A DNA stretch of 64,000 nt from Collinsella aerofaciens (GTDB lineage Bacteria > Actinomycetota > Coriobacteriia > Coriobacteriales > Coriobacteriaceae). The stretch covers positions 372,001 through 436,000 of the forward strand of contig NZ_CP084004.1 in NCBI RefSeq assembly GCF_020181355.1, read 5' to 3'. Shown here piece by piece: positions 1 through 64,000 of the stretch; within the stretch, counting starts at the first letter, position 1, and each line of letters opens with the position of its first letter. The notes below the pieces were generated by a model that was not told where the DNA came from, ran no database searches, and saw only the letters and a program-made list of their open reading frames with translations. Made by a program: the position numbers and the translations under genes.

Positions 1-1030
1 CGCGCATGCTCAGCTCTCGCGGCACCGTCAACGCGCACTGCCACCCGCGCGCCACCGTCGGGTTTTCCGCCGTCGCATCGGGGCAACCCGACCATCCGAT
101 CATCAATCGCCGGCCTGCAGCATCCTCAAAGGACTGCGGAGCATAGAAATCAAAACCGGCATCGACCATCGGGGGCATGCCCTTCCCGACGATTTTAAAG
201 CTCGGCGCCTCCCAATCGGCCTCGATGGGGAACCACACGCACTGATGCGGATTGCGGTAACGCCAGCCATCGGCAGGCACACCCTGCGGACAGCAAACGA
301 GAATAAGCTCGCCATCAAGCTCAAACAGATCAGGGCACTCCCACATAAAGCCAAACTTCTCGCCCAGCTCAATGCGCGTCGCATAGCTCCAGACCCCTAA
401 ATCACGCGAAGTATAGACAAGCACGCAGCCACGGTCGTCTTTCGTACGAGCGCCCAGAACCATGTAGTAGATACCATCGTGCTCAAGGATCTTGGGGTCG
501 CGCACGTGCGTACCGATATCGTCGGGGTAATCGACTGGTCCAACAGCCATGCGCTTCTCGCCCAATTCGTCGGGATTCTCGGCAACCATATGAATCTGGT
601 TTTGCTCACGGCCCGTCAACACGTAGTCGTAATCATCGCGGTCAAAATGCTTGACGTTGCCGGTATAGAAGTAGTGAATCTTGCCATCACGTACAAAGGC
701 AGAACCAGAATACGCTCCGCTCGAATCCAAATCGGAATCGGGGAACAGCACGGGGCCGTGATTCTCGTACGTCACAAAATCCTTTGTCGTCAGATGGTTC
801 CAAAGCACTGGACCGCCATGCGCAGCATCGAACGGATCGTATTGATGATAGATGTGATACGTATCACCAATCTGAACCAAACCGTTGGGGTCGTTGAGCC
901 AGCCAAGCTCAGGCTCCACATGGAACAGAAGCCTATCGGGGTCGGACGCGATGCGAGCCGCCGTCTCATCCTGTCCGACACGCCACTGCTCATAGTCCGC
1001 GCGTGTCACCTTGTTTTTTTGATTTAACAT
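1..1030 (-). CDS. Glycoside hydrolase family 32, sucrose-6-phosphate hydrolase-like (partial, runs off the left edge)
   Basis: The reading frame is open from an ATG at 1030 to the window edge (343 codons seen), so the C-terminus is missing. It shows the three GH32 signatures in order: WLNDPNG at residues 44-50 with the nucleophile Asp47, RDP at 177-179 (transition-state Asp), and ECPD with the acid/base Glu231. GH32 enzymes cleave beta-fructosides; next to a sucrose-type PTS EIIBC the likely substrate is sucrose-6-phosphate in the cytoplasm, and no signal peptide is visible. A GAGAAAG ribosome site precedes the start. It is the third gene of the operon that begins at 4011. A fructan-derived oligosaccharide substrate cannot be excluded. 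Confidence 0.88.
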   Translation of the reverse strand, partial: MLNQKNKVTRADYEQWRVGQDETAARIASDPDRLLFHVEPELGWLNDPNGLVQIGDTYHIYHQYDPFDAAHGGPVLWNHLTTKDFVTYENHGPVLFPDSDLDSSGAYSGSAFVRDGKIHYFYTGNVKHFDRDDYDYVLTGREQNQIHMVAENPDELGEKRMAVGPVDYPDDIGTHVRDPKILEHDGIYYMVLGARTKDDRGCVLVYTSRDLGVWSYATRIELGEKFGFMWECPDLFELDGELILVCCPQGVPADGWRYRNPHQCVWFPIEADWEAPSFKIVGKGMPPMVDAGFDFYAPQSFEDAAGRRLMIGWSGCPDATAENPTVARGWQCALTVPRELSMR

Positions 1031-1054
1031 CGCCGTTGACTTTCTCGTCTATGG

Positions 1055-1092
1055 GGAAGGACGCTCGACTCACACGAGTCGAACGCCCTTCC
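1055..1092 (-). promoter_or_regulatory. Intercistronic stem-loop between EIIBC and GH32 genes
   Basis: Arms 1055-1071 and 1076-1092 pair over 17 bp (two G-U pairs in RNA) around a 4-nt loop. No T-run follows in the direction of transcription, so it is more likely a partial attenuator or an mRNA stabiliser within the operon than a full terminator. Confidence 0.6.
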
Positions 1093-1131
1093 TCAAATGG
1101 ACTTATCCTCAGATTACACTGAACGGCTCAA

Positions 1132-2583
1132 CTAGAAGCTAACGTCGAAGCCAGCGCCAGCGCCCTCTTCATCGGTGGTCGGCACGCCCTTTGCCTTGTT
1201 GTAGGCAAAGATCAAGACGATCGGCACGATAAAGGCGATGAGATTGCCAGCCACATACCACACGAGGGTCTCGGGCGTGACGATGAGCAGGCCAAGCACG
1301 CCGGTCAGACCCTGACCGATAGCGCGCACCTCAAAGAGCTTGACGAAGGCACCGCCGCAGCCTGCACCGATGCATGCGCAGATGAACGGAATGATCGAAT
1401 AGCGCATGTTTGCAGCAAAGATAGCGGGCTCGGAGATTCCGACCAGCGTCGGGATAAAGGACGACATGCAGATGTTGCGCTCTTTGGAGTGCTTCTTGTG
1501 AATGAGGTACATACCGATGGCGCCGCCGCCCTGGGCGATGATGGAAACCGACCAGATGGCCTGGATGTAGTTGAAGCCAGTCGTGGCAACAAGGTTTGCC
1601 TCGATACCCTGGATGAACTGATGCGTACCGGTAACGACGAGCGGCTGCAGGAACGCGGCGAAGACAAAGGCACCGAAGACGCCCATCCTGTTGTACAGGA
1701 TATCGATTACGCCGGCGAGGACGTCACCGATCAGGTTGCCGAGCGGGCCGAACACGGTGAACAGGGCAACGTTAGCAAGAATCAGGGTAACGGTCGGGAC
1801 AAAGACGAACGAAACGACCTCGGGGATGTACTTCTGGGCAATCTTCTCGACCTTGGCCATAAACCAGGCAGTCAGGATTGCGGGGAACACACCGCCCTGG
1901 AAAGCAACCATGGGAATGGATAGCGGACCGAAGTTCCAGTACTCAGCACCCGTCGGGTCCATAACGAACGTGTTGCGGTTCATAAGGCTCGGGTGAACCA
2001 TGACGATACCGACGAGGATGCCCAGGATCGGGTTACCGCCAAAACGCTTGACCGCGCTGTACATAACCAGGACAGGCAGGTAGTCGAACGTGGTGGCGAT
2101 AATGGCAAAGAAGCTTGCGAGGTTCTTGAGGAACTCGCTGTGATCGGCGAGGCTGCCCTCCATGCCAAAGAGGCCGTTGGCAACGATCAGCGACTTAAGG
2201 CCGATGATGATTGCAGCGCCGACGAAGGCGGGAATGATGGGGATAAAGATGTCCGAGAATACCTTGAGGACCGAGAAGAACTTGCCCTTCTTGTCCGCCT
2301 CGGCGCCCTTGACCTCGGAAGCACTGATCTCCTTAACGCCCGTCAGAGCCATAAACTCATCGTAAACCTTGTTGACGGTACCGGTACCGAAGATGATCAT
2401 GAGCTGGCCGCTGTTGTACAGCACGCCCTTGACGCCATCGATGTTCTCGAGCTCGGCCTTGTTGTATTTGCTCGTATCCTTGAGCACCAGACGCAGACGG
2501 GTCACGCAATGCGTGGCGCCCTCGATGTTCTCCAGTCCGCCGACGTTGTCGACGACTTGCTGGGACACTGCCTTGTAGTCCAT
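1132..2583 (-). CDS. PTS EIIBC, sucrose/beta-glucoside family
   Basis: A permease of about 483 residues. The N-terminal EIIB domain carries the phosphorylated cysteine in GATHCVTRLR (Cys26 from the start chosen here). A multi-spanning EIIC domain follows from about residue 100 to the end. There is no EIIA domain, so an EIIA made elsewhere must supply phosphate. I chose the ATG at 2583 (MDYKAVS) because GGAGAGG lies just ahead of it; an ATG at 2595 is in frame but has poor spacing. It lies between two GH32 genes and is controlled by the LacI gene upstream. Sucrose is the likely substrate from this context; the family also carries trehalose and beta-glucosides. Confidence 0.85.
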   Translation of the reverse strand: MDYKAVSQQVVDNVGGLENIEGATHCVTRLRLVLKDTSKYNKAELENIDGVKGVLYNSGQLMIIFGTGTVNKVYDEFMALTGVKEISASEVKGAEADKKGKFFSVLKVFSDIFIPIIPAFVGAAIIIGLKSLIVANGLFGMEGSLADHSEFLKNLASFFAIIATTFDYLPVLVMYSAVKRFGGNPILGILVGIVMVHPSLMNRNTFVMDPTGAEYWNFGPLSIPMVAFQGGVFPAILTAWFMAKVEKIAQKYIPEVVSFVFVPTVTLILANVALFTVFGPLGNLIGDVLAGVIDILYNRMGVFGAFVFAAFLQPLVVTGTHQFIQGIEANLVATTGFNYIQAIWSVSIIAQGGGAIGMYLIHKKHSKERNICMSSFIPTLVGISEPAIFAANMRYSIIPFICACIGAGCGGAFVKLFEVRAIGQGLTGVLGLLIVTPETLVWYVAGNLIAFIVPIVLIFAYNKAKGVPTTDEEGAGAGFDVSF

Positions 2584-2628
2584 GTTCCTCTCCATTCCTT
2601 TTCTAAATCATAAAACGGTTCGTTGCCG

Positions 2629-4011
2629 CTACAGAGACGCGATCGTTGCGTTTGCGCACTTGAGCGCACCGTCGGTGACGGTAAGCGCCACACCCTGGCC
2701 CTGCTTGTTGCAGAAGCGAGCGTTGAGCGCAACATCATCGACAAAGATGGTCGCGATGTCGTCGTCGACGACCAGACGCACATGGTGAGTGCCCTCGCCC
2801 TTAAAGAACAACGGACGCTCGAGGCCCATGTTGTTGACCTGGAACCACGGGTACTGGGGAGCCGGCGTGAACTCGAGCTTGCCCTCGCGCAGGTTGGCGC
2901 GGAACTCATAGGCAAGACCAGTCTCGGCGTCCTCGGCGAACTTGACCGAGAAGCCGGCAGCGTTACCGCCGAGCTCAATGTCGGCATCGAGCAAGTAGGT
3001 GGAGCCGGCATCCGCGGCGAGCACCTGCTCGACCTTGCCCGACTCGCAGGAAAGCTCAAAGGTCTCGACAGCCTTGCCCTCGCCAAAGGCGCCAAGCATG
3101 CTGTCGGGGAGCTTGGTGCCGAGCGTTCCGTCGGCACGCTGAACGATCTCGAGGGGCATAAAGGTGCCACCCCACAGGTAAGAGCTGGGGTCACCGCCCT
3201 CGTCACGCGTAGGAACCCAACCAAAGAGAACGCGGCGCTCACCATCAAATGCGGTACGCGCGGCATAGTACGCGCGGCCATCGAAGGAATCGTCCGCAGG
3301 AGTGATCCAAGGACCGTTGATAGAGCGAGACATGCGGTAACGGGTCTTGTTGCCATCACTGTACTCGGAGAACACCAGATACCACCAGTCGCCCATCTTA
3401 AAGAGATCAGGCATCTCGAACATGGTGTACAGGCCCGGATTCCACCAGTCGCCCTGGAACTCCCAGGTATCCAGGTCCTTGGAGGTGAACTTGACCAGAC
3501 GACCGGTCATCAGACGCTTGTCCTCGCCCACACGCGTGCCGAGGATGAGCATGTACTCTTCGTTCTCCTCATCCCAAAGCACAAAGGGATCGCGCCAGTT
3601 GCGGTCATCGTAACCCTCCTGGGGCGGAAGCAGCGTCTCGGCGATGTTCTTCTCCCACTTGACGGCGTCGTCACTCGTTGCGTGAAGAAGAACCTGCTTC
3701 ATCAAGCGTGCCTTGACCTTATCGCGATTGCAACCAGTGTAGAGCGCATGGTACTTGTCGCCCACCTTAAACACCGTGCCGGCATAAACATACTGGTCGA
3801 CTTCCTCGTCGCCGCCACGCTCAAGGCTCTCGCCAAAGTCTTTGTAATTGACGAAGTCCTTGGTTGTCGCGAGTGCCCAGCCAAACGGCTCTCCGAAAGG
3901 TCCGGGGTTTCGCGTGTCACGCTGATGATAGAGATAGAACGTGCCGTCCTCGCCGTACGGCATGATGTCGCCTACCCAAATTCCCTCAGGCTGGTAATAC
4001 ACCTTGTGCAT
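2629..4011 (-). CDS. Glycoside hydrolase family 32 protein
   Basis: 460 residues, first gene of the sucrose/fructoside operon. The beta-propeller active-site signatures are present in divergent form: VGDIMPYG with Asp15 in place of the usual WMNDPNG, WRDP at 139-142, and FEMPD with the acid/base Glu199. A C-terminal beta-sandwich part follows (about 330-460). The protein lacks a signal peptide and is probably cytosolic. It differs clearly from the other GH32 gene at 1-1030, so the operon has two hydrolases of different subfamilies, possibly one for sucrose-6-phosphate and one for other beta-fructosides. The start at 4011 follows AAAGGAAG. Exact substrate is unknown. Confidence 0.8.
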   Translation of the reverse strand: MHKVYYQPEGIWVGDIMPYGEDGTFYLYHQRDTRNPGPFGEPFGWALATTKDFVNYKDFGESLERGGDEEVDQYVYAGTVFKVGDKYHALYTGCNRDKVKARLMKQVLLHATSDDAVKWEKNIAETLLPPQEGYDDRNWRDPFVLWDEENEEYMLILGTRVGEDKRLMTGRLVKFTSKDLDTWEFQGDWWNPGLYTMFEMPDLFKMGDWWYLVFSEYSDGNKTRYRMSRSINGPWITPADDSFDGRAYYAARTAFDGERRVLFGWVPTRDEGGDPSSYLWGGTFMPLEIVQRADGTLGTKLPDSMLGAFGEGKAVETFELSCESGKVEQVLAADAGSTYLLDADIELGGNAAGFSVKFAEDAETGLAYEFRANLREGKLEFTPAPQYPWFQVNNMGLERPLFFKGEGTHHVRLVVDDDIATIFVDDVALNARFCNKQGQGVALTVTDGALKCANATIASL

Positions 4012-4054
4012 CCGAGACTTCCTTTCTCACGAGATACTAACTCGGTACAACTGC

Positions 4055-4083
4055 AAGATATGTCAATCGTTTTCATATGTCAA
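4055..4083 (-). promoter_or_regulatory. Promoter of the sucrose/fructoside operon
   Basis: On the minus strand TTGACA (4078-4083) and TATCTT (4055-4060) are separated by exactly 17 bp, upstream of the start at 4011. The box overlaps the tandem operators described at 4058-4091. Confidence 0.7.
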
Positions 4084-4143
4084 ACGTTTTCACACCAATA
4101 CGTCTTTTCGCAGTTCCAGTCGTCGGCAAACGGTTGACATATG
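4058..4143. promoter_or_regulatory. LacI-type operators, two tandem copies and one inverted copy
   Basis: ATATGTCAATCGTTTTC (4058-4074) is followed without a gap by ATATGTCAAACGTTTTC (4075-4091), a 17-bp direct repeat with one mismatch. A third, inverted copy, AAACGGTTGACATATG, lies at 4128-4143. The core resembles LacI-family half sites and covers the -35 and -10 boxes of the operon, so binding by the product of the neighbouring LacI gene would block transcription. Confidence 0.7.
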
Positions 4144-4195
4144 CCGGCGAACGGTCATCAGAGGTGTTTGAGGAATTCTTTTGGCACGGGATGAA

Positions 4196-5206
4196 CTACG
4201 CGGTTTTACCCTCAATGAGTTCAACGGGGAGCTTGATATTCGATTCGGGCTTTTCGCCGTTAATAAGAGCAATGATGGATTGCGCCGCGAGCTCTCCGAT
4301 GCGATCGATATCTTGGCGTACGGTTGTTAAGTCAGGCATAAACGTCATAGTGCGGCGGGCACCATCCGCGCCCACGACCTTAATATCGCCCGGAGCGCTC
4401 AAGCCGCGCTGCTTCATCACGTTAAGACAGATAGCCGCCATCGTGTCGTCTCCCGCAAAGATGCCGTCAATATCGGGGTTCTCATCGAGGATCTTCGCAA
4501 CGACCGCGCTCTTTTCGTCGTCGGGCTTAACGAACTCAACCTCACGGACAAGCGCGGGCAAACCGGCCTGCTCAACAACATCGAGGTAGGCATCGGTACG
4601 CTTATTGGCAGGCATGCGCATGCGGCTATTGCTGCGCAGGCACAGGATGCGTGAACATCCGTCATCGATCAGGCGACGCGTGGCAAGTTCGCCGATGCTA
4701 TAGCTGTCGCTCGCAATCTGAACAGAGGCTTCGCCAAGGTCGCAGTCGATACCAACCAGACTCAAGCCCATCTCGGCATACGCCTCGGCACCGATATTAA
4801 GCGAGTTGACGATGACGCCATCAACCATATTGCGTCGAAGCATGTCGATATAAGAGCGCTCAAGCTCGGGTCGATTGGCGCTATTGCACAGCAGCATCTT
4901 AAAACCGTTTTCGGCCAGGGTATGCTCAATGACTTGAACCACTTGGGCATGAAACGGACTGCTGACATAGGGGACGATCATACCGATAAGATTCAGGCGA
5001 CCGTTGAGCATGGCACGGGCGATATCGTTGGGCGTATAGTTGATGCGCTTCATCGCGGCATGGACCTTATCGCGGGTCTCTTGGCTAATATAGCCGCGAT
5101 TATTAAGCACGCGAGATACCGTAGTAGGCGAAACCCCCGCCACCGCCGCAACTTCCTTGATGCCAGGCTTAGCCGTATCCTTAGAACGAGCACTCTCGCG
5201 AGCCAT
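4196..5206 (-). CDS. LacI-family repressor of the sucrose/fructoside operon
   Basis: 336 residues with an N-terminal helix-turn-helix (IKEVAAVAGVSPTTVSRVL, about residues 16-34), the LacI hinge helix, and a periplasmic-binding-protein-like effector domain. The start at 5206 (MARESARS) has GGGGGAGG 5 nt upstream; an in-frame ATG at 5227 lies inside an operator-like sequence and has no ribosome site. It is transcribed in the same direction as the GH32-PTS-GH32 operon, 185 bp upstream of it. It probably represses the operon and itself. The inducer is not known; a phosphorylated sucrose or fructose derivative is likely. Confidence 0.85.
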   Translation of the reverse strand: MARESARSKDTAKPGIKEVAAVAGVSPTTVSRVLNNRGYISQETRDKVHAAMKRINYTPNDIARAMLNGRLNLIGMIVPYVSSPFHAQVVQVIEHTLAENGFKMLLCNSANRPELERSYIDMLRRNMVDGVIVNSLNIGAEAYAEMGLSLVGIDCDLGEASVQIASDSYSIGELATRRLIDDGCSRILCLRSNSRMRMPANKRTDAYLDVVEQAGLPALVREVEFVKPDDEKSAVVAKILDENPDIDGIFAGDDTMAAICLNVMKQRGLSAPGDIKVVGADGARRTMTFMPDLTTVRQDIDRIGELAAQSIIALINGEKPESNIKLPVELIEGKTA

Positions 5207-5225
5207 AGCACCCTCCCCCATCAAC

Positions 5226-5242
5226 ATGTCATACGTTTACAT
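5226..5242. promoter_or_regulatory. Operator upstream of the LacI gene
   Basis: ATGTCATACGTTTACAT is a near-palindrome that matches the half sites of the tandem operators at 4058-4091. Its position just ahead of the LacI start suggests autoregulation. Confidence 0.55.
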
Positions 5243-5356
5243 ACGAACAAAGCATACCCCAACAAGAGCGGGAAGACGGTAACAGTACAAGTAAGTAAAC
5301 GACTCATCCAAATAATTAGGAGAGTTCCGCCTAAAGGGCGACTACACAGGACCCCC

Positions 5357-5484
5357 GCCGGGCCGCTTTGGGTTACTTTCCAAAACATTTCCGCAGGACG
5401 CAAAGGGCTCCGCCGCGCGAAGCGCGCAGCGGAGCCCTTTGCATGTCCGAGGACGTTTTGGAAAGTAACCCAAAGCGGCCCGGC
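5357..5484 (-). repeat. Long 3'-end hairpin, family A, copy 1
   Basis: Outer arms 5357-5386 and 5455-5484 are perfect 30-bp inverted repeats. Inside them is a second stem, 5400-5413 with 5429-5442, continued by a CGCGC/GCGCG stem with a GAA loop. It begins 24 nt after the stop codon of the glycyl-radical gene (5508) and so sits at the 3' end of the pfl operon. There is no T-run, so classic intrinsic termination is not obvious. A homologous structure with different arms follows the aldolase gene (20133-20257). Confidence 0.85.
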
Positions 5485-5507
5485 GATCCTGCGGGAGTTG
5501 AGTCCCT

Positions 5508-5759
5508 TTAGAACTTGTCGTGGAAGGTACGCGCAATGACCTCGTCCTGCTGCTCCTTGGTGAGCGTGTGGAAGTTCACGGCGTAGCCGGAAACGCGGAT
5601 GGTCAGCTGCGGGTACTTCTCGGGGTGAGCCTGAGCGTCGAGCAGCGTCTCACGGTTGAAGACGTTGATGTTCAGGTGGTGGCCACCCTTCTCGGCGTAA
5701 GCGTCGAGCATGTGGACCAGGTTATCGGCCTGAGTCTCGGAAACTTCAGAAACCTTCAT
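5508..5759 (-). CDS. Separate glycyl-radical domain of pyruvate formate-lyase (GrcA-like)
   Basis: 83 residues that match the C-terminal end of pyruvate formate-lyase. The radical motif RVSGYAVNF is intact with the glycine at residue 58, preceded by the conserved stretch around [11 protein letters not shown] and PEKYPQLTI. The start at 5759 is supported by GGAG 7 nt upstream; a longer frame extends to 5804 but lacks a ribosome site. It lies 85 bp downstream of a pfl gene whose product stops just before this domain, so the two chains together make about 766 residues, the usual size of the whole enzyme. It must supply the catalytic radical after activation by a PFL-activating enzyme, which is not in the window. 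It resembles the E. coli spare part YfiD/GrcA, but here it seems to be obligatory rather than a repair subunit. Confidence 0.88.
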
Positions 5760-5782
5760 AATGTGTCTCCTTCGATTAATAG

Positions 5783-5842
5783 GCGCCGGCCGAAACCGGC
5801 GCACTAATCAGTAATCGTTATTGTTAGTATAGCACTAACAAT
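5783..5842 (-). promoter_or_regulatory. Two intercistronic hairpins between the two PFL genes
   Basis: GCGCCGG (5783-5789) pairs with CCGGCGC (5796-5802), and ATTGTTAGT (5820-5828) pairs with ACTAACAAT (5834-5842). They fill the gap between the stop codon of the PFL body and the ribosome site of the glycyl-radical gene. They could set different transcript levels for the two parts by partial termination or RNA processing. Confidence 0.6.
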
Positions 5843-5844
5843 AG

Positions 5845-7896
5845 TTACTCGCCCAGCTGATCAAGGTCGATATCGCCAAAGAACACCTGGTCCTCCTTGC
5901 CGAGCGCACTCGGGATGATGGAGAAGGTGTTGGAGATGCCGTCCTGAGCATCGCGGAACGGGAGCTTGGAAACCGAAGACAGCGAAGCGATGGCGCCGTG
6001 GCTATCGCGCTTGTGCATGGGGTTAGCACCCGGGGCGAACGGCTGGCCAGCCTTGCGGCCGTCGGGCGTGGAGCCGGTCTTCTTACCGTACACGACGTTG
6101 GAGGTAATGGTCAGAACCGAGGTCGTGGGCACGGAGTTGCGGTAGGTGTCGTTCATGCGGATGTACTCCATGAACTGGTGCACAACGTCGTGAGCGATCT
6201 GGTCGACGCGGTCGTCGTCGTTACCGTACTTGGGGAACTCGCCCTCGGTCTCGAAGTCGACGATGATGCCGTTCTCGTCACGGACAGGGTGGACCTTGGC
6301 GTACTTGATGGCGGACAGGGAGTCAGCCACGACGGAAAGGCCAGCGATGCCCGTAGCGAACCAGCGGTGCACGTGCTTGTCGTGCAGAGCCATCTGAATG
6401 CGCTCGTAGCAATACTTATCGTGCATGTAGTGAATGATGTTCAGAGAGTTGACGTACACGCCAGCGAGCCACTTCATCATGTCGTTGTACTTGGCCACAA
6501 CGTCGTCGTAATCGAGCGTATCGCCCTCGACGGCGCGATACTTGGGGCCGACCTGCTTCTTGGAGACCTCGTCAACACCGCCGTTGAGTGCGTAGAGCAG
6601 GCACTTGGCAAGGTTGGCGCGGGCGCCGAAGAACTGCATCTCCTTGCCGATGCGCATGGAGGACACGCAGCAGGCAATGCCGTAGTCGTCACCGTGATAG
6701 ACGCGCATGAGGTCGTCGTTCTCGTACTGGATCGAGGAGCTGGCGACGGAAGTCTTGGCGCAGAACTTCTTGAAGTTCTCGGGCAGACGGGTCGACCACA
6801 GAACGGTCATGTTGGGCTCGGGGCTGGTACCCATGTTCTCGAGCGTGTGCAGGTAGCGGTAGCTCATCTTAGTAACGAGCGTACGGCCGTCAACACCCAT
6901 GCCGCCGATGGACTCGGTGACCCACTGCGGATCGCCGGTGAACAGGGCCTGGTACTCGGGGGTACGGGCAAACTTGACCATGCGGAGCTTCATGATGAAG
7001 TGATCCACGAACTCCTGGATCTGCTCCTCAGTGAAGGTACCGTTGGCAAGGTCGCGCTCAGCGTAGATGTCGATGAACGTGGAGGTACGGCCGATGGACA
7101 TAGCGGCGCCGTTCTGCTCCTTAACGGCAGCGAGGTAGGCGAAGTACATCCACTGGATGGCCTCCTGCGTGTTGGTAGCAGGGTTGGAAATATCGAAACC
7201 ATAGGTCTCGGCCATCATCTTAAGCTCGCCGAGGGCGCGGATCTGCTCCTGCAGCTCCTCACGATCGCGGATGTTGTCGGCGGTCATGACCGTCGGGGTG
7301 GAAGCCTTCTGGGCCTCCTTGTCCTTGATCAGGTAGTCGACACCGTACAGGGCGACACGACGGTAGTCGCCGATGATGCGGCCGCGGCCATAGCCATCGG
7401 GCAGACCGGTGATGATGTGGGCCGAGCGGCAAGCACGCATCTCGGGGGTGTAAACATCGAAGACGCCGGCGTTATGGGTCTTGCGCTCGAAGGTGTAGCG
7501 CTCGACAACGTTCTCGTCGACCTTGTAGCCGTGCTGGCTGGCAGCCTGGCAAGCGATGCGGATACCACCGTTGACGTGCAGCGCGCGCTTGAGCGGCTTG
7601 TCGGTCTGGAGGCCGACGATGGTCTCCTTCTCGCGGTGGGCGTTATCGATGTAGCCAGCGGGGTGGCTCACGATACCCGTGACAGTCTTGGTGTCCATAT
7701 CGAGGACGCCGCCCTGCTCGCGCTCCTTGAGCAGCAGGTCGAGAACCTCGCCCCACAGCTCCTTGGTACGCTCGGTCGGACCGACGAGGAACGACTCGTC
7801 GCCCTCATAGGGGGTGTAGTTCTTCTGGATGAAGTCTCGGACGTCAACCTCTCCCGTCCAGATGCCTTCCTTGAAGCCTTCCCATGCCTCCTGCAT
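5845..7896 (-). CDS. pflB: Pyruvate formate-lyase, body lacking the glycyl-radical domain
   Basis: 683 residues that follow the E. coli enzyme from AWEGF and [18 protein letters not shown] at the N-terminus to SALGKEDQV at the end. The catalytic cysteine pair is Cys409-Cys410 in GIACCVSS. The chain stops where the ordinary enzyme (about 760 residues) continues into the glycyl-radical segment, which is encoded by the next gene (5508-5759). The enzyme converts pyruvate and CoA to acetyl-CoA and formate in anaerobic fermentation. The gap between the genes holds hairpins and a fresh ribosome site, so this is a real split and not a simple frameshift. The start ATG at 7896 has AGGAG at a rather long distance of 12 nt. 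No activase gene is nearby. Confidence 0.93.
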
Positions 7897-8407
7897 TGTG
7901 TAACCACGCTCCTAGTTACGTGTAATGCGGCGCTCTCTCACACCGCTGCTTATTGAATTCTTGAATTTTCGGCTTGCACTACCGGCTTCTTCCGTTCTTC
8001 GCCACATGTTGGTGCAGGGAAAAACGTTTGTCCACCTTGGAACTGCAACCCTAAACCCAAGATTTCACCCGTCTGTGAAGGATAACATAGCGACCCTCTC
8101 CATCTGGGCTGTTATATGTTTCTTTTTTTATATCATAAAGGCGCTTTTTACAAACCTGCAGGAAATGCGAGCGTGAACAACTACCGTTCACCGATTTGTT
8201 TGGTATTTTTCCTTGCCTTTGTACGACGTTCACTCTAGCTGTTATGCCAGCTTTAGCAGGATAAAGTGTCTCTGAGTGGGCTTTAGGACGTGCTTAGAGA
8301 TCTACCCCCTAACTTTACTGATACCGACGGTGTACGGAGGTCGCCTAAAGGTAGTTTTCTAGACATGTCCCAAAATCTACCGTATAGGGTGTGCGTGCAG
8401 GGGTATC
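7897..8407. other. Non-coding divergent region between pfl and the MarR-ABC operon
   Basis: No gene is supported here. It must hold the pfl promoter (minus strand) and the MarR promoter (plus strand). GTGAAC (8173-8178) and GTTCAC (8186-8191) form a 6-bp inverted repeat spaced by 7 bp and contain the motif ACCGTTCAC (8183-8191) that recurs in other sugar promoters of the window. An AT-rich stretch lies at 8110-8150. Confidence 0.6.
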
Positions 8408-8455
8408 ATCTTCCACCGAAAATAGTTTCTAGTGTTAGGGGTTTTCGGTGGAAGA
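8408..8455. promoter_or_regulatory. Inverted repeat over the start of the MarR gene
   Basis: TTCCACCGAAAA at 8411-8422 is the reverse complement of TTTTCGGTGGAA at 8442-8453, and the arms extend further with a 3-nt bulge. The GTG start codon at 8448 lies in the right arm. It is a likely operator for autoregulation by the MarR protein, and in RNA it could also affect initiation. Confidence 0.65.
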
Positions 8456-8897
8456 TACCGATTTCCGTGAACTTGGGCGTCAGCTCCTTACCGAGTTTGG
8501 CAGCATGCATCAGCGCATTTCGCGCTTTGCGGACAAAGCCCTCGGTGGCGAGATGGCCGTCATGCGCGCCCTCATACTCGCTGGCGGTTCGCTCACGCCG
8601 AGCGAACTCGCTGATCGCGCCTTGGCCTCGAGCGCCCGCATCGCCAATATTCTGCGCGCCCTCGAGGCCAAGGGCTGGGTTGAGCGCGAGCACTCAAAAA
8701 CCGACCGTCGTCGCGTACACGTCACAGTGACCGACAAGGGATTCCAGGACCTCGAAATTAAACGTCGGGAATTCGAGGGCCGCACCACGGCTTTCCTCGA
8801 GCAACTCGGCGAAACAGATACCCAAGAGATGGTGCGCCTTCTTAGACGTGCCAACGAAATTATCGACCGCAATCAAGAAAGGAGAGATGCCGAGTGA
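8448..8897 (+). CDS. MarR-family transcriptional regulator
   Basis: 149 residues with the winged helix-turn-helix of the MarR family: GGSLTPSELADRALASSARIANILRALEAKGWVERE about residues 45-80, then the wing KTDRRRVHVTVTDKG. The start is GTG at 8448, 7 nt after AGGGG. The stop codon overlaps the GTG start of the following ABC gene (GTGA at 8894-8897), so the three genes form one operon. The protein probably represses its own operon through the palindrome at 8408-8455 and responds to a compound that the exporter removes. Confidence 0.9.
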   Translation: MEDTDFRELGRQLLTEFGSMHQRISRFADKALGGEMAVMRALILAGGSLTPSELADRALASSARIANILRALEAKGWVEREHSKTDRRRVHVTVTDKGFQDLEIKRREFEGRTTAFLEQLGETDTQEMVRLLRRANEIIDRNQERRDAE

Positions 8898-11263
8898 GGA
8901 TTCTCAAGCTCTTTAAAAAGCATATCCTGGCACTGTTCACAGCTATCGTACTTATCGTAATCAGCTGCAACGCCGATCTGGCGCTGCCTACCTATATGAG
9001 CGACATCGTCGACGTGGGCGTGCAGCAAGGCGGTATCGCCTCGCCCGTGCCCGACACCATTCGCGCCGAATCGCTCGACGACCTCGAACTCTTTATGAGC
9101 GCCAAGGACGCCAAAGCTGCGGAGGCCGTGTTTAGCAAGGCGGACAATAACGGCATTCGAACGTACAAGGGCACCGAGGAAGAGCGTGCCGATGGCAGCA
9201 AGCTCGCCGACATTATGAGCCTGCCCGAGACCGTCGTCCTTTCGCTCAACCAAGGCATCGACGCCGACTCCATGGGCGACATGACCGGCACGTCCACCGA
9301 GGCAAGCGATGGCGGCGCTGCCCAGGCCATGCCCACCCCCGAGCAGATGGCTGCCATGACGCCCGAGCAGCTCGCCGAGATGCAGCAGAAGGCCGCAGCC
9401 GCGCAGAGCATGCAAAAGCAGATCGACGCCGACGGCGGCAAGATCACCATGAAGAGTCTGCGCCTAGGTGTCAAGGGCGGTCTGGTAGACCAAAGCAAGC
9501 TCGTCGAGGGCGCCAACCAAATGGCGGACAAAATGGGCTCCATGTCGGGCTCCATCGTCACCCAGCGCGCCGTGAGCTATGTACAGGACGAGTACAAGGC
9601 GCAGGGCATCGACCCCGCCGACGTGCAGAACGCCTACCTGGGCCGCATGGCGACCACGATGTTTGGTCTGTGTCTGGTGTCGCTGGTCGCCACCATCCTG
9701 ACCGGTGCCGTGGCTTCGCGCACCGCCTGCTCCATCGCACGCGACCTGCGCCGCGAGACCTTCAACAAGGTTATGCACTTCTCGCCGGCCGAGGTGGGCA
9801 AGTTTAGCCAGGCCTCGCTCATCACCCGCTGCACCAACGACATTCAGCAGATTCAGATGGCCGCAACCCTGTTTATCCGCATGTGTCTGATGGCCCCCGT
9901 CATGGGCATCGTCGCCGTCATGCGCGTCCTGGCCAACCACACCGGCCTGGAGTGGACCATCGCCGTGGCCATCATCGCGGTCTCGGCCGTCGTCGGCGTG
10001 CTTATGGGCCTCACCATGCCCAAATTCAAAAAGATGCAGAGCTTTGTGGACCGCGTGAACCTTACCGCCCGCGAGCTGCTCGACGGCCTTATGCCTATCC
10101 GCTCGTTCAACCGCGAGGAGCATGAGCTCGAGCGTTTTGACAAGGCTTCGCTCGACCTGATGACCACGCAGCTCTACACCAACCGCGCCATGAGCTTTAT
10201 GATGCCGCTCATGATGCTGGTCATGAATTGCATCACCGTGCTTATCGTCTGGTTTGGCGCGCAGGGCGTGTCCGACGGCGTGATGCAGGTCGGCAACATG
10301 ATGGCGTTTATCTCCTACACCATGCAGATCGTCATGGCGTTTATGATCCTCACCATGGTTTCGGTCATCCTGCCCCGCGCCGAGGTCGCAGCCGAGCGCG
10401 TGGAAGAGGTCATCACCTGCCCCACGAGCATCAACGACCCCTCCTCGCCCAAACTGCCCGCGACCAGCGCGTCACGCGGTGAGCTCACCTTCCGCGACGT
10501 GAGCTTCCAGTATCCCGATGCCCGCGCCGATGTCATCAGCGGCGTGAACTTCACCACGCATGCCGGTCAGATGCTCGGCATCATTGGCTCCACGGGCTCG
10601 GGCAAGTCCACGCTCGTGCAGTTGATTCCGCGCCTGTACGACGTCACAGGCGGCAGCATTTCGCTCGACGGCATCGACGTGCGTGACATGACCCTTTCCG
10701 AGCTACGCCGCCGTATTGGTTATATCCCGCAGCAGGGTCGCCTGTTCTCGGGCACCGTCGAGAGCAACCTCAAGTTTGCCGGCGATATGGTGAGTGACGA
10801 GGATATGCGCCAGGCGGCACGCGTCGCCCAGGCGGAGGACTTTATCGCCGAGCGCGAGGGCGGCTACGACTCCCCCATCAGCCAGGGCGGATCCAATGTC
10901 TCGGGCGGCCAGCGCCAGCGCCTGGCCATCGCCCGCGCGTTGGCCAAAAAGCCCGAGGTCGTGGTGTTCGATGACTCGTTTAGTGCCCTCGACTACAAGA
11001 CCGACGCGCGCCTGCGCGAGGAGCTGGCCAAAAACGTTACCGACGCCGCACTCGTGGTCGTGGCCCAGCGCATCGCGACCATCATGCACGCCGACCAGAT
11101 TATCGTGCTCGACGACGGCCACGTGGTGGGCACTGGCACACACGAGGAGCTGCTGCACAGCTGCCCGGCGTACCTGGAGATCGCACAGTCGCAGCTTTCC
11201 GCCGAGGAGCTGGGGCTTACCCAAGAAGAAATTGCAGCCGTCACGGAAGGAGGCGAGCGCTAA
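8894..11263 (+). CDS. ABC exporter subunit with a large extracytoplasmic insertion
   Basis: 789 residues, about 200 more than the usual half-exporter. TM1 is near residues 10-35 and the second membrane segment only near 250, so roughly residues 40-240 form an extra domain outside the membrane, rich in Ala, Met, Gln and Glu. The rest is standard: six-helix membrane domain, Walker A GSTGSGKST, signature VSGGQRQRLAIARAL, Walker B VVVFDDSFSALD. The start is GTG at 8894 after GGAGAG. The stop overlaps the ATG of the partner gene (TAATG). With the next gene it makes a heterodimeric exporter, probably for a drug or lipid-like molecule controlled by MarR. The canonical Glu after Walker B is Asp-Ser here, as often in the degenerate half of heterodimeric exporters. 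Confidence 0.88.
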   Translation: MRILKLFKKHILALFTAIVLIVISCNADLALPTYMSDIVDVGVQQGGIASPVPDTIRAESLDDLELFMSAKDAKAAEAVFSKADNNGIRTYKGTEEERADGSKLADIMSLPETVVLSLNQGIDADSMGDMTGTSTEASDGGAAQAMPTPEQMAAMTPEQLAEMQQKAAAAQSMQKQIDADGGKITMKSLRLGVKGGLVDQSKLVEGANQMADKMGSMSGSIVTQRAVSYVQDEYKAQGIDPADVQNAYLGRMATTMFGLCLVSLVATILTGAVASRTACSIARDLRRETFNKVMHFSPAEVGKFSQASLITRCTNDIQQIQMAATLFIRMCLMAPVMGIVAVMRVLANHTGLEWTIAVAIIAVSAVVGVLMGLTMPKFKKMQSFVDRVNLTARELLDGLMPIRSFNREEHELERFDKASLDLMTTQLYTNRAMSFMMPLMMLVMNCITVLIVWFGAQGVSDGVMQVGNMMAFISYTMQIVMAFMILTMVSVILPRAEVAAERVEEVITCPTSINDPSSPKLPATSASRGELTFRDVSFQYPDARADVISGVNFTTHAGQMLGIIGSTGSGKSTLVQLIPRLYDVTGGSISLDGIDVRDMTLSELRRRIGYIPQQGRLFSGTVESNLKFAGDMVSDEDMRQAARVAQAEDFIAEREGGYDSPISQGGSNVSGGQRQRLAIARALAKKPEVVVFDDSFSALDYKTDARLREELAKNVTDAALVVVAQRIATIMHADQIIVLDDGHVVGTGTHEELLHSCPAYLEIAQSQLSAEELGLTQEEIAAVTEGGER

Positions 11264-13119
11264 TGGCAGACGAGACCAAGACTCAGATTCCCAAGCCCAC
11301 CCGCCGGCGCGGTCCTATGGGCCGTATGGGTGGCATGGGCCGCGGCGAAAAGGCCAAGGACTTTAAAGGCACCATGAGGCAGCTGCTCGGCTATATCGGC
11401 CAGCACAAGATTGCCGTGTTTGCTGCCGTCGCCTTTGCCGTGTGCTCGGTCATCTTTAACATTGTGGGGCCCAAGGTGCTCGGCCAGGTTACCACCAAAC
11501 TGTTCGAAGGCCTGGTTGCCAAGGTCAACGGCACCGGCGACGTCGACTTTGACTGGATCGCCAAGACGCTCGGCTTTTTGCTCTGCCTGTATCTGGCAAG
11601 CTCTGTTTGCAGCCTCATCCAGGGCTGGCTCATGACCGGCGTCACGCAAAAGATCTGCTACCGCATGCGCAAGGAGATCGCAGCCAAGATTGCCGTCGTG
11701 CCGATGAGCTACTTCAACGGTCACAGCAAGGGCGATGTGCTCAGCCGCATCACCAACGACGTCGATACACTCGGCCAGTCGCTCAACCAGAGCGTGACGC
11801 AGCTTATTACGTCCGTCACGCAGATTATCGGCGTGCTCGTCATGATGCTGTCGATCAGCCTGCCGCTCACCGGCGTCACCGTGCTCACGCTGCCGGCCGC
11901 CGCGATTATCCTGACCGTAATGATTCACTTCTCGCAGCCGTACTTCCGCGAGCAGCAGCAGGTCCTGGGTACCGTCAACGGCATTATCGAGGAGGACTTT
12001 GCCGGCCAGAACGTCATTCAGGTGTTCGACCGCGCCGAGGCCTCGATCGAGGAGTTCGACCGTCAAAACGACCGCCTGTTTATTAGTGGCTGGCGCTCGC
12101 AGTTCCTGTCGGGCCTGATGATGCCGCTTATGAGCCTGGTGGGCAACATGGGTTACGTGGGCGTTGTCGTAGTGGGCGCGCAGCTCGCGCTGACCGGCAA
12201 TGCCACGCCCGGCGATATCCAGAGCTTTATCCAGTACGTTCGCAACTTTACGCAGCCCGTACAGCAGCTGGGCAACGTGAGCAACACGATGCAGTCGATG
12301 GCCGCCGCCACCGAGCGTGTGTTTGAGTTCCTCGCCGCGCCCGAAGAGGAGCAGAAGGCCGACGCCCAGATTCCCGAAAAGCGCCCCGGCCACGTGGAAT
12401 TTGACCATGTCAAGTTTGGCTACACGCCCGACAAGACCATCATCCACGACTTTAGCTGCGAGGCGCAGCCCGGCCAGACCATCGCCATCGTCGGTCCCAC
12501 CGGCGCCGGCAAGACCACGCTCATTAAGCTGCTGCAGCGCTTTTACGACGTGGACGGCGGTTCGCTGCGCGTCGAGGGCATCGACGTGCGCGATTGGGAC
12601 CGCGCGGCGCTGCGCGGCGAGTTTGCCATGGTGCTACAGGATACCTGGCTGTTTAACGGCACCATCCGCGAGAACATCCGCTACGGACGCCCCGATGCGA
12701 GCGATGCCGAGGTCGAGGCCGCTGCACGCGCCGCACGCTGCGATCACTTTATCCATACGCTCGCCGGCGGCTACGACTTTATGATCAACGAGGAGGGCAC
12801 CAACCTCTCGCAGGGCCAGCGCCAGCTCGTGACCATCGCCCGTGCCATTTTGGCCGACCGCCCGGCACTGATTTTGGACGAGGCGACCTCCAACGTCGAT
12901 ACCCGCACCGAGGAGCTTATTCAGCGCGCCATGGATGCGCTGATGCAGGGCCGCACGAGCTTTGTCATCGCACACCGCCTGTCCACGATCCGCAACGCCG
13001 ACGTGATCTTGGTAATTCGCGACGGCGACATCGTCGAGAAGGGCACGCACGACGAGCTGCTCGCCCAGGGCGGCTTCTACGCCGACCTGTACAACTCGCA
13101 GTTCGACGAAGCGGCGTAA
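11263..13119 (+). CDS. ABC exporter subunit, partner of the preceding gene
   Basis: 618 residues. A basic, Gly/Met-rich N-terminal tail (RRRGPMGRMGGMGRG) precedes the six-helix membrane domain (about 35-335). The nucleotide-binding domain has Walker A GPTGAGKTT, signature LSQGQRQLVTIARAI, and Walker B LILDEATSNVD with the catalytic Glu. This is the catalytically complete half of the heterodimer. The ATG at 11263 overlaps the previous stop codon, which implies translational coupling and a fixed subunit ratio. A strong terminator follows at 13150-13185. Confidence 0.92.
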   Translation: MADETKTQIPKPTRRRGPMGRMGGMGRGEKAKDFKGTMRQLLGYIGQHKIAVFAAVAFAVCSVIFNIVGPKVLGQVTTKLFEGLVAKVNGTGDVDFDWIAKTLGFLLCLYLASSVCSLIQGWLMTGVTQKICYRMRKEIAAKIAVVPMSYFNGHSKGDVLSRITNDVDTLGQSLNQSVTQLITSVTQIIGVLVMMLSISLPLTGVTVLTLPAAAIILTVMIHFSQPYFREQQQVLGTVNGIIEEDFAGQNVIQVFDRAEASIEEFDRQNDRLFISGWRSQFLSGLMMPLMSLVGNMGYVGVVVVGAQLALTGNATPGDIQSFIQYVRNFTQPVQQLGNVSNTMQSMAAATERVFEFLAAPEEEQKADAQIPEKRPGHVEFDHVKFGYTPDKTIIHDFSCEAQPGQTIAIVGPTGAGKTTLIKLLQRFYDVDGGSLRVEGIDVRDWDRAALRGEFAMVLQDTWLFNGTIRENIRYGRPDASDAEVEAAARAARCDHFIHTLAGGYDFMINEEGTNLSQGQRQLVTIARAILADRPALILDEATSNVDTRTEELIQRAMDALMQGRTSFVIAHRLSTIRNADVILVIRDGDIVEKGTHDELLAQGGFYADLYNSQFDEAA

Positions 13120-13149
13120 CAACCGGCGGCAAACAACCGCAATGCCCAG

Positions 13150-13188
13150 AAAACGGGGGCGCAGAATGAACTGCGCCCCCGTTTTGTG
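13150..13188 (+). terminator. Intrinsic terminator of the MarR-ABC operon
   Basis: Arms 13150-13164 and 13171-13185 form a perfect 15-bp, GC-rich stem ending in TTTTGT. Confidence 0.85.
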
Positions 13189-13252
13189 TCCTTCGAGCCT
13201 CGAAACGCCTCCCCTGGGGCCTGATTGACGCTCTCCCTCAAGGCCCCGTGGG

Positions 13253-13473
13253 CAAAAAATGGCAAAAATGAGTACTGTCACTTTTTTTAGTAACAGCCAA
13301 AACTGCCCCAAACGACGTCTTTGCGGCCTAGATATTCCTTCAAATTGATCAAAACGCCCGGTAGCATGCTTCTGTGTGCCAACGTCAATGAACATATTTA
13401 CTGTTGTGCCTATTATCTTGTAAGGTCGATATGATACTAAGCTAGCAACAGTACTCATATTTGCCATTTTTTG
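13253..13473. repeat. MITE-like element with 26-bp terminal inverted repeats
   Basis: The sequence at 13253-13278 is the reverse complement of 13448-13473 with one mismatch. About 170 bp between the arms contain no supported gene. The element lies between the ABC terminator and the promoter of the DAHP synthase gene. It could be a non-autonomous transposon remnant or a large structured element like the other palindromes in this window. Confidence 0.6.
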
Positions 13474-13556
13474 TCCACGGGGTATGCCGCAGGAGATCCA
13501 ACTTGCTCCAGCGTGCCGTACGCCGGTCCTCCCCTTCCAGCGAGTGCCGGCATTTC

Positions 13557-13601
13557 CCCAGATAAAACCGACCAAAATAAACCTGTCCCTTTTTGGCAGG
13601 T
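13557..13601 (+). repeat. 45-bp dispersed repeat, copy 1
   Basis: This 45-bp sequence is repeated in inverted orientation at 15145-15189 with one mismatch. The two copies flank the DAHP synthase gene. It contains GTCCCTTTTTGGCAGG and a short internal hairpin (AACCTG with CAGGTT). Confidence 0.75.
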
Positions 13602-13606
13602 TTTGC

Positions 13607-13635
13607 TTGCACTTTAGCGTGCGACAGCGGATAAT
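13607..13635 (+). promoter_or_regulatory. Promoter of the DAHP synthase gene
   Basis: TTGCAC (13607-13612) and GATAAT (13630-13635) are 17 bp apart, 56 bp ahead of the start codon. I found no T-box or leader peptide motif. Confidence 0.6.
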
Positions 13636-13690
13636 GCCGAGCATTCGACAATACGCTTATTGTTCTTTCTATAGATTGAGGAGGCCCCGC

Positions 13691-14722
13691 ATGGCCATGG
13701 ATTTCAAACGCAGGCTGCCGATCCCCATGGAGATCCGCGAGGAGATGCCGCTTTCCGCCGAGCTTACTGCCAAAAAGCAGGCATTTGACGCCGAGGTCGC
13801 CAAAGTCTTTACCGGCGAGGACGCGCGCAAGGTACTCATCATCGGCCCGTGCTCTGCCGACCGCGAAGATTCGGTGCTTGAGTACATGAACCGGCTGGCC
13901 AAGGTCGCCAAAGAGGTCAAGGACAAGCTCATCATCATTCCGCGCGTCTACACCAACAAGCCGCGCACCAAAGGCACCGGCTACAAGGGTCTGCTGCACA
14001 ACCCCGACCCCGAGGCGCCCGATGACCTGCTCGAAGGCGTTAAGGCCATTCGCCACATGCACCTGCGCGTCATCGAGGAGACCGGTTTCTTTACCGCCGA
14101 CGAGATGCTCTACCCGTCCAACTACCAGTACCTCGTCGACCTGCTGAGCTACGTCGCCGTAGGAGCCCGCTCGGTCGAAAACCAGGAGCATCGCTTGGTA
14201 TCGAGCGGCATTTCGGTGCCTGTGGGCATGAAGAACCCCACCGCCGGTTCCACCACCGTCATGCTCAACTCCATCTACGCCGCCCAGGCACATCAGAGCT
14301 TTATCTTCCGCAACTGGGAGGTTGAATGCGACGGCAATCCGCTCGCACACGCCGTCATGCGTGGCTACATCGGTCTCGACGGTCGTACCTACCCCAATTA
14401 CCACTACGAGCACCTGGAGCGCCTGGCCGAGCGCTATACCGAGCATGCCGGCTATGCCAACCCGGCAGCGGTCATCGACTGCAACCACGACAACTCGGGC
14501 AAACGTCCGCTGGAGCAGTATCGTATTTGCAAGGAGGTGCTCGACAGCTGCCGCCGCAATGAGTCCATCTCTAAGCTAGTCAAGGGCTTTATGATCGAGT
14601 CCTACCTGGAGGACGGCAATCAGCCGGTCGACGGCGGCGTCTTTGGCAAGTCGATCACCGACCCGTGCCTGGGCTGGGAAAAGACCGACTACCTCATCCA
14701 CGAAATCGCGGAGCGGGTGTAG
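13691..14722 (+). CDS. aroF: 3-deoxy-7-phosphoheptulonate synthase (DAHP synthase, type I)
   Basis: 343 residues, the usual length for type I DAHP synthase. It condenses phosphoenolpyruvate and erythrose-4-phosphate in the first step of aromatic amino acid synthesis. Conserved features are IIGPCSADREDSV near residue 50, the PRVYTNKPRTKGTGYKGL loop, GARSVENQEHR, and the metal-binding region VIDCNHDNSGK. The ATG at 13691 follows GAGGAGG; longer frames run upstream but lack ribosome sites. The gene stands alone. A 234-bp structured repeat begins at its stop codon and 45-bp inverted repeats flank it. Feedback class (Phe, Tyr or Trp) cannot be read from the sequence. Confidence 0.93.
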   Translation: MAMDFKRRLPIPMEIREEMPLSAELTAKKQAFDAEVAKVFTGEDARKVLIIGPCSADREDSVLEYMNRLAKVAKEVKDKLIIIPRVYTNKPRTKGTGYKGLLHNPDPEAPDDLLEGVKAIRHMHLRVIEETGFFTADEMLYPSNYQYLVDLLSYVAVGARSVENQEHRLVSSGISVPVGMKNPTAGSTTVMLNSIYAAQAHQSFIFRNWEVECDGNPLAHAVMRGYIGLDGRTYPNYHYEHLERLAERYTEHAGYANPAAVIDCNHDNSGKRPLEQYRICKEVLDSCRRNESISKLVKGFMIESYLEDGNQPVDGGVFGKSITDPCLGWEKTDYLIHEIAERV

Positions 14723-14953
14723 GTTACGGCGTTTTACCAAACGCCGTAACCGGCCGACGCTGCGCGGGCCGCATTTGGACAATCTGACGTTCAACTTCAA
14801 GGGCGCGACCAGAAGGTCAGCGCCCTTTCGTTTCACGTCACCTTGTCTCAAATGCGACCCGCTCGCTGTCCGTCCTCTAACCGCGGCGTTGTCTTGCTCC
14901 GGATGTAGCAGTTAGGGACGCTCCTTTTCTGCCGGCAGTTTGGGACACTCCTT
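14720..14953 (+). repeat. 3'-end structured repeat, family B, copy 1
   Basis: The repeat begins with the TAG stop codon of the DAHP synthase gene. It has a first hairpin (GTTACGGCG/CGCCGTAAC around TTTTACCAAA), a GC-rich linker, a second imperfect hairpin of about 105 nt ending near 14873, and a tail ending CAGTTTGGGACACTCCTT. A second full copy lies at 29475-29711, also starting at a stop codon. The stems of the first hairpin differ between copies by paired changes. Confidence 0.85.
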
Positions 14954-14956
14954 GGG

Positions 14957-15012
14957 TAGTCGTTGGGGACATTCTTGTTTGACTAGTCGTTTAAGAACGT
15001 CCCCAACGACTA
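14957..15012. repeat. 20-bp inverted repeat
   Basis: 14957-14976 pairs with 14993-15012 with one G-U type mismatch; both arms contain the motif GGGGAC. A single arm of the same sequence is found at 34140-34161. Confidence 0.6.
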
Positions 15013-15144
15013 TCACTCTGTCAAACATGCCCTCGAGTCGCACGGTTCCCTTCGAATCGATCATACAAGCCCCCAATCTGTTCGGTTTCCCCAGATTGTG
15101 AGCCCGCATACCCAAGCCGCACGGCCCGCTGTTCAGCTGAAACC

Positions 15145-15189
15145 ACCTGCCAAAAAGGGACAGGTTTATTTTGGTAGGTTTTATCTGGG
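15145..15189 (-). repeat. 45-bp dispersed repeat, copy 2
   Basis: Reverse complement of 13557-13601 with one mismatch; see that entry. Confidence 0.75.
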
Positions 15190-15198
15190 CAAACGCCA

Positions 15199-15233
15199 AC
15201 CGCCGCGAGAGAGCTGCCTTCCCTCGCGGCGGT
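15199..15233. repeat. GC-rich hairpin
   Basis: ACCGCCGCGAG (15199-15209) pairs with CTCGCGGCGGT (15223-15233). The stem is nearly the same as that of the terminator at 15399-15435. Confidence 0.55.
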
Positions 15234-15250
15234 CTTCTAGCAGAAAAAAC

Positions 15251-15371
15251 CAAGTGAGTAGGCTTTTTGCAGGAAGCCAAGCACGCCCCAAAACATCACT
15301 GCTCTGACCTGCGGTTTTATTGAGCATTTGTCACGATGTGCTCGGTAAGTTCAAAATAGTCTACTCACTTG
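15251..15371. repeat. Palindrome-flanked intergenic element, family D, copy 1
   Basis: CAAGTGAGTAG (15251-15261) pairs with CTACTCACTTG (15361-15371). The roughly 100-nt interior contains ACCTGCGGTTTTATT and GTGCTCGG, also found inside the larger palindrome at 46651-46801, whose arms are different. Confidence 0.5.
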
Positions 15372-15393
15372 CATCTGAGACGCACCAGATTGG

Positions 15394-15435
15394 CAAAAAC
15401 CGCCGCGAAAGGGCCCCTGGTCCCTTCGCGGCGGT
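15394..15435 (-). terminator. Terminator of the BceAB-like operon
   Basis: On the minus strand ACCGCCGCGAAGGG (15422-15435) pairs with 15399-15413 and is followed by TTTTT. Confidence 0.75.
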
Positions 15436-15472
15436 CATTCGCCTCTGATTTTGCGACGGTTTTGCCCGCTTG

Positions 15473-17674
15473 TTACTCGCTGTAGCGGGTGGCGATGGCG
15501 ACTTGTACCATGCCGGTGCTCATGAGGTAGGTCACCAGGAAGTAGCCGCCGTAGGCTGCCAGGAAGATTGCACAGGTGAGGCCCACGGTGCCACCGATGC
15601 TCATATTTCCGAATATGCTCACCAGCTCGATGATCACCTTAAGTGCCACAAAGGAGTGCGCCAGGCCCACTGCCAGCGGGAACAGGAAGAATACCGCTTG
15701 CTGCGCCATCACCGAATGGCGAATCTGGCGGTCCTCACAGCCGATCTGTGCCAGCACACGATAGCTGCGGCTGCCGTCGGCCACGTTGGAGAGTTGCTGG
15801 ATCGACAGAATCGCCGCGCATGCAACGACCAATACAAAGCCAATGTAGATGGCCAGATAGCTAATCATGCCGTTCATTTGCGCTGCTTGCGTGTACATCT
15901 CGGAGCGTGTGATGAAGATTCCCCATGACCCCGGCTCCTTGCCGTCAACGAGCAGATTGTCGAGCAAAGTGTATTTAATGCTCTCGTCTGCCTCGGTCGT
16001 ATCCATCCCCTGTTTGTAATTAACGAGCAGGCTACTGGAATACGGCTGCAGATTAAGTTGGGACAACAGCTCGTCGGCAACGACGACGGTACCCGGATTA
16101 CTGCCCATCGCCGAGTTGGCGATGGCCGCCGTGTCCTTGTCCGACTTATCGGTTGCGGGCTTGAGCTCATGCCCGCCCAAGGTGAGGGTATGGCCGCCGG
16201 CCATGTACTTGGTGTACAGGTCGCCCAGCCCACCGCCCATATCACACGTAAGCAGGTACTGGTCGCGGCCAATGCTCACCGGCTCCTCGCCCATCATCTG
16301 GCGCAGTTTGTTGTACTGGCTCGCCGGCGTCACAAACAGACCCATCGTATCGGCATTGCTACCCCCGAGCGCCTTGGGGAGCTTTTCGCCCATGGTCTTG
16401 CACATCTCACCCGCAGACACCGAAGGATTCGAACCGCCAAACGGGTAACTCAGATACGAATCGATCTGAACATGCTCACCGGCAACATCGGCGATATTGA
16501 CCTTCTTGCCGGTCTCGTCGTTGTTGTCCGCCGACTTGCCCTTGCCGTGCCATGCGGAGTACAAATCGACCGTTGTATCGGCTAGCACCATGCGGTCGGC
16601 TTCAGACGGATTGACATATTCTTTGTAGTAGTCGAGCGTATCGGGCGTGTAATAGACATACGTCTGAGACACGTCAACAGGGTTATAGCGCTCCAGGTTT
16701 TCGTTCATCACATTGGCAATCGACATACCGCACGTCACCGAGGTGATGGCCAAAAACAGGAGCATCGCGATGACGCCCATCGAAAAGCACACCGTGTTGA
16801 CCTTGGCCGCAAGCTGGCGCACGGTAAACATGTTGAAGCCGCGCCAATACACGCTGCGCAGGCTCTGCAGCAGCTTGATGAGCATGCCCGAGAGTCCCCA
16901 GAACAGGGCAAAGGTGCCCACGGTAACCATAGCGGTCGTAATACCAAACTGGTTCATGGCCTCTTGCAGCTTGCTGTCCGTCGCGGTTAGCGGGAACCCA
17001 TCACGTAGCAGACGGTAATAGGCCACGCCCACAAGCACCACGCCCACGGCAAAGATGGCAATCGCGATCCAGGGGTTGCGTGTCTTGATGCTCTCGTTGC
17101 GACGCTCGGCACCCATAAGCTCGATGAGTTTGGTACGACGCACGGCGCGAAGGTTCAGCAGTAGCGTGAGCACAAACATTACGAGCATGCAGGCAAGGGT
17201 CAGATTGAACGCATGCACCGAGAAAAAGAAGTGGAAATTGGCAATCTGTGTCTTAAAGAGCGAGGCCGTAAAGAACGTCATGAGCTGGGAGAGTCCCATA
17301 CCCAGCACAATGCCGGCGACAAAGGCCACGACCGAGACGATCACGGTCTCGAGCGCCATGATCGTGGCGACGCGCCCGCGCCCCATGCCGAGCACCTGGT
17401 ACAGGCCAAACTCCTTCTTGCGGCGTTTCATGATGAAGTTATTGGCATACACCATCAAAAAGGCCATGACACCGGCCAAAAAGTACGTCAGGTCGCCGAG
17501 CATGCTGCCCATAACCTGCGCCAAGCCCTCTTCATCGATGCCGGCGATGTCGACCTGCATCGAGATGGTGTTAAAGGCATAGAAGACCGTGACGCCCAGG
17601 GTGAGCGTCAAAAGGTAGACGAGGTAGTCGCGGCCGGCGCGGCGGACGTTGCCCCAAGCGAGTTTACAGAGCAT
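15473..17674 (-). CDS. FtsX-like ABC permease (BceB type)
   Basis: 733 residues. Ten membrane segments are arranged as in BceB permeases: one near residue 20, a group of three to four by residue 160, two to three around 195-330, a large extracellular domain of about 250 residues (roughly 330-600), and three at the end. BceAB systems protect against cell-wall-active peptides such as bacitracin. The ATG at 17674 follows GAGG at good spacing, and the gene overlaps the stop of the ATPase gene by 11 nt. No two-component system, the usual regulator, is nearby in this window. Confidence 0.82.
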   Translation of the reverse strand: MLCKLAWGNVRRAGRDYLVYLLTLTLGVTVFYAFNTISMQVDIAGIDEEGLAQVMGSMLGDLTYFLAGVMAFLMVYANNFIMKRRKKEFGLYQVLGMGRGRVATIMALETVIVSVVAFVAGIVLGMGLSQLMTFFTASLFKTQIANFHFFFSVHAFNLTLACMLVMFVLTLLLNLRAVRRTKLIELMGAERRNESIKTRNPWIAIAIFAVGVVLVGVAYYRLLRDGFPLTATDSKLQEAMNQFGITTAMVTVGTFALFWGLSGMLIKLLQSLRSVYWRGFNMFTVRQLAAKVNTVCFSMGVIAMLLFLAITSVTCGMSIANVMNENLERYNPVDVSQTYVYYTPDTLDYYKEYVNPSEADRMVLADTTVDLYSAWHGKGKSADNNDETGKKVNIADVAGEHVQIDSYLSYPFGGSNPSVSAGEMCKTMGEKLPKALGGSNADTMGLFVTPASQYNKLRQMMGEEPVSIGRDQYLLTCDMGGGLGDLYTKYMAGGHTLTLGGHELKPATDKSDKDTAAIANSAMGSNPGTVVVADELLSQLNLQPYSSSLLVNYKQGMDTTEADESIKYTLLDNLLVDGKEPGSWGIFITRSEMYTQAAQMNGMISYLAIYIGFVLVVACAAILSIQQLSNVADGSRSYRVLAQIGCEDRQIRHSVMAQQAVFFLFPLAVGLAHSFVALKVIIELVSIFGNMSIGGTVGLTCAIFLAAYGGYFLVTYLMSTGMVQVAIATRYSE

Positions 17675-18449
17675 CGGAGCCCTCACCGCCCATCATGGCA
17701 ACGACCTCCATAATGCGGTCGAAGAACTCTCGGCGGTCGGTGTCGCCGCGGCGCAGCTCGGTGAAGATCTTGCCGTCGCGGATAAACAGCACACGGCTCG
17801 TGTAGCTGGCGGCAAAGCTGTCGTGCGTGACCATGAGCACGGTGGCGCGCAGGCGGCGGTTGAGGGCCTCTAGGCTCTCGAGCAACAGGCGGGCGCTTTT
17901 GGAGTCGAGGGCGCCGGTAGGCTCGTCGGCCATGATCATGGTGGGGTCGGTGACGAGCGCGCGAGCCGCGGCAACGCGCTGCTGCTGGCCGCCGGACATC
18001 TGGTAGGGATACTTGTCGAGCACCTGACTGATGGACAGGCGCGCTGCCACATCCTGCACGCGGGTCGAGATCTCTGCCGAGTTTGTGCGGGCAATGGTGA
18101 GCGGCAGGGCGATGTTCTCGCGTGCCGTGAGCGTATCGAGCAGGTTGGAGTCCTGGAAGATAAAGCCCAGCTCCTCGCGGCGGAACTGCGAAAGCTTAGC
18201 CTGCTTCATGCGCGTCACGTTCTGCCCGTTGATGCGGATCGTGCCGCTCGTGGCGCTATCGATGGTCGACACGCAGTTGAGCAACGTCGACTTGCCCGAG
18301 CCCGAAGCGCCCATGATGCCAACAAATTCACCGCGGTTGACGGTAAAGCTGACGTCGTTGAGCGCACGGGTCACGTTGCCCAGCGCTCCATATACCTTTT
18401 CGAGATGCGCGACCTCCAGTACCGGGGTCGCCATGTGCGTGGTTTGCAT
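17664..18449 (-). CDS. ABC transporter ATP-binding protein (BceA type)
   Basis: 261 residues with Walker [11 protein letters not shown]-loop FIFQDSN, signature [15 protein letters not shown] and Walker [13 protein letters not shown], typical of the MacB/LolD/BceA group. It energises the FtsX-like permease encoded immediately downstream. AAAGGA lies 7 nt before the ATG at 18449. Export of, or resistance to, antimicrobial peptides is the most likely role. Confidence 0.88.
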
Positions 18450-18596
18450 ACCGAGTCCTTTCTTGCGATTAGTCTACGGCATCTATAGTCGCAAGAAGAC
18501 GAGTCGGCTACCATCGATATGGCTTACGCTTGCCTTACCGTTGTGTAAGGTAGGGCAGCCAGCCTGCCGCGTGTTGATATTGAGAGAGGACTCCTG

Positions 18597-19586
18597 TTGA
18601 AGACTGTTCATGTTGCCGCTGGGATCATTCGCAAGGATGGATCTGACGAGCTGCTTGCCGTGCAGCGCGGCTATGGCAACATGCAGGGACTTTGGGAGTT
18701 TCCCGGTGGCAAGCTCATGCGCGGCGAGTCGCCCGAGGACGCCGTACGCCGCGAGCTCATGGAAGAGCTGCAGGTAAAAGTCACCAACCTGCGCGATTTC
18801 TACACCGTTGAGTATGACTACCCCGATTTTCATCTCTCCATGGAGTGCTACTACTGCTCGCTCGCCGATGAATCCGATGAGCCCCAGAAACACGACCGCC
18901 AGCTCGATATCCGCTGGATTCCGCGCACCTCGCTTGCCACGGTGGAATGGATGCCCGCCGACAAAGGGCTTATCGATGCTCTGATTGAGTTGAAGGAAGA
19001 TCGGCTTGAGGCCAACGGCGCCGCCAACGACGCCGAGGCCGCCACGACCGACGAGCCCGCCACCAAACCCAAGCGCGCACCTAAGCGCCGCAGCAAAAAA
19101 CGTCCCAAGCCCGGTCTGCTCGACGGCATCGACACCTCGGACCTCTCCGCCGACGAGCGTGAGCTCGTGCGCCGTCGCGCCGCCATCAAAAAGTCCATGA
19201 AGGGCAACAAGCGCGCCAACACCAAACCCGAGCTACTCGTACGACAGCGCCTGCGCGCAGCAGGCCTTACGGGCTATCGCTTGGAATGGAAGGTTCCTGG
19301 CAAGCCCGATATCGCCTTTCCCGGGCGCAAGATCGCCATCTTCGTCAACGGCTGCTTTTGGCACCGCTGCCCCAAGTGCAACCCGAGCCAGCCCAAGCGC
19401 AACGTTGAGTTTTGGGAGGCAAAGTTCCGTCGCAACGTCGAGCGCGACCGCGCTGCCATCAACGCACTTACCCAAATGGGCTGGACGCGCATCACCATCT
19501 GGGAATGTGAGCTCAAAAAGGACCGCATCGACGCCACCATGGAAAAGGTCATCGAGCAGGTGCGCGCCGCAGAGCCGCAGCGCTAG
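18597..19586 (+). CDS. MutT/NUDIX hydrolase fused to a Vsr-type mismatch endonuclease
   Basis: 329 residues with two enzyme domains. Residues 1-135 are a MutT-like NUDIX domain: the box GGKLMRGESPEDAVRRELMEEL spans about 38-59 (full box not repeated here) and fits GX5EX7REUXEE. A charged linker rich in Lys, Arg, Ala and Pro (about 135-185) leads to a Vsr domain (about 190-325) with GKPDIAFP (catalytic Asp), FVNGCFWHRCPKC (zinc ligands and catalytic His) and FWEAKFRRNVERD. NUDIX MutT removes oxidised nucleotides and Vsr nicks T:G mismatches. The start is a TTG after GAGAGGA. No Dcm-type methylase is adjacent. Confidence 0.88.
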   Translation: MKTVHVAAGIIRKDGSDELLAVQRGYGNMQGLWEFPGGKLMRGESPEDAVRRELMEELQVKVTNLRDFYTVEYDYPDFHLSMECYYCSLADESDEPQKHDRQLDIRWIPRTSLATVEWMPADKGLIDALIELKEDRLEANGAANDAEAATTDEPATKPKRAPKRRSKKRPKPGLLDGIDTSDLSADERELVRRRAAIKKSMKGNKRANTKPELLVRQRLRAAGLTGYRLEWKVPGKPDIAFPGRKIAIFVNGCFWHRCPKCNPSQPKRNVEFWEAKFRRNVERDRAAINALTQMGWTRITIWECELKKDRIDATMEKVIEQVRAAEPQR

Positions 19587-20132
19587 GAGCGAGCATTCAC
19601 ACGCTCCGCACGTCCGCGCCACATCCACGTCACAAACCTTAGAAAGCCCTTAAGCTCAAAACCTTTCAAGAGTGTTACTCGATGGCTTTGACCTGCAGTT
19701 TCATCGTAACATCAAACCAGGTTAAGCCTTTCTTTAGCGCTTCTTTGCAACAGCCGCGGCATAATACTGCCAACGCACGGGACCTAGCAGCATACCCCGA
19801 GCGCAATCTATTGGTGGACATCGAGGAGGCCGCACAAGCATGCATTCTTCCAATGACGCAGCACAGCAGCCATCCCTAAAACATGCAAACCTTTTCTCCT
19901 TCCCCCCGACACAGAGAAACAGCCTCCTCGACTCCCCCACCACAAAAACCAAACGCTCTGCAGACCAACACCTCAACCTGCAGACATCCTTCGAAAAACT
20001 CCAAGCCTCACTAGACCAGGCATTCCCCAACCAAGCCCGGGCATACTAATCCCCCATCAGCAAAGAAGCCCTAACGCCCCACCCATTTCCGCCCTAACGC
20101 CACAAGGGCGACGACCTCGAGTAGGTCAACTT
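19587..20132. other. Intergenic region with one doubtful small frame
   Basis: Over 500 bp separate the MutT-Vsr gene from the 3' hairpin of the aldolase gene. The only candidate is a 69-codon frame at 19840-20049 on the plus strand. It is preceded by GAGG at 10 nt, but codon use is odd (C- and A-rich, few G) and I see no domain. I do not count it as an established gene. Confidence 0.45.
19840..20049 (+). CDS. Doubtful small protein
   Basis: 69 residues, no recognised domain, Gln-, Ser- and Asn-rich. A GAGGAGG sequence lies about 10 nt before the ATG. The strand is strongly C-rich, unlike neighbouring genes. It could be spurious. Confidence 0.25.
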   Translation: MHSSNDAAQQPSLKHANLFSFPPTQRNSLLDSPTTKTKRSADQHLNLQTSFEKLQASLDQAFPNQARAY

Positions 20133-20257
20133 GGGAGGGACGAGGGCTTAGTCCCCCAATCTTTCCGCAGGGGGCAAAAAGCCTCGCCGCACGAAGTGCG
20201 CAGCGAGGCTTTTTGCATGCCCGAGGACGATTGGGGAACTAAGCCCTCGTCCCTCCC
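20133..20257 (-). repeat. Long 3'-end hairpin, family A, copy 2
   Basis: Outer arms 20133-20160 and 20230-20257 pair over 28 bp with one G-U type mismatch. The inner stem is GCAAAAAGCCTCGC with its complement, then CGCAC/GTGCG with a GAA loop. The layout and the unpaired blocks TTTCCGCAGG and CCGAGGACG equal those of copy 1 (5357-5484), but both stems have different sequences that still pair. It starts 34 nt after the aldolase stop codon. Confidence 0.85.
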
Positions 20258-20290
20258 CGGGATATGTAGCGAGTCGGAGTACCCTTGCTG

Positions 20291-21148
20291 TTACTCTGCT
20301 TTGCCCACAGAGTTAAGGTTGGTCATGCGGATCTTAACCAGCTCGGTGATCTCACGCATACCCTCCTTGGCCGGCTTCTTGGGATCGAAGCAGGCAGGGT
20401 TCTCGGCCATGTAGGCCATGAAGCCCTTGGTGTAGGCCTGACGTAGCTCGGTGGCGTAGTTAACCTTGCAGATGCCGTTCTTCACAGCCTCGGCAACCTG
20501 CTCATCGGGCACACCGGAGGTGCCGTGCAGAACCAGCGGCACGTCGACGGCGTCGCGGATGGCCTTGACCACGGACTGCTCGATGTGCGGATCGCTCGTG
20601 TACACGCCGTGGCTGGTGCCAACGCCAATGGCCAGCGAGGTGCAGCCGGTGCGCTCGACGAACTCCTTGGCCTCGGCAGGATCGGTGTAGGGGCTCTCGC
20701 CCTCAACCGCGGGACCGTCGTCCTCCTTGCCGCCAACCTTACCGAGCTCGGCCTCGACGGGCACGCCCATGGCGCGGCCAGCGTCGGCGACGGACTTGGT
20801 CAGAGCGATGTTGTCCTCGAAAGACTCGTGCGAGCCGTCGATCATGACAGAGGTGTAGCCCGTGCGGAAAGCCTGCATGCAGCGGTCATAGCCATCGCCG
20901 TGATCGAGGTGCAGAGCGACGGGCACGGAAGCGCGCTCGGCGGCAGCCTTGACCATGCCGTAGAAGTAGTCCAGACCAGCGGTCTTGATGGTGCCCGGGG
21001 TGGTCTGCATGATGACGGGGGACTTGGTCTCCTCGGCAGCGGCCAGGACGGCCATAACAAACTCGAGGTTCTCGACGTTGAATGCGCCAACAGCGTAGTG
21101 GCCGGCCTGAGCGTCCTTGAGCATCTTTTCGGTGGTAACAAGTGCCAT
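20291..21148 (-). CDS. Class II fructose/tagatose-bisphosphate aldolase
   Basis: 285 residues. Zinc ligands and catalytic residues of class II aldolases are visible: HLDHGDGYD, VEAELGKVGG, GTSHGVY and VLHGTSG. The sequence follows the GatY/KbaY branch more closely than the long FbaA type. It splits a ketose-1,6-bisphosphate into two trioses; either fructose- or tagatose-bisphosphate is possible, and it may serve the tagatose pathway whose other genes lie at 29.7-32.7 kb. The start at 21148 (MALVTTEKML) follows GAGGAG; longer in-frame extensions have no ribosome site. A large hairpin follows its stop codon. Confidence 0.88.
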   Translation of the reverse strand: MALVTTEKMLKDAQAGHYAVGAFNVENLEFVMAVLAAAEETKSPVIMQTTPGTIKTAGLDYFYGMVKAAAERASVPVALHLDHGDGYDRCMQAFRTGYTSVMIDGSHESFEDNIALTKSVADAGRAMGVPVEAELGKVGGKEDDGPAVEGESPYTDPAEAKEFVERTGCTSLAIGVGTSHGVYTSDPHIEQSVVKAIRDAVDVPLVLHGTSGVPDEQVAEAVKNGICKVNYATELRQAYTKGFMAYMAENPACFDPKKPAKEGMREITELVKIRMTNLNSVGKAE

Positions 21149-21482
21149 GAGCGTTTGCTCCTCTCCCTCGCCCGCATCTGGACATCGGGCGTAGTTGTTC
21201 ACAAGGCGTTTTACCTTGCGTTTTGCTGCGCTCATTGTATGAAATTCAGCGGCTTTACACGCGCGAGATATTGAGCCCATGCAGGTCAATACAGTCGTTT
21301 TTGAAAAGTAAACGGAAGGAATTTGAGCCGAGTGGACATGTTCGATATTGAATTTTGAGCGTTCAGCGTCTTTCTTTTATAGAAAAGATAAGTAATCGAA
21401 AGGTGTTTTCTTACTCAAAAAGAAAATGAACGAAAATAGAGTCAACACAATTCCTGCAAATTTAGCCGAGAATGGAGCAAGC
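21149..21482. other. Divergent regulatory region between aldolase and DeoR genes
   Basis: No gene is supported. The last 130 bp before the DeoR start are AT-rich, with GAAAAGATAAG, TTTTCTTACTC and AAAAAGAAAATG, plausible promoter and DeoR-binding sequences, but I cannot define a clear operator. Confidence 0.45.
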
Positions 21483-22286
21483 ATGGCCCAAGCCACCAAC
21501 CGTGCTTTTGCCGACGAACGCCGTACCGCCATTATGGAAATGCTCGATCATAACGCCTCAGTGCAGGTAGCAGAAATCGCCCAGACCTTTGGCGTGTCCT
21601 CCGTCACCGCCCGCGCCGACCTGGACGCGCTCGCCGAAGCAGGCAAGCTGCGCCGCACGCATGGTGGCGCCGTGTCGCTCCACAAACGTCTGACCGTCTC
21701 CACGCAGGATCGCCGCATCAATGTCAACGTCGCCGCCAAGCAAGCCATCGCGCAAAGCGCCATCGAGCTCGTCAATGACGGCGACACGCTGCTCGTCGAC
21801 TCGGGCACCACGGCGCTCGAGTTCGTTCGGCTCCTCGACCAGCGCAACGGCATCACCGTCATCACGGCCGACATTACCATTGCCGATTACATCGACGAGA
21901 GCATGCCCTCGGTCGATGTCGTCATGCTGGGCGGGGCGTTGCGCAAAGGCCATCGTTATTTGTACGGACCGCTCACTATGCAGGCGCTCCAAATGGTCCA
22001 TGCCGATCTGGCCGTCATGTGCCCCGGCGCCTTTGTCTCCAGCTGCGGCTTTACGACCGACTTTCCCCAGATGGCCGAGACCAAAACGGCTATGATCACC
22101 GCGGCCCATCAAAGCGTCGCCCTCATGGACGCCAGCAAGGTTAACGGACGCGGCATGTACCGCTTTGCCGAGCTGACCGATGTCGACGCCATCGTGATGG
22201 ACCGTGACCCCGACCATGCCGTCGCCACCTCAATCGCCGAGGCTACCGACAGCGCACGTCCAGCCCTCATCATTGCCGGCGCTTAA
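21483..22286 (+). CDS. DeoR-family transcriptional regulator
   Basis: 267 residues: DeoR helix-turn-helix near the N-terminus (VQVAEIAQTFGVSSVTARADLDALAEAGKLRRTHGGAV), then the DeoRC sugar-phosphate sensor domain with DGDTLLVDSGTT and the ADL..MCPGAF region. The ATG at 21483 follows GGAG at 5 nt; another ATG at 21426 lacks a ribosome site. It is divergent from the aldolase gene and probably controls it in response to a sugar phosphate. A perfect hairpin follows at 22292-22328. Confidence 0.85.
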   Translation: MAQATNRAFADERRTAIMEMLDHNASVQVAEIAQTFGVSSVTARADLDALAEAGKLRRTHGGAVSLHKRLTVSTQDRRINVNVAAKQAIAQSAIELVNDGDTLLVDSGTTALEFVRLLDQRNGITVITADITIADYIDESMPSVDVVMLGGALRKGHRYLYGPLTMQALQMVHADLAVMCPGAFVSSCGFTTDFPQMAETKTAMITAAHQSVALMDASKVNGRGMYRFAELTDVDAIVMDRDPDHAVATSIAEATDSARPALIIAGA

Positions 22287-22291
22287 ACAAA

Positions 22292-22328
22292 AACCACCAC
22301 AAAGGTGCCTGTCCCCTTTGTGGTGGTT
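22292..22328 (+). terminator. Hairpin after the DeoR gene
   Basis: AACCACCACAAAGG (22292-22305) pairs perfectly with CCTTTGTGGTGGTT (22315-22328). The following sequence is only weakly T-rich. Confidence 0.65.
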
Positions 22329-22360
22329 GTGATGGTTGAGCGTCAAAAGTGAACGTGTCG

Positions 22361-23521
22361 TTACTTGGACAGCTCGTCGGCAAGGGCCTCGATCTGAGCG
22401 CGCGAGGCGTCGTTGAGCGAGCCCAGCACAGTCACCTTGTTCTGCGTCAGGGTGATGTCCTTCATGCCCTCGAGCTCCTTGGTCATAATCTTGGCAGCTG
22501 CGGGCGCCCAGGAACCGGACTCGACAAGCGCCACGGTACGGTTCTGGTAGGCATGCTCGGCGAGCGTGTGGATAAAGGTGCTCATGCACGGGAAGATCTC
22601 GCCCTGATAGGTAATGGAGGCGAGCACCAGACGGTCGTAGCGGAACGCATCCTCAACGGCCTCGGCCATGTCGTCGCGAGCCAGGTCAAAGACGGAGACC
22701 TTCTGGCCGCGAGCCTCGAGCGCAGATGCGAGCTCCTCGACGGCAGCCTTCAGATGGCCATACACGCTCGCATAGGCGATCGTGATGCCCTCGTCCTCGG
22801 GCTGATAGCTCGACCAGGTGTTATAGGTGTCGAGGTAATAGCCCAGGTTCTCGGTCAGCACGGGGCCGTGGAGCGGGCAGATGATCTGGATGTCCAGGCC
22901 GGCGGCCTTCTTGAGGACGGCCTGCACAAACTTGCCGAACTTACCGACGATGCCAAAGTAGTAGCGGCGAGCCTCGCAAGCCCACCCCTCGGGATCCTCG
23001 ATGTCGTTGGCGCCAAACTTGCCAAAGCCGTCGGCACTAAAGAGCACCTTGTCGGTGGACTCGTAGGAGAAGATCACCTCGGGCCAGTGAACGTTGGGGG
23101 CGCCGATAAAGGTCAGGCTGTGGCCGCCCAGATCGAGCACGTCGCCCTCTTTGACGACCATCTTGCGCTCGGGGTAGTCGGTGCCAAAGTAGTTGACCAT
23201 CATGCGGAAGGCGCCCATGCTGGCCACAATCTGTGCCTGGGGATAGCGCTCCATAAAGGCGGCGATACCGGCGGAGTGATCGGGCTCCATGTGATGGACA
23301 ACCAGATAGTCGGGCGTACGGCCATCGAGCACGGCCTCGAGGTTGCCGAGCCACTCGTCAACAAAACCGCCATCGACTGAATCGGCGACAGCGATCTTTT
23401 CGCCCAAGATAACGTAGCTGTTGTATGCCATGCCGTTCTCGGACACGTCGTACTGGCCCTCGAACAGGTCAATGTCGTGATCGTCGACACCGATGTAGCG
23501 GATATCCTTGGTGATCTCCAT
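22361..23521 (-). CDS. FprA-type A flavoprotein (flavodiiron protein)
   Basis: 386 residues: an N-terminal metallo-beta-lactamase-like diiron domain with HHMEPDHSAG (H-x-E-x-D-H ligands) and FSADGFG, then a flavodoxin domain from about residue 245 (IAYASVYGHLKAAVEEL). Flavodiiron proteins reduce oxygen to water or nitric oxide to nitrous oxide with electrons from rubredoxin or a similar donor, and protect anaerobes. The ATG at 23521 follows AGGAGG. No rubredoxin gene is adjacent. Confidence 0.9.
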   Translation of the reverse strand: MEITKDIRYIGVDDHDIDLFEGQYDVSENGMAYNSYVILGEKIAVADSVDGGFVDEWLGNLEAVLDGRTPDYLVVHHMEPDHSAGIAAFMERYPQAQIVASMGAFRMMVNYFGTDYPERKMVVKEGDVLDLGGHSLTFIGAPNVHWPEVIFSYESTDKVLFSADGFGKFGANDIEDPEGWACEARRYYFGIVGKFGKFVQAVLKKAAGLDIQIICPLHGPVLTENLGYYLDTYNTWSSYQPEDEGITIAYASVYGHLKAAVEELASALEARGQKVSVFDLARDDMAEAVEDAFRYDRLVLASITYQGEIFPCMSTFIHTLAEHAYQNRTVALVESGSWAPAAAKIMTKELEGMKDITLTQNKVTVLGSLNDASRAQIEALADELSK

Positions 23522-23650
23522 CAGGCAAAGCCTCCTAGATAGACAAAAGAACCCGTCTATCATAACACTCGGCAGTATCCCAGCTGTTATCTGCCGGCAT
23601 CCATACCGATTGTTATTGAAATACGATAAATCGCCGTTTACCTGCGCAAA

Positions 23651-24682
23651 CTATGCGCGCGGTATCGCCGTGCTATGTCGAATAATGAGCTGGCCGGGAA
23701 TACGAATGGCAACGGTTTTGCCCGCCGTACCCGCCTCGGGAACCGCATGCTCGAATACCTCGCGTCCGCGCTGATGTAGATCAAATCGCACGGTCGTGAG
23801 CTCGTTGTGTGCCACAAAATCATCGAGCGAATCATCGACGCCCACCACGCTCACGTCCTCGGGCACGCGCAAGCCACTATCGCGCAGCGCTGCAATTGCG
23901 CCGTTTGCCATCTGGTCGTTTGCCGCGTAAATCGCCGTCATGGTGCGGTCGTGCTCGGCCAGATATCTGCCGGCCTCGTAACCGCTGTTGGCAGACCAGT
24001 CGCCCTCGAGCGGCGTCTGCGGCTTAATGTGCCTACGCTCGAGCGCATCCTGCCAACCGGCTCGACGAAATTGCTCGTCGACCGAGAACGACGGGCCGCC
24101 AATATAGCGAATTTGCTCATGCCCCAGCTCAAACAGGTGATTCATAAGCAAGAGCGAGCAGCCGTAATGATCGGAGTCTACCGTGGTCACCCGCGGGTGC
24201 GCGTACATGGTAACGATGACCGTGCCAATGCCCGGCAGTGGATCAAACGTCTCAAAATCGGGCGCCATACGGCTCATGCCGATAATGATGCCGTCCACAG
24301 GCAGCGCGGCCATACGACGCGTTGCCTCGGCAAGCGAAAACTCCTCGGTCTTGGACATCTCGACCAGCGTGATGGCGCAATTATGCTCGCGAGCAGCGCT
24401 GGCGATGCCGTCGATCATTGAGAGGTTGCCAAACTTGGTGACATCGTTGACGCACAGACCGACCGAATGGTAGCGGCCGTCGCGCAGCGAGCGACCGGCA
24501 TAACTCGGACGAAAGCCGAGCTCTTGCATAGCGGCCTGCACGCGCTGGCGCGTCTGCTCGTTAACGTTGGGCAAGCCGTTGGCGACGCGCGAAACCGTCT
24601 GCTGCGAAACGCCAGCAGCGCGGGCGACGTCGGCCATGGAGACCGGACGCGTACCTGTATCGTTGGACGGGCGCCTTGCCAC
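23651..24682 (-). CDS. LacI-family regulator of the galKT operon
   Basis: 343 residues with the LacI helix-turn-helix (MADVARAAGVSQQTVSRVANG, about 16-36) and sugar-binding core. It is transcribed away from galK. Three copies of a GTTAACGTACTC operator lie in the shared upstream region, so it probably represses galK-galT and itself with galactose or a derivative as inducer. It is related to the LacI genes beside the two lacE genes (shared GYEAGR/GYAAG, DSLDD and KTAIYA-type blocks). Confidence 0.85.
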   Translation of the reverse strand: MARRPSNDTGTRPVSMADVARAAGVSQQTVSRVANGLPNVNEQTRQRVQAAMQELGFRPSYAGRSLRDGRYHSVGLCVNDVTKFGNLSMIDGIASAAREHNCAITLVEMSKTEEFSLAEATRRMAALPVDGIIIGMSRMAPDFETFDPLPGIGTVIVTMYAHPRVTTVDSDHYGCSLLLMNHLFELGHEQIRYIGGPSFSVDEQFRRAGWQDALERRHIKPQTPLEGDWSANSGYEAGRYLAEHDRTMTAIYAANDQMANGAIAALRDSGLRVPEDVSVVGVDDSLDDFVAHNELTTVRFDLHQRGREVFEHAVPEAGTAGKTVAIRIPGQLIIRHSTAIPRA

Positions 24683-24776
24683 AGGATCACCTTCACCGTT
24701 GCGAGATCTGAATAGCGTGCATGCCGGCCCGGGCAGAAATACACCCCGCGCCGAGGCCCGCTATCGTCGGACGCAT

Positions 24777-24788
24777 GTTAACGTACTC
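24777..24788. promoter_or_regulatory. LacI-type operator, single copy
   Basis: GTTAACGTACTC matches the core of the paired operators at 24895-24980 and lies 95 bp upstream of the LacI start. Confidence 0.55.
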
Positions 24789-24894
24789 TACTTTTTCAAT
24801 CCGCAACTCTTCTGCTCTATAAGTCCATACGGCAATACCGTTCACGGCTGAATTTCTACCGATTACCAGATTCTCAAAAAGTGATAAGCGTTGT

Positions 24895-24980
24895 GTTATG
24901 AGTACGTTAACATAGCCCGTAGCGTGCGGTATCGTGAATACTTGGTTCATGCCGCTTCAAGTTGTTAACGTACTCATAAC
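24895..24980. promoter_or_regulatory. Paired operators upstream of galK
   Basis: GTTATGAGTACGTTAAC (24895-24911) is the exact reverse complement of GTTAACGTACTCATAAC (24964-24980). Two such sites 69 bp apart suit DNA looping by a tetrameric LacI-family protein. The second site ends 40 bp before the galK start. Confidence 0.7.
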
Positions 24981-25020
24981 GACGCAAAACCCACCCGGGC
25001 GCGCCAAGGAAAGGACTCCC

Positions 25021-26226
25021 ATGACCACCCCCGACGAAAAGACATTCGCCACGCTCACCAAGCTGTTCGAGGAGGAGTTTGGCCCCATCGGCGACCGCCA
25101 GGTGCTCTACGTGCACGCGCCCGGCCGTTCCGAGATCAGCGGCAACCACACCGACCACGAGGGCGGCCACGTTATCGCCGGCTCGCTCGATGTCGCCGTT
25201 GACGGCATCGCCGTGGCAACCGACTCCAACAAGATTCGCGTCGCCGACGAGGGCTATCCTACGTTTGAAATCATGCTCGACACGCTGGATATTCAAGAGT
25301 CCGAGAAGGGCACGTCCGCGAGCCTCGTCCGCGGCATGGCCCACGAGATTGCAGCCCTTGGCGTTGAGCCCCACGGCTTCGATTTCGCCTTCACCTGCTC
25401 CGTCCCCTCGGGCGGCGGTCTTTCCAGCTCTGCCGCCGTCGAGGCCGCGTACGGTCGCGCCATGGAAACCCTCTGGGGCGCACCCGCCATCGAGCCCGTC
25501 GCGCTCGCGCAGATGAGCCAGCGCACCGAGAACAACTATTACGGCAAGCCCTGCGGTCTGATGGACCAGGCCGCCGTGTGCCTGGGCGGCCTTGCCTACA
25601 TGGACTTTGAGGACCAGGCTCAGCCTAAAACCCAGAAGCTCGAGCTCAACTTTGAGGATCACGGCTATGCGCTCGTGCTCGTTAAGGTCGGTGCCGACCA
25701 CGTGGCCGCCACCGACGACTACGCCGCCGTTCCGCGCGAGATGCAGGACGTTGCCGCCGAGTTTGGCAAGGCACGCCTGTGCGAGGTCGACGTTGCCGAT
25801 TTTGACGCCAAGCTCCCCGAGCTGCGCGCCAAGCTGGGCGACCGCGCCTGCCTGCGCGCCGTTCACTACTGGTACGAGAACGGCCTGGTCGACAAGCGCT
25901 GGGCTGCTCTGAACGCCGGCGACATCGATCAGTTCCTGGTCCTGACGCGCGAGTCCGGCGCCAGCTCTGCCATGTACCTACAGAATGTCGTTGCCAAGCT
26001 GGGCTCCGAGCAGCCCTCGATGTATGCCCTGGCACTGGCCGAGCACGTGCTCGACGGCCGTGGCGCCGTCCGTATCCACGGTGGCGGCTTTGGTGGCACC
26101 ATCCAGGCCTTCGTGCCGCTCGACCTGGTCGACACCTTTATCACCAAGATGAACGGCTGGCTAGGCGAGGGCTCTGCCCGCCACTACGCAATTTCTGACA
26201 AGGGGGCTTACGCGGCATGGCTGTAA
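25021..26226 (+). CDS. galK: Galactokinase
   Basis: 401 residues, GHMP kinase family. The galactokinase signature is present as APGRSEISGNHTDHEGG (residues 33-49), and the ATP-binding motif as VPSGGGLSSSAAVE (about 128-141), with GGGFGGTIQAF near the C-terminus. It phosphorylates galactose for the Leloir pathway. AAGGAAAGGA precedes the ATG at 25021. It overlaps galT by 10 nt. Regulation is probably by the divergent LacI gene through the paired operators. Confidence 0.95.
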   Translation: MTTPDEKTFATLTKLFEEEFGPIGDRQVLYVHAPGRSEISGNHTDHEGGHVIAGSLDVAVDGIAVATDSNKIRVADEGYPTFEIMLDTLDIQESEKGTSASLVRGMAHEIAALGVEPHGFDFAFTCSVPSGGGLSSSAAVEAAYGRAMETLWGAPAIEPVALAQMSQRTENNYYGKPCGLMDQAAVCLGGLAYMDFEDQAQPKTQKLELNFEDHGYALVLVKVGADHVAATDDYAAVPREMQDVAAEFGKARLCEVDVADFDAKLPELRAKLGDRACLRAVHYWYENGLVDKRWAALNAGDIDQFLVLTRESGASSAMYLQNVVAKLGSEQPSMYALALAEHVLDGRGAVRIHGGGFGGTIQAFVPLDLVDTFITKMNGWLGEGSARHYAISDKGAYAAWL

Positions 26227-27845
26227 TGACTGACGTGCGCGAGGCCGCGCAGAACCTGATCGAGTACGCTATCCACCGATCGATGATCGGCCAGGACGAT
26301 CGCATCTGGGCGTATAACACCATTCTCGAGTGCATCGGTGCTACGGGGCCGGCGCTCGACATGGCCTGGGCGCTCCAGGTCGAGAAACTCTCGCTCTTGC
26401 ACCCCGACACCCTGCCCAACTTTGACCTTGAAGGCACACTTGCCGCGCTTTCCGAGGCCGCCGTTGCCAACGGTGCTGCCGAGGATACGGCATCGGGCCG
26501 CGATCGCATCGCCATGCGCATCATGGGTGTGCTGATGCCGAGGCCTTCGGTTGTAAACGAGGAATTCAACGGCCGCATTGGTGTCAACGAGCCGCGCGCC
26601 GCAACCGACTGGTTCTACGGTCTATGCTGCGACGCCGGCTACGTGCGCCGCGCCGCCATCGCGCGCAATATCAAATGGAGCACCCCCACCAACTGGGGCG
26701 ACCTGGAGATCACCATCAACCTGTCCAAGCCTGAGAAGGACCCGCGCGATATTGCCGCGGCCGGTGCCGCCAAAAACACGAGCGAGAAGTATCCCGCCTG
26801 TCAGCTGTGCATCGAGAACGAGGGCTACCCTGGACGCTCCGCCGCAGCCGACGGCGGTGTCCATCCCGCCCGTCAGAACCTGCGAGTTATCCCTATCCAG
26901 CTCGACGGCGAGCGCTGGGGCTTCCAGTACAGCCCGTATGCGTACTTTAACGAGCACTGCATTGCCATGAGCTCCGAGCATCGCCCGATGCACGTCGACC
27001 GCAAGGGCCTGACCTGCCTGCTCGACTTTGTGGACCTGTTCCCGCACTACTTCATCGGCTCCAACGCCGACCTACCCATCGTGGGCGGCTCAATTCTGTC
27101 GCACGACCACTTCCAGGGCGGCGCGCACGAGTTCCCCATGATGCACGCCGCCGGGGTCTCGCAGTTTAGCGTGCCCGGCTTTGACCAGGTCAGCGGTACC
27201 GTGTTGCAGTGGCCGCTTTCGGTGCTGCGACTGCGCTCGCACGACCGTGCCCAGCTGCTCGACGCCACCGAGAAGATTATCCTCGCCTGGCGCGAGTGGA
27301 CCGATGAGTCGGTGGGCGTCATCGCGCACACAGCCGATGGCGTGGCGCACAACACTGTGACGCACGTCATCCGCCGCGTCGACTCCCGCGGCAACGCCGG
27401 CGGCGAGATCTACGAGGCCTACCTGGCGCTTCGCTGCAACATCACGACCGACGAGCATCCGCTGGGCGTATTCCACCCGCATGCTGAGTACCACCACATT
27501 AAGAAGGAGAACATCGGCCTGATCGAGGTCATGGGCCTGGCCATTCTTCCGCCGCGCCTGGTTCCCGAGCTTGGCGCTGTCCGTGAGCATCTGCTGGCAG
27601 CCAAGGTCGATGCCAGCTACGATCTTGCCGGTGCGCTCGAGGTCGATGATCTTTGTCGCAGCCATGCCGCGTGGGCCGAGGACGTCTTTGCTCGCCGCGC
27701 CGACGAGCTTACGGCCGACAACGCCATCGATATCCTGCACGAGGAGGTCGGCGTGGTGTTTGGCCACGTGCTCGACAACGCCGGCGTCTTTAAGTGGGAC
27801 GAGGCGGGACGCGCCGCCCAGCAGCGCTTTATCGACTCGCTGTAG
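26217..27845 (+). CDS. galT: Galactose-1-phosphate uridylyltransferase, class II
   Basis: 542 residues, the longer class II GalT typical of Firmicutes and gut Actinobacteria. It contains SHDHFQGGAHEFPM and the PYAYFNEHCI region of this class. It exchanges galactose-1-phosphate with UDP-glucose. The ATG at 26217 lies within galK; a second ATG at 26226 overlaps the galK stop (TAATG) and could also be used. No galE is seen in the window. A strong terminator follows. Confidence 0.93.
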   Translation: MAVMTDVREAAQNLIEYAIHRSMIGQDDRIWAYNTILECIGATGPALDMAWALQVEKLSLLHPDTLPNFDLEGTLAALSEAAVANGAAEDTASGRDRIAMRIMGVLMPRPSVVNEEFNGRIGVNEPRAATDWFYGLCCDAGYVRRAAIARNIKWSTPTNWGDLEITINLSKPEKDPRDIAAAGAAKNTSEKYPACQLCIENEGYPGRSAAADGGVHPARQNLRVIPIQLDGERWGFQYSPYAYFNEHCIAMSSEHRPMHVDRKGLTCLLDFVDLFPHYFIGSNADLPIVGGSILSHDHFQGGAHEFPMMHAAGVSQFSVPGFDQVSGTVLQWPLSVLRLRSHDRAQLLDATEKIILAWREWTDESVGVIAHTADGVAHNTVTHVIRRVDSRGNAGGEIYEAYLALRCNITTDEHPLGVFHPHAEYHHIKKENIGLIEVMGLAILPPRLVPELGAVREHLLAAKVDASYDLAGALEVDDLCRSHAAWAEDVFARRADELTADNAIDILHEEVGVVFGHVLDNAGVFKWDEAGRAAQQRFIDSL

Positions 27846-27893
27846 CACGCGAGCTCGAACGCACGCACTTAACAAATAGTGCCTACACGACCG

Positions 27894-27931
27894 CGGCGCC
27901 CGCCGGCAACATCGCCGGCGGGCGCCGTTTT
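27894..27931 (+). terminator. Terminator of galKT
   Basis: CGGCGCCCGCCGGC (27894-27907) pairs with GCCGGCGGGCGCCG (27914-27927), followed by TTTT. Confidence 0.9.
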
Positions 27932-27963
27932 CTGATGCAAGGGTAACTAATTTGCACCAAAAC

Positions 27964-28010
27964 AAGGAGTGTCCCAAACTGCCGGCAGAAAAAGAACGTC
28001 CCCAGATGCC
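27964..28010 (-). repeat. Partial copy of the family B repeat tail
   Basis: AAGGAGTGTCCCAAACTGCC and the following bases match the tail of the family B repeats at 14720-14953 (reverse orientation) and 29475-29711, but the two hairpins are missing. Confidence 0.7.
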
Positions 28011-28022
28011 GACCTAAACCCA

Positions 28023-28121
28023 CACATTATTCGATGGAAAAACGTGGTTACCTCCCACATTATTCGAAGGAAAAACGTGGTTCATTCCCACATTTTTCGA
28101 TGGAAAGACCAACACGGTCTT
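28023..28121. repeat. Three tandem 33-bp repeats before the ATPase gene
   Basis: Units begin at 28023, 28056 and 28089, each starting CACATTATTCGA or CACATTTTTCGA and containing GGAAAAACGTGG in the first two units; the third is diverged. Each unit has a short CAC...GTG inverted repeat. They lie 30 bp upstream of the ATPase start and may act as regulatory sites. Confidence 0.7.
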
Positions 28122-28149
28122 ATACTAACCATGATCGTTAGGAGGCAGT

Positions 28150-29451
28150 ATGCAGCGACAGCTAATGGACGAACTCATCGCTTGGAAATCTAGGGCAAAC
28201 CGCAAGCCCCTCCTGCTTAAGGGGGCCCGCCAGACGGGAAAAACCTGGCTTCTCAACGAATTCGCAGGCCAGCAGTATCAAAACGTCATCCGTTTTGACT
28301 TTATGCTCGAACCGGGCGCACGCTCGCTGTTCGACGGAAGCCTTGACCCCAAACGCATCATCTCCCAGATGGAGCTCCTGCGCGGCCAGACCATAACGCC
28401 GACAGACACACTCATCATCTTCGACGAAATCCAAGAGGCACCGCGTGGCATCACCTCGCTCAAATACTTCAACGAGCTGGCGCCGGAATACCATATCGTG
28501 GCAGCCGGCTCCTATATGGGGCTCGCGCTCCGACGCGAAAACGAGTCGTTCCCCGTCGGCAAGATCGACCAGCTTACCATGCGCCCCATGGGGTTTGTCG
28601 AGTTCGTTCGTGCCGTCGATGGCGATCCGCTCGCAGATGCCATCCTTGCCGCAGACATGGACCTGCTAGCGAACGTTTCCGAAAAGCTCGAGCGCCTGCT
28701 CAAGGAATACCTCGTTGTCGGTGGCATGCCAGAAGTTGTCTCCGCTTTCGCCGCCTCCCACGATTTCATCGAGGCCCGCAGGCTTCAGCAGCAAATCATC
28801 GAAGCTTATGAATCCGATTTTGGCAAGCATGCGCCAGCCCGCATCGTCGAGCGCATGAGGCTGGTTTGGAAATCCCTTCCCGGCCAGCTCGCAAAGGAAA
28901 ACAAGAAGTTCGTCTACGGCGCGCTTCGTCCCGGGGCGCGCGCACGCGATTTTGAGGAAAGCCTCCAGTGGCTCATGGACTATGGAATCGTTCATAAGGT
29001 ACCACGTGTTTCCGCCCTAAGAGCACCGCTCACAAGCTACGAGGATCTCTCGGGCTTCAAGCTGTTCTGCATCGACACCGGCATCCTCGGAGCACTCTCC
29101 GGCCTCACGCCAGCCATTGTTCTGAACGGGCCCGCTGTTTTTACGGAGTTCAAAGGCTCGCTGACCGAGCAATACGTCGCACAGGAGCTTTTGCTCCAAG
29201 GCAATACCCCCGCGTATTGGTCATCCTCCTCCGGCAATGCAGAGACTGACTTTGCCGTCGACCATGCGGGGACCGTGCTTCCGCTCGAGGTCAAGGCGGC
29301 AGAGAATCTCAAAGCAAAGAGCCTGAGGATTGCCTGCGAGAAGTTCAAGCTCGAGCGCTGCGTGAGAACATCGTTAGCGGCATATAGAGACGAAGGCACG
29401 CTCGTCAATATTCCGCTCTGGGAGATTGGGCAAATCGACAAGCTGGCATAG
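28150..29451 (+). CDS. AAA-type ATPase with C-terminal DUF4143 domain
   Basis: 433 residues. The N-terminal ATPase has Walker A GARQTGKTW (about residues 25-33) and Walker B LIIFDEIQEAP. The C-terminal DUF4143 part ends with GNAETDFAV and LPLEVKAAEN, the D and E-x-K spacing of a PD-(D/E)XK nuclease fold. This family is common in gut bacteria and has no settled function. AGGAGG precedes the start at 28150. It stands alone between repeats (27964-28121 and 29475-29711), which fits a horizontally acquired gene. Confidence 0.85.
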   Translation: MQRQLMDELIAWKSRANRKPLLLKGARQTGKTWLLNEFAGQQYQNVIRFDFMLEPGARSLFDGSLDPKRIISQMELLRGQTITPTDTLIIFDEIQEAPRGITSLKYFNELAPEYHIVAAGSYMGLALRRENESFPVGKIDQLTMRPMGFVEFVRAVDGDPLADAILAADMDLLANVSEKLERLLKEYLVVGGMPEVVSAFAASHDFIEARRLQQQIIEAYESDFGKHAPARIVERMRLVWKSLPGQLAKENKKFVYGALRPGARARDFEESLQWLMDYGIVHKVPRVSALRAPLTSYEDLSGFKLFCIDTGILGALSGLTPAIVLNGPAVFTEFKGSLTEQYVAQELLLQGNTPAYWSSSSGNAETDFAVDHAGTVLPLEVKAAENLKAKSLRIACEKFKLERCVRTSLAAYRDEGTLVNIPLWEIGQIDKLA

Positions 29452-29474
29452 GCGCTGTGGAGGGGGTGCCCCGT

Positions 29475-29711
29475 AAGGAGTGTCCCAAACTGCCGGCAAA
29501 AAAGGAACGTCTCTATCTGCCGCATTCCCGAAGCAAGACAACGCCGATGTTTTGGCAACGGCAGCGAGCGGGCCGCATTTGAGACAAGGTGACGTGAAAC
29601 GAAAGGGCGCTGACCTTCTGGTCGCGCCCTTGAAGTTGAACGTCAGATTGTCCAAATGCGGCCCGCGCAGCGTCGAGCCGTTACGCGGTTTGGTAAAACC
29701 GCGTAACCCTA
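29475..29711 (-). repeat. 3'-end structured repeat, family B, copy 2
   Basis: Read on the minus strand it starts with the TAG stop codon of lacC and then matches 14720-14953: hairpin GTTACGCGG/CCGCGTAAC, linker GACGCTGCGCGGGCCGCATT, the long second hairpin (near identical), and the tail ending CAGTTTGGGACACTCCTT. The first hairpin shows paired changes relative to copy 1. Confidence 0.85.
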
Positions 29712-30644
29712 CAGCTCCGTTACTTCAACGTTGTTGAAGATCTCGTCCCAGCGGTCCATGACCAGGTGGCCGGTCTTGGGATCCATGGCGTTGAGCTTGC
29801 CGCAGGTATTGGCGGTCTTGAGCACCGTGACGTCGTCGGCGCCGGCAGCAATGGCATGCGCAAAGCCGGCGATGGTCGAGTCACCGGAACCCGTCGCGTT
29901 CACAGCCGCAATCGCGGGCGTCTTGGCGCGGAACGCGCGGCCCTCATGGAAGCCCACCGAACCGGCAGCGCCCATCGAAACGACAACCCAGGGGATACCG
30001 GCAAAACGGTCATCGGCGGCAAGCGCCTCGCGCAGGGCATCGACATCATCGGTCGTAAAGGACGTACCCAGCAGGCCGTTAATCTCGGTCAGGTTGGGCT
30101 TTACGAGCTCAGGCTTAGCGTCGGACTCCAGCGCGGCCTCCAGCGATGCACCCGAGGTATCGAGCAGCACCTTGACGCCCGCCTCCTCGGCGATCTTGAC
30201 GAGCTCGGCATAGTAGCCGGCATCGACGCCACGCGGCAGCGAGCCCGAAAGCGTCACAACGTCCGCCTTCGCTGCAAGCTCGGCAAACTTGGCCGTAAGG
30301 GCCTCGAGCTCGGCCGGGGCGATCTGCGGGCCGCTCTCCAGCAGCTCGGTCTGATTGCCCTCGTGCAGAATATTCAAGCAAATGCGCGTCTCACCGGCGA
30401 TGGGCACAAAGTCGTTCTTGACGCCGTCGGCATCCATGAGCTCGGCCATATAGGCACCCATATGGCCACCGAGTAGACCGGTCGCGAGCACGTCATCGCC
30501 CAGCTGCAGCAGCACGCGGCTCACGTTGAGGCCCTTGCCGCCAGCGGTCTTTTCGGGCGTCACACGGTTAACATCGTCGATGATCAGCTTGTCGAGCTGA
30601 TAGCGCGTATCAATCGACGGGTTCATGGTAACGGTCAGAATCAT
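29709..30644 (-). CDS. lacC: Tagatose-6-phosphate kinase
   Basis: 311 residues, PfkB family. The N-terminus MILTVTMNPSIDTRY and KTAGGKGLNVSRVL, the ATP site VNATGSGDSTIAGF, and the C-terminal ending around TGHLVMDRWDEIFNNVEV follow LacC of Gram-positive cocci along the full length. It makes tagatose-1,6-bisphosphate. The ATG at 30644 follows AGGAG. It is the last gene of the lacA-lacB-lacX-lacC cluster. 1-phosphofructokinase is the alternative function, but the neighbours favour LacC. Confidence 0.88.
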   Translation of the reverse strand: MILTVTMNPSIDTRYQLDKLIIDDVNRVTPEKTAGGKGLNVSRVLLQLGDDVLATGLLGGHMGAYMAELMDADGVKNDFVPIAGETRICLNILHEGNQTELLESGPQIAPAELEALTAKFAELAAKADVVTLSGSLPRGVDAGYYAELVKIAEEAGVKVLLDTSGASLEAALESDAKPELVKPNLTEINGLLGTSFTTDDVDALREALAADDRFAGIPWVVVSMGAAGSVGFHEGRAFRAKTPAIAAVNATGSGDSTIAGFAHAIAAGADDVTVLKTANTCGKLNAMDPKTGHLVMDRWDEIFNNVEVTEL

Positions 30645-30697
30645 GTTGAACTCCTGTTCCGGGGCGGCATAACCCGCCCCAAACATACGATAACTCG

Positions 30698-31579
30698 TTA
30701 AAGAATCTCGATCTCAAAGCCGCGAGTGACGGTCTCTCCCGGCTTGGCCACCAGGCAGCCACGCTTGTGCTCCAGAATATCGTCCTCGTCGGAGCAGGTG
30801 GACAGACCACCCCACGGTTCAACAGCCACAAAGTCGCCCTCGGGCTTGCTCCACACAATCAGGTACGGCATATCGGGGAACGTCAGGCGCACGCCCTTGT
30901 CCTCGGTCTTCTTGGTCAGCGTAACCACGCGGCTCTCGAGCACGTCAAAGATGGTCTCCGCGAAGTCGAAGAGTTCGTGGGTCAGCGGCAGGTCATGGCC
31001 AGCCATCGGGTTCTTGCTGCGATGCTCAACATCAATCAGGCCCGTCGAGGGAACGGCAGTACAGAGCTCGGCGGCCTCGCGCTGCTCAAAACGGAGCTCG
31101 TAGTCGTCATAGGACTCGCCCTCGTCGAGCGGGCACTTAAAGCCAGGGTGACCGCCCACAAAGAACGGCATGTCCTCGGTGCCCTCATTGGTCACCTCGT
31201 ACGACACGGCCACCTTTGCCGCATCGATCGTGTAACGAGCAACAATCTTAAACGGATACGGGTACTGCTCGAGCAACTCGGCATGGTCGGCAGAGCTTAG
31301 GCTCAGCGCAACCATGTTGTCGCCCTGCTCCTCGAGCTTCCACTCCTGTTTGCGCGCAAAGCCGTGACGGGCGAGCTTAACCTCGCGGCCGCCCATGGTC
31401 ATTGCGTGACCGTCACGAAGGCCGCCGCAGATCGGGAAACAAATGGGTGCCTGGCCCGACCAGACCGCCGGATCACCCTGCCACAGGTACTCACGGCCGT
31501 TGGCCGCAATAGAAGTGAACGACCCTCCCGCCGTGCTCAGTGCTACGCGGATAGAACCGTTATCAAGAACAAACTCCAT
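30698..31579 (-). CDS. lacX: LacX-like aldose 1-epimerase family protein
   Basis: 293 residues of the galactose mutarotase-like superfamily (LacX branch): FPICGGLRDG, RHGFARKQEW, VGGHPGFKCPL and VAVEPWGGLSTC are visible. LacX is found in lac operons of lactococci and probably acts on a phosphorylated or free aldose; its exact reaction is not settled. The ATG at 31579 has GGAAGG at 5 nt. It lies between lacB and lacC. Confidence 0.85.
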   Translation of the reverse strand: MEFVLDNGSIRVALSTAGGSFTSIAANGREYLWQGDPAVWSGQAPICFPICGGLRDGHAMTMGGREVKLARHGFARKQEWKLEEQGDNMVALSLSSADHAELLEQYPYPFKIVARYTIDAAKVAVSYEVTNEGTEDMPFFVGGHPGFKCPLDEGESYDDYELRFEQREAAELCTAVPSTGLIDVEHRSKNPMAGHDLPLTHELFDFAETIFDVLESRVVTLTKKTEDKGVRLTFPDMPYLIVWSKPEGDFVAVEPWGGLSTCSDEDDILEHKRGCLVAKPGETVTRGFEIEIL

Positions 31580-31698
31580 AGGAGCCTTCCCTTTCTTACG
31601 ACAGCCCGCCAAGTCAATAGGGCTGATAGAAAACCGGCCCGCGCCCCCTCACAGAAACGCGAGCCGTCAACGGACTAGTTAATTACGCCGGATACCCG

Positions 31699-32223
31699 CT
31701 AATCATGGTACTCGCCGCGGTCCCACTTCTCGAGGAACTCGTCAAAGAAGTGCGGGTCAGCCTGAGCCTCGGCGTCGGCCTTGTTGCAGGCATCGATCTT
31801 GGCGATCAGGGCATCGTGCTCGGGGGTCTTCTCGTAGGGCTCCTCCAGGAAGGCAAGCATGATGTCGGCCATCAGGAACTCGCCGGTAATCTTGCCGCCA
31901 AAGCCCACGATGTTGGCGTTGAGCTCGCGACGAGCGTACAGGGCAGAGGTCATGTCGCGGACCAGGGCGCAGCGGGCGCCGGGAACCTTGTTGACGGCGT
32001 TGGTGATGCCGATGCCGGTGCCGCACAGGGCCACGCCAAAGTCGGCCTTGCCGCTGGCAACAGCCTCGCCCACAGCCTTACCGTAGATGGGATAGTGCGT
32101 ACGGGTGTGGCTGTAGGTGCCGCAGTCGAGCACCTTGTAGCCAGCCTGCTCCAGGCGGTCGGCCAGATAGATCTTCTCGTCCGTAACGATATGGTCGCAA
32201 CCGATTGCGATGGTCTTCTTCAT
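31699..32223 (-). CDS. lacB: Galactose-6-phosphate isomerase subunit LacB
   Basis: 174 residues, RpiB/LacAB family. It has [10 protein letters not shown] at the N-terminus, [29 protein letters not shown] and the C-terminus [19 protein letters not shown], which is diagnostic for LacB. It pairs with LacA to isomerise galactose-6-phosphate to tagatose-6-phosphate. GAAAGGA precedes the start. The gene is 63 bp downstream of lacA. Confidence 0.95.
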
Positions 32224-32286
32224 CAGAACGTCCTTTCGTCTGAATTCACAAGTTGAGGTAGAAGTTCGAGTTCTCGGTGGCTCTCG

Positions 32287-32715
32287 TTAGGCCATCTTGT
32301 TGAGCATGTCGACACGGATCTGGTGACGGCCGCCGGCGTACTGTGCACGCAGGAACTCGCGGGCGATCTTCTTGGCGACCTCGGTGCCCACAACGCCCGG
32401 GCCCATGGTGACCATGCGCGAGCCGTTGTGCTCGCGGGTCATGTAGGCGGAACGCTCGTCGGAAATGTTGGCGACGACCATGCCCTTAATCTTGACGGCG
32501 GCCATATAGGAGCCGACGCCGTACTTATCGAATGCGAAGCCCTGGGAATCCTTGTGCTCCAGCAGGTCCTTGGCAACGGCGGTCGCGGAATCGACAAAGT
32601 CCGCGGCAGGGGTCTCTGAATAGTCGACGACCTCGTGACCGTCGGCGATGAGCATCTCCTTGATGGACTCCTTCATCGACATACCGTCGGCATCGGAAGC
32701 GATTACAACCCTCAT
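32287..32715 (-). CDS. lacA: Galactose-6-phosphate isomerase subunit LacA
   Basis: 142 residues. The family features SDERSAYMTREHNGSRM and GGRHQIRVDMLNKM identify LacA. It forms the isomerase with LacB and is the first gene of the tagatose pathway cluster. GGAGG lies 5 nt before the ATG at 32715. LacR-type operator sequences fill the upstream region at 32810-32886. Confidence 0.95.
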   Translation of the reverse strand: MRVVIASDADGMSMKESIKEMLIADGHEVVDYSETPAADFVDSATAVAKDLLEHKDSQGFAFDKYGVGSYMAAVKIKGMVVANISDERSAYMTREHNGSRMVTMGPGVVGTEVAKKIAREFLRAQYAGGRHQIRVDMLNKMA

Positions 32716-32809
32716 GACATCCTCCTTGAGAGATACGCAGGTGCGTAGTTTCTGTTTGGAAGTGTTGAATCGCGTTCAGGTCCGGGCATCTGAATGTGCG
32801 GTTCTTCAC

Positions 32810-32895
32810 TGTTCATGTTTATTTGAACACATTCGAACAGTAACTGCAACAACTATTTGTTTATCTTTGTTCTTTTTTGAACAAATACCGTTCAC
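32810..32895. promoter_or_regulatory. Operators upstream of lacA
   Basis: TGTTCATGTTTATTTGAACA (32810-32829) has 6-bp inverted arms. CATTCGAACAGTAACTGCAA (32830-32849) matches sites upstream of lacF and lacR. TTTGTTCTTTTTTGAACAAA (32866-32885) has perfect 7-bp arms. ACCGTTCAC at 32887-32895 is the motif shared by other sugar promoters. DeoR-type LacR is the likely protein for the first three. Confidence 0.65.
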
Positions 32896-32956
32896 AGATG
32901 ATTGCTGACCGTTTGGACTGGGCACGGACGTAGCGACCATGTGTTCAACAAACAAA

Positions 32957-32989
32957 AGGGCGGCCAAGAACGTGTCTCGGCCGCCCTTC
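32957..32989 (-). terminator. Terminator after the membrane protein gene
   Basis: AAGGGCGGCC (32957-32966) pairs with GGCCGCCCTT (32980-32989); on the minus strand TTTTGTTTG follows. Confidence 0.8.
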
Positions 32990-33022
32990 GGCGGTATTCC
33001 CCGGTATATACAGCTGTTTTAG

Positions 33023-34054
33023 CTACTCGGACTGCCCACCCTTTTTGGCGTGCTTGGACGGAGCACTCAGAAAGCGGCCCGTCAAATAGTTCGCCGGGCC
33101 GGAAATATCGATCCCCAGCAGCACGTGTCCCAGCCACAGGAACGCCACGAGCACCAGCAGCGGGATAACGCACGAGGTCACGATCATCACGATGACGCCT
33201 TCAATCAGATCGGTCACCTGCCGCACAATCTCATCGGTCATCTGCTTGGCGCCGCCGGTCACCGACGTAACAAGGCTCGATGCCCCATCAGTCAACTGCT
33301 CGAGCACGTTTTTGGACTCCGTGGCCTCGGATTTTTTCTTGTTCGATTTTGAGCTGGTCTCGGCTGACTTGTCCGTGGTGTCGGCCGCGTCCGCAGCGTC
33401 CGCAGCCTTTTGCTCAGCTTGCTCAATACTTACGCGATACGTTTCATCGACCTTCTGCGACACCCATACGCTCGCGGGCACGAGCGCCATGCCGATCACG
33501 GCAACCACCAGCACGCGCGTCGCCACACGGCGCAGGACAGCGCTCGTGCTCCAGCGCCCGTGAATACCGAGCGACACCGCAAAGAGCACCAACGCAAACG
33601 GGATTAAGATGCCCAGGCCAACCGACCAGAAAATGGTTAGCAGGTATTTCTCGAGGTAGAGCACGGCAAGCACGATACCCAAGTTTCCTGAAAGCTGCGC
33701 GAGCTGTTCGGCAACCGGCGTTCCCGTATCACCCGGCAGCGCGGTAATGCCCGCAGACAGCGCCACGCACGAGGTCGTGAGCGCCAGTACATTACCCTTC
33801 TTTTGATCGATGACCTCGATGGTGGAGTCCCAAGTTTTGGTATCGGCGAAATGCGGACGAGCTACAAAGCCCGACAGCAGCGCCAGGACCACGAGCGCAA
33901 CGATAAAGCCAATCTGCAGCTTTTTGTTTGCGCACACGACATCGGACAGGCTGGGCTGCAGCTCGGTTACCGTCGTGTGCTCGGTTATCTGGACAGGACG
34001 CCCATGAGCCATCTCGTGTGCGCCTCTTTTTTGTATTGACCCGTTATCCGGCAT
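33023..34054 (-). CDS. Hypothetical membrane protein
   Basis: 343 residues. Hydrophobic segments lie near residues 47-67, 90-110, 125-150, 150-172, 180-200 and 285-320. Between about 205 and 260 there is a hydrophilic, Ala/Asp/Ser/Lys-rich loop with coiled-coil character (EQAEQKAADAADAADTTDKS), and a basic C-terminus. I do not recognise the family. GAGGAGG precedes the ATG at 34054. It stands alone between lacA and lacF, in the same orientation, with its own terminator. Confidence 0.8.
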   Translation of the reverse strand: MPDNGSIQKRGAHEMAHGRPVQITEHTTVTELQPSLSDVVCANKKLQIGFIVALVVLALLSGFVARPHFADTKTWDSTIEVIDQKKGNVLALTTSCVALSAGITALPGDTGTPVAEQLAQLSGNLGIVLAVLYLEKYLLTIFWSVGLGILIPFALVLFAVSLGIHGRWSTSAVLRRVATRVLVVAVIGMALVPASVWVSQKVDETYRVSIEQAEQKAADAADAADTTDKSAETSSKSNKKKSEATESKNVLEQLTDGASSLVTSVTGGAKQMTDEIVRQVTDLIEGVIVMIVTSCVIPLLVLVAFLWLGHVLLGIDISGPANYLTGRFLSAPSKHAKKGGQSE

Positions 34055-34170
34055 TTGGATACCTCCTCAGTCCGGCGTTTAATGCGAAAGGAAGTATACC
34101 CACCGAGCAAAAATCGAACGGGAGGACAACGGTGCGCACCAAGACTGTCCCCAATGACTACCTCCGGATG

Positions 34171-34237
34171 AGTTGCGGTGGAATAGGGATTGTTTTGCGC
34201 CCGTCAGCCCCTATTCAGTCCCTATTTCACCGCAACT
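34171..34237. repeat. 19-bp inverted repeat
   Basis: 34171-34189 pairs with 34219-34237 with one mismatch. The loop repeats CCCTATT. An upstream stretch, GACTGTCCCCAATGACTAC at 34143-34161, matches one arm of the inverted repeat at 14957-15012. Confidence 0.6.
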
Positions 34238-34250
34238 TGGAGGAGGACAG

Positions 34251-34282
34251 AAAAAGCCCTGCTGCGGATAGCGGCAGGGCTT
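34251..34282 (-). terminator. Terminator of lacF
   Basis: AAGCCCTGC (34254-34262) pairs with GCAGGGCTT (34274-34282); on the minus strand TTTTT follows at once. Confidence 0.85.
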
Positions 34283-34311
34283 ATGGAAGGGGACTTGGTT
34301 GTGAGGGCTCG

Positions 34312-34650
34312 TTAGGCGAGCTTGGCCTCGAGCTCGGCGATGCGCTTGTAGGCATCGATGGTAAAGCGGGCCTGCTTCTCCAGGATCATAGTGGTCATGA
34401 GGGTGTCCTGAGCGTGAGCCATGATGAAGGTCATCTCCATCTCGCCACCGCCGGCCTCCTGCGAAAGCAGCTTGGTCTGCGTGTCGTGGGCACCGATGAG
34501 CGCATCGCTGGCATCCTTGTGCAGCTGCTCGGCCTTCTCAAAGTCACCCTCGCGAGCAGCATCGAGCGCTGCAAGCAGATCGGTCTGGGCGTCACCTGCG
34601 TATGCGACAATCTCGAATCCAACCATCGAGATTTCTTCTTTGGTTGCCAT
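34312..34650 (-). CDS. lacF: PTS lactose/cellobiose EIIA
   Basis: 112 residues, the normal size for LacF. The phosphorylated histidine is in FIMAHAQDTLMT (residue 78). It passes phosphate from HPr to the EIIB domains of LacE. It is the only EIIA of this family in the window, while two LacE proteins are present, so both permeases probably share it. AAAGGA lies 7 nt before the ATG at 34650. A LacR-type site is at 34733-34753. Confidence 0.93.
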   Translation of the reverse strand: MATKEEISMVGFEIVAYAGDAQTDLLAALDAAREGDFEKAEQLHKDASDALIGAHDTQTKLLSQEAGGGEMEMTFIMAHAQDTLMTTMILEKQARFTIDAYKRIAELEAKLA

Positions 34651-34732
34651 ATTGCGTTCCTTTCACATATGAACCAATGGAGAGCATCGCGTCCGGGCAT
34701 ACGCGCTGCGTTCTGTATGGCAGAAACATTAA

Positions 34733-34804
34733 CATTCAAACAAAAAAGAACAGCGCAAAACGTAATTTCAAGCTATGAACGGTCACTTTTCGCCCGTGAA
34801 CGGT
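34733..34804. promoter_or_regulatory. LacR-type operator and GTGAACGGT motifs upstream of lacF
   Basis: CATTCAAACAAAAAAGAACA (34733-34752) matches the sites before lacA (32830) and lacR (45315). Further upstream ATGAACGGT (34775-34783) and GTGAACGGT (34796-34804) are copies of the motif shared by sugar promoters in this window. Confidence 0.6.
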
Positions 34805-34864
34805 TTTTAAACCAATCTGAACAATATCGAACACAATTAGCGGAAACCCAAACAGGCCCGTGCC

Positions 34865-35869
34865 CTAGCGCCAATCGCGCACCGTATCGCCCTCGACGAG
34901 TACGCCCGGAAACAGCATGTGCTCCACACCGGGTTCAACGCCCTCGGCACCGGCGATCTTATCGACCGCCCACATGCCGACGCGCTTGTTGTCAAAGCGC
35001 ACCGTAGTCAGGCGACAATCGGGCACGATGTCGCCCAGACTGTCATCAACACCCACCACGCTCACGTCCTGGGGCACGCGCTTCCCGCGCGACTCGAGCC
35101 CACGGATGCAGCCATATGCCATGGCATCGTTGGAGGCATAAATGGCCGTACAGGTCGGATCGTCCGCCAGAGCCTGACCGGCAGCATACCCGCTCTGTGC
35201 CGTCCAATCGCCGCGCACGAGCTGCGGGGGCTCAATGCCATGCGCACGCAATGTCTCGCGCCAGCCTTCCTCGCGCCGCATGCCCGAAAGCGAGCGCTCG
35301 GGACACGAGATAAAGTGCACGGTTTTGTGCCCCCGCCCCAGCAAGTACTCGACCACCTGGCGCGAACAATCGAACTGGTCGTTATCGACCGTTGAACAGA
35401 GCGGGTGCTCCAACATCGTAACGAGCACCGTCTGCATGCCGGGCAGCGGCTCGAAGGTTCCAAAGTCCGCCGGCATGCGGTTCATAATCACAACCATGCC
35501 ATCCACCGGCAGTGCGCTCATGCGCGACGATGCGCTCTCGAGGGTATACGGATGCCCGTCTACTTTAGTGAGGGTGATGGCATAGCCATGTTTGTCGGCC
35601 GCGGCGGCAAAGCCCTCCATACGGTCGAGGTTGCCGGTACCGGTAATGTTGAACATGGCGACGCCGACGGTCTTAAACCTGCCACGGCGCAGCGATCGAC
35701 CGGCAAAATTGGGGCGATACCCCAGCTCGCGCATGGCGGCACGCACGCGTTCCTTGGTCTCGGGGCGCACGCTGGGCGAATCGTGCACGGTGCGCGAGAC
35801 CGTCTGCTCCGAGACGCCCGCGAGGCGCGCTACGTCTTTGACGGATACCGATTTTTTAACAGCGGCCAT
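34865..35869 (-). CDS. LacI-family regulator of the first lacE-lacG module
   Basis: 334 residues: helix-turn-helix VSVKDVARLAGVSEQTVSRTVHD at about 8-30 and the LacI core. It is divergent from lacE at 36227. Two ACGT-centred operators lie between the genes. It is similar in plan to the LacI genes at 23651 and 39763, so these three are probably recent paralogues. The likely role is repression of the lacE-lacG module until lactose or a related galactoside is present. Confidence 0.85.
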   Translation of the reverse strand: MAAVKKSVSVKDVARLAGVSEQTVSRTVHDSPSVRPETKERVRAAMRELGYRPNFAGRSLRRGRFKTVGVAMFNITGTGNLDRMEGFAAAADKHGYAITLTKVDGHPYTLESASSRMSALPVDGMVVIMNRMPADFGTFEPLPGMQTVLVTMLEHPLCSTVDNDQFDCSRQVVEYLLGRGHKTVHFISCPERSLSGMRREEGWRETLRAHGIEPPQLVRGDWTAQSGYAAGQALADDPTCTAIYASNDAMAYGCIRGLESRGKRVPQDVSVVGVDDSLGDIVPDCRLTTVRFDNKRVGMWAVDKIAGAEGVEPGVEHMLFPGVLVEGDTVRDWR

Positions 35870-36226
35870 AGATTGATCTTTCTATGTCAACGATGCCATT
35901 GGTGGCACCCTGCGCATTCAAATGAAACGCCTTCAAGTATATCCAACGCCTCCCCCACCATACGCTCACCACCCAAAACCTACCGTTCACCGACATTTTT
36001 GCTTCCCCGAACGGCTTTTGGTGCCCAAATGTTAACGTTGCCATTGTGCAAACACAGAGCCACCGGGCGGCTCAAACGTTTACGCGTAAGGAATCGACGG
36101 TTCGCAGGCACAGGAACCACCGGTTCGCGTCTTTTTTTGTGTCACAAAATGGCAACGTCAACATTTTGGCAACCGAACGCCAAAAGCTACCATCGTTGCT
36201 AACCCACCGACTCTTAGGAGCATTGC
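35870..36226. promoter_or_regulatory. Divergent control region of LacI and lacE
   Basis: Operator-like AATGTTAACGTTGCCATT (36028-36045) and AATGGCAACGTCAACATT (36148-36165) are imperfect palindromes centred on ACGT and 120 bp apart. ACCGTTCAC is at 35982-35990. No gene is supported in this 357-bp gap. Confidence 0.7.
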
Positions 36227-37990
36227 ATGGAGCAACTCATCGCCATCATCGAAAAGGGCCAGCCCTTTTTCAACGCGATCGCCCGCAACAAGTACCTCAA
36301 GGCGATCCGCGACGGCTTTATCTCCGTCATCCCCATCATCATCTTCTCGTCCATCTTCTGCCTGGTAGCCTCGGTCCCCAACATCTGGGGTTTCTACTGG
36401 CCCGATGACATCAACAACGCCCTGTGGAAGTGCTACAACTACTCCATGGGCATCCTGGCCATCGCCTGCGCCGCCACCACGGCCAAGCACTTCGCCGACG
36501 CGCAGAACCGCGACCTGCCCAAGAACAACCAGATCAACTTTATCTCGTGCATGTGCGCGGCCATCATCGGCTTCTTGCTCCTTTCGAGCGACACGATCGC
36601 CACGGACGCTGCCAGCGGCTTCAACACCACCTACCTTGGTTCCAAGGGCCTGCTGACCGCCTTCATCGCTGCGTTTGTGACCGGCATCATCTACAAGTTC
36701 TTCATTAAGCGCAACATCACCGTCAAGATGCCCGAGCAGGTTCCGCCCAACATCTCGCAGACCTTTAAGGACATCATCCCCTTCTCCGTCTGCATCACCG
36801 TCTTTTGGGTCTTTGACATCGTCTTCCGCGCTGCTTTTGGCTTCTGCTTTGCCCAGGGCGTCATCCAGGTGTTCCAGCCCCTGTTCACCGCTGCCGACGG
36901 CTACATCGGCCTCGCTGTGATCTACGGCGCCATGAGCCTGTTCTGGTTCGTGGGCGTCCACGGCCCCTCAATCGTCGAGCCCGCCATCGCCGCCGCCCTC
37001 GTTGCCAACATGACCGACAACCTGGCTGCGTTCCAGGCCGGTCAGCACGCTTCCGCTGTTCTGACCCAGGGTGCCCAGTACTTCGTCGTCTGCATGGGCG
37101 GCACCGGCGCCACGCTCGTCCTGGTCTTTATGTTCTGCTTCCTGGCCAAGTCTCAGGAGATGCGCGCTGTCGGTAAGGCCGCCATCGTCCCGGTCTGCTT
37201 CGCTGTCAACGAACCGCTGCTGTTCGCCGCACCCATCGTGCTCAACCCCGTCTTCTTTGTCCCGTTTGTCTTTGCCCCGATCGCCAATATCTGGATCCTC
37301 AAGATCTTTATCGACTTCTTGGGCATGAACGGCTTTATGTACACCCTGCCCTGGACCGTCCCCGGCCCCATCGGCACCATCATGGGCCTGGGCTTCCAGC
37401 CGCTCGCCTTTGTGATGCTCGCCCTTATCCTGGTCGTCGACTTCGTTCTGTACTATCCGTTCTTCCGTGCCTATGACGCCCAGAAGTGCGCCGAGGAGGC
37501 CGAGATCTCCCAGGAGGAGCTCGCCGCCAAGAACGCCGAGAAGGCTGCCAAGCTCAACGATGCCTTCCAGGGCAAGGCTGACGCCAAGAGCGTTGCCGCC
37601 GGCGCTGCTGCCGAGGCCGTGAAGGCCGACGTCGCCCCCGCCGCCACCGAGGCCACGGCCACCAGCGACCTCAACGGCAAGCGCGTGCTCGTGCTCTGCC
37701 AGGGCGGCGGAACCTCGGGCCTGCTCGCCAACGCGCTGGCCAAGGCCGCCAAGGAGCGCGGCATTAACCTCGAGACCGCTGCCGAGGCCTATGGCAACCA
37801 CGTGGACATGCTCCCCGACTTTGACCTGGTCGTCCTGGCCCCGCAGGCCGCAAGCTACCTGGCCGACCTGCAGAAGGACTGTGAGCGCGTGGGCAACAAG
37901 TGCGTCGCCTGCCGTGGCAAGCAGTACATCGAGCTCTCCCAGAACGGCGACAAGTCTCTCGCCTTCGTGAGTGAGCAACTTTCGAAGTAA
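36227..37990 (+). CDS. lacE: PTS lactose/cellobiose-type EIICB, copy 1
   Basis: 587 residues: EIIC membrane domain (about 1-430, ten or so hydrophobic segments, VHGPSIVEP and NEPLLFAAPIVLNP motifs), an Ala/Glu-rich linker (about 425-480), and a C-terminal EIIB domain with the phosphocysteine in VLVLCQGGGTSG. This EIICB order is that of LacE. It takes up and phosphorylates a beta-galactoside, receiving phosphate from LacF. AGGAG precedes the ATG at 36227. The downstream partner is lacG, 66 bp away, across a hairpin. Confidence 0.92.
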   Translation: MEQLIAIIEKGQPFFNAIARNKYLKAIRDGFISVIPIIIFSSIFCLVASVPNIWGFYWPDDINNALWKCYNYSMGILAIACAATTAKHFADAQNRDLPKNNQINFISCMCAAIIGFLLLSSDTIATDAASGFNTTYLGSKGLLTAFIAAFVTGIIYKFFIKRNITVKMPEQVPPNISQTFKDIIPFSVCITVFWVFDIVFRAAFGFCFAQGVIQVFQPLFTAADGYIGLAVIYGAMSLFWFVGVHGPSIVEPAIAAALVANMTDNLAAFQAGQHASAVLTQGAQYFVVCMGGTGATLVLVFMFCFLAKSQEMRAVGKAAIVPVCFAVNEPLLFAAPIVLNPVFFVPFVFAPIANIWILKIFIDFLGMNGFMYTLPWTVPGPIGTIMGLGFQPLAFVMLALILVVDFVLYYPFFRAYDAQKCAEEAEISQEELAAKNAEKAAKLNDAFQGKADAKSVAAGAAAEAVKADVAPAATEATATSDLNGKRVLVLCQGGGTSGLLANALAKAAKERGINLETAAEAYGNHVDMLPDFDLVVLAPQAASYLADLQKDCERVGNKCVACRGKQYIELSQNGDKSLAFVSEQLSK

Positions 37991-37999
37991 GTAACGCCC

Positions 38000-38033
38000 A
38001 GGGCCAGCCGACCATCCAAGACCGGCTGGCCCT
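38000..38033 (+). promoter_or_regulatory. Intercistronic hairpin lacE-lacG (copy 1)
   Basis: AGGGCCAGCCG (38000-38010) pairs with CGGCTGGCCCT (38023-38033). The second module has a different hairpin at the same position (42842-42868). Confidence 0.7.
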
Positions 38034-38056
38034 TCGATTTAGACGATTGGATCATC

Positions 38057-39496
38057 ATGTCCGTTAATCCTGCTAGCGTCACCAACCCGCCCGCGCAGTT
38101 TCCCGAGGACTTTGTCTTTGGCGGCGCCACCGCTGCCTACCAGGTAGAGGGCGAGACCCGCACTCACGGTAAGGGCAAGGTTGCCTGGGACGACTTTCTG
38201 GAGGCCCAGGGACGCTTCTCCCCCGACCCCGCTTCGGACTTCTACAACCAGTACCCCGTCGACCTGGAGCTGTGCGAGGAGTTCGGCATCAACGGCATTC
38301 GCCTCTCCATCGCCTGGAGCCGCATCTTCCCCAACGGCACCGGCGAAATCAACCCCGAGGGCGTCCAGTTCTACCACGATCTCTTCGCCGAGTGCCACAA
38401 GCACCACGTTGAGCCGTTCGTCACGCTGCATCACTTTGACACGCCGCTTCCCCTCTTTGAGAAGGGCGACTTCCTCAACCGCGAGACCATCGACGCCTTT
38501 GTGGACTTTGCCACCTTCTGCTTTAAGGAGTACGCCGACCAGGTGACCTACTGGTTCACCTTTAACGAGATCTGGGCCGACGCCTCCAACACCTACATCG
38601 AGGGCACCTTCCCCGGTGGCGTCAAGGCGCATCTGGCCGAGGCCTTCCAGTGCGAGCACAACATGATGCTCGCCCACGCCAAGGCCGTGCTGGCCTTCCA
38701 CAACGGCGGCTTTAAGGGCAAAATCGGCGTCATCCAGTCGCTGGAGTTTAAGTACCCGCTCAACGAGAACGACCCCGCCGACATCAAAGCCGCCAACAAC
38801 GAGCACGTGCTGCAAAACCAGTTTTTGCTCGACGCGACGTTCCGCGGCGAGTATGCCCCCGACACCCTCGAGTGCGCCAACCGCCTGGCTGCCGTCTCGG
38901 GCGGCACCATCGAGATCTTGGACGAGGACCTCGAGATTATGCGCGAGGCAGCGCTCTACAACGACTACCTGGGCGTTAACAACTATCAGTGCCGTTTTTT
39001 GAAGGCTTACGATGGCGAGAACGACCTGCACCACAACGGTACGGGCGAGAAGGGCACCGGTCGCTGGCGCGTCAAGGGCATTGGCGAGCATGTGAACAAG
39101 CCCGGCATCCCCACCACCGACTGGGACTGGATCATCTATCCCGAGGGTCTGTTCGATCTGCTCGTCTACATTAAGCAGCGCTACCCCAACTACAAGCAGA
39201 TCTTCATCACCGAGAACGGCATGGGCTACAAGGACCCCTACAAGAACGGTTTTGTGGACGACCAGCCGCGCATCGACTACATCGAGCAGCACCTGCGTTG
39301 GCTGCTCAAGGCCATGGAGGTGGGCGTCAACGTGGGCGGCTACTTCCTGTGGAGCCTGCAGGATCAGTTCTCCTGGACCAATGGCTACAACAAGCGTTAC
39401 GGCTTCTTTTACGTTGACTTTGAAACCCAGAAGCGCACGCCCAAGGCAAGCGCCTACTGGTACAAGCACGTGGCGCAGACCCGTCGTCTGGACTAG
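38057..39496 (+). CDS. lacG: 6-phospho-beta-galactosidase, copy 1
   Basis: 479 residues, GH1. The acid/base is in FTFNEIWA and the nucleophile in ITENGMGYKD. VEPFVTLHHFDTP, TDWDWIIYPEGL and the YFLWSLQDQFSWTNGYNKRYG block follow LacG of lactococci closely. It splits lactose-6-phosphate to glucose and galactose-6-phosphate, the substrate of LacAB. The ATG at 38057 has only a weak ribosome site (TTGGAT). A terminator and a hairpin repeat follow. Confidence 0.92.
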   Translation: MSVNPASVTNPPAQFPEDFVFGGATAAYQVEGETRTHGKGKVAWDDFLEAQGRFSPDPASDFYNQYPVDLELCEEFGINGIRLSIAWSRIFPNGTGEINPEGVQFYHDLFAECHKHHVEPFVTLHHFDTPLPLFEKGDFLNRETIDAFVDFATFCFKEYADQVTYWFTFNEIWADASNTYIEGTFPGGVKAHLAEAFQCEHNMMLAHAKAVLAFHNGGFKGKIGVIQSLEFKYPLNENDPADIKAANNEHVLQNQFLLDATFRGEYAPDTLECANRLAAVSGGTIEILDEDLEIMREAALYNDYLGVNNYQCRFLKAYDGENDLHHNGTGEKGTGRWRVKGIGEHVNKPGIPTTDWDWIIYPEGLFDLLVYIKQRYPNYKQIFITENGMGYKDPYKNGFVDDQPRIDYIEQHLRWLLKAMEVGVNVGGYFLWSLQDQFSWTNGYNKRYGFFYVDFETQKRTPKASAYWYKHVAQTRRLD

Positions 39497-39541
39497 TGGC
39501 TGGCGGGGTTGCCCGCTCACACAACCTGTCCCCATTTCTCA

Positions 39542-39586
39542 GCCGGGGGCGGCACGTCACACGACGCGCCGCCCCCGGCCTTTTTT
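39542..39586 (+). terminator. Terminator of the first lacE-lacG module
   Basis: GCCGGGGGCGGC (39542-39553) pairs with GCCGCCCCCGGC (39568-39579), followed by TTTTTT. Confidence 0.92.
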
Positions 39587-39604
39587 GGGCAGACCGTACC
39601 GCAC

Positions 39605-39745
39605 GTTTGTCTCAATCTGTAACATCTAGCTGAGTTTTTCGCTCCAAGCTGTTACAGATCGAGACAAACAGAACGCCCGAGCAGAGATATCTCAATCTGT
39701 AACATCTAGCTGAGATTTTCGGCCCTACCTGTTACAGGTTGAGAT
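39605..39745. repeat. Hairpin repeats, family C, copy 1 (two units)
   Basis: GTTTGTCTCAATCTGTAAC (39605-39623) pairs with 39651-39669, and ATCTCAATCTGTAAC (39689-39703) pairs with 39731-39745. Both units contain ATCTAGCTGAG in the loop. The same type of repeat lies after the second lacG (44414-44511). Confidence 0.8.
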
Positions 39746-39762
39746 GAACGAGCCGAGCACGC

Positions 39763-40773
39763 CTACGCCCGCAAATCCCGCACGCTCGCACGCTCGACCA
39801 ACACGCCCGAGACAAGCGTACGACTTCTGGAGCTCGGGGCTTCCAAACCCGCAACGACCTCGTTAAGCGCACGGATGCCCAGCTCGCGGTGGCGAAACTT
39901 CACCGACGTCAGAATCGAGTTGGGAATCGTCTTGTAGAGCTCATCGTCGAAGCCGATCACGGACACGTCGTCGGGCACACTGAGCCCTTTGTCACGTAGA
40001 GCCATCATCACACCGTTTGCCATGCAGTCGTTAGCAGCGAGGATCGCCGTGCAATCGGGTTTATCGGCAAGCACAAGGCCCGCGGCATAGCCACTATCCG
40101 CATTCCAATCGCCTTGCAGAGGCTCGGACGGCTCAATGCCACGTGCCTCGAGTGCCGCACGCCAACCTTTCATACGGCACTGGCTCGACAGCGACTCTTT
40201 CTTACCCGAAACGAAGTACACGTTCTTGTGACCGTGGTCCAAAAAGTACTCGCACGCCATACGCGCGCCGCCCTCTTGGTCGTCACTGACGGTAGAGCAG
40301 GTAGGATGTTCCATCGGTGTGATAATCACCGTCTTGAGGTCTTTCGGCGCCTCAAAGGTATCAAAGTCATCGACCATCTGGCGCAGATTGAAGATCATGC
40401 CATCAACAGGCAGCTGCGACATCCTGCGCGCTGCGTCGGCAAGGGTCATCTTCTCCCCTGCCCGCTTTTTGATCATCGTGAGCGCAAAGCCGCGTTCTTC
40501 GGCGGCATCGGCGATACCGTCAATCATGTCCACGGCGCCGCCCGACAAGTGAAACATCACCACGCCGATGCACCCGTAACGGCCCAACTTGAGCGAACGC
40601 GCGGCAAAGTTGGTTCGAAACCCGAGCGCCTCCATTGCGGAATGGACTTTATCGCGTGTCGACTCTCGCACGCTATCGGGCTCGTTGATCACACGCGACA
40701 CCGTCTTGAGAGAAACACCTGCGGCAATCGCCACATCGTTCATCGAGACGTTTTTCTTGTCCATCGTTGCCAC
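39763..40773 (-). CDS. LacI-family regulator of the second lacE-lacG module
   Basis: 336 residues: helix-turn-helix VSMNDVAIAAGVSLKTVSRVINE and LacI core. I favour a GTG start at 40773, 5 nt after GGAG; the ATG at 40764 is also in frame, and longer frames to 40842 have no ribosome site. It is divergent from lacE2. A perfect 20-bp palindrome at 40926-40945 is the probable operator. Confidence 0.83.
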   Translation of the reverse strand: MATMDKKNVSMNDVAIAAGVSLKTVSRVINEPDSVRESTRDKVHSAMEALGFRTNFAARSLKLGRYGCIGVVMFHLSGGAVDMIDGIADAAEERGFALTMIKKRAGEKMTLADAARRMSQLPVDGMIFNLRQMVDDFDTFEAPKDLKTVIITPMEHPTCSTVSDDQEGGARMACEYFLDHGHKNVYFVSGKKESLSSQCRMKGWRAALEARGIEPSEPLQGDWNADSGYAAGLVLADKPDCTAILAANDCMANGVMMALRDKGLSVPDDVSVIGFDDELYKTIPNSILTSVKFRHRELGIRALNEVVAGLEAPSSRSRTLVSGVLVERASVRDLRA

Positions 40774-40867
40774 TGCTTCTCCAGTCGGTTTTGCATCGCT
40801 TGTTTTTTGTGTTCTAGCATACACTACCTGCCCGACTGACAAATCAGCCGTTTATCGGACAATATCG

Positions 40868-40945
40868 ACCGTTCACCCGTAAATCCTTGTTGCTCTTCCA
40901 AAAATGTCTTACGTTGTCATTAACGAAATGACAACGTTGTCATTT
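40868..40945. promoter_or_regulatory. Operator and sugar-promoter motif upstream of lacE copy 2
   Basis: AAATGACAACGTTGTCATTT (40926-40945) is a perfect 20-bp palindrome of LacI type. A half-like copy, TACGTTGTCATTAACG, lies at 40910-40925. ACCGTTCAC is at 40868-40876. Confidence 0.75.
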
Positions 40946-41048
40946 GGCAATGCCTTCCTTAAGCAGGAAGGTTTCCGGGCAGTCCTGACCATCCATCGAC
41001 GACCAGTTCCATCCACATGCGTCGCGCATTAAGTAGCAAAGGAGCTCT

Positions 41049-42827
41049 ATGGACGCCATCGTAAAGATGCTCGAAAAGCATCAACCGTTCTTTGAGAAGA
41101 TCTCGAGGAACGTCTACCTCCAGGCCATTAAGGACGGATTCCTTGGGTGCATGCCCATCGTCCTCACCTCTTCGATCTTCCTGCTGATCGCCACCCTTCC
41201 CGGCGTAGTCGGCATCACGCTGCCCCAGCCGCTTATCGACTGGTGCAACAAGCTGTACAACTTCACCATGGGCGTTATGGGCATCATGGTTGCTGGCACC
41301 ACTGCCAAGAACTTCACGGCTTCCATGAACCGTCGCATGCCCGCCGGCAAGGTGCTCAACGACGGCTCCACCATGGTGGCCGCCCAGTGCAGCATGCTGC
41401 TGCTCGCTGTTACGCAGTTCACCACCAAGTTCAACGGCTCCGAGCTTTCGGTCTTCGATTGCACCAGCATGGGTACGCGCGGTCTGTTCTCGGCCTATAT
41501 CGCCGCGTTCATTACCGTGTGGGTCTATAAGTTCTGCGTCTCGCGCGATCTGACCATTAAGCTGCCCAAGGAGGTTCCGGGCGCCATCGCACAGAACTTC
41601 CGCGACATCATCCCCTTCGGTGGCGCTGTCATCATTTGCGGCATCATCGATGTGGTTGTGCGCAACCTCATGGGCGTTCCGTTCTCCGAGCTGCTTATCA
41701 AACTGCTCTCCCCGCTCTTCACTGCGGCAGAGACCTACCCCGGACTCATCCTTATTCAGGCAGCCACCGCGTTCTTCTGGTTCATCGGTGTCCACGGCCC
41801 TTCGATCGTCCAGCCGGGCATCGACCCCATCCGTCTTGCCAACCAGGCCGAGAACCTGCAGGTTCTGCTGGCCGGTGGCCACCCCGCCCACTCCCTCACC
41901 TTTAACATGTCGCTCGTGGGTGAGTTCGGCGGCACCGGCGCCACGTTCATCGTGCCGCTTCTGCTGATTCTCTTTATGAAGTCCAAGCAGCTCAAAGCCG
42001 TCGGTAAGGCCTCGATTGTTCCTGTTGCCTTCGCCGTCAACGAACCGCTGCTCTTTGGCGCGCCGATGATCCTTAACCCCTACATGCTCATCCCCTTTGT
42101 TGCCGCCGGCTGCGTCAACGTGAGTGTTGCCAAGTTCTTTATCGATAACGTGGGCATGAACGGCTTCTCCTTCGTGGTGCCTTGGGCCACACCCGCCCCC
42201 ATCGGCATTTTCATCACCACGAACTTCCAGCTTATTGCCCTGGTATTTGTCGCGATCATCATCTTGCTGGACGCCATCATCTACCTGCCGTTCTTGAAGG
42301 CATACGATAAGCTGCTCTGCGACCAGGAGGCCGAGCGCGCCGCCGAGCTGGGTCTCGAGTCCGATGGTGCTGCCACCATCGCCGCCAGTACCTCTGCGCC
42401 CGCTGTCGAGCAGACTACCGCTTCCGTCGAGCCGACCGCCGCTTCCGTCGACAGCGAGCCTGTCGCCGATCAGCCCGAGCCCGCCGCCGACGCATCCGCC
42501 AAGAAGGATGTCGATGGCCTGAAGGTCCTCGTCCTGTGCGCCGGCGCCGGCACCTCTGCCATGCTTGCCAACGCCATCAAGGAAGGTGCCGCACAGACCG
42601 GAGAGAACATCGCTTCCTCCGCAGGCGCCTATGGTCAGCACACTGCCATCATGGATCAGTACGACGTCATCGTGCTCGCCCCGCAGGTTCGTAGCTACTA
42701 CAACGACATGAAGGCCGACACCGATCGTCTGGGCATTAAGCTGCTCGCCCCGCGCGGCAAGGAATATATCGACCTTACCCGCGACCCCGCCGGCGCCATC
42801 AAGTGGCTCCGCGAGAACCTCGACTAG
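41049..42827 (+). CDS. lacE: PTS lactose/cellobiose-type EIICB, copy 2
   Basis: 592 residues with the same layout as the first LacE: EIIC domain, a linker rich in Ala, Glu, Pro and Ser (about 435-485), and EIIB with the phosphocysteine in VLVLCAGAGTSAM. The membrane domain differs in many positions from copy 1, so its sugar may differ (for example lacto-N-biose or another beta-galactoside). AAAGGAG precedes the ATG at 41049. It probably shares the single LacF. Confidence 0.92.
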   Translation: MDAIVKMLEKHQPFFEKISRNVYLQAIKDGFLGCMPIVLTSSIFLLIATLPGVVGITLPQPLIDWCNKLYNFTMGVMGIMVAGTTAKNFTASMNRRMPAGKVLNDGSTMVAAQCSMLLLAVTQFTTKFNGSELSVFDCTSMGTRGLFSAYIAAFITVWVYKFCVSRDLTIKLPKEVPGAIAQNFRDIIPFGGAVIICGIIDVVVRNLMGVPFSELLIKLLSPLFTAAETYPGLILIQAATAFFWFIGVHGPSIVQPGIDPIRLANQAENLQVLLAGGHPAHSLTFNMSLVGEFGGTGATFIVPLLLILFMKSKQLKAVGKASIVPVAFAVNEPLLFGAPMILNPYMLIPFVAAGCVNVSVAKFFIDNVGMNGFSFVVPWATPAPIGIFITTNFQLIALVFVAIIILLDAIIYLPFLKAYDKLLCDQEAERAAELGLESDGAATIAASTSAPAVEQTTASVEPTAASVDSEPVADQPEPAADASAKKDVDGLKVLVLCAGAGTSAMLANAIKEGAAQTGENIASSAGAYGQHTAIMDQYDVIVLAPQVRSYYNDMKADTDRLGIKLLAPRGKEYIDLTRDPAGAIKWLRENLD

Positions 42828-42841
42828 TTCCTCCCTCTGTT

Positions 42842-42868
42842 GGTGCCCGGATCCCCAATTCGGGCACC
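42842..42868 (+). promoter_or_regulatory. Intercistronic hairpin lacE-lacG (copy 2)
   Basis: GGTGCCCG (42842-42849) pairs with CGGGCACC (42861-42868) between lacE2 and lacG2, the same position as the hairpin in module 1 but of unrelated sequence. Confidence 0.6.
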
Positions 42869-42902
42869 TCTCCCTATTCGTATCCCACAGAAAGGATGCC
42901 TC

Positions 42903-44324
42903 ATGAACAACCCCATGCAGTTCCCCGACGGCTTTGTGTTTGGCGGCGCCACCGCTGCTTACCAGGTTGAAGGCGAGACCCGCACACACGGCAAGGGCAA
43001 AGTGCCCTGGGACGATTTCCTGGCAGCTCAGGGTCGCTTCTCCCCCGACCCCGCAAGCGATTTCTACAACAAGTATCCGGTCGATATCGACCTGTGCCAG
43101 CGCTTCGGCATTAACGGCATTCGTGTCTCCATCGCCTGGAGCCGCATCTTCCCCAACGGCATTGGTGAGATTAACCCCGAGGGCGTCGCCTTCTATCACG
43201 AGCTTTTCGCCACCTGCAACAAAGCTGGCGTTATCCCCTATGTCACGCTCGATCACTTTGACACGCCCGAGGCCTTTTATCAGGATGGCGGCGAGGGTTT
43301 CCTGACGCGCACGACGATCGATGCCTTTGTCGAGTACGCCAAGTTCTGCTTTGCCGAGTTCACCGAGGTCAAGCACTGGTTCACGTTTAACGAGATTCCC
43401 GCGACCGCCGAGGGCAGCTTTATCGTCGGCAACTGGCCGCACGGCGAGAAGTACCGCCTGGACAAGGCCTTCCAGCTCATGCACAACATGATGGTGGCCC
43501 ACGCCAAGGCCGTCGTCGCCTTCCATGAGGGTGGCTTTGAGGGCGAGATCGGCATTGTCCAGAACCTGGAGCCCAAGTATCCCCTCGATCCCAACAGCGC
43601 TGCCGACTGCGAGGCGGCTCGTATGGCCGACGTCATCAACAACCGCTGGGTACTCGACGCCACCTTCCGCGGCCACTATGCAGCCGACACCATGGAGGCC
43701 GCGACCAAGCTGGCCCATATCGCCGGCGGCGAGCTCGACGTCCGCGACGAGGACATCGCCGCGCTGACCGCCGCGCTCCCCTACAACGATTGCCTGGGCG
43801 TCAACACCTACAAGTGCCAGTTCCTGCGTGCCGCCGAGGGCGAAAACGACATCAACCACAATGGCACCGGCGACAAGGGCTCCTCGCGCTGGTTCCTCAA
43901 GGGCGTGGGCGAGTCATGCGTGCGCGAAGGCGTACCCACCACCGATTGGGACTGGATCATCTATCCCGAGGGCCTCTACGACCTGCTGCTCCGCATTAAG
44001 AACGATTACCCCAACTACAAGAAGATCTACATCACCGAGAACGGCATGGGCTATAAGGACGACTTCGAGGACGGCTTTATCGACGACGCCCCTCGCATCG
44101 ACTACATGCGCCAGCATCTCGCATGGATCCTCAAGGCAATCGACGGCGGCGTAAACGTCGACGGTTACTTTGTGTGGTCGCTGCAGGACCAGTTCTCCTG
44201 GACCAACGGCTACAACAAGCGCTACGGCCTGTTCTACATCGACTTCGAGACCCAGAAGCGCTATCCCAAGGCGAGCGCGTACTGGTACAAGAACGTCGCG
44301 GAGACCGGCCTGCTCATGGCCTAA
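42903..44324 (+). CDS. lacG: 6-phospho-beta-galactosidase, copy 2
   Basis: 473 residues, GH1, with acid/base in FTFNEIPA and nucleophile in ITENGMGYKD. The N-terminal FVFGGATAAYQVEGETRTHGK block (first 20 residues of it identical to copy 1) and TDWDWIIYPEG show that the two lacG genes are paralogues. The ATG at 42903 follows AAAGGA; an upstream frame from 42840 lies in the hairpin and lacks a ribosome site. Confidence 0.92.
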   Translation: MNNPMQFPDGFVFGGATAAYQVEGETRTHGKGKVPWDDFLAAQGRFSPDPASDFYNKYPVDIDLCQRFGINGIRVSIAWSRIFPNGIGEINPEGVAFYHELFATCNKAGVIPYVTLDHFDTPEAFYQDGGEGFLTRTTIDAFVEYAKFCFAEFTEVKHWFTFNEIPATAEGSFIVGNWPHGEKYRLDKAFQLMHNMMVAHAKAVVAFHEGGFEGEIGIVQNLEPKYPLDPNSAADCEAARMADVINNRWVLDATFRGHYAADTMEAATKLAHIAGGELDVRDEDIAALTAALPYNDCLGVNTYKCQFLRAAEGENDINHNGTGDKGSSRWFLKGVGESCVREGVPTTDWDWIIYPEGLYDLLLRIKNDYPNYKKIYITENGMGYKDDFEDGFIDDAPRIDYMRQHLAWILKAIDGGVNVDGYFVWSLQDQFSWTNGYNKRYGLFYIDFETQKRYPKASAYWYKNVAETGLLMA

Positions 44325-44346
44325 CTATTGCCGCATACCCCCTGTC

Positions 44347-44384
44347 GGCCGCATGAGAATCCCTCCACGGGTTCGCATGCGGCC
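44347..44384 (+). terminator. Hairpin after lacG copy 2
   Basis: GGCCGCATG (44347-44355) pairs with CATGCGGCC (44376-44384), with GAA/TTC and CCC/GGG pairs inside. A loose T-rich stretch follows. Confidence 0.7.
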
Positions 44385-44413
44385 TATTTGTTTTGGCTCG
44401 GTTCGAACAGGCC

Positions 44414-44511
44414 GTTTGTCTCGATCTGTAACATCTAGCAGGGGTTTTCGGTCCCAGCTGTTACAGATCGAGACAAACAGGACGTCCGGTCAGAAAATCT
44501 CAATCTGTAAC
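44414..44511. repeat. Hairpin repeats, family C, copy 2 (one and a half units)
   Basis: GTTTGTCTCGATCTGTAAC (44414-44432) pairs perfectly with 44460-44478. A second left arm, ATCTCAATCTGTAAC at 44497-44511, has lost its partner where the LacR gene ends (44519). Confidence 0.8.
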
Positions 44512-44518
44512 ACCTAAG

Positions 44519-45283
44519 CTAGCAGATGACCTGCGTGTGCTCCTCGATGGCGGCGCGATCCGCATCGGTAATACCCGGCTCGCACACCACGGCATCCAAA
44601 TTGTCCAGGCGACAGAAGGTATAGAAGTCGCGCTTGCCGATCTTGCTGGAGTCGGCGATCAGATAGCGCGAGTCCGCCTTGCTAAAGGCAAGCTGCTGGA
44701 TACGGCCCTCGTCCATGTTGGATGTGGATACGTCACCGTCCAAGATACCGTTGGCGCCGATAAACGCCGCATCGATGCCCAGCGCACGCAGGGTGTCCTC
44801 GGCCGTTGGCCCCACAAAAGCGGCAGTGCGGCGACGGTACATGCCGCCCACGAGGCACAGGTCGCAGTCCTCGCGCGCCTCGAGCAGGTTAAACACCGAA
44901 AGCGAATTAGTCACGATGCGCAGGCGAAACGCCGGCAGCATCGAGGCCATCTGCTCAACCGTGGTGCCCGTACCCAAAAAGATGGTCGAGCCCTCCTCGA
45001 TGAGCTCAACGGCGCGGCGCGCGATCTGCAGCTTTTCCTCGGCATGCTTGGTACGCTTTTCGCTGTGCGAATACTCGTGGCGCAACATAGCATGTGGACG
45101 GCCCTGCGCGCTACGGGCTCCACCGTGCACGCGCTCAATCTCACCTAGGCTCGCAAGCTCCTCAAGATCGCGGCGGATCGTCATATCCGAGACGCCCAGT
45201 GCGTCCGAGATCTCCTTGACCGAGACCGTGCCCTGTTCCTCGAGCAGCTGACGAACCTTATCCTGTCGCTCCGCCTTAATCAC
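44519..45283 (-). CDS. DeoR-family regulator, LacR-like
   Basis: 254 residues: helix-turn-helix VSVKEISDALGVSDMTIRRDLEELASLGEIERVHGGA, then a sugar-phosphate sensor domain (GSTIFLGTGTTVEQMA, NMDEGRIQQLAFSKA). This is the plan of LacR, which responds to tagatose-6-phosphate. A GTG start at 45283 follows GAGG at 7 nt; the frame continues to 45310 without a ribosome site. It is divergent from galM. LacR-type sites lie before this gene (45315-45336), lacA and lacF. Confidence 0.85.
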   Translation of the reverse strand: MIKAERQDKVRQLLEEQGTVSVKEISDALGVSDMTIRRDLEELASLGEIERVHGGARSAQGRPHAMLRHEYSHSEKRTKHAEEKLQIARRAVELIEEGSTIFLGTGTTVEQMASMLPAFRLRIVTNSLSVFNLLEAREDCDLCLVGGMYRRRTAAFVGPTAEDTLRALGIDAAFIGANGILDGDVSTSNMDEGRIQQLAFSKADSRYLIADSSKIGKRDFYTFCRLDNLDAVVCEPGITDADRAAIEEHTQVIC

Positions 45284-45314
45284 GATGAATCCTCGCCGTT
45301 CTTTGCGCACATAT

Positions 45315-45336
45315 CATTCAAACAGTAACGAACAAA
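45315..45336. promoter_or_regulatory. LacR-type operator
   Basis: CATTCAAACAGTAACGAACA (45315-45334) matches CATTCGAACAGTAAC at 32830 (lacA) and CATTCAAACA at 34733 (lacF). It lies 32 bp upstream of the LacR start, so autoregulation is likely. Confidence 0.65.
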
Positions 45337-45489
45337 TTGTATCAGACTCGTGCCTGTCAAAAATCAACGCCAGCACAGCTCCAATCATCACTTTTTTGAG
45401 AAAAATACCCCCTGCTTTAGTGGGGTGTAGTGATAATCTCACCTGTTCGCGCTACAGTTTGTCGGAAATACCTCGATGTTAGGAACCAA

Positions 45490-46542
45490 ATGATCACTTC
45501 CGAGCTTTTCGGCACCGCGCCGTGCGGCACCTCCGTTCATCGTTATACCCTCAACGGGCCCGAGATCTGCGTTCGCATTATGGACTATGGCGCCACCGTG
45601 CTGGGTATCGATGTGCCCGACATTCCCGGCAACGTGCGCGATGTGGTGCTGGGCTTCGATAAGCTCGAGGATTACTTTGACAACCCCGCCTGCTTTGGCG
45701 CGACCATCGGCCCCGTGGCAAACCGCACCGCGGGCGCCACGATCACCATCGACGGCACGGACTGGCATATGCCGGCCAACGAAGGCGTCAACAACCTGCA
45801 CAGCGATCTTGAGCATGGTCTGCACAAGCGCGTATGGGACGTTGAGCTCGACGAGACTCACAACGCCGTGCGCATGACCACCTCGCTTAAGGATGGCGAG
45901 CTGGGCCTGCCCGGCAACCGAATCTTTACGGCTGTGTTTACCGTTACGCGCACCGGAGTCTTCCGCATCGAGTATGGTTGCGAGAGCGACCGCGCCACCT
46001 ACGTGTCCATGACCAACCACACGTACTTTAACCTTGCCGGCCATAACGCCGGCATGGACTGTGAGCACTTCTTTATCGCCAACGCTGCCCACTACTTGCC
46101 CATTAACGAGCAGAACATCCCCACCGGCGAAATCGCTCCGGTCGAGGGAACACCGTTTGACTTTCGCGAGCTGCGCCCCGTCGCACCCGGCATGGAGGCC
46201 GACGACCCGCAGATTAAGCAGGCCCGTGGCTACGATCACTGCCTGTGCATCGATGGCTATCAGTACGGCCGCAACCTGCGTCGCGCCCTACATGTCGAGG
46301 AGATGTGGACCGGTCGTGAGCTGGACTACTACACCACCGCCCCGGGCGTGCAACTCTACACCGGCAACTGGCTGGGCGACGAGCACGCCAAGGACGATGC
46401 CAACTATGGCTGGGGCGCCGGCTTTGCCCTCGAGGCCGAGATGTACCCCGACACGCCGCACCAGCCGCTGTTCCTGCAGGGCATTGTGGGTCCGGGTCAC
46501 CCCTACAGCAATATGATCGAATACCACTTTATGAGGCACTAG
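45490..46542 (+). CDS. galM: Aldose 1-epimerase (galactose mutarotase)
   Basis: 350 residues, full length for GalM. NNLHSDLEHGLHKRVW carries the first catalytic-site His, TNHTYFNLAGH the second, GYDHCLCID and the acidic residue in ALEAEMYPDTPHQP complete the site. It equilibrates alpha- and beta-galactose before GalK. AGGA precedes the ATG at 45490. It is divergent from the LacR-like gene. Confidence 0.93.
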   Translation: MITSELFGTAPCGTSVHRYTLNGPEICVRIMDYGATVLGIDVPDIPGNVRDVVLGFDKLEDYFDNPACFGATIGPVANRTAGATITIDGTDWHMPANEGVNNLHSDLEHGLHKRVWDVELDETHNAVRMTTSLKDGELGLPGNRIFTAVFTVTRTGVFRIEYGCESDRATYVSMTNHTYFNLAGHNAGMDCEHFFIANAAHYLPINEQNIPTGEIAPVEGTPFDFRELRPVAPGMEADDPQIKQARGYDHCLCIDGYQYGRNLRRALHVEEMWTGRELDYYTTAPGVQLYTGNWLGDEHAKDDANYGWGAGFALEAEMYPDTPHQPLFLQGIVGPGHPYSNMIEYHFMRH

Positions 46543-46570
46543 GCCCACAACGCGACATCTCGCACAGCAA

Positions 46571-46598
46571 CGCCCGCCGGCACCACCGCCGACGGGCG
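46571..46598 (+). terminator. GC-rich hairpin after galM
   Basis: CGCCCGCCGGC (46571-46581) pairs with GCCGACGGGCG (46588-46598) with one mismatch; the T-run is weak. Confidence 0.6.
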
Positions 46599-46650
46599 CT
46601 GCTTCATGCCTAAATCCTTCTTTTCGATGCCACCGAATTGGTGACATAAC

Positions 46651-46801
46651 AAAACTATGCCGAATTACTACGATGAACCCACTATGTCCGACCACGCGCT
46701 GGTTTATAAAAATTAGCAACTCGTCTACCTGCGGTTTTATTCTCTGCAAATTTGGCATGCTCGGCGATAAGCAATTCATCGTAGTAAACCGGCATAGTTT
46801 T
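46651..46801. repeat. Palindrome-flanked intergenic element, family D, copy 2
   Basis: The 27-nt left arm (46651-46677) pairs with 46775-46801 apart from a two- to three-base bulge near GAA/ACC. The interior holds ACCTGCGGTTTTATT and ATGCTCGG, also found in the loop of 15251-15371. No gene is supported in the 325-bp gap 46543-46867. Confidence 0.65.
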
Positions 46802-46867
46802 GGCGGACAGCGCCACACAGATCCCCTACGAAGGCAAAATGATCCGTTTTCCTCCGTCCCCAAGGGA

Positions 46868-47350
46868 TCAGTTGAACAGATTGCCGATGGGGTCGGGGGC
46901 GGAACTGGGGAGATAGCGGATTTCTAGTTCTATTCCGAGCTTTTGCAGCTCTCTGAGAACAGCGACGTCTGTGTCGTCTACGGCAACTGCGGGCGTTGCG
47001 GGACGCTTGCCCTCCCCTGCCTGCATATGACCAATGCTGATCTTGGTGATCGGCACACCGCCCTTAACCAGCGCGAGCGCATCGGAGGGTGAGGCCACCA
47101 TGATCAGAATCAATTGGCGAGGCGTTGCGGTATGAATGACGTCGATGGTCCTTTGCACCGAGAAAAACCGCGTCCAAACGCCTTCTGGCGCCGCCACCCT
47201 CATGGGTGCCCATTGGCGCGAATCTGCCGCGATCTCATCGTTGACGATTAGGACAAGGTTGGAACCCACGGCTTCGTTCCACAGCTCAACGTCTTGTCCG
47301 TAAATGAAACGGTCGTCGATGCGTGCGAGAAGAATCTTGGGTTGAGTCAT
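46868..47350 (-). CDS. Orphan PTS EIIB-like protein, mannose family, without the active histidine
   Basis: 160 residues, the size of a mannose/fructose/sorbose-family EIIB. The active-site motif, normally RIDDRLIHGQV, reads RIDDRFIYGQD, so the phosphorylated His is Tyr17. Other family features (LVNDEIAAD-like VNDEIAADS, KGGVPITKISIGHM) remain. There are no EIIA, EIIC or EIID genes beside it, so it is unlikely to carry phosphate for transport. A regulatory or sugar-sensing role is possible, or it may be decaying. The ATG at 47350 has a weak GGGG ribosome site. Confidence 0.8.
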   Translation of the reverse strand: MTQPKILLARIDDRFIYGQDVELWNEAVGSNLVLIVNDEIAADSRQWAPMRVAAPEGVWTRFFSVQRTIDVIHTATPRQLILIMVASPSDALALVKGGVPITKISIGHMQAGEGKRPATPAVAVDDTDVAVLRELQKLGIELEIRYLPSSAPDPIGNLFN

Positions 47351-47507
47351 CGCTGCCCCATTCTGTTTGAGACCCGTAAGAGCAAGACATCGCGTCTCCA
47401 ATATTAGTGCATTTAAAGTGAGAAAAGCCGTCAGAACACTTGCGCGGATTTGCGATGTCCCGTATCATAGACAGCCGTTGACGCCTCAGTTGCGCCATCA
47501 CATGGCC

Positions 47508-47583
47508 GCCAGCGTAGCTCAGTTGGTAGAGCACCGCTCTCGTAAAGCGGGGGTCACCGGTTCGAGCCCGGTCGCTGGCTCCA
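47508..47583 (+). tRNA. tRNA-Thr (anticodon CGT), CCA encoded
   Basis: 76 nt fold into a full cloverleaf: acceptor GCCAGCG/CGCTGGC, D-arm GCTC/GAGC, anticodon stem CCGCT/AGCGG with loop CTCGTAA, T-arm ACCGG-TTCGAGC-CCGGT, then T and CCA. The region to its right changes in base composition and carries mobile-element genes, so its 3' end is a candidate integration site. Confidence 0.95.
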
Positions 47584-47596
47584 TTGCATTAGTGCA

Positions 47597-47628
47597 GCTC
47601 AGAAGCGTAATTGCTTCTGAGCTTTTTT
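47597..47628 (+). terminator. Terminator after tRNA-Thr
   Basis: GCTCAGAAGC (47597-47606) pairs with GCTTCTGAGC (47613-47622), followed by TTTTTT. Confidence 0.9.
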
Positions 47629-47775
47629 GTTTTCGCGTCTCTTTCCTCCTTCTCCGAGGAGTGAAAAAGGGGTGAAAAACTTTTTTAACTGTTTTCCATA
47701 AATAGTTAGCATCATCCAACGTTCACATTAGATCGAACAACAATCCTGTTACGCATAGCCTAATTCCGCTGAGTA

Positions 47776-48813
47776 TCAGAGAAGAACGTCCGGATTATAT
47801 GCATCCAGCTTCGCTTCTCCAGTCGCCAGTGACTCCTCCAGCCGGTCAGCATATTCAACAATAGAGCCGTAGAATATGGGAGTAAATCCGAACTTTTCGA
47901 TAAAGAGGGGTTCCGCTACGTCAATCCTCTTCTTGGCAACCGCGGCCTCATCCTTTTCATAGTACCCAGTGCCAGGAATCCGCTCGTTTGCCTGCGGCAA
48001 GCACTTAAGCTGCCTACACAAGCGCGCCGACCCCTTTGAAAGACCCATAAAGGTGATAGCACCAGAGATTACGCCACCGACGCCCACAACAACCTTGCCA
48101 GCGGCATTCCCCACCGTCTGCTTTGTTATCTTGATACCCATGAAGCTCAAGAGCTTCTTCAGGATCGGATACCAACTGGTCTTGGTTAGCGACTGGCGAG
48201 CGACCTTTTTCGCGACCGCCTCTTGGGCGTTTTTGGCGATTACGGTTAGCATCGAATTCGCGCTGCCTACACCCATCATCACACCGAGCAACACTGCCAT
48301 TTCGTAGAGAGTCTCGTCATCAACGTCGTCACATTCTTCAAAAAAGGTCTGCCAGCCATACAGGTATGCCAGTTTCTGCATAATCCTGAATGCGTGCACG
48401 TAGTATTACGTAATATCGGCAGGAATGGTGCCCACCATCGCGACACCTCCGGGAAGACCCGCTGCAAAGGAAAAGGCGGTTGACTTCTTTGCCTCATAAT
48501 CAATTACTTCTCTAGCAATTCTATCGATCAGGCCCACATCGATTCCGGCGGTAACGGGGGTCGTTTCCACGGCAAACTCGACGACATCTTTATGGACACC
48601 CTTCCTCCTCAGCTCCGAGCGGAGGAAATGGGGACGATCAATTCTCACTCCCTTTAGCCGAGCATCTTTTTTCATAAAGTCAATCAAAAATCTCTGGGCC
48701 TCCGCCAACTGCTCATCGCTCTTGTCTTTTAACTCTGCAAAAGCCGAATCAACGAGAACAGCGACCCCAAGGCCCTCGCCCTCGTTTTTCTTTCCAAGCA
48801 GCCTGACGTCCAT
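47776..48813 (-). pseudogene. EcsC-like protein gene with an in-frame stop codon
   Basis: A frame of 346 codons runs from ATG 48813 (GGAAGG upstream) to a stop at 47776, broken only by a TAA at 48404-48406. The parts read ...GTIPADIT and YYVHAFRIMQKLAYLYGW..., which join naturally across one Gln codon (CAA to TAA). The plan, with an IPADI-YY-RIMQKLAYLYGW core, Gly-rich hydrophobic segment VVGVGGVISGAITFMG and C-terminal YADRLEESL, resembles EcsC-family proteins, but the assignment is moderate. The downstream part could start at GTG 48399. The gene is at the left end of the mobile element. Confidence 0.65.
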
Positions 48814-48825
48814 ACAGCCTTCCAA

Positions 48826-48912
48826 TCAATGCGCCGCGCGGGCTATCGCGTTCTGCGACAGGCCGGACGCACGGAGCCTGAGGGCCTCCCTGGCCCTTAT
48901 CCTTCTCGCCAT
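48826..48912 (-). pseudogene. 5' remnant of an IS21-type istA gene
   Basis: 28 codons, MARRIRAREALRLRASGLSQ then NAIARAAH, read like the N-terminal helix-turn-helix of IstA transposases and then stop, 13 bp before the EcsC-like gene. The rest of istA is missing. Confidence 0.6.
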
Positions 48913-49075
48913 GCTGTACCTCCTTGGTCTCGGCTGCATGGACAGCCGGAACGTACCAGGGGGACGGTGCCGACGGGAATATCGGCGGTGCCGAACGGCA
49001 ATATTCGGGATGTGAGCGGACGGTGTGTAAGCGCAATATCGCCGGTGTCAAAGAGGACAATTACTCAAACAGGTG
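48913..49075. mobile_element. Probable terminal region of the same IS21-type remnant
   Basis: Three related blocks, AATATCGGCGGTG, AATATTCGGGATGTGAG and AATATCGCCGGTG, occur between 48989 and 49050. Multiple terminal repeats of this kind are usual at IS21 ends. No gene is seen here. Confidence 0.45.
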
Positions 49076-49109
49076 AAGGAGGGCATCGAGGAGGATAAGT
49101 AGATTTACG

Positions 49110-49358
49110 GTGGCAATTAAGAAGCCAACTCGCCGCGTCATGCCCGTTGGAGAGGCGAGCATGACCCTCATGGGTAATCAAGACACACGAAACAAAGGGG
49201 ATTCGACAAGTCGCAAGAAAGGGGAGTGCATCACCTTTTGGGTTACGGAAGAGCAGAAGCAAGAGATGAGCACCTACGCGGCGGAACACAACACCACGGT
49301 ATCAAGGATCATCATCGAAGGCCTTGAGATACGCATGGGTAAAGGGCAATCATTATAG
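49110..49358 (+). CDS. Small ribbon-helix-helix-like protein
   Basis: 82 residues. The second half, ITFWVTEEQKQEMSTYAAEH followed by TTVSRIIIEGLEIRM, has the strand-helix-helix pattern of CopG/MobC-type DNA-binding proteins. The start is uncertain: GTG at 49110 has GAGGAGG rather far upstream; internal ATGs are possible. It is the only plus-strand gene in this part of the element and may regulate mobilization or the cargo. Confidence 0.55.
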   Translation: MAIKKPTRRVMPVGEASMTLMGNQDTRNKGDSTSRKKGECITFWVTEEQKQEMSTYAAEHNTTVSRIIIEGLEIRMGKGQSL

Positions 49359-49394
49359 CTTAGCCTTCTGCAATTGCTGCGACTCGATGCGGTC

Positions 49395-51044
49395 CTATCG
49401 ATTTGCGCAACGGTGTGACGCGTTATCTAGACTGACGATCGTTTCCGCTGCATTTGCCAGCTCATTATCATGTGAAACAATGATAATGAGCTGTTTCAAT
49501 TTGTTGTTTCTGACATACGAAGCGAGTTCGGCTCGGCTTGTTTCATCCAATCCAGTTGTAGGCTCATCGAGCACCAAGACTGATGGATTACGGGAAATTG
49601 CCGACCACAAGTATACACGGCGCAGCTCACCACCCGAAAGTTCAGGACAACGTTTCTCAAGCAAGCCCTCTATGCTGGTTGTCAACGACGGTAGCTCATT
49701 CATATGCTGGTGCTTTGTAAAAAATGGGGTGTTGAAATAATCCAACAGGTCCCGAACCGTCTCATCTGGAGCGAAGCACGGTTGGGGGCAGCACGATATC
49801 GTGTCTGAACGTATGTAATCCAAATTGCATTTTTCAATCGGCATGTCGTTGTATGTTACTTTGCCTGCCGATGGATACAGCCCAAGGAGCAGGTAAAGGA
49901 GCGACGTTTTTCCTCTTCCATTTTCTCCGGTTATGCAGTATGTTCCAGGGCCGGAGAAATCGAAGGAAAATCCGTCAAGAACCTTTCGGGGAGATCCGTC
50001 TGGAAGGGGTACCGTAAAATCCAACTTGGAAACAGAAATGCGATTTATTGTGTCAATCTTGACTAAACCTGTCTGATCTTGCTCTGGTTCCGGTCCCACC
50101 TTTCCCATGGCGCTCATCCTGTCCCACGAAGCCTTGGCATCCTGATAGGACTTGAACAGGTTCATCGTGTTTTTCAAGGTTTTAAATAGGACGGCAAAAT
50201 ATGCACCGACGATGGTGTATTCGCCTATCGTCATGGTTCCATTGATGATTCGCACTCCGGATACGATGAGTATTATCGCTTGAAACACGGCAGCAAAAAG
50301 GCTGTCAATCGATGTTAGTGAGAATGAGAGCTTTCCCGAGTGCAAGACCTTTGGAAAATACTTTTCAAATCCGGTGTCAAGTGCTAGCTCGCTTTTATTG
50401 TATGAAGACGTTAACTGAATGTTGAGAATCTGATTCAACTGCGATGCTATTACGGCATAGAAAGCGCTATCTGCCTCCTTCTTCTCGTACATGACTTTAT
50501 ATAGAAGCTTTCGCAATCCGGTAATAACGAAGAGATATGCCACAAGAAGGAGGATGGAGAATAGTGCGAGGAGTGGATCAACCGACCATATGACGAGCAA
50601 CACGAAAGGAATGGCGACAACAGACAGGGGAGCGCTGATAAAGTTTGTTAGAACGAAAGAAGAAACAACACCTGAGTCAGTGAAAATCCTTTGCGTCGTA
50701 TAGGCTGAGTCGGTTGTTCGGTTCGTCAGAAAATTAACTCGCTCAAAGCGCAAGACGGTTTCCCTGAGTAGGTCAAAAGAAAGCTTTGTGGATATACGGA
50801 TAGATAACGTTCCTGCAAAATATGAAAATAAGGCAGAAAAGACCCCTATTGAAGCTACGAGGAGCGCAAAAAGCACAGCATCCTTCTCGCTGCGATTGGC
50901 AAGAAGGAAATCTAAGAACTTTCCGTTCACATATGGTGCGGCATAGGAAAGGACGATTCCAATCGTCGTGATGGCAATGAACGTGAAAGCACCCTTTGTT
51001 TTACTAAACTTCGATAAGACGTACCGAATCAAGAATGGCCCCAA
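49395..51044 (-). CDS. ABC exporter of the peptide cluster
   Basis: 549 residues: a membrane domain with about six segments (1-310) and a nucleotide-binding domain with Walker A GENGRGKTS, signature LSGGELRRVYLWSAI and Walker B VLVLDEPTTGLDE. It lacks the N-terminal C39 peptidase domain of many bacteriocin exporters. It is the last gene of the radical-SAM cluster and probably exports the mature peptide or gives immunity. The region is AT-richer than the chromosome to the left. Confidence 0.88.
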   Translation of the reverse strand: MGPFLIRYVLSKFSKTKGAFTFIAITTIGIVLSYAAPYVNGKFLDFLLANRSEKDAVLFALLVASIGVFSALFSYFAGTLSIRISTKLSFDLLRETVLRFERVNFLTNRTTDSAYTTQRIFTDSGVVSSFVLTNFISAPLSVVAIPFVLLVIWSVDPLLALFSILLLVAYLFVITGLRKLLYKVMYEKKEADSAFYAVIASQLNQILNIQLTSSYNKSELALDTGFEKYFPKVLHSGKLSFSLTSIDSLFAAVFQAIILIVSGVRIINGTMTIGEYTIVGAYFAVLFKTLKNTMNLFKSYQDAKASWDRMSAMGKVGPEPEQDQTGLVKIDTINRISVSKLDFTVPLPDGSPRKVLDGFSFDFSGPGTYCITGENGRGKTSLLYLLLGLYPSAGKVTYNDMPIEKCNLDYIRSDTISCCPQPCFAPDETVRDLLDYFNTPFFTKHQHMNELPSLTTSIEGLLEKRCPELSGGELRRVYLWSAISRNPSVLVLDEPTTGLDETSRAELASYVRNNKLKQLIIIVSHDNELANAAETIVSLDNASHRCANR

Positions 51045-51110
51045 TCTATCAGGTATGAAATACCAACTGATGACACCTTACACCGCGGTTCGGTGGAAAC
51101 GAAGCGGCGA

Positions 51111-51305
51111 CTAATCGGCACGAGCGCTTCCATAGAGAGTCTTTGCGAGCTGGATCCTCATAGAAACGGGAATTTTATGTTCGATCAATAGGCCGCGCAC
51201 GGCAGTCGGACGGCTGAAAAATAAAACAGCCGTCCGACTAAAGCTGTAAATTTTTTCATTGTTTGTTGGGCATGCGCCTGAAGTTTCATGCAATAGGAAA
51301 TCCAT
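51111..51305 (-). CDS. Small protein of the peptide cluster
   Basis: 64 residues from an ATG that overlaps the stop of the preceding gene (TAATG at 51303-51307), so translation is coupled. No domain is recognised; the C-terminal half (TAVRGLLIEHKIPVSMRIQL) is basic and probably helical. It could be a peptide substrate, an immunity protein, or the remnant of a longer enzyme. Confidence 0.55.
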   Translation of the reverse strand: MDFLLHETSGACPTNNEKIYSFSRTAVLFFSRPTAVRGLLIEHKIPVSMRIQLAKTLYGSARAD

Positions 51306-51646
51306 TATGACCATGGTCGAAATGTGAACACTACGATCGTTAGCAAGGAGACGCCAAGACCGGCAAAGATTATGATGAGCGGCAGAATGAAAGCCGCCGA
51401 TGCCGATAATGGGATTTGGGACGCAAAGGCAATGATGCCCGCGAGAACGAGACCGGCTCCCGTCAACGCTATTCCGAGTCCGACCAATCTGGCAACAAGA
51501 GGAATCTTCTCGCTTGGAATATGAGCGATATGGTAACTGTGAATCAGGCCGGGATTGCCGGTCTTTACCATTAACACCCCGACAACGAGAAAGCAGATTC
51601 CTCCTACCATGCCGCCAATGGATGATCTTAGCGCTTCAGGACTCAT
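51305..51646 (-). CDS. Small membrane protein of the peptide cluster
   Basis: 113 residues with three predicted membrane segments (about 10-28, 50-72, 82-107). It overlaps the preceding 67-residue gene by 4 nt and the following gene by 3 nt. In bacteriocin clusters such proteins often give immunity or form part of the exporter; no family is recognised. Confidence 0.7.
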   Translation of the reverse strand: MSPEALRSSIGGMVGGICFLVVGVLMVKTGNPGLIHSYHIAHIPSEKIPLVARLVGLGIALTGAGLVLAGIIAFASQIPLSASAAFILPLIIIFAGLGVSLLTIVVFTFRPWS

Positions 51647-51846
51647 TGCTCGTCTTGGCCACCTTGCTCGCTGAGGGGAAGTGCTGCGGCAAAAGTGATG
51701 AGGACCAGTTCATAGGCTCCAACTGCGGTGACTCCGACCGCCACATTTGCTCCCCACACGATGTAATACATGTCGAACCAAGTTTCCGTTCCAAGAGTCG
51801 ATGCTCTGGTCGGATTCATGTTGTCTACTACGGGCTTCTCGTACAT
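51643..51846 (-). CDS. Candidate RiPP precursor peptide with Y-x-K-P leader motif
   Basis: 67 residues beginning MYEKPVVDN, which resembles the YxxP leader motif recognised by PqqD-like domains in lasso and related peptides. The middle is hydrophobic with aromatic residues (WFDMYYIVWGANVAVGVTAV) and the C-terminus acidic; there is no Cys. The ATG directly follows the TAA of the radical SAM gene, and the stop overlaps the next start. An alternative is a small membrane protein with one helix. Confidence 0.6.
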   Translation of the reverse strand: MYEKPVVDNMNPTRASTLGTETWFDMYYIVWGANVAVGVTAVGAYELVLITFAAALPLSEQGGQDEQ

Positions 51847-52935
51847 TTAACCCAACATCTCCTTCAACGATGAGTTCAACAGTTCATCCGCGGTATCATC
51901 AATCAGGTCAACGTGTAGATCACCTCCCATATCTATATCGCAAATTGTGTCGGACATACGCTCCATGTCGTCAATGGTCCACATGTGGTTACAGAGGTCT
52001 TGAACCAGTTTTGTGGACCAAATTGAGCTAAGTCCGTTGTTCCAGTAATCCTCAAGAGGGTGGTTTCTGATGTTGCCAACCACTAACGGGATATACGGAG
52101 AAACGACGATGTCGCCGTTTGCGTGCACTGAAACCTGATCTAATAGATATCGGTTATCAGAGAAGCGAATTAGATGGTCGACGGGGTCGCCCCATTGCGG
52201 TCGGACATTCGGGTGCTTCCGAAGGAAGTCGTCCTCTTGAATGGTGTGAATCAACGTACGGTATTGGGAATAGTCCGGTCTAATAAATGTGTTCTTTCGC
52301 GCACGGCCCAAAACCATGAGGGGTTGGACACGTAGTTCGATAAAGTCACCCGGCGTCCTCTTCGGCCTGTTAGATTTGGTGAAAATCTCATCTAATAGTG
52401 AGATGACATCGGGAAACTGTTCGGTGTTGAACGACGTGGGCGTAAATGCGATAGCAAGGTGCAAATCGGAATGGTTGAGTACGGTGGCAACTGCTTCTTC
52501 GACGATTTCGAAGGCTCCCTCATGTCCCCTCAGCCTATCGTGAGCTGACCCAATGCCGTCTAGGCTAAATTGGATGCTTTTGAGTCCGGAATCTTCTAAA
52601 TCTCGGAGAAGGGATTCCGTGAGGAGAAGCCCGTTGGTTACCAGGCTCGCTGCAACATTCCCATCTCGCAATATGGGAAGGCAGCGCAAGATATCTTTAC
52701 TGCGCAACAAGGTTTCTCCTCCACAGAAACACATGCTGTAAAGCGACATGTCTGCCATTTCCTTTGCGAAAACAAAAAGTTCATCTGAGGTCAACTCGTC
52801 GTGCATGACCTCATTCTCGCCGCTGCTGTTATAGCAGTGCAGACATCTCAAGTTGCACTTGTTTGTTATGTCAAGGGCGACGTGATGTGGCGCTCTGAGA
52901 ACGTTGGTGTACTTGTTTTCCGAAACTCGTCCCAT
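51847..52935 (-). CDS. Radical SAM enzyme with degenerate SPASM-like C-terminus
   Basis: 362 residues. CNLRCLHC (Cys27, Cys31, Cys34) is the canonical radical SAM cluster motif, followed by CGGETLL. The C-terminal region keeps the SPASM outline (NGDIVVSPYIPLVVGNIRNH then LEDYWN), but the cysteines that would hold auxiliary iron-sulphur clusters are absent. With an upstream PqqD-like gene and a small peptide gene downstream it is probably the peptide-modifying enzyme of a RiPP cluster. The ATG at 52935 follows AGAGGA. Confidence 0.88.
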   Translation of the reverse strand: MGRVSENKYTNVLRAPHHVALDITNKCNLRCLHCYNSSGENEVMHDELTSDELFVFAKEMADMSLYSMCFCGGETLLRSKDILRCLPILRDGNVAASLVTNGLLLTESLLRDLEDSGLKSIQFSLDGIGSAHDRLRGHEGAFEIVEEAVATVLNHSDLHLAIAFTPTSFNTEQFPDVISLLDEIFTKSNRPKRTPGDFIELRVQPLMVLGRARKNTFIRPDYSQYRTLIHTIQEDDFLRKHPNVRPQWGDPVDHLIRFSDNRYLLDQVSVHANGDIVVSPYIPLVVGNIRNHPLEDYWNNGLSSIWSTKLVQDLCNHMWTIDDMERMSDTICDIDMGGDLHVDLIDDTADELLNSSLKEMLG

Positions 52936-53638
52936 GGTTCCTCTTAACAGACTTCTGAAAAACAGTATACATTCATGCAGTCGCCGTCGCTGCACTCACC
53001 TGGAAAAGTGCCAGCGCAAGTGAATTCTGGCTCATTGATAAGATTTCGAATTCCTTCGTTTGATGCAATTTCCTTGCTGGTTAGGTTCAGGTGGAAAAAA
53101 TTGGGAACATCGCAAAATTCTTGACGATAGAAGCTGGCCGCAGCGGCAATACATTGAACGGCGATGCTTGCGGGGCACAAAAGAAGACAGATGTCTGCGT
53201 ATCTGAGTAAGGGATTGCTGGAGGGGGCGAGGCCGAGTAGACCGGTTGGTCTCCCTGACTCATATACAATGAAAAATTCCTTGCTCAGATTGAACAATCC
53301 GTTTCGCACCTCTAGCGGTCGTTCATACTGCTCGACGGAAAGAGGCCAACCGTAGACAATTGTGGGACTTTCTGGTTCTGATGAGCTCGCCTGGCTTGCC
53401 AGGGAGCAAATCAGGCGAATATCGTTTTCTTGGGCAAGCCGTATATGGGTCCCATTGTCCACGCAAATCTCATCGGCAATGGGTGTGCCATTTTCGGTCG
53501 GAGTTTTGACCCATCCTATTAGTCTCGATACGCTGAAACCTCTCATTGCCGAGGCTAAGTCAGATTTGAGCATGTCCGGATTGGCGTCTGGAAACTTGTC
53601 GCACATCCGATTAAGGATTGTTTCGACGGTGTTTTTAC

Positions 53639-55259
53639 GGTTGATTTTCAATCTCAACGCAACAGCCTGAACGGGCCCCGCGTTTCCGCAGCTAGCGCAA
53701 CGCGGAAATAGCCCCCGGCACCTGCTCGTCGCCTCGTTTCCGCAGGTGGAGAGGCTGTGGAGGCCGGTGCCCCCATGCCGCCGCCGCATGCTCCGCCAGC
53801 CCGCCGCGCAGCCGTTCCGGACTCAGCGCAACGGGCCCTCCGGCCCATGTCCCGGCCCGCCGCCTATCCCGCCAGCGGCCCCTCGCCCCTCGCGGCCCTG
53901 GCCCTGTCGATGCAGCCGGGCGTGAGGTCGAGCTCGCCGGGCGCCAGCTCCTCTATCCCGAACGCGTCCATGAGGGCGGAGGCGTCCTCCCCGAGGGCCG
54001 CCCGCAGCACGCGCGCCGGCGTCAGGAACCCGAGCGCCCCCCTCGGCTCGGAGTTCACCTGCGACATGAGCAGCGCGCAGTCCGCCGCCGTCAGCCGGTC
54101 GAACCTGGCCCCTGCGCCCTTGGGCAGCAGCTTCCTGATCTCCACGTGGTTCTTCTCGCACGCGCCCTTCTGCTGGCTCTGCCGGGGGTCGCAGTAGAAG
54201 AGCCTGGTCTCGCCGTCCCGCTCGCCGAACAGCGCCGCGATGGCGCCCTCGTCGGCGAACTCGCTCCCGTTGTCGGTGAGCACGGCGCCGAAGGCGCGCC
54301 TCGCGCCGTCCTCGCCGAGGACCCCGCGCAGGGAGGAGAGCGCCGCCAGGACCGAGGCGCACGTGCCGTCCGGCAGCGGCAGGGCCAGCTGGAAGCGGCT
54401 CGGGCGGTGCAGGAGCGTGAGGAGCCTGGCGGAGTCGCCCCTGGGGCCCTCGACGGTGTCCATCTCCCAGGCCGCGGCGCAGGCGTCCTCGCCGAGCGCG
54501 AGGAACGACGCGTGCGACCTGCGCGCCGAGTGGGACGTCGCCCTCTTCGGGGCCCGGCGCGACCTCGGCCTGTAGCCGACCTTGCGCCTGAGCTCCATGT
54601 TCGTCATGCCGTCGTAGCCGGCGTCCACCCACCTGTAGACGGTGGAGGCGCTGAGCCCGGGGGTCGTCGCCGCTATCTGCTGCGGGGAGAGCCCGCGCGC
54701 GAGCCCGTCCCTGATGGCCGCTAGCTTGGCGGCGGCGCCCTCCTCGGTCTCGTCGATCCCGGACCTGCTCGCCGAGAGCTCGGCGTCGGCCGCCTCCTGC
54801 GCCCTCCTGGCGCTGTAGAACACCCTGGGCCTCCTCGAGCAGCCGTAGCCCCTCCTGTGCGAGCAGCCGTTGCAGCACCTCGGCCACGCGGAGAGCCTGG
54901 GGCAGGCCCCCGACAGGTCCGCGGGCGCGGGCTCGCCGTAGCGCGAGCGCGGCGCGGTGACGTAGCGGTGCGCCGCCACCTCCCTGGTCACGGTCGACGG
55001 CGACCTGCCGAGCTCCGCGGCGATCTCGCGGGCGCTGCGGTTGCGGTCGAGCATCCTCTCGACCGTGTTCCTCTCGTGCCTCGTGAGCCTCCCGTACGAC
55101 CTTCCGGACGGCTTGGGTCTGGACATGCCGGCCTCCCTCCATCGCGGGCCGGGGGATTCCGGCCCCTCTGGGGTTGCCTACCCGGATTCGCGCCTCAGGA
55201 CTCAGCGCAACGCGTTGCGCTGAGTCCTGAGGCTGTTGCAATGAAAATGAGAATCAAGG
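53639..55259 (-). mobile_element. IS30-family insertion sequence with 13-bp target duplication
   Basis: Imperfect terminal inverted repeats of about 29 bp (TTGATTTTCAATCTCAACGC at 53641 against the complement of 55238-55257) bound a single transposase gene. The 13-bp sequence ACGGTGTTTTTAC is present on both sides (53626-53638 and 55260-55272). A subterminal 15-mer GGACTCAGCGCAACG occurs three times, once near the left end (53818) and as a palindrome near the right end (55198-55226). Base composition is far more GC-rich than the interrupted cluster. Confidence 0.85.
53864..55126 (-). CDS. IS30-family transposase
   Basis: 420 residues: N-terminal helix-turn-helix (RSAREIAAELGRSPSTVTRE, about 31-50), a Cys/His-rich stretch (CCNGCSHRRGYGC), a second helix-turn-helix-like part (SPQQIAATTPGLSASTVYRW), and a DDE core with EMDTVEG, LTDNGSEF and CEKNHVEIRKLLPKG. 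The ATG at 55126 follows GGAGGGAGG. The frame is intact, so the element may still be active. Confidence 0.92.
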   Translation of the reverse strand: MSRPKPSGRSYGRLTRHERNTVERMLDRNRSAREIAAELGRSPSTVTREVAAHRYVTAPRSRYGEPAPADLSGACPRLSAWPRCCNGCSHRRGYGCSRRPRVFYSARRAQEAADAELSASRSGIDETEEGAAAKLAAIRDGLARGLSPQQIAATTPGLSASTVYRWVDAGYDGMTNMELRRKVGYRPRSRRAPKRATSHSARRSHASFLALGEDACAAAWEMDTVEGPRGDSARLLTLLHRPSRFQLALPLPDGTCASVLAALSSLRGVLGEDGARRAFGAVLTDNGSEFADEGAIAALFGERDGETRLFYCDPRQSQQKGACEKNHVEIRKLLPKGAGARFDRLTAADCALLMSQVNSEPRGALGFLTPARVLRAALGEDASALMDAFGIEELAPGELDLTPGCIDRARAARGEGPLAG

Positions 55260-55554
55260 ACGGTGTTTTTACCATCGCACAGAGAGACGATGTAGCTCCC
55301 GCTTCCGTTCAACATGATATAGTTCAGCTCATCGCGTCCGGTTAGAACAGAGCGGTACCCGTTCTTTTCCTCTCTTGAGTATGGGAGAGAAATCGATTTC
55401 GGGATAAATCCCCTTATTTCGTCAAAGCTCCATTCCATAATTAATCCCTCCTTGTGTCTGTTTGAATATGAGCCGATTTTAGGCTCTTCGGTAGTTTCTG
55501 TGGGCGAGACATCAATTTTTCCGCAGGTGGATGCAAAAAAGTTCCGCATATAAG

Positions 55555-55583
55555 GGAAACGGCCCCGAGAGGGGGCCGTTTCC
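55555..55583. terminator. Perfect hairpin upstream of the ISL3 remnant
   Basis: GGAAACGGCCCC (55555-55566) pairs with GGGGCCGTTTCC (55572-55583). It lies between the PqqD gene start and the ISL3 remnant; direction of use is unclear. Confidence 0.5.
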
Positions 55584-55641
55584 GCGCCGGGCAGGGTAGG
55601 ATTTCGCTTGCTACATCAACCTACCGGAAAGGCCCTGACGC

Positions 55642-55845
55642 ATGAACAGGATACTAAGCCGCGCGCTCGCGCTGGTCCACACCGTGATCGAGTACGCCAG
55701 CATCGACGGCGGCAGGACAATCGTCGGCGTCAGGCCGTGGACGAGTTTCGGGCTGCGGTGCCCCGTCTGCGGGAGGGCAGCGAATGCTACGACAGGTCGC
55801 CAAGGCCGCGGCTGTGGCGCGCGATGGACCTGGCGAGGTCGACCT
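55642..55845 (+). pseudogene. 5' fragment of an ISL3-family transposase
   Basis: MNRILSRALALVHTVIEYAS and CPVCGR with a zinc-finger-like Cys pair look like the start of an ISL3 transposase. After about 45 codons the frame shifts; the following bases in another frame read CYDRSPRPRLWRAMDLARST, the expected continuation. It is then replaced by istB sequence near 55845. Confidence 0.6.
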
Positions 55846-56578
55846 CTCCGCGCTCGGGCTGCACGAGATGGCGGCGTCCCTGCCCGACTACGTGAGGATG
55901 GTCGCCGCGGGCGAGCGGGGCTTCGCCTCCGCCTTCGAGGAGATGACGCGCGTCGAGGTCGCCGCCCGGGAGGTCAGGATCACCAACCAGCGCATTCGGT
56001 CGTCGGGGTTCCCCTACGTCAAGGGGCTGGCGGACTTCGACTGGGACTTCCAGCCGTCGGTCCCGCGCGCCGAGATCGAGGAGCTCGCGACCCTGAGGTT
56101 CGTCGAGCGGGCCGAGAACGTCCTGTTCGTGGGGAGCCCCGGCGTGGGCAAGACGCACCTCGCCGTCGCGCTGGGCATCGAGGCGGTCAGGGCGGGGCGC
56201 GAGGTCAGGTTCGTGGACTGCGCCCGGCTCGTCGAGGACCTGGAGGACGCCTCGTCGCGCGGCATCCTCAAGAAGAGGCTCAAGTACTACGCCCACTCGA
56301 GGCTGCTGATCATCGACGAGCTCGGCTACCTCGACGTCGGCAGCGCGGGCGCGGACCTGCTGTTCCAGCTGATATCGACGCGCTACGAGCAGCGCTCGAC
56401 GATCATCACCGCCGACGTGGGGATCGGCGGCTGGGGCAGGGTGTTCGGGGACGACGTGGCGGCGAGCGCGATCGCGGACAGGGTGTGCCACCACTGCCAC
56501 CACTGCCACCTGGTCAAGATAGCCGGCAGGTCCTACAGGCTGAAGGACCTGCCGAGGGACGGACCCGTCAAGGCGTGA
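55784..56578 (+). CDS. IstB-like ATPase of an IS21-family element, 5' end fused to ISL3 sequence
   Basis: 264 residues. From about residue 20 (SALGLHEMAASLPDYVRM) the protein is IstB: Walker A GSPGVGKTHLA, Walker B LLIIDELGYLDV and a sensor-like STIITADV. The first 20 residues come from out-of-frame ISL3 sequence, so a few native N-terminal residues are lost. No istA accompanies it. It helps IstA in target selection in complete IS21 elements; here it is a remnant, although the ATPase core is intact. Confidence 0.8.
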   Translation: MLRQVAKAAAVARDGPGEVDLSALGLHEMAASLPDYVRMVAAGERGFASAFEEMTRVEVAAREVRITNQRIRSSGFPYVKGLADFDWDFQPSVPRAEIEELATLRFVERAENVLFVGSPGVGKTHLAVALGIEAVRAGREVRFVDCARLVEDLEDASSRGILKKRLKYYAHSRLLIIDELGYLDVGSAGADLLFQLISTRYEQRSTIITADVGIGGWGRVFGDDVAASAIADRVCHHCHHCHLVKIAGRSYRLKDLPRDGPVKA

Positions 56579-56685
56579 CCGGAATCGGTGAAAATACGTT
56601 AGCGCAAGCGGTGAAGCCGCCTTTGCGCGAACGGCGCGTTTGATTAGTGAAACTGGTGAAAATTAGATTGACGCTAACAGGGGCG
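56579..56685. mobile_element. Right-end region of the IS21 remnant
   Basis: GGTGAAAATACGTTAGCGC (about 56589) and GGTGAAAATTAGATTGACGC (about 56655) are two related terminal sites behind istB. No coding sequence is seen. Confidence 0.5.
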
Positions 56686-57074
56686 TGCCCGTCGCGGCGT
56701 TTCACGGGGATGTCTCGCGCCATCCCCGGACCCCTTCGCGCCAAAGGGACGAGTCCCCTTGGAACCCCGGGCCGCCGCCGGCGGGCCGTGAACGGCGGGA
56801 CAATCACTCGGCTTCAACTCGCGATCGCCCCGCCGGCTCTCGCTCCGGCTCCGTTCGATGGCTCCCCTGGGTCGCCATCACTGCGCCTCCGCTCACCTGT
56901 CCCGTTGCACTCCGGTCGATTCGGCCTACGCTTCTCGGGGCATGCAAGATATGTATTCCGTGCAACGGAATATCTTGCCCGGCCGAAGCCGGGATGTGCG
57001 AACCGCTCCAAAGTCGCTCCCGCAGAACCGTGCAACAGGCTTACCGGCTGTTGCACGGACCTCAGATATGAAAG
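56686..57074. other. Non-coding region with three consecutive hairpins next to the relaxase gene
   Basis: CAAGATA/TATCTTG with TTCCGT/ACGGAA (56945-56977), CCCGGC/GCCGGG (56978-56993) and CCGTGCAACAG/CTGTTGCACGG (57028-57058) follow one another. The last may terminate the relaxase gene. The group could be an origin of transfer or an attachment site. I see no supported gene in the region. Confidence 0.5.
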
Positions 57075-58010
57075 TCAGTCCCGGCCTCTTTCGTCATCCA
57101 CACCCTCGCGAGCCAGCTCCCACGCGGCCCGTATGGCAAGGTCGATTCCCCTTGCCGTGAACCTCATAATCCGCCCGGTCGAGCGGTTGACGGCGTAGCC
57201 GAGCCTCGCGCCGTTGATCTTCCTCGTCTTGCCGAGGGACTCCGAGTGATAGCGGTATTGCAGCGCCCCCCGCTTGGATCGGGCGATCTCGATCCCATCC
57301 GATTCCAACCGCCTTGCAAACTCTCCGAAGCGGTCGGGGCAGCTCTTGAGCCTCCCGACCTCCTCTGCCCTCTGGGCGACAATCGCTCGGACCCTTGCGT
57401 TCTCGGATTTGTCGGATCTCCCCTTCTTTGCCATCTCGCGCTCCTCGCGACCGGGCTGGCGCGCGTGCACCTTCGAGTTCGAGAGGCCCCTTTCGAGCTG
57501 GCTCAGGCCGTACTTCGTATCGAGCTCCTTCACCGTTCTCACGCGGGATTTCGCCGCCGCCCTCGCCGGCCCGTCGTTCAGACGCCGCCCAGTCTCGAGG
57601 TCCGTCCTATTGATGGCGAGGTGAGCGGCGAATCGGGCCGATCCATCCGACCTGCACCTCTCCTCATGCAGCACAATCACGATCTCCTGGTTGGGATAGC
57701 GCTTGGCGATGTAGTCCCTCGCGTACTCCATGCAACGCGAGGGCGTCATCGGCCCGCCGTTGCAGGAGCACTCGTCCGGGTTGAAGCCGATCACCTGATG
57801 CTGCATGTACGTGCACCTTGCGCCCTGCTTCCCGGGCCGGTTGTGCCCGGCCGCCTCCCGGGTGGCGTCCATTTCCTCGAACCATCGATCCTCATCGATG
57901 ATGTGCTGGGTATCGTGGTCCAGGACTTTCTCCCTGTCCCAATCGAAATACCGCTTGAGGTTTTGGAGGTGCTCCCCGCTCATGACGCTCGCCTGCTTGA
58001 TTGCGGTCAT
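57075..58010 (-). CDS. Relaxase-like mobilization protein
   Basis: 311 residues. TYMQHQVIGFNPDE, the YIAKRYPNQEIVIVLHEE strand and ARFAAHLAINRTD resemble the relaxase/mobilization nuclease fold, with His residues in the metal-binding region (LHEE and AHLAIN). The C-terminal half is basic (about 175-300). A relaxase nicks the origin of transfer. The ATG at 58010 follows GGAG at 7 nt. It is the last gene of a leftward mobilization operon. Confidence 0.75.
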   Translation of the reverse strand: MTAIKQASVMSGEHLQNLKRYFDWDREKVLDHDTQHIIDEDRWFEEMDATREAAGHNRPGKQGARCTYMQHQVIGFNPDECSCNGGPMTPSRCMEYARDYIAKRYPNQEIVIVLHEERCRSDGSARFAAHLAINRTDLETGRRLNDGPARAAAKSRVRTVKELDTKYGLSQLERGLSNSKVHARQPGREEREMAKKGRSDKSENARVRAIVAQRAEEVGRLKSCPDRFGEFARRLESDGIEIARSKRGALQYRYHSESLGKTRKINGARLGYAVNRSTGRIMRFTARGIDLAIRAAWELAREGVDDERGRD

Positions 58011-58036
58011 TTTCCAACTCCCTTCAAAAACCGCCG

Positions 58037-59923
58037 TCAGTCGACGAAGAGGCCGGACCATCCGTCGGCAACAGGCGGCTCCGCGGCCTCTTCCTCGAAT
58101 TCGGGAGTCCAGAGATCGACGCCGTCCTCACGACCCATTTGCCTTGATATCAGCCTGGCCTGGTATTCCATCCTCTTGGCCGCCTCGTGCTCGCGCGTCC
58201 CCAGATCGAAGTGCTCCTTCGTCGGCATCCGCGTGCAATCGCAGACAGGGGCCCGGAAGCACCCCGCATGTTCCCTGCCCACGCCGTTCTCCGCGGTCTT
58301 CACCACGATGACGCCGTCCTTGTCGGGGGACATCTCCGTCCACTCCCAAGGATGAATCAGGTCGTCGGCGTGCTCGCTGTAGGATGTCGACCCCGTACCG
58401 CCCGAAGGCCCCCTGCTCGAGCTGGTTCCCATGGTGTGCCGCGTCGTCTTCCCGACTAGCTCGGTGAAATACTGGCGGTCCTCGGCCTCGCCCAGTTTCA
58501 TGGCGACCTTGACGCCGCAGTTTGCCAGGATCTTCTTCCGTCCGTCGCGCTCGCCGTACTTGTTCAGCTGAGAGATGTTCTGGACTGCGCCCATCCAGAA
58601 CAGGTCGTACGAGCGCCCAAGGCTGAGAAGGCTAGGCAGGCACTCGACCTTCGGCAGGTTCCCCCATTCGTCGCCGAGGATGGACACCGGCCGCGGCAGC
58701 TTTCCACCAGCTGCGTCCGCGATGGAATACACGGCAGCGTAGAGCTGCTCGAACAGGACCGCCGCGATCGCGTTGTAGGGGGAGCCCTCGTCCATCACGT
58801 GGAGGAACAGCGCGGTCTTCTCGCTCAGGATTCTACTCGGATCGATATCATCGCCCGAGACCATTCGCGCAATCGGCGCCGAAGCGTAGATCCTCAGGTT
58901 GACCTTTAGCGTGGAAACGATGCTCCTCAGCTCGTTGCCGCCGCTCGAGATGAACTGTGAGGCACGCGAGCGGGCCGGATGCCCCTGCGGCAGGGAACGG
59001 AACAGGCCCTTCAGCGGCTCACACGGATCCTCGCCGGCCCCCTCCGTCCCCAGGCACATGATGTGGTAGACCGTCGCGAGGTGCTTGCAGCCCCGCGGGC
59101 AGTCCTCGTCCAGCACGACCAGAAGGATCGTCGCGGCGAGCAGCGACCGCGCGGATTCCGTCCAGTGGCTCGCCTTCGCATCGCCCTCCCCGGCGATGAG
59201 CGTACGGGCGACGGCATCCGCGGCCTGCTCAGCCCCCGGCAGATTCCCCCCGTTCGCGAGCCTATCGACCATTTCCAGTGGATTGAACGTGTCGCTCTTC
59301 TCGGGATGCTGGGCGTCCAGCAGAAGCACCCGGTACCCGCGACGCTCCAGCTCGTCGCCCGTCAACTCGATGAGCTCACTCTTCACATCGGACACGATAA
59401 TGGTCTGCGGCCTCGATTCCCCGTCATCCGCCCCATACGTCAGCAGATCAATTGTCGGGATCAGCAGCGATCTTGATTTTCCGGCACCCGTTGAGCCGTC
59501 GAGGAACATGTGCCGCCTCGGTTCGAACAGATACTTGGAGCCGAACAGCGTCTTCTCAAACCCGTACACGAATCCTCTGCTTTTCGGCTGTCCGTGCCCG
59601 TCCCAAATCTCCGAGCCCCGGATGGTCTCCGGCCCCGTTTTCACCCGCGCCTCCCCAAGTACACCTCCGTCGGCGGCTCGCTCCTTCGAGGAAGCCGATA
59701 GCTGCATGAGCACGAATACCGACAGGAACAGCGCGAACGAGGCGAGACAGCCAGGGACGCAATGAGGCCCCACGTTAATCCACCACCAAATGGTGTTATC
59801 CACGCTCAGGGTGAATCCGATCGAGCTCAGCTCGATTGGAAATCCGAGGATCATGCAATCGAGGGGAATGGCGATAAGTGGCGCAAACCCCGCGGTAAGC
59901 AGCGCTGCGAAAACCAGCGCCAT
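58037..59923 (-). CDS. VirD4/TraG-type coupling protein
   Basis: 628 residues: two or three N-terminal membrane segments (about 1-85), Walker A LDGSTGAGKSRS, then VSDVKSEL, the Walker B-like ILGDEWGNLPKV and the conserved FWMGAVQNISQL block. It couples the relaxase-DNA complex to a type IV secretion channel. I chose ATG 59923 after AGGAG; a GTG at 59950 is also possible and would abut the MobC stop. No VirB4 or other channel genes are in view, so the element is mobilizable rather than self-transmissible on present evidence. Confidence 0.9.
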   Translation of the reverse strand: MALVFAALLTAGFAPLIAIPLDCMILGFPIELSSIGFTLSVDNTIWWWINVGPHCVPGCLASFALFLSVFVLMQLSASSKERAADGGVLGEARVKTGPETIRGSEIWDGHGQPKSRGFVYGFEKTLFGSKYLFEPRRHMFLDGSTGAGKSRSLLIPTIDLLTYGADDGESRPQTIIVSDVKSELIELTGDELERRGYRVLLLDAQHPEKSDTFNPLEMVDRLANGGNLPGAEQAADAVARTLIAGEGDAKASHWTESARSLLAATILLVVLDEDCPRGCKHLATVYHIMCLGTEGAGEDPCEPLKGLFRSLPQGHPARSRASQFISSGGNELRSIVSTLKVNLRIYASAPIARMVSGDDIDPSRILSEKTALFLHVMDEGSPYNAIAAVLFEQLYAAVYSIADAAGGKLPRPVSILGDEWGNLPKVECLPSLLSLGRSYDLFWMGAVQNISQLNKYGERDGRKKILANCGVKVAMKLGEAEDRQYFTELVGKTTRHTMGTSSSRGPSGGTGSTSYSEHADDLIHPWEWTEMSPDKDGVIVVKTAENGVGREHAGCFRAPVCDCTRMPTKEHFDLGTREHEAAKRMEYQARLISRQMGREDGVDLWTPEFEEEAAEPPVADGWSGLFVD

Positions 59924-59950
59924 GACCACCTTCTCCTTCACGAGAACCAC

Positions 59951-60289
59951 CTACTCTCTCGCACGGGCGAGTAGGTCGTTGACCCAGCCCACCGCCGTCG
60001 AGACGATTGATGTCGCCCGGTTGAGATTATTGAGGACGACCGGATCGGACCCGTAGGTGTTGAGGGCGCGGACCGCCTGGTTGAGGTTCGTGCCGATCTT
60101 CTTCAACTCAGTCCTGATACCGGCAAGTTCCCCCGCGTCGGCGACCCTGACCGGCTTCTCGCCGCAGAGCAGGGCGGCATCGCGCATGAAGGAGGACGCC
60201 GGCATGTTCATGGCCGCCGCCTTCTCCTCGATAGCCTTACGCTGCGACTCACTCATCCGTACGTTGATATGCGTATTCATGGAAGTCAT
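59951..60289 (-). CDS. MobC-like mobilization accessory protein
   Basis: 112 residues. An N-terminal ribbon-helix-helix (THINVRMSESQRKAIEEKAA) and the C-terminal KKIGTNLNQAVRALN motif are typical of MobC/plasmid mobilization relaxosome proteins. It helps the relaxase at the origin of transfer. The start is uncertain between 60289 and 60280. It lies directly before the coupling protein gene. Confidence 0.85.
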   Translation of the reverse strand: MTSMNTHINVRMSESQRKAIEEKAAAMNMPASSFMRDAALLCGEKPVRVADAGELAGIRTELKKIGTNLNQAVRALNTYGSDPVVLNNLNRATSIVSTAVGWVNDLLARARE

Positions 60290-60336
60290 AACCATCCAAT
60301 CCGAGCGGGGCCGACGCATCGGCCCCGCCCCTTTTA

Positions 60337-60612
60337 TTAAGTTGAAATTGTTTGGAGCATCTGACCGATGCGCCCAATCCTCACCCTCGCCCAGACATCG
60401 AAGGGGACTCCCGGCAAGCTGCCGAGATATATACGGTATGGTCGCCATTGTTCTCTATAGATATCGAGAGCATCGAGCAGGCGCTTCCATTCCCAAATGA
60501 GCTCATCGGCCGAGAGCAGAGGAAGATCCCTGTTCTCGGCGCGCGCGAGCTCATCGGACGACAAGCATGGATTGGGAGCCCGGTATCCACCAATGTAGGG
60601 TCCGGGCTCCAT
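60337..60612 (-). CDS. Hypothetical protein of the mobile element
   Basis: 91 residues, starting 2 nt after the stop of the DnaB-like gene. It is soluble, Arg- and Trp-rich (WEWKRLLDALDIYREQWRPY) and has no recognised domain. Its tight spacing supports a real gene in the element's replication-mobilization operon. Confidence 0.65.
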   Translation of the reverse strand: MEPGPYIGGYRAPNPCLSSDELARAENRDLPLLSADELIWEWKRLLDALDIYREQWRPYRIYLGSLPGVPFDVWARVRIGRIGQMLQTIST

Positions 60613-60614
60613 AA

Positions 60615-61481
60615 TTAGCCGATTTCGGTAAACATCGCTGCTGGTGCGTTGAACTCAAACTCGACAATACCGCAGGAACCGTAACGGTTCTTTGTGATTG
60701 AAGCAATGACGGGCCGTTTTTTAAGCAACATATTGGCATTACGCTCTTCGGGCTTATCGCCCTTAATAGAAAGCGACATAACGAGATCTGCCGAATACTC
60801 GAACATGTTGCACCCGCCTATCGCCTGAAGCCCGGTGGTCTGCTTGTCGTAATTAACGCGGTTAATTGATGAGATAGCGAAGAGCGGACAATGGGCCTCA
60901 TCCACGATTCGGCGGAGCTCGGAAGCGACGAGCTTGAGACCGATACGCTCGTCGGCAATGCGCAGTTCCTGCGGCAAAGAGACGATTTGCGCGTAATCAA
61001 CAATAACCAGTGGCGGTTCGCCATGTTTATCGGCAACCTCTTCGATTGCCTTTCGCATCCCGGCATATTTAATTTCACCAGGAATGATATACATTCGCTC
61101 GGCGATGCTGCGGGCGTAAATGTCGAGAACCTTCTCGAAGAGCCCGCGTTTGTCCTCAGACATGCCATCGCCGTTCATATCATCGTGCGTGAGCTCGCCG
61201 CCCGAGATGCGGGTGAGGCTCTTCGCGAGCATGCTGTCTCGCCCGAGCTCGCCCTCAAAGATGACCACCGGATGGCCAGCAATGGCCCATCCGTCGGCGA
61301 TTTGCTGCATAAACGTTGTTTTACCCGTACCGGGTCCGCCGGGGACGATGCACAGGTATTGACGAAGACCTCCGAGGATAGTATCCAGCGCACCGTGTTC
61401 GATATGCCCAAGCGGCCTATTCTTTAAGATACGCAAGGCGGTCTCGTCGAGGCCGACGCTCATGGGATTTAAAGCCGGCAC
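60615..61481 (-). CDS. DnaB-like RecA-fold ATPase
   Basis: 288 residues with Walker A GGPGTGKTT (about 48-56), Walker B LVIVDYAQIVS and a SINRVNYDKQ sensor region, as in the C-terminal domain of DnaB-type helicases. It lacks the DnaB N-terminal domain. In integrative elements such proteins act in replication after excision. A GTG start at 61481 follows GGAGG and overlaps the HTH gene by 13 nt; an ATG at 61463 is the alternative. Confidence 0.85.
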   Translation of the reverse strand: MPALNPMSVGLDETALRILKNRPLGHIEHGALDTILGGLRQYLCIVPGGPGTGKTTFMQQIADGWAIAGHPVVIFEGELGRDSMLAKSLTRISGGELTHDDMNGDGMSEDKRGLFEKVLDIYARSIAERMYIIPGEIKYAGMRKAIEEVADKHGEPPLVIVDYAQIVSLPQELRIADERIGLKLVASELRRIVDEAHCPLFAISSINRVNYDKQTTGLQAIGGCNMFEYSADLVMSLSIKGDKPEERNANMLLKKRPVIASITKNRYGSCGIVEFEFNAPAAMFTEIG

Positions 61482-61723
61482 GGTTCGCTCGCCTCCAATT
61501 CATGGAGGTATGCAAAGAAGCTCGATTCAAGGATGTAAATGCGGCGGTGCAACGCAATCGCGCGCCCGCTCTCCTTCATCATCTTCGAGGCCGTAACCGG
61601 ACTCAAGCCGGTTATCTTGCACACTTCAGCGATGCCAAGAAGGCGCTCGTGGCCCAAGTTGGAATCAGAAGAAACCGCAGTTGATGCTTGTACGGCAGCG
61701 TACGGTTCAGGCTCTACAATCAT
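61469..61723 (-). CDS. Excisionase-like helix-turn-helix protein
   Basis: 84 residues with RLLGIAEVCKITGLSPVTAS and RRIYILESSFFAYLHE, the winged-helix pattern of excisionase/MerR-like DNA-binding proteins. AAAGGA lies 7 nt before the ATG at 61723. It is the first gene of the leftward operon and may direct excision or start replication. Confidence 0.8.
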   Translation of the reverse strand: MIVEPEPYAAVQASTAVSSDSNLGHERLLGIAEVCKITGLSPVTASKMMKESGRAIALHRRIYILESSFFAYLHELEASEPCRL

Positions 61724-61985
61724 GGTAGAATCCTTTCAGGCTAGCTCGCCCCTCCCCCTTCGTCGCCAAACTTAGATAGGGAAGGGCGGGCGGCTTTTTA
61801 ATCAATGACCGAAAATAAAATAACTCCTTTCAAACAAGCTGGTCAGGCGCTTACTGTTTATATTGTAACACTGTCTGTTGCACAATCATATCTAGTTACA
61901 GTTCTAATTTCTAATTCACTTTCTGACTGTATAGACTTTATTGTCTGACTGATTTAATATATATACAACGATGATTGGAGTGGTT
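61724..61985. other. AT-rich divergent region of the mobile element
   Basis: This 262-bp gap between the leftward operon and the rightward hypothetical gene is AT-rich, with several TGTAACA/AGTTACAG and TATAGACTTTATTGTCTGAC-like inverted segments. It probably holds both promoters and could contain a replication or transfer origin. Confidence 0.5.
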
Positions 61986-62750
61986 ATGGGACGTTTACCA
62001 TTATCCGGAAGTAAGATGCGGAAAATTAAGTTCGGAACAACTGTTCAGGCGACGACCCCGGAGAAAATCGAAGAGCTACGCCTCAAGAACCCCGAATCAG
62101 TCAGAAGCACCGGCGAGGCTATCGACTATCTATGCAACCTGCTCACGGGGTTGCAGCCGAGGGTCGCCAGGGCCCTCGATGAGGCGTGCCTCAGGGAAGC
62201 TCGGCAAATCACCAATGAAATGAAGGCCCTTCCCGTTGACGGATCAGAAGAAATGAGTTTTAGTCAATTGGAACTTTATCGAGAGCAATTCCAGAGGCTC
62301 CACGACCATTTCTCTTTATATTGCGAGAAAGAGGAGAGGCCCCAGGGAATGAGACGGGTCGATCTCCTCGGCGGCGATTACGCTGTCCTCCCCTCCTCTT
62401 GGACTTTATTGGAAACAGAGGAATGCGCGAAGTCTTGCAGCCAGGTCGGAATTATCGAAATTCGCGGCGGCGCAAAATACGATGCGCCTCATTTTGCCTT
62501 CTTCCATAACGGAGAGTACAGTCAAAAGGACAAATTGCAGCGCGCAACCAAACTCTGGCCCCGCATGACCGACGTGATGCGCGACGAGGTCAAACTGGTC
62601 ACAGATGATGAGGGACATTACCTAAATATGGACGAGCACCTAGCCGCCCCCATCATTTGTTATTTCAACCTTCTAGATGCCAGCTACTATCAGTCTATGG
62701 AGCTGGAGCCGCCATATGGCGCAATGATCTACCGAAACAATGTCGCTTAA
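61986..62750 (+). CDS. Hypothetical protein of the mobile element
   Basis: 254 residues, no recognised domain. Residues 15-60 look like a short DNA-binding or dimerisation segment (KFGTTVQATTPEKIEELRLK; EAIDYLCNLLTGL). The rest is mixed alpha/beta and acidic. The ATG at 61986 has GGAG at 7 nt; an ATG at 61971 is in frame. It converges with the integrase gene across a shared terminator. Confidence 0.75.
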   Translation: MGRLPLSGSKMRKIKFGTTVQATTPEKIEELRLKNPESVRSTGEAIDYLCNLLTGLQPRVARALDEACLREARQITNEMKALPVDGSEEMSFSQLELYREQFQRLHDHFSLYCEKEERPQGMRRVDLLGGDYAVLPSSWTLLETEECAKSCSQVGIIEIRGGAKYDAPHFAFFHNGEYSQKDKLQRATKLWPRMTDVMRDEVKLVTDDEGHYLNMDEHLAAPIICYFNLLDASYYQSMELEPPYGAMIYRNNVA

Positions 62751-62753
62751 AAA

Positions 62754-62780
62754 AGAGGCCCCAAAGGGGCCTCTTTTTTA
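62754..62780. terminator. Bidirectional terminator between the hypothetical gene and the integrase
   Basis: AGAGGCCCC (62754-62762) pairs with GGGGCCTCT (62766-62774), flanked by A-run and T-run, so it can stop transcription from both sides. Confidence 0.92.
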
Positions 62781-62787
62781 GCCCTTT

Positions 62788-64000
62788 TTAGCCCTTCAGC
62801 AGATCATCCAGCACTGATGCTGCCTTCTGGTCATTTGCCTCGATAAAGTGGCTATAGATAGACAGCGTCGTCGATGGGCTAGCATGGCCCAAACGCGCCT
62901 GGATCGTCTTAATGTCCGCATTGGCACCAACGAGCAAAGTCGCTTGCGTATGTCTAAGCTCATGAGGCTTCAGCCCGCTATAACCCGTATAGCGGGTACG
63001 TTTGACGCCGTCACTCCCAATGACTTCCCTGCTCTCCTTAAAAGTACCGAAGCCGTTTTTCGCCGCAAACAGCCTAAACGCCCTTGAATAGTTATGTCCA
63101 TCCATCCGGGTCACAAGAGCCCGTTTGCCGTTGGCGGCGTCAACGATCCCAATGGAATGGACAATGGGCGTTTCTCCAGTCTGCCCCACTGCAAAGGAAT
63201 CGAACTCACTCCGCTGAATGGCTTTCCACCTGTCCAGATAGTCGGCAAGTTCATTTCCAACCGAAATCTTACGCCTGCTCATCTTTGATTTAGGCGGCCT
63301 CAATGTCCTGTCGTTCGTATATTGCTTTACTATCCTCAGAGTCTTGGCGTCGGGGTCATAATCCTCCCATGAGAGACCAAGGGCCTCCCCCTTCCTCAAA
63401 CCGCAGAGAAGTAGAAGCATTGTGCATGTGATAAAGGAAGATGGCTTCTCCTCCAAAAGGACCGCAAGAAGCCTTGCCGCCTCATCGGCGCTCAGCGCCT
63501 TACGAGCCTCGACATTCTGCTTGGGCAGTTTCACTCCCCTACAAGGGTTTTTGCCCACGAGGTCGTTATCGACGGCATCCTCCATTACCTGTTTGAGCTT
63601 GATGTGGATGCGGCGAATTTCACTTTCGCTGAATCGGCCTTCTTTTCTAGCCTTGGCATAAGCAGTGCGAACGTCATCCGATTTAAGCCGAGTGAGATCG
63701 GGATTGCCGAACAGCTCGCGTATGTGACGAATGTCCAAACCTTCACGCTCATAAGCAAGAGGTGATCCCATGGTCGACTCCCTGTTCGCGTGAAACCTGT
63801 CCGCATAATCTGATAGGCCCAGAGGACCATTGCCACGGTTGGAAGCGCCCTCAAGTTCAGCTCTATAGGCCTCCAGCGCCTTGGCGACTTCACTCGGCCA
63901 GTTTTTCGGGTTCTTGCTTCTGCAGTGAACCCTGCGTGACGGACTACGGCGGTACCGTCCTGTCTCCGGATCTTTTCCCAGGGAAAAATAAATCCGATAG
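62788..64000 (-). CDS. Tyrosine recombinase/integrase (partial, runs off the right edge)
   Basis: The frame is open from the stop at 62788 to the window edge, so the start lies outside. From the edge it reads an Arm-type DNA-binding domain (SLGKDPETGRYRRSPSRRVH), a core-binding domain (LSDYADRFHANRESTMGSPL), and the catalytic domain with GLRKGEALGLSWEDYD (first Arg), HELRHTQATLL (His-x-x-Arg), LGHASPSTTLSIYSH (His and the Tyr nucleophile). An ATG at 63771 is internal and should not be taken as the start. This is the plan of Tn916-like and related integrases; it would insert the element at an att site, perhaps the tRNA-Thr. Confidence 0.92.
   Translation of the reverse strand, partial: YRIYFSLGKDPETGRYRRSPSRRVHCRSKNPKNWPSEVAKALEAYRAELEGASNRGNGPLGLSDYADRFHANRESTMGSPLAYEREGLDIRHIRELFGNPDLTRLKSDDVRTAYAKARKEGRFSESEIRRIHIKLKQVMEDAVDNDLVGKNPCRGVKLPKQNVEARKALSADEAARLLAVLLEEKPSSFITCTMLLLLCGLRKGEALGLSWEDYDPDAKTLRIVKQYTNDRTLRPPKSKMSRRKISVGNELADYLDRWKAIQRSEFDSFAVGQTGETPIVHSIGIVDAANGKRALVTRMDGHNYSRAFRLFAAKNGFGTFKESREVIGSDGVKRTRYTGYSGLKPHELRHTQATLLVGANADIKTIQARLGHASPSTTLSIYSHFIEANDQKAASVLDDLLKG

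Follow-up and report, generated by a model that had tools for sequence, protein, structure and literature searches.

The window under study, a stretch of 64,000 nucleotides of Collinsella aerofaciens DNA, carries on its minus strand two neighbouring genes, pflB and grcA3, between which the parts of a pyruvate formate-lyase (PFL) are divided (Table 1). The preliminary description, made from the letters alone, had proposed that PFL is encoded there in two separate genes, a 683-residue body and an 83-residue piece bearing the radical Gly58, separated by a gap of 85 nt with two hairpins and a new ribosome site, and both the anatomy of the genes and that of the gap were confirmed. In terms of folding, the stretch 5740-5870, which includes both hairpins, gives a z value of -2.81, matched by 3 of 200 shuffles, and the ribosome site reads AAGGAG.

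Table 1. Features of the split PFL locus in the window, with coordinates of the distant radical genes found in other genomes
Feature	Position	Strand	Details
pflB body (PFL without the glycyl-radical segment)	5845..7896	-	ATG, TAA, 683 aa; TIGR01255, PF02901
grcA3, glycyl-radical subunit	5508..5759	-	ATG to stop, 83 aa; NF038360, PF01228
Active-site Cys409-Cys410 of the body	codons 6672-6667	-	invariant in 25 aligned rows
Radical Gly58 in RVSGY of the grcA3 product	codon 5588-5586	-	from alignment with E. coli PFL
Gap between body and grcA3	5760..5844	-	85 nt; two hairpins and ribosome site
Hairpin cores in the gap	5821-5841 and 5783-5802		
Ribosome site AAGGAG	5767-5772	-	7 nt ahead of the grcA3 ATG
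Extended -10-like TGCTATACT in the 85-nt gap			overlapping the first hairpin
Inverted repeat 3' of grcA3	5356..5485	.	perfect 31-nt arms, 68 nt apart
Distant radical gene and divergent Crp/Fnr-type regulator gene (Gastranaerophilales)	L255:5270-6282, L257:5116-6299, L258:5158-6375		

At the level of protein families, the body scores 1083.7 bits against TIGR01255 (cut-off 994.2) over model positions 1-665 of 744, and 716 bits against PF02901. As the TIGR01255 match stops at position 665, the glycyl-radical segment is absent from that chain, and the small protein covers model positions 663-743, so that the two pieces together make up an enzyme of normal length, in line with what had been claimed. 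The Pfam Gly_radical domain (PF01228) is itself divided, with positions 1-51 in the body and 50-105 in the small protein. The latter reaches 164.6 bits against NF038360 (GrcA3), above the cut-off of 158, and stays below the cut-offs of both TIGR04365 (GrcA/YfiD; 96.8 bits, cut-off 170) and NF008341 (GrcA2; 100.3 bits, cut-off 145). Residues 3-671 of the body align with residues 9-680 of the E. coli PFL, and residues 8-80 of the small protein with residues 679-756, Gly58 corresponding to E. coli Gly734 as counted on the alignment. The break falls at about E. coli residue 680, so that the last barrel strand, the radical loop with Gly734 and the final helix, as named in PMC8683613, all lie downstream of it. 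The body is identical (100%, 683 residues) to that of the C. aerofaciens contig NZ_OY725717, in which grcA3 likewise comes after pflB, and several other genomes of the genus have bodies about 100% identical to it.

A standard promoter scan found no promoter in the 85-nt gap of the window, and the promoter score of this gap was not significant (p = 0.23). Among other split loci, a TATAAT -10-like site, a possible promoter, was observed within the gap between body and radical gene in L067, L069, L071, L074, L075, L080 and L081. Downstream of grcA3, the perfect 31-nt inverted repeat encloses a GC-rich 20-nt inverted repeat and is possibly a transcript end; no other copy of its core was detected in the window when up to 3 mismatches were allowed.

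The genome containing the window (2.28 Mb, 99.94% complete) has a single PF02901 match, which is the split body, and three PF01228 matches, namely the two halves and one further protein that, by reading of its sequence, is probably the anaerobic ribonucleotide reductase NrdD. A complete PFL elsewhere in the genome, whose presence the preliminary description had left to be checked, was not found by the profile search. For the activating enzyme (pflA), one match over the cut-off was obtained in the genome, located some 7.3 kb downstream of grcA3 and 1.8 kb beyond the edge of the window.

Conservation and spread of the two halves

Both halves are present in 39 of the 43 genomes of the genus, which makes a sequencing or assembly error unlikely and, together with the own ribosome site of grcA3, upholds the earlier view that the gap is not a sequencing frameshift. 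The exceptions are G013, which holds an intact PFL of another clade and no standalone piece, G041, which lacks a PFL match at 99% completeness, and G035 and G032, which are 87% and 72% complete, respectively. Besides, stops lie between the halves in the sequences of G014 and G033, although the survey listed long open frames there.

In the order Coriobacteriales, a PFL match numbered on TIGR01255 (E up to 1e-100) was obtained in 132 of the 297 genomes surveyed, at 133 places, of which 28 are full-length and four partial (G373, G320, G329 and G032); the remaining 101, in as many genomes, end at model position 663-670, thereby providing the comparison of split points that had been suggested at the outset. 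With the GrcA3 model, a standalone piece was recovered in 103 of the same 297 genomes, 102 times over the cut-off and once, in G374, just below it. All 101 genomes with a split body possess this piece, versus none of the 27 that have only an intact PFL, these counts being uncorrected for kinship. G320 and G329 contain the piece together with a body matched only in part, and G232 is the sole genome of the survey in which an intact PFL and a split pair occur together, a case that counts against an obligate two-subunit enzyme. Given so strict a pairing with the split body, an optional spare part is not what would be expected. The proposal that the radical part is obligatory here, and not a spare of the GrcA type, is accordingly supported by this co-occurrence and by the single PFL of the genome.

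Another point raised by the preliminary description was the possible existence of intact single-gene copies in close relatives. In this context, 13 of the 28 intact PFLs of the order were placed on a tree and all of them belong to another clade, where they group with Prevotella and with five PFLs from the class of the split genome G390. The Collinsella genome G013 has an intact PFL that likewise groups with Prevotella and the five PFLs from that class, and its body is 61% identical; on account of this identity and of the separate clade, it was ruled out as a re-fusion of the split lineage.

The body motif ACCVS and the small-protein motif RVSGY are both retained in every one of the 117 split pairs examined, RVSGY occurring in none of the 117 split bodies. 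In comparisons with 12 chosen relatives, dN/dS amounts to 0.02-0.18 for the body in all 12 and to 0.11-0.28 for the radical piece in the 11 comparisons where it is defined, which indicates purifying selection on both genes.

Beyond the order, the body of PDB 38la served for a pattern scan of a collection of 84,980 species genomes, which returned 116 relatives, and a scripted analysis of the best 80 of these 116 gave 59 split loci, 17 fused ones and four without a radical segment in the locus, three of these four being situated where a contig ends. Among the 59, Prevotella histicola JCM 15637 (L200) has a PFL frame broken near the same region and is probably a frameshift giving a false split; it was left out of the split counts. 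L066 and further radical enzymes below 45-50% identity were dropped as well, as were L217 and L209. Split PFLs were found in Gastranaerophilales, in Ruminococcus and other Oscillospiraceae, in Lachnospiraceae including Lachnoclostridium phytofermentans KNHs2131, in an Acholeplasmatales MAG and in MAGs with odd labels. In 20 of these split genomes, a single TIGR01255 match (E up to 1e-60) was obtained in each, and this match is the split body. In a survey of the class around L. phytofermentans, comprising 341 genomes of which 180 have a match, all the PFLs among the matches listed reach model position 742-744, and the split G390 scores lower.

The origin of the split was approached with a tree of 92 bodies, corresponding to 50 of the 117 split bodies, 40 of the 47 fused ones (seven fused rows, the long-branch L201 included, being omitted) and two PDB bodies. 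On this tree, 49 split bodies lie on one side of a branch with an SH-aLRT of 99.8. The bodies of 38la, L172 and L193, which end in LGK-D/E, stand apart in the quick tree, which would need two changes. When all 52 split bodies were held together, the log-likelihood was 13.3 higher, with a p-AU of 0.768, and the data therefore favour, short of proof, a split that arose only once.

Finally, 92 of the 117 split bodies, and 50 of the 59 from Coriobacteriales, carry after the last LGK motif a C-terminal tail with C-x(0-2)-C (L068, L092 and L095 being examples), and no cysteine was found in the 46 fused junctions scored out of 47. This motif is absent from the group of the window itself, from eight split Ruminococcus loci and from the forms ending in LGK-D/E, and is thus not required. 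Where present, the Cys-rich tail is a candidate means of docking the radical subunit, and could take part either in this docking or in the protection of the subunit.

A probable two-chain enzyme and the fate of its radical subunit

Taken together, the anatomy of the locus, its status as sole PFL, the co-occurrence of the halves, the separate translation signals, the purifying selection and the spread to several phyla constitute the computed basis on which we consider it very probable that the two genes encode one obligate heteromeric PFL. In such an enzyme, the two chains would become active in trans. The body would carry the pyruvate/CoA barrel and the Cys-Cys pair, while the 83-aa protein would supply the last segment of the PFL fold, in which a strand and the glycyl-radical loop are followed by the C-terminal helix. 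Gly58 of the small subunit would receive its radical from the PFL-activating enzyme, and this radical would then act on Cys410 of the body.

A separate radical subunit might in addition, as the preliminary description suggested, let the cell replace the part cleaved by oxygen without remaking the body. On this basis, it can be tentatively proposed that split PFL represents a distinct enzyme type, with an exchangeable radical subunit, a reused body, a replacement pool under separate regulation and subunits supplied by viruses, a proposal that we find conceivable and are yet somewhat inclined to doubt; the replacement pool refers to the Crp/Fnr-linked extra copies of some Gastranaerophilales. 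The main alternative, which comes close to an even chance, accepts the obligate two-subunit enzyme but attributes it to neutral gene fission, the radical subunit being bound for life and never exchanged. Of the 118 loci with sequence available 3' of the body, 117 have the radical gene within the next 1.5 kb, the limit up to which it was looked for; this is consistent with neutral fission, as is the fact that no direct evidence of exchange was obtained.

Neutral fission is less easily reconciled with the distant radical genes found in 4 of 20 split genomes from outside Coriobacteriia. G380, G382 and G385 have a second standalone radical gene, either 98-115 kb distant or on a separate contig; in G399, the 9-kb contig of the body shows no radical gene, the sole standalone copy being on another contig. 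In G380, G382 and G399, the distant gene and a neighbouring regulator gene of the Crp/Fnr type, the product of which has cNMP-binding and Crp-type HTH domains, are arranged divergently; a ferritin gene lies near the one in L255, and the fourth distant radical gene adjoins a triosephosphate isomerase gene. Such extra copies are uncommon, since two radical copies were seen only in G382 among the 70 genomes of its order. A radical-domain match was obtained in nine of these 70, one with the full-length domain and eight with its second half only, three of the eight (G383 examined) lying in long open frames.

Viral contigs also speak against a subunit that is never exchanged. Twelve of them from IMG/VR (L241-L252) carry a GrcA3-like piece, 70-78% identical, which stands adjacent to a PFL body in three and without any body on the contig in nine, bearing in mind that the contigs may be fragments; the longest body-less one measures 230 kb, and one of the matches sits at the end of its contig. 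In L244 and L251, which probably stem from the same virus, the radical piece precedes the body. The PFL body of L244 (4240-6320), whose neighbours are a nucleotide-kinase-like gene and an NrdD gene, contains three in-frame TGA codons that are read as W under code 4, thereby suggesting a recoded phage. In a phage collection, a sequence match to the piece was obtained in 1538 of 50,697 records, 34 of which extend over at least 80% of the piece.

The promoter-like sites of some gaps point in the same direction. A promoter test, with many near-identical loci among the 46 considered, gave p < 0.05 in 10 of 46 gaps versus 4 of 46 coding controls, and median p values of 0.22 and 0.63, respectively, which is at most suggestive of an own promoter for the radical gene in some gaps. 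An exchange of the subunit after oxygen damage would fit both the distant radical genes beside Crp/Fnr-type regulators and the viral contigs with the radical half only. In view of the recurrence of the split in several phyla and on viral contigs, the piece looks obligatory and possibly exchangeable, and not spare.

A different kind of explanation is that the two halves are joined into one chain through a programmed frameshift, a bypass or a stop read-through, as the combined length, which is that of a normal PFL, would allow. This is very improbable with regard to the 104 split loci (of 117) retained after leaving out the 13 without an assigned start, several of the 59 Coriobacteriales loci being near-copies of the window. 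Their gaps range from 0 to 428 nt, the radical gene is in frame 0, 1 or 2 relative to the body in 38, 29 and 37 loci, respectively, and the body ends with TAA in 54, TAG in 47 and TGA in 3. A Shine-Dalgarno-like motif, according to a loose pattern, precedes the radical gene in 97 of the 104, and in 57 of the 58 Coriobacteriales loci with an assigned start. Moreover, many of the 38 frame-0 loci hold additional stops between the halves, and the location of the sole radical gene of G399 on another contig is equally at odds with a single chain. Gap length and frame vary in a way that disfavours recoding, which was rejected on these data and on those for stops and ribosome sites.

The RefSeq name of the small protein, 'autonomous glycyl radical cofactor GrcA3', would rather point to a spare part of the GrcA/YfiD type for an intact PFL encoded elsewhere. 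We give this reading hardly any credit and reject it for the Collinsella genome, where no intact PFL exists unless in the few missing bases; the piece is also missing from the 27 genomes whose sole PFL is intact, and G232 alone has both, which tells against it as well. As for a frameshift, an assembly error or a pseudogene, of which L200 is probably a real instance, its likelihood is negligible in the face of the conserved end point of the bodies in 101 genomes of the order, the purifying selection and the motifs kept in every split pair, on which grounds it was rejected.

Comparison with known systems

Anaerobes have in PFL a central enzyme of fermentation, which oxygen destroys by cleavage at the radical glycine. 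A radical glycine placed on its own small subunit offers a testable system for the docking, activation and replacement of a radical domain, matters that have been investigated using YfiD, the spare part of E. coli. The understanding of GrcA3 would shift from an optional spare to a required subunit, in which case both genes should be looked for before formate production is predicted from pflB. Split PFL also suggests a reason why viruses carry the small half, and, if the exchangeable-subunit reading is true, viral radical subunits would keep host bodies active. In this respect, the phage T4 protein Y06I is said to be a separate glycyl radical cofactor of PFL. Heteromeric glycyl radical enzymes in which small accessory subunits occur are represented by benzylsuccinate synthase and 4-hydroxyphenylacetate decarboxylase, in which the radical Gly is on the large subunit, in contrast to split PFL where it is on the small one.

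The GrcA3 family, the RefSeq name grcA3 and the PDB bodies 38la and 38lb without the segment are already known; what is added here is the role of the piece as a required part, the distribution of the split over several phyla with a single origin favoured, the Cys tail and the viral halves. A search of the open-licence literature, by title and start of abstract among the results listed and with subscription journals and preprints outside its scope, found no description of split PFL as two genes. The same small protein is covered by NCBIfam NF038360 (GrcA3) and annotated by RefSeq as grcA3 beside pflB in C. aerofaciens, but it is named there as an autonomous cofactor, and no statement was encountered that it completes a PFL lacking the segment.

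With regard to structures, 38la and 38lb, both named 'Formate acetyltransferase' in a 2026 copy of the PDB, are bodies only, for which no small radical chain of their own was found in the entries, a point against the two-subunit reading. The alignment of 38lb with an Atopobiaceae split body begins close to the start of 38lb and continues through the Cys tail to its final residue, and 38lb groups with the Atopobiaceae split family on the tree, which means that such bodies have already been solved by someone. 38la ends in LGKED without the radical segment, and could be a trimmed construct.

Fannyhessea (Atopobium) vaginae belongs to Atopobiaceae, and its PFL would be split judging from its grcA annotation and its family, some members of which have intact PFLs. 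A transcriptome study of this species (PMC11979175) places both grcA and pflB in its table of the ten genes most strongly downregulated, and in another study (PMC12208373) the PFL inhibitor hypophosphite, at 1 mM, lowers the formate output by about 90%. If the PFL of F. vaginae is indeed split, split PFL is active in cells. In Candidatus Mycoplasma girerdii, the small protein is called a replacement part in PMC5476646.

The E. coli PflB (PDB 1h16; TIGR01255) resembles split PFL in the alignment of the body, the Cys-Cys pair and the radical Gly, but it is one chain, while in Collinsella the last ~80 residues form a separate protein. GrcA/YfiD of E. coli (PDB 6owr) is, like GrcA3, a separate small radical-Gly protein that works with a PFL body, as described in PMC8683613 and PMC12338860. 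Nevertheless, YfiD rescues a PFL that was made whole, whereas the Collinsella GrcA3 has no whole PFL to rescue. The GrcA3 piece also measures 83 aa versus 127 aa for YfiD, although length draws no sharp line, since some radical pieces of Gastranaerophilales have 124-145 aa. According to PMC8683613, an E. coli body cut at residue 695 and combined with separate YfiD has, once activated, wild-type activity, thereby indicating that two-chain chemistry is possible. In the same study, and as a point against the two-chain reading, the 1-695 body displays no detectable YfiD binding, its glycyl radical is 32-fold lower than that of the 1-733 body, and binding or activation of YfiD is poor without body residues 696-733 or without its own first 60 residues. 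Given this poor binding of YfiD by the cut E. coli body, the split enzyme must have solved the docking of its radical subunit in another way.
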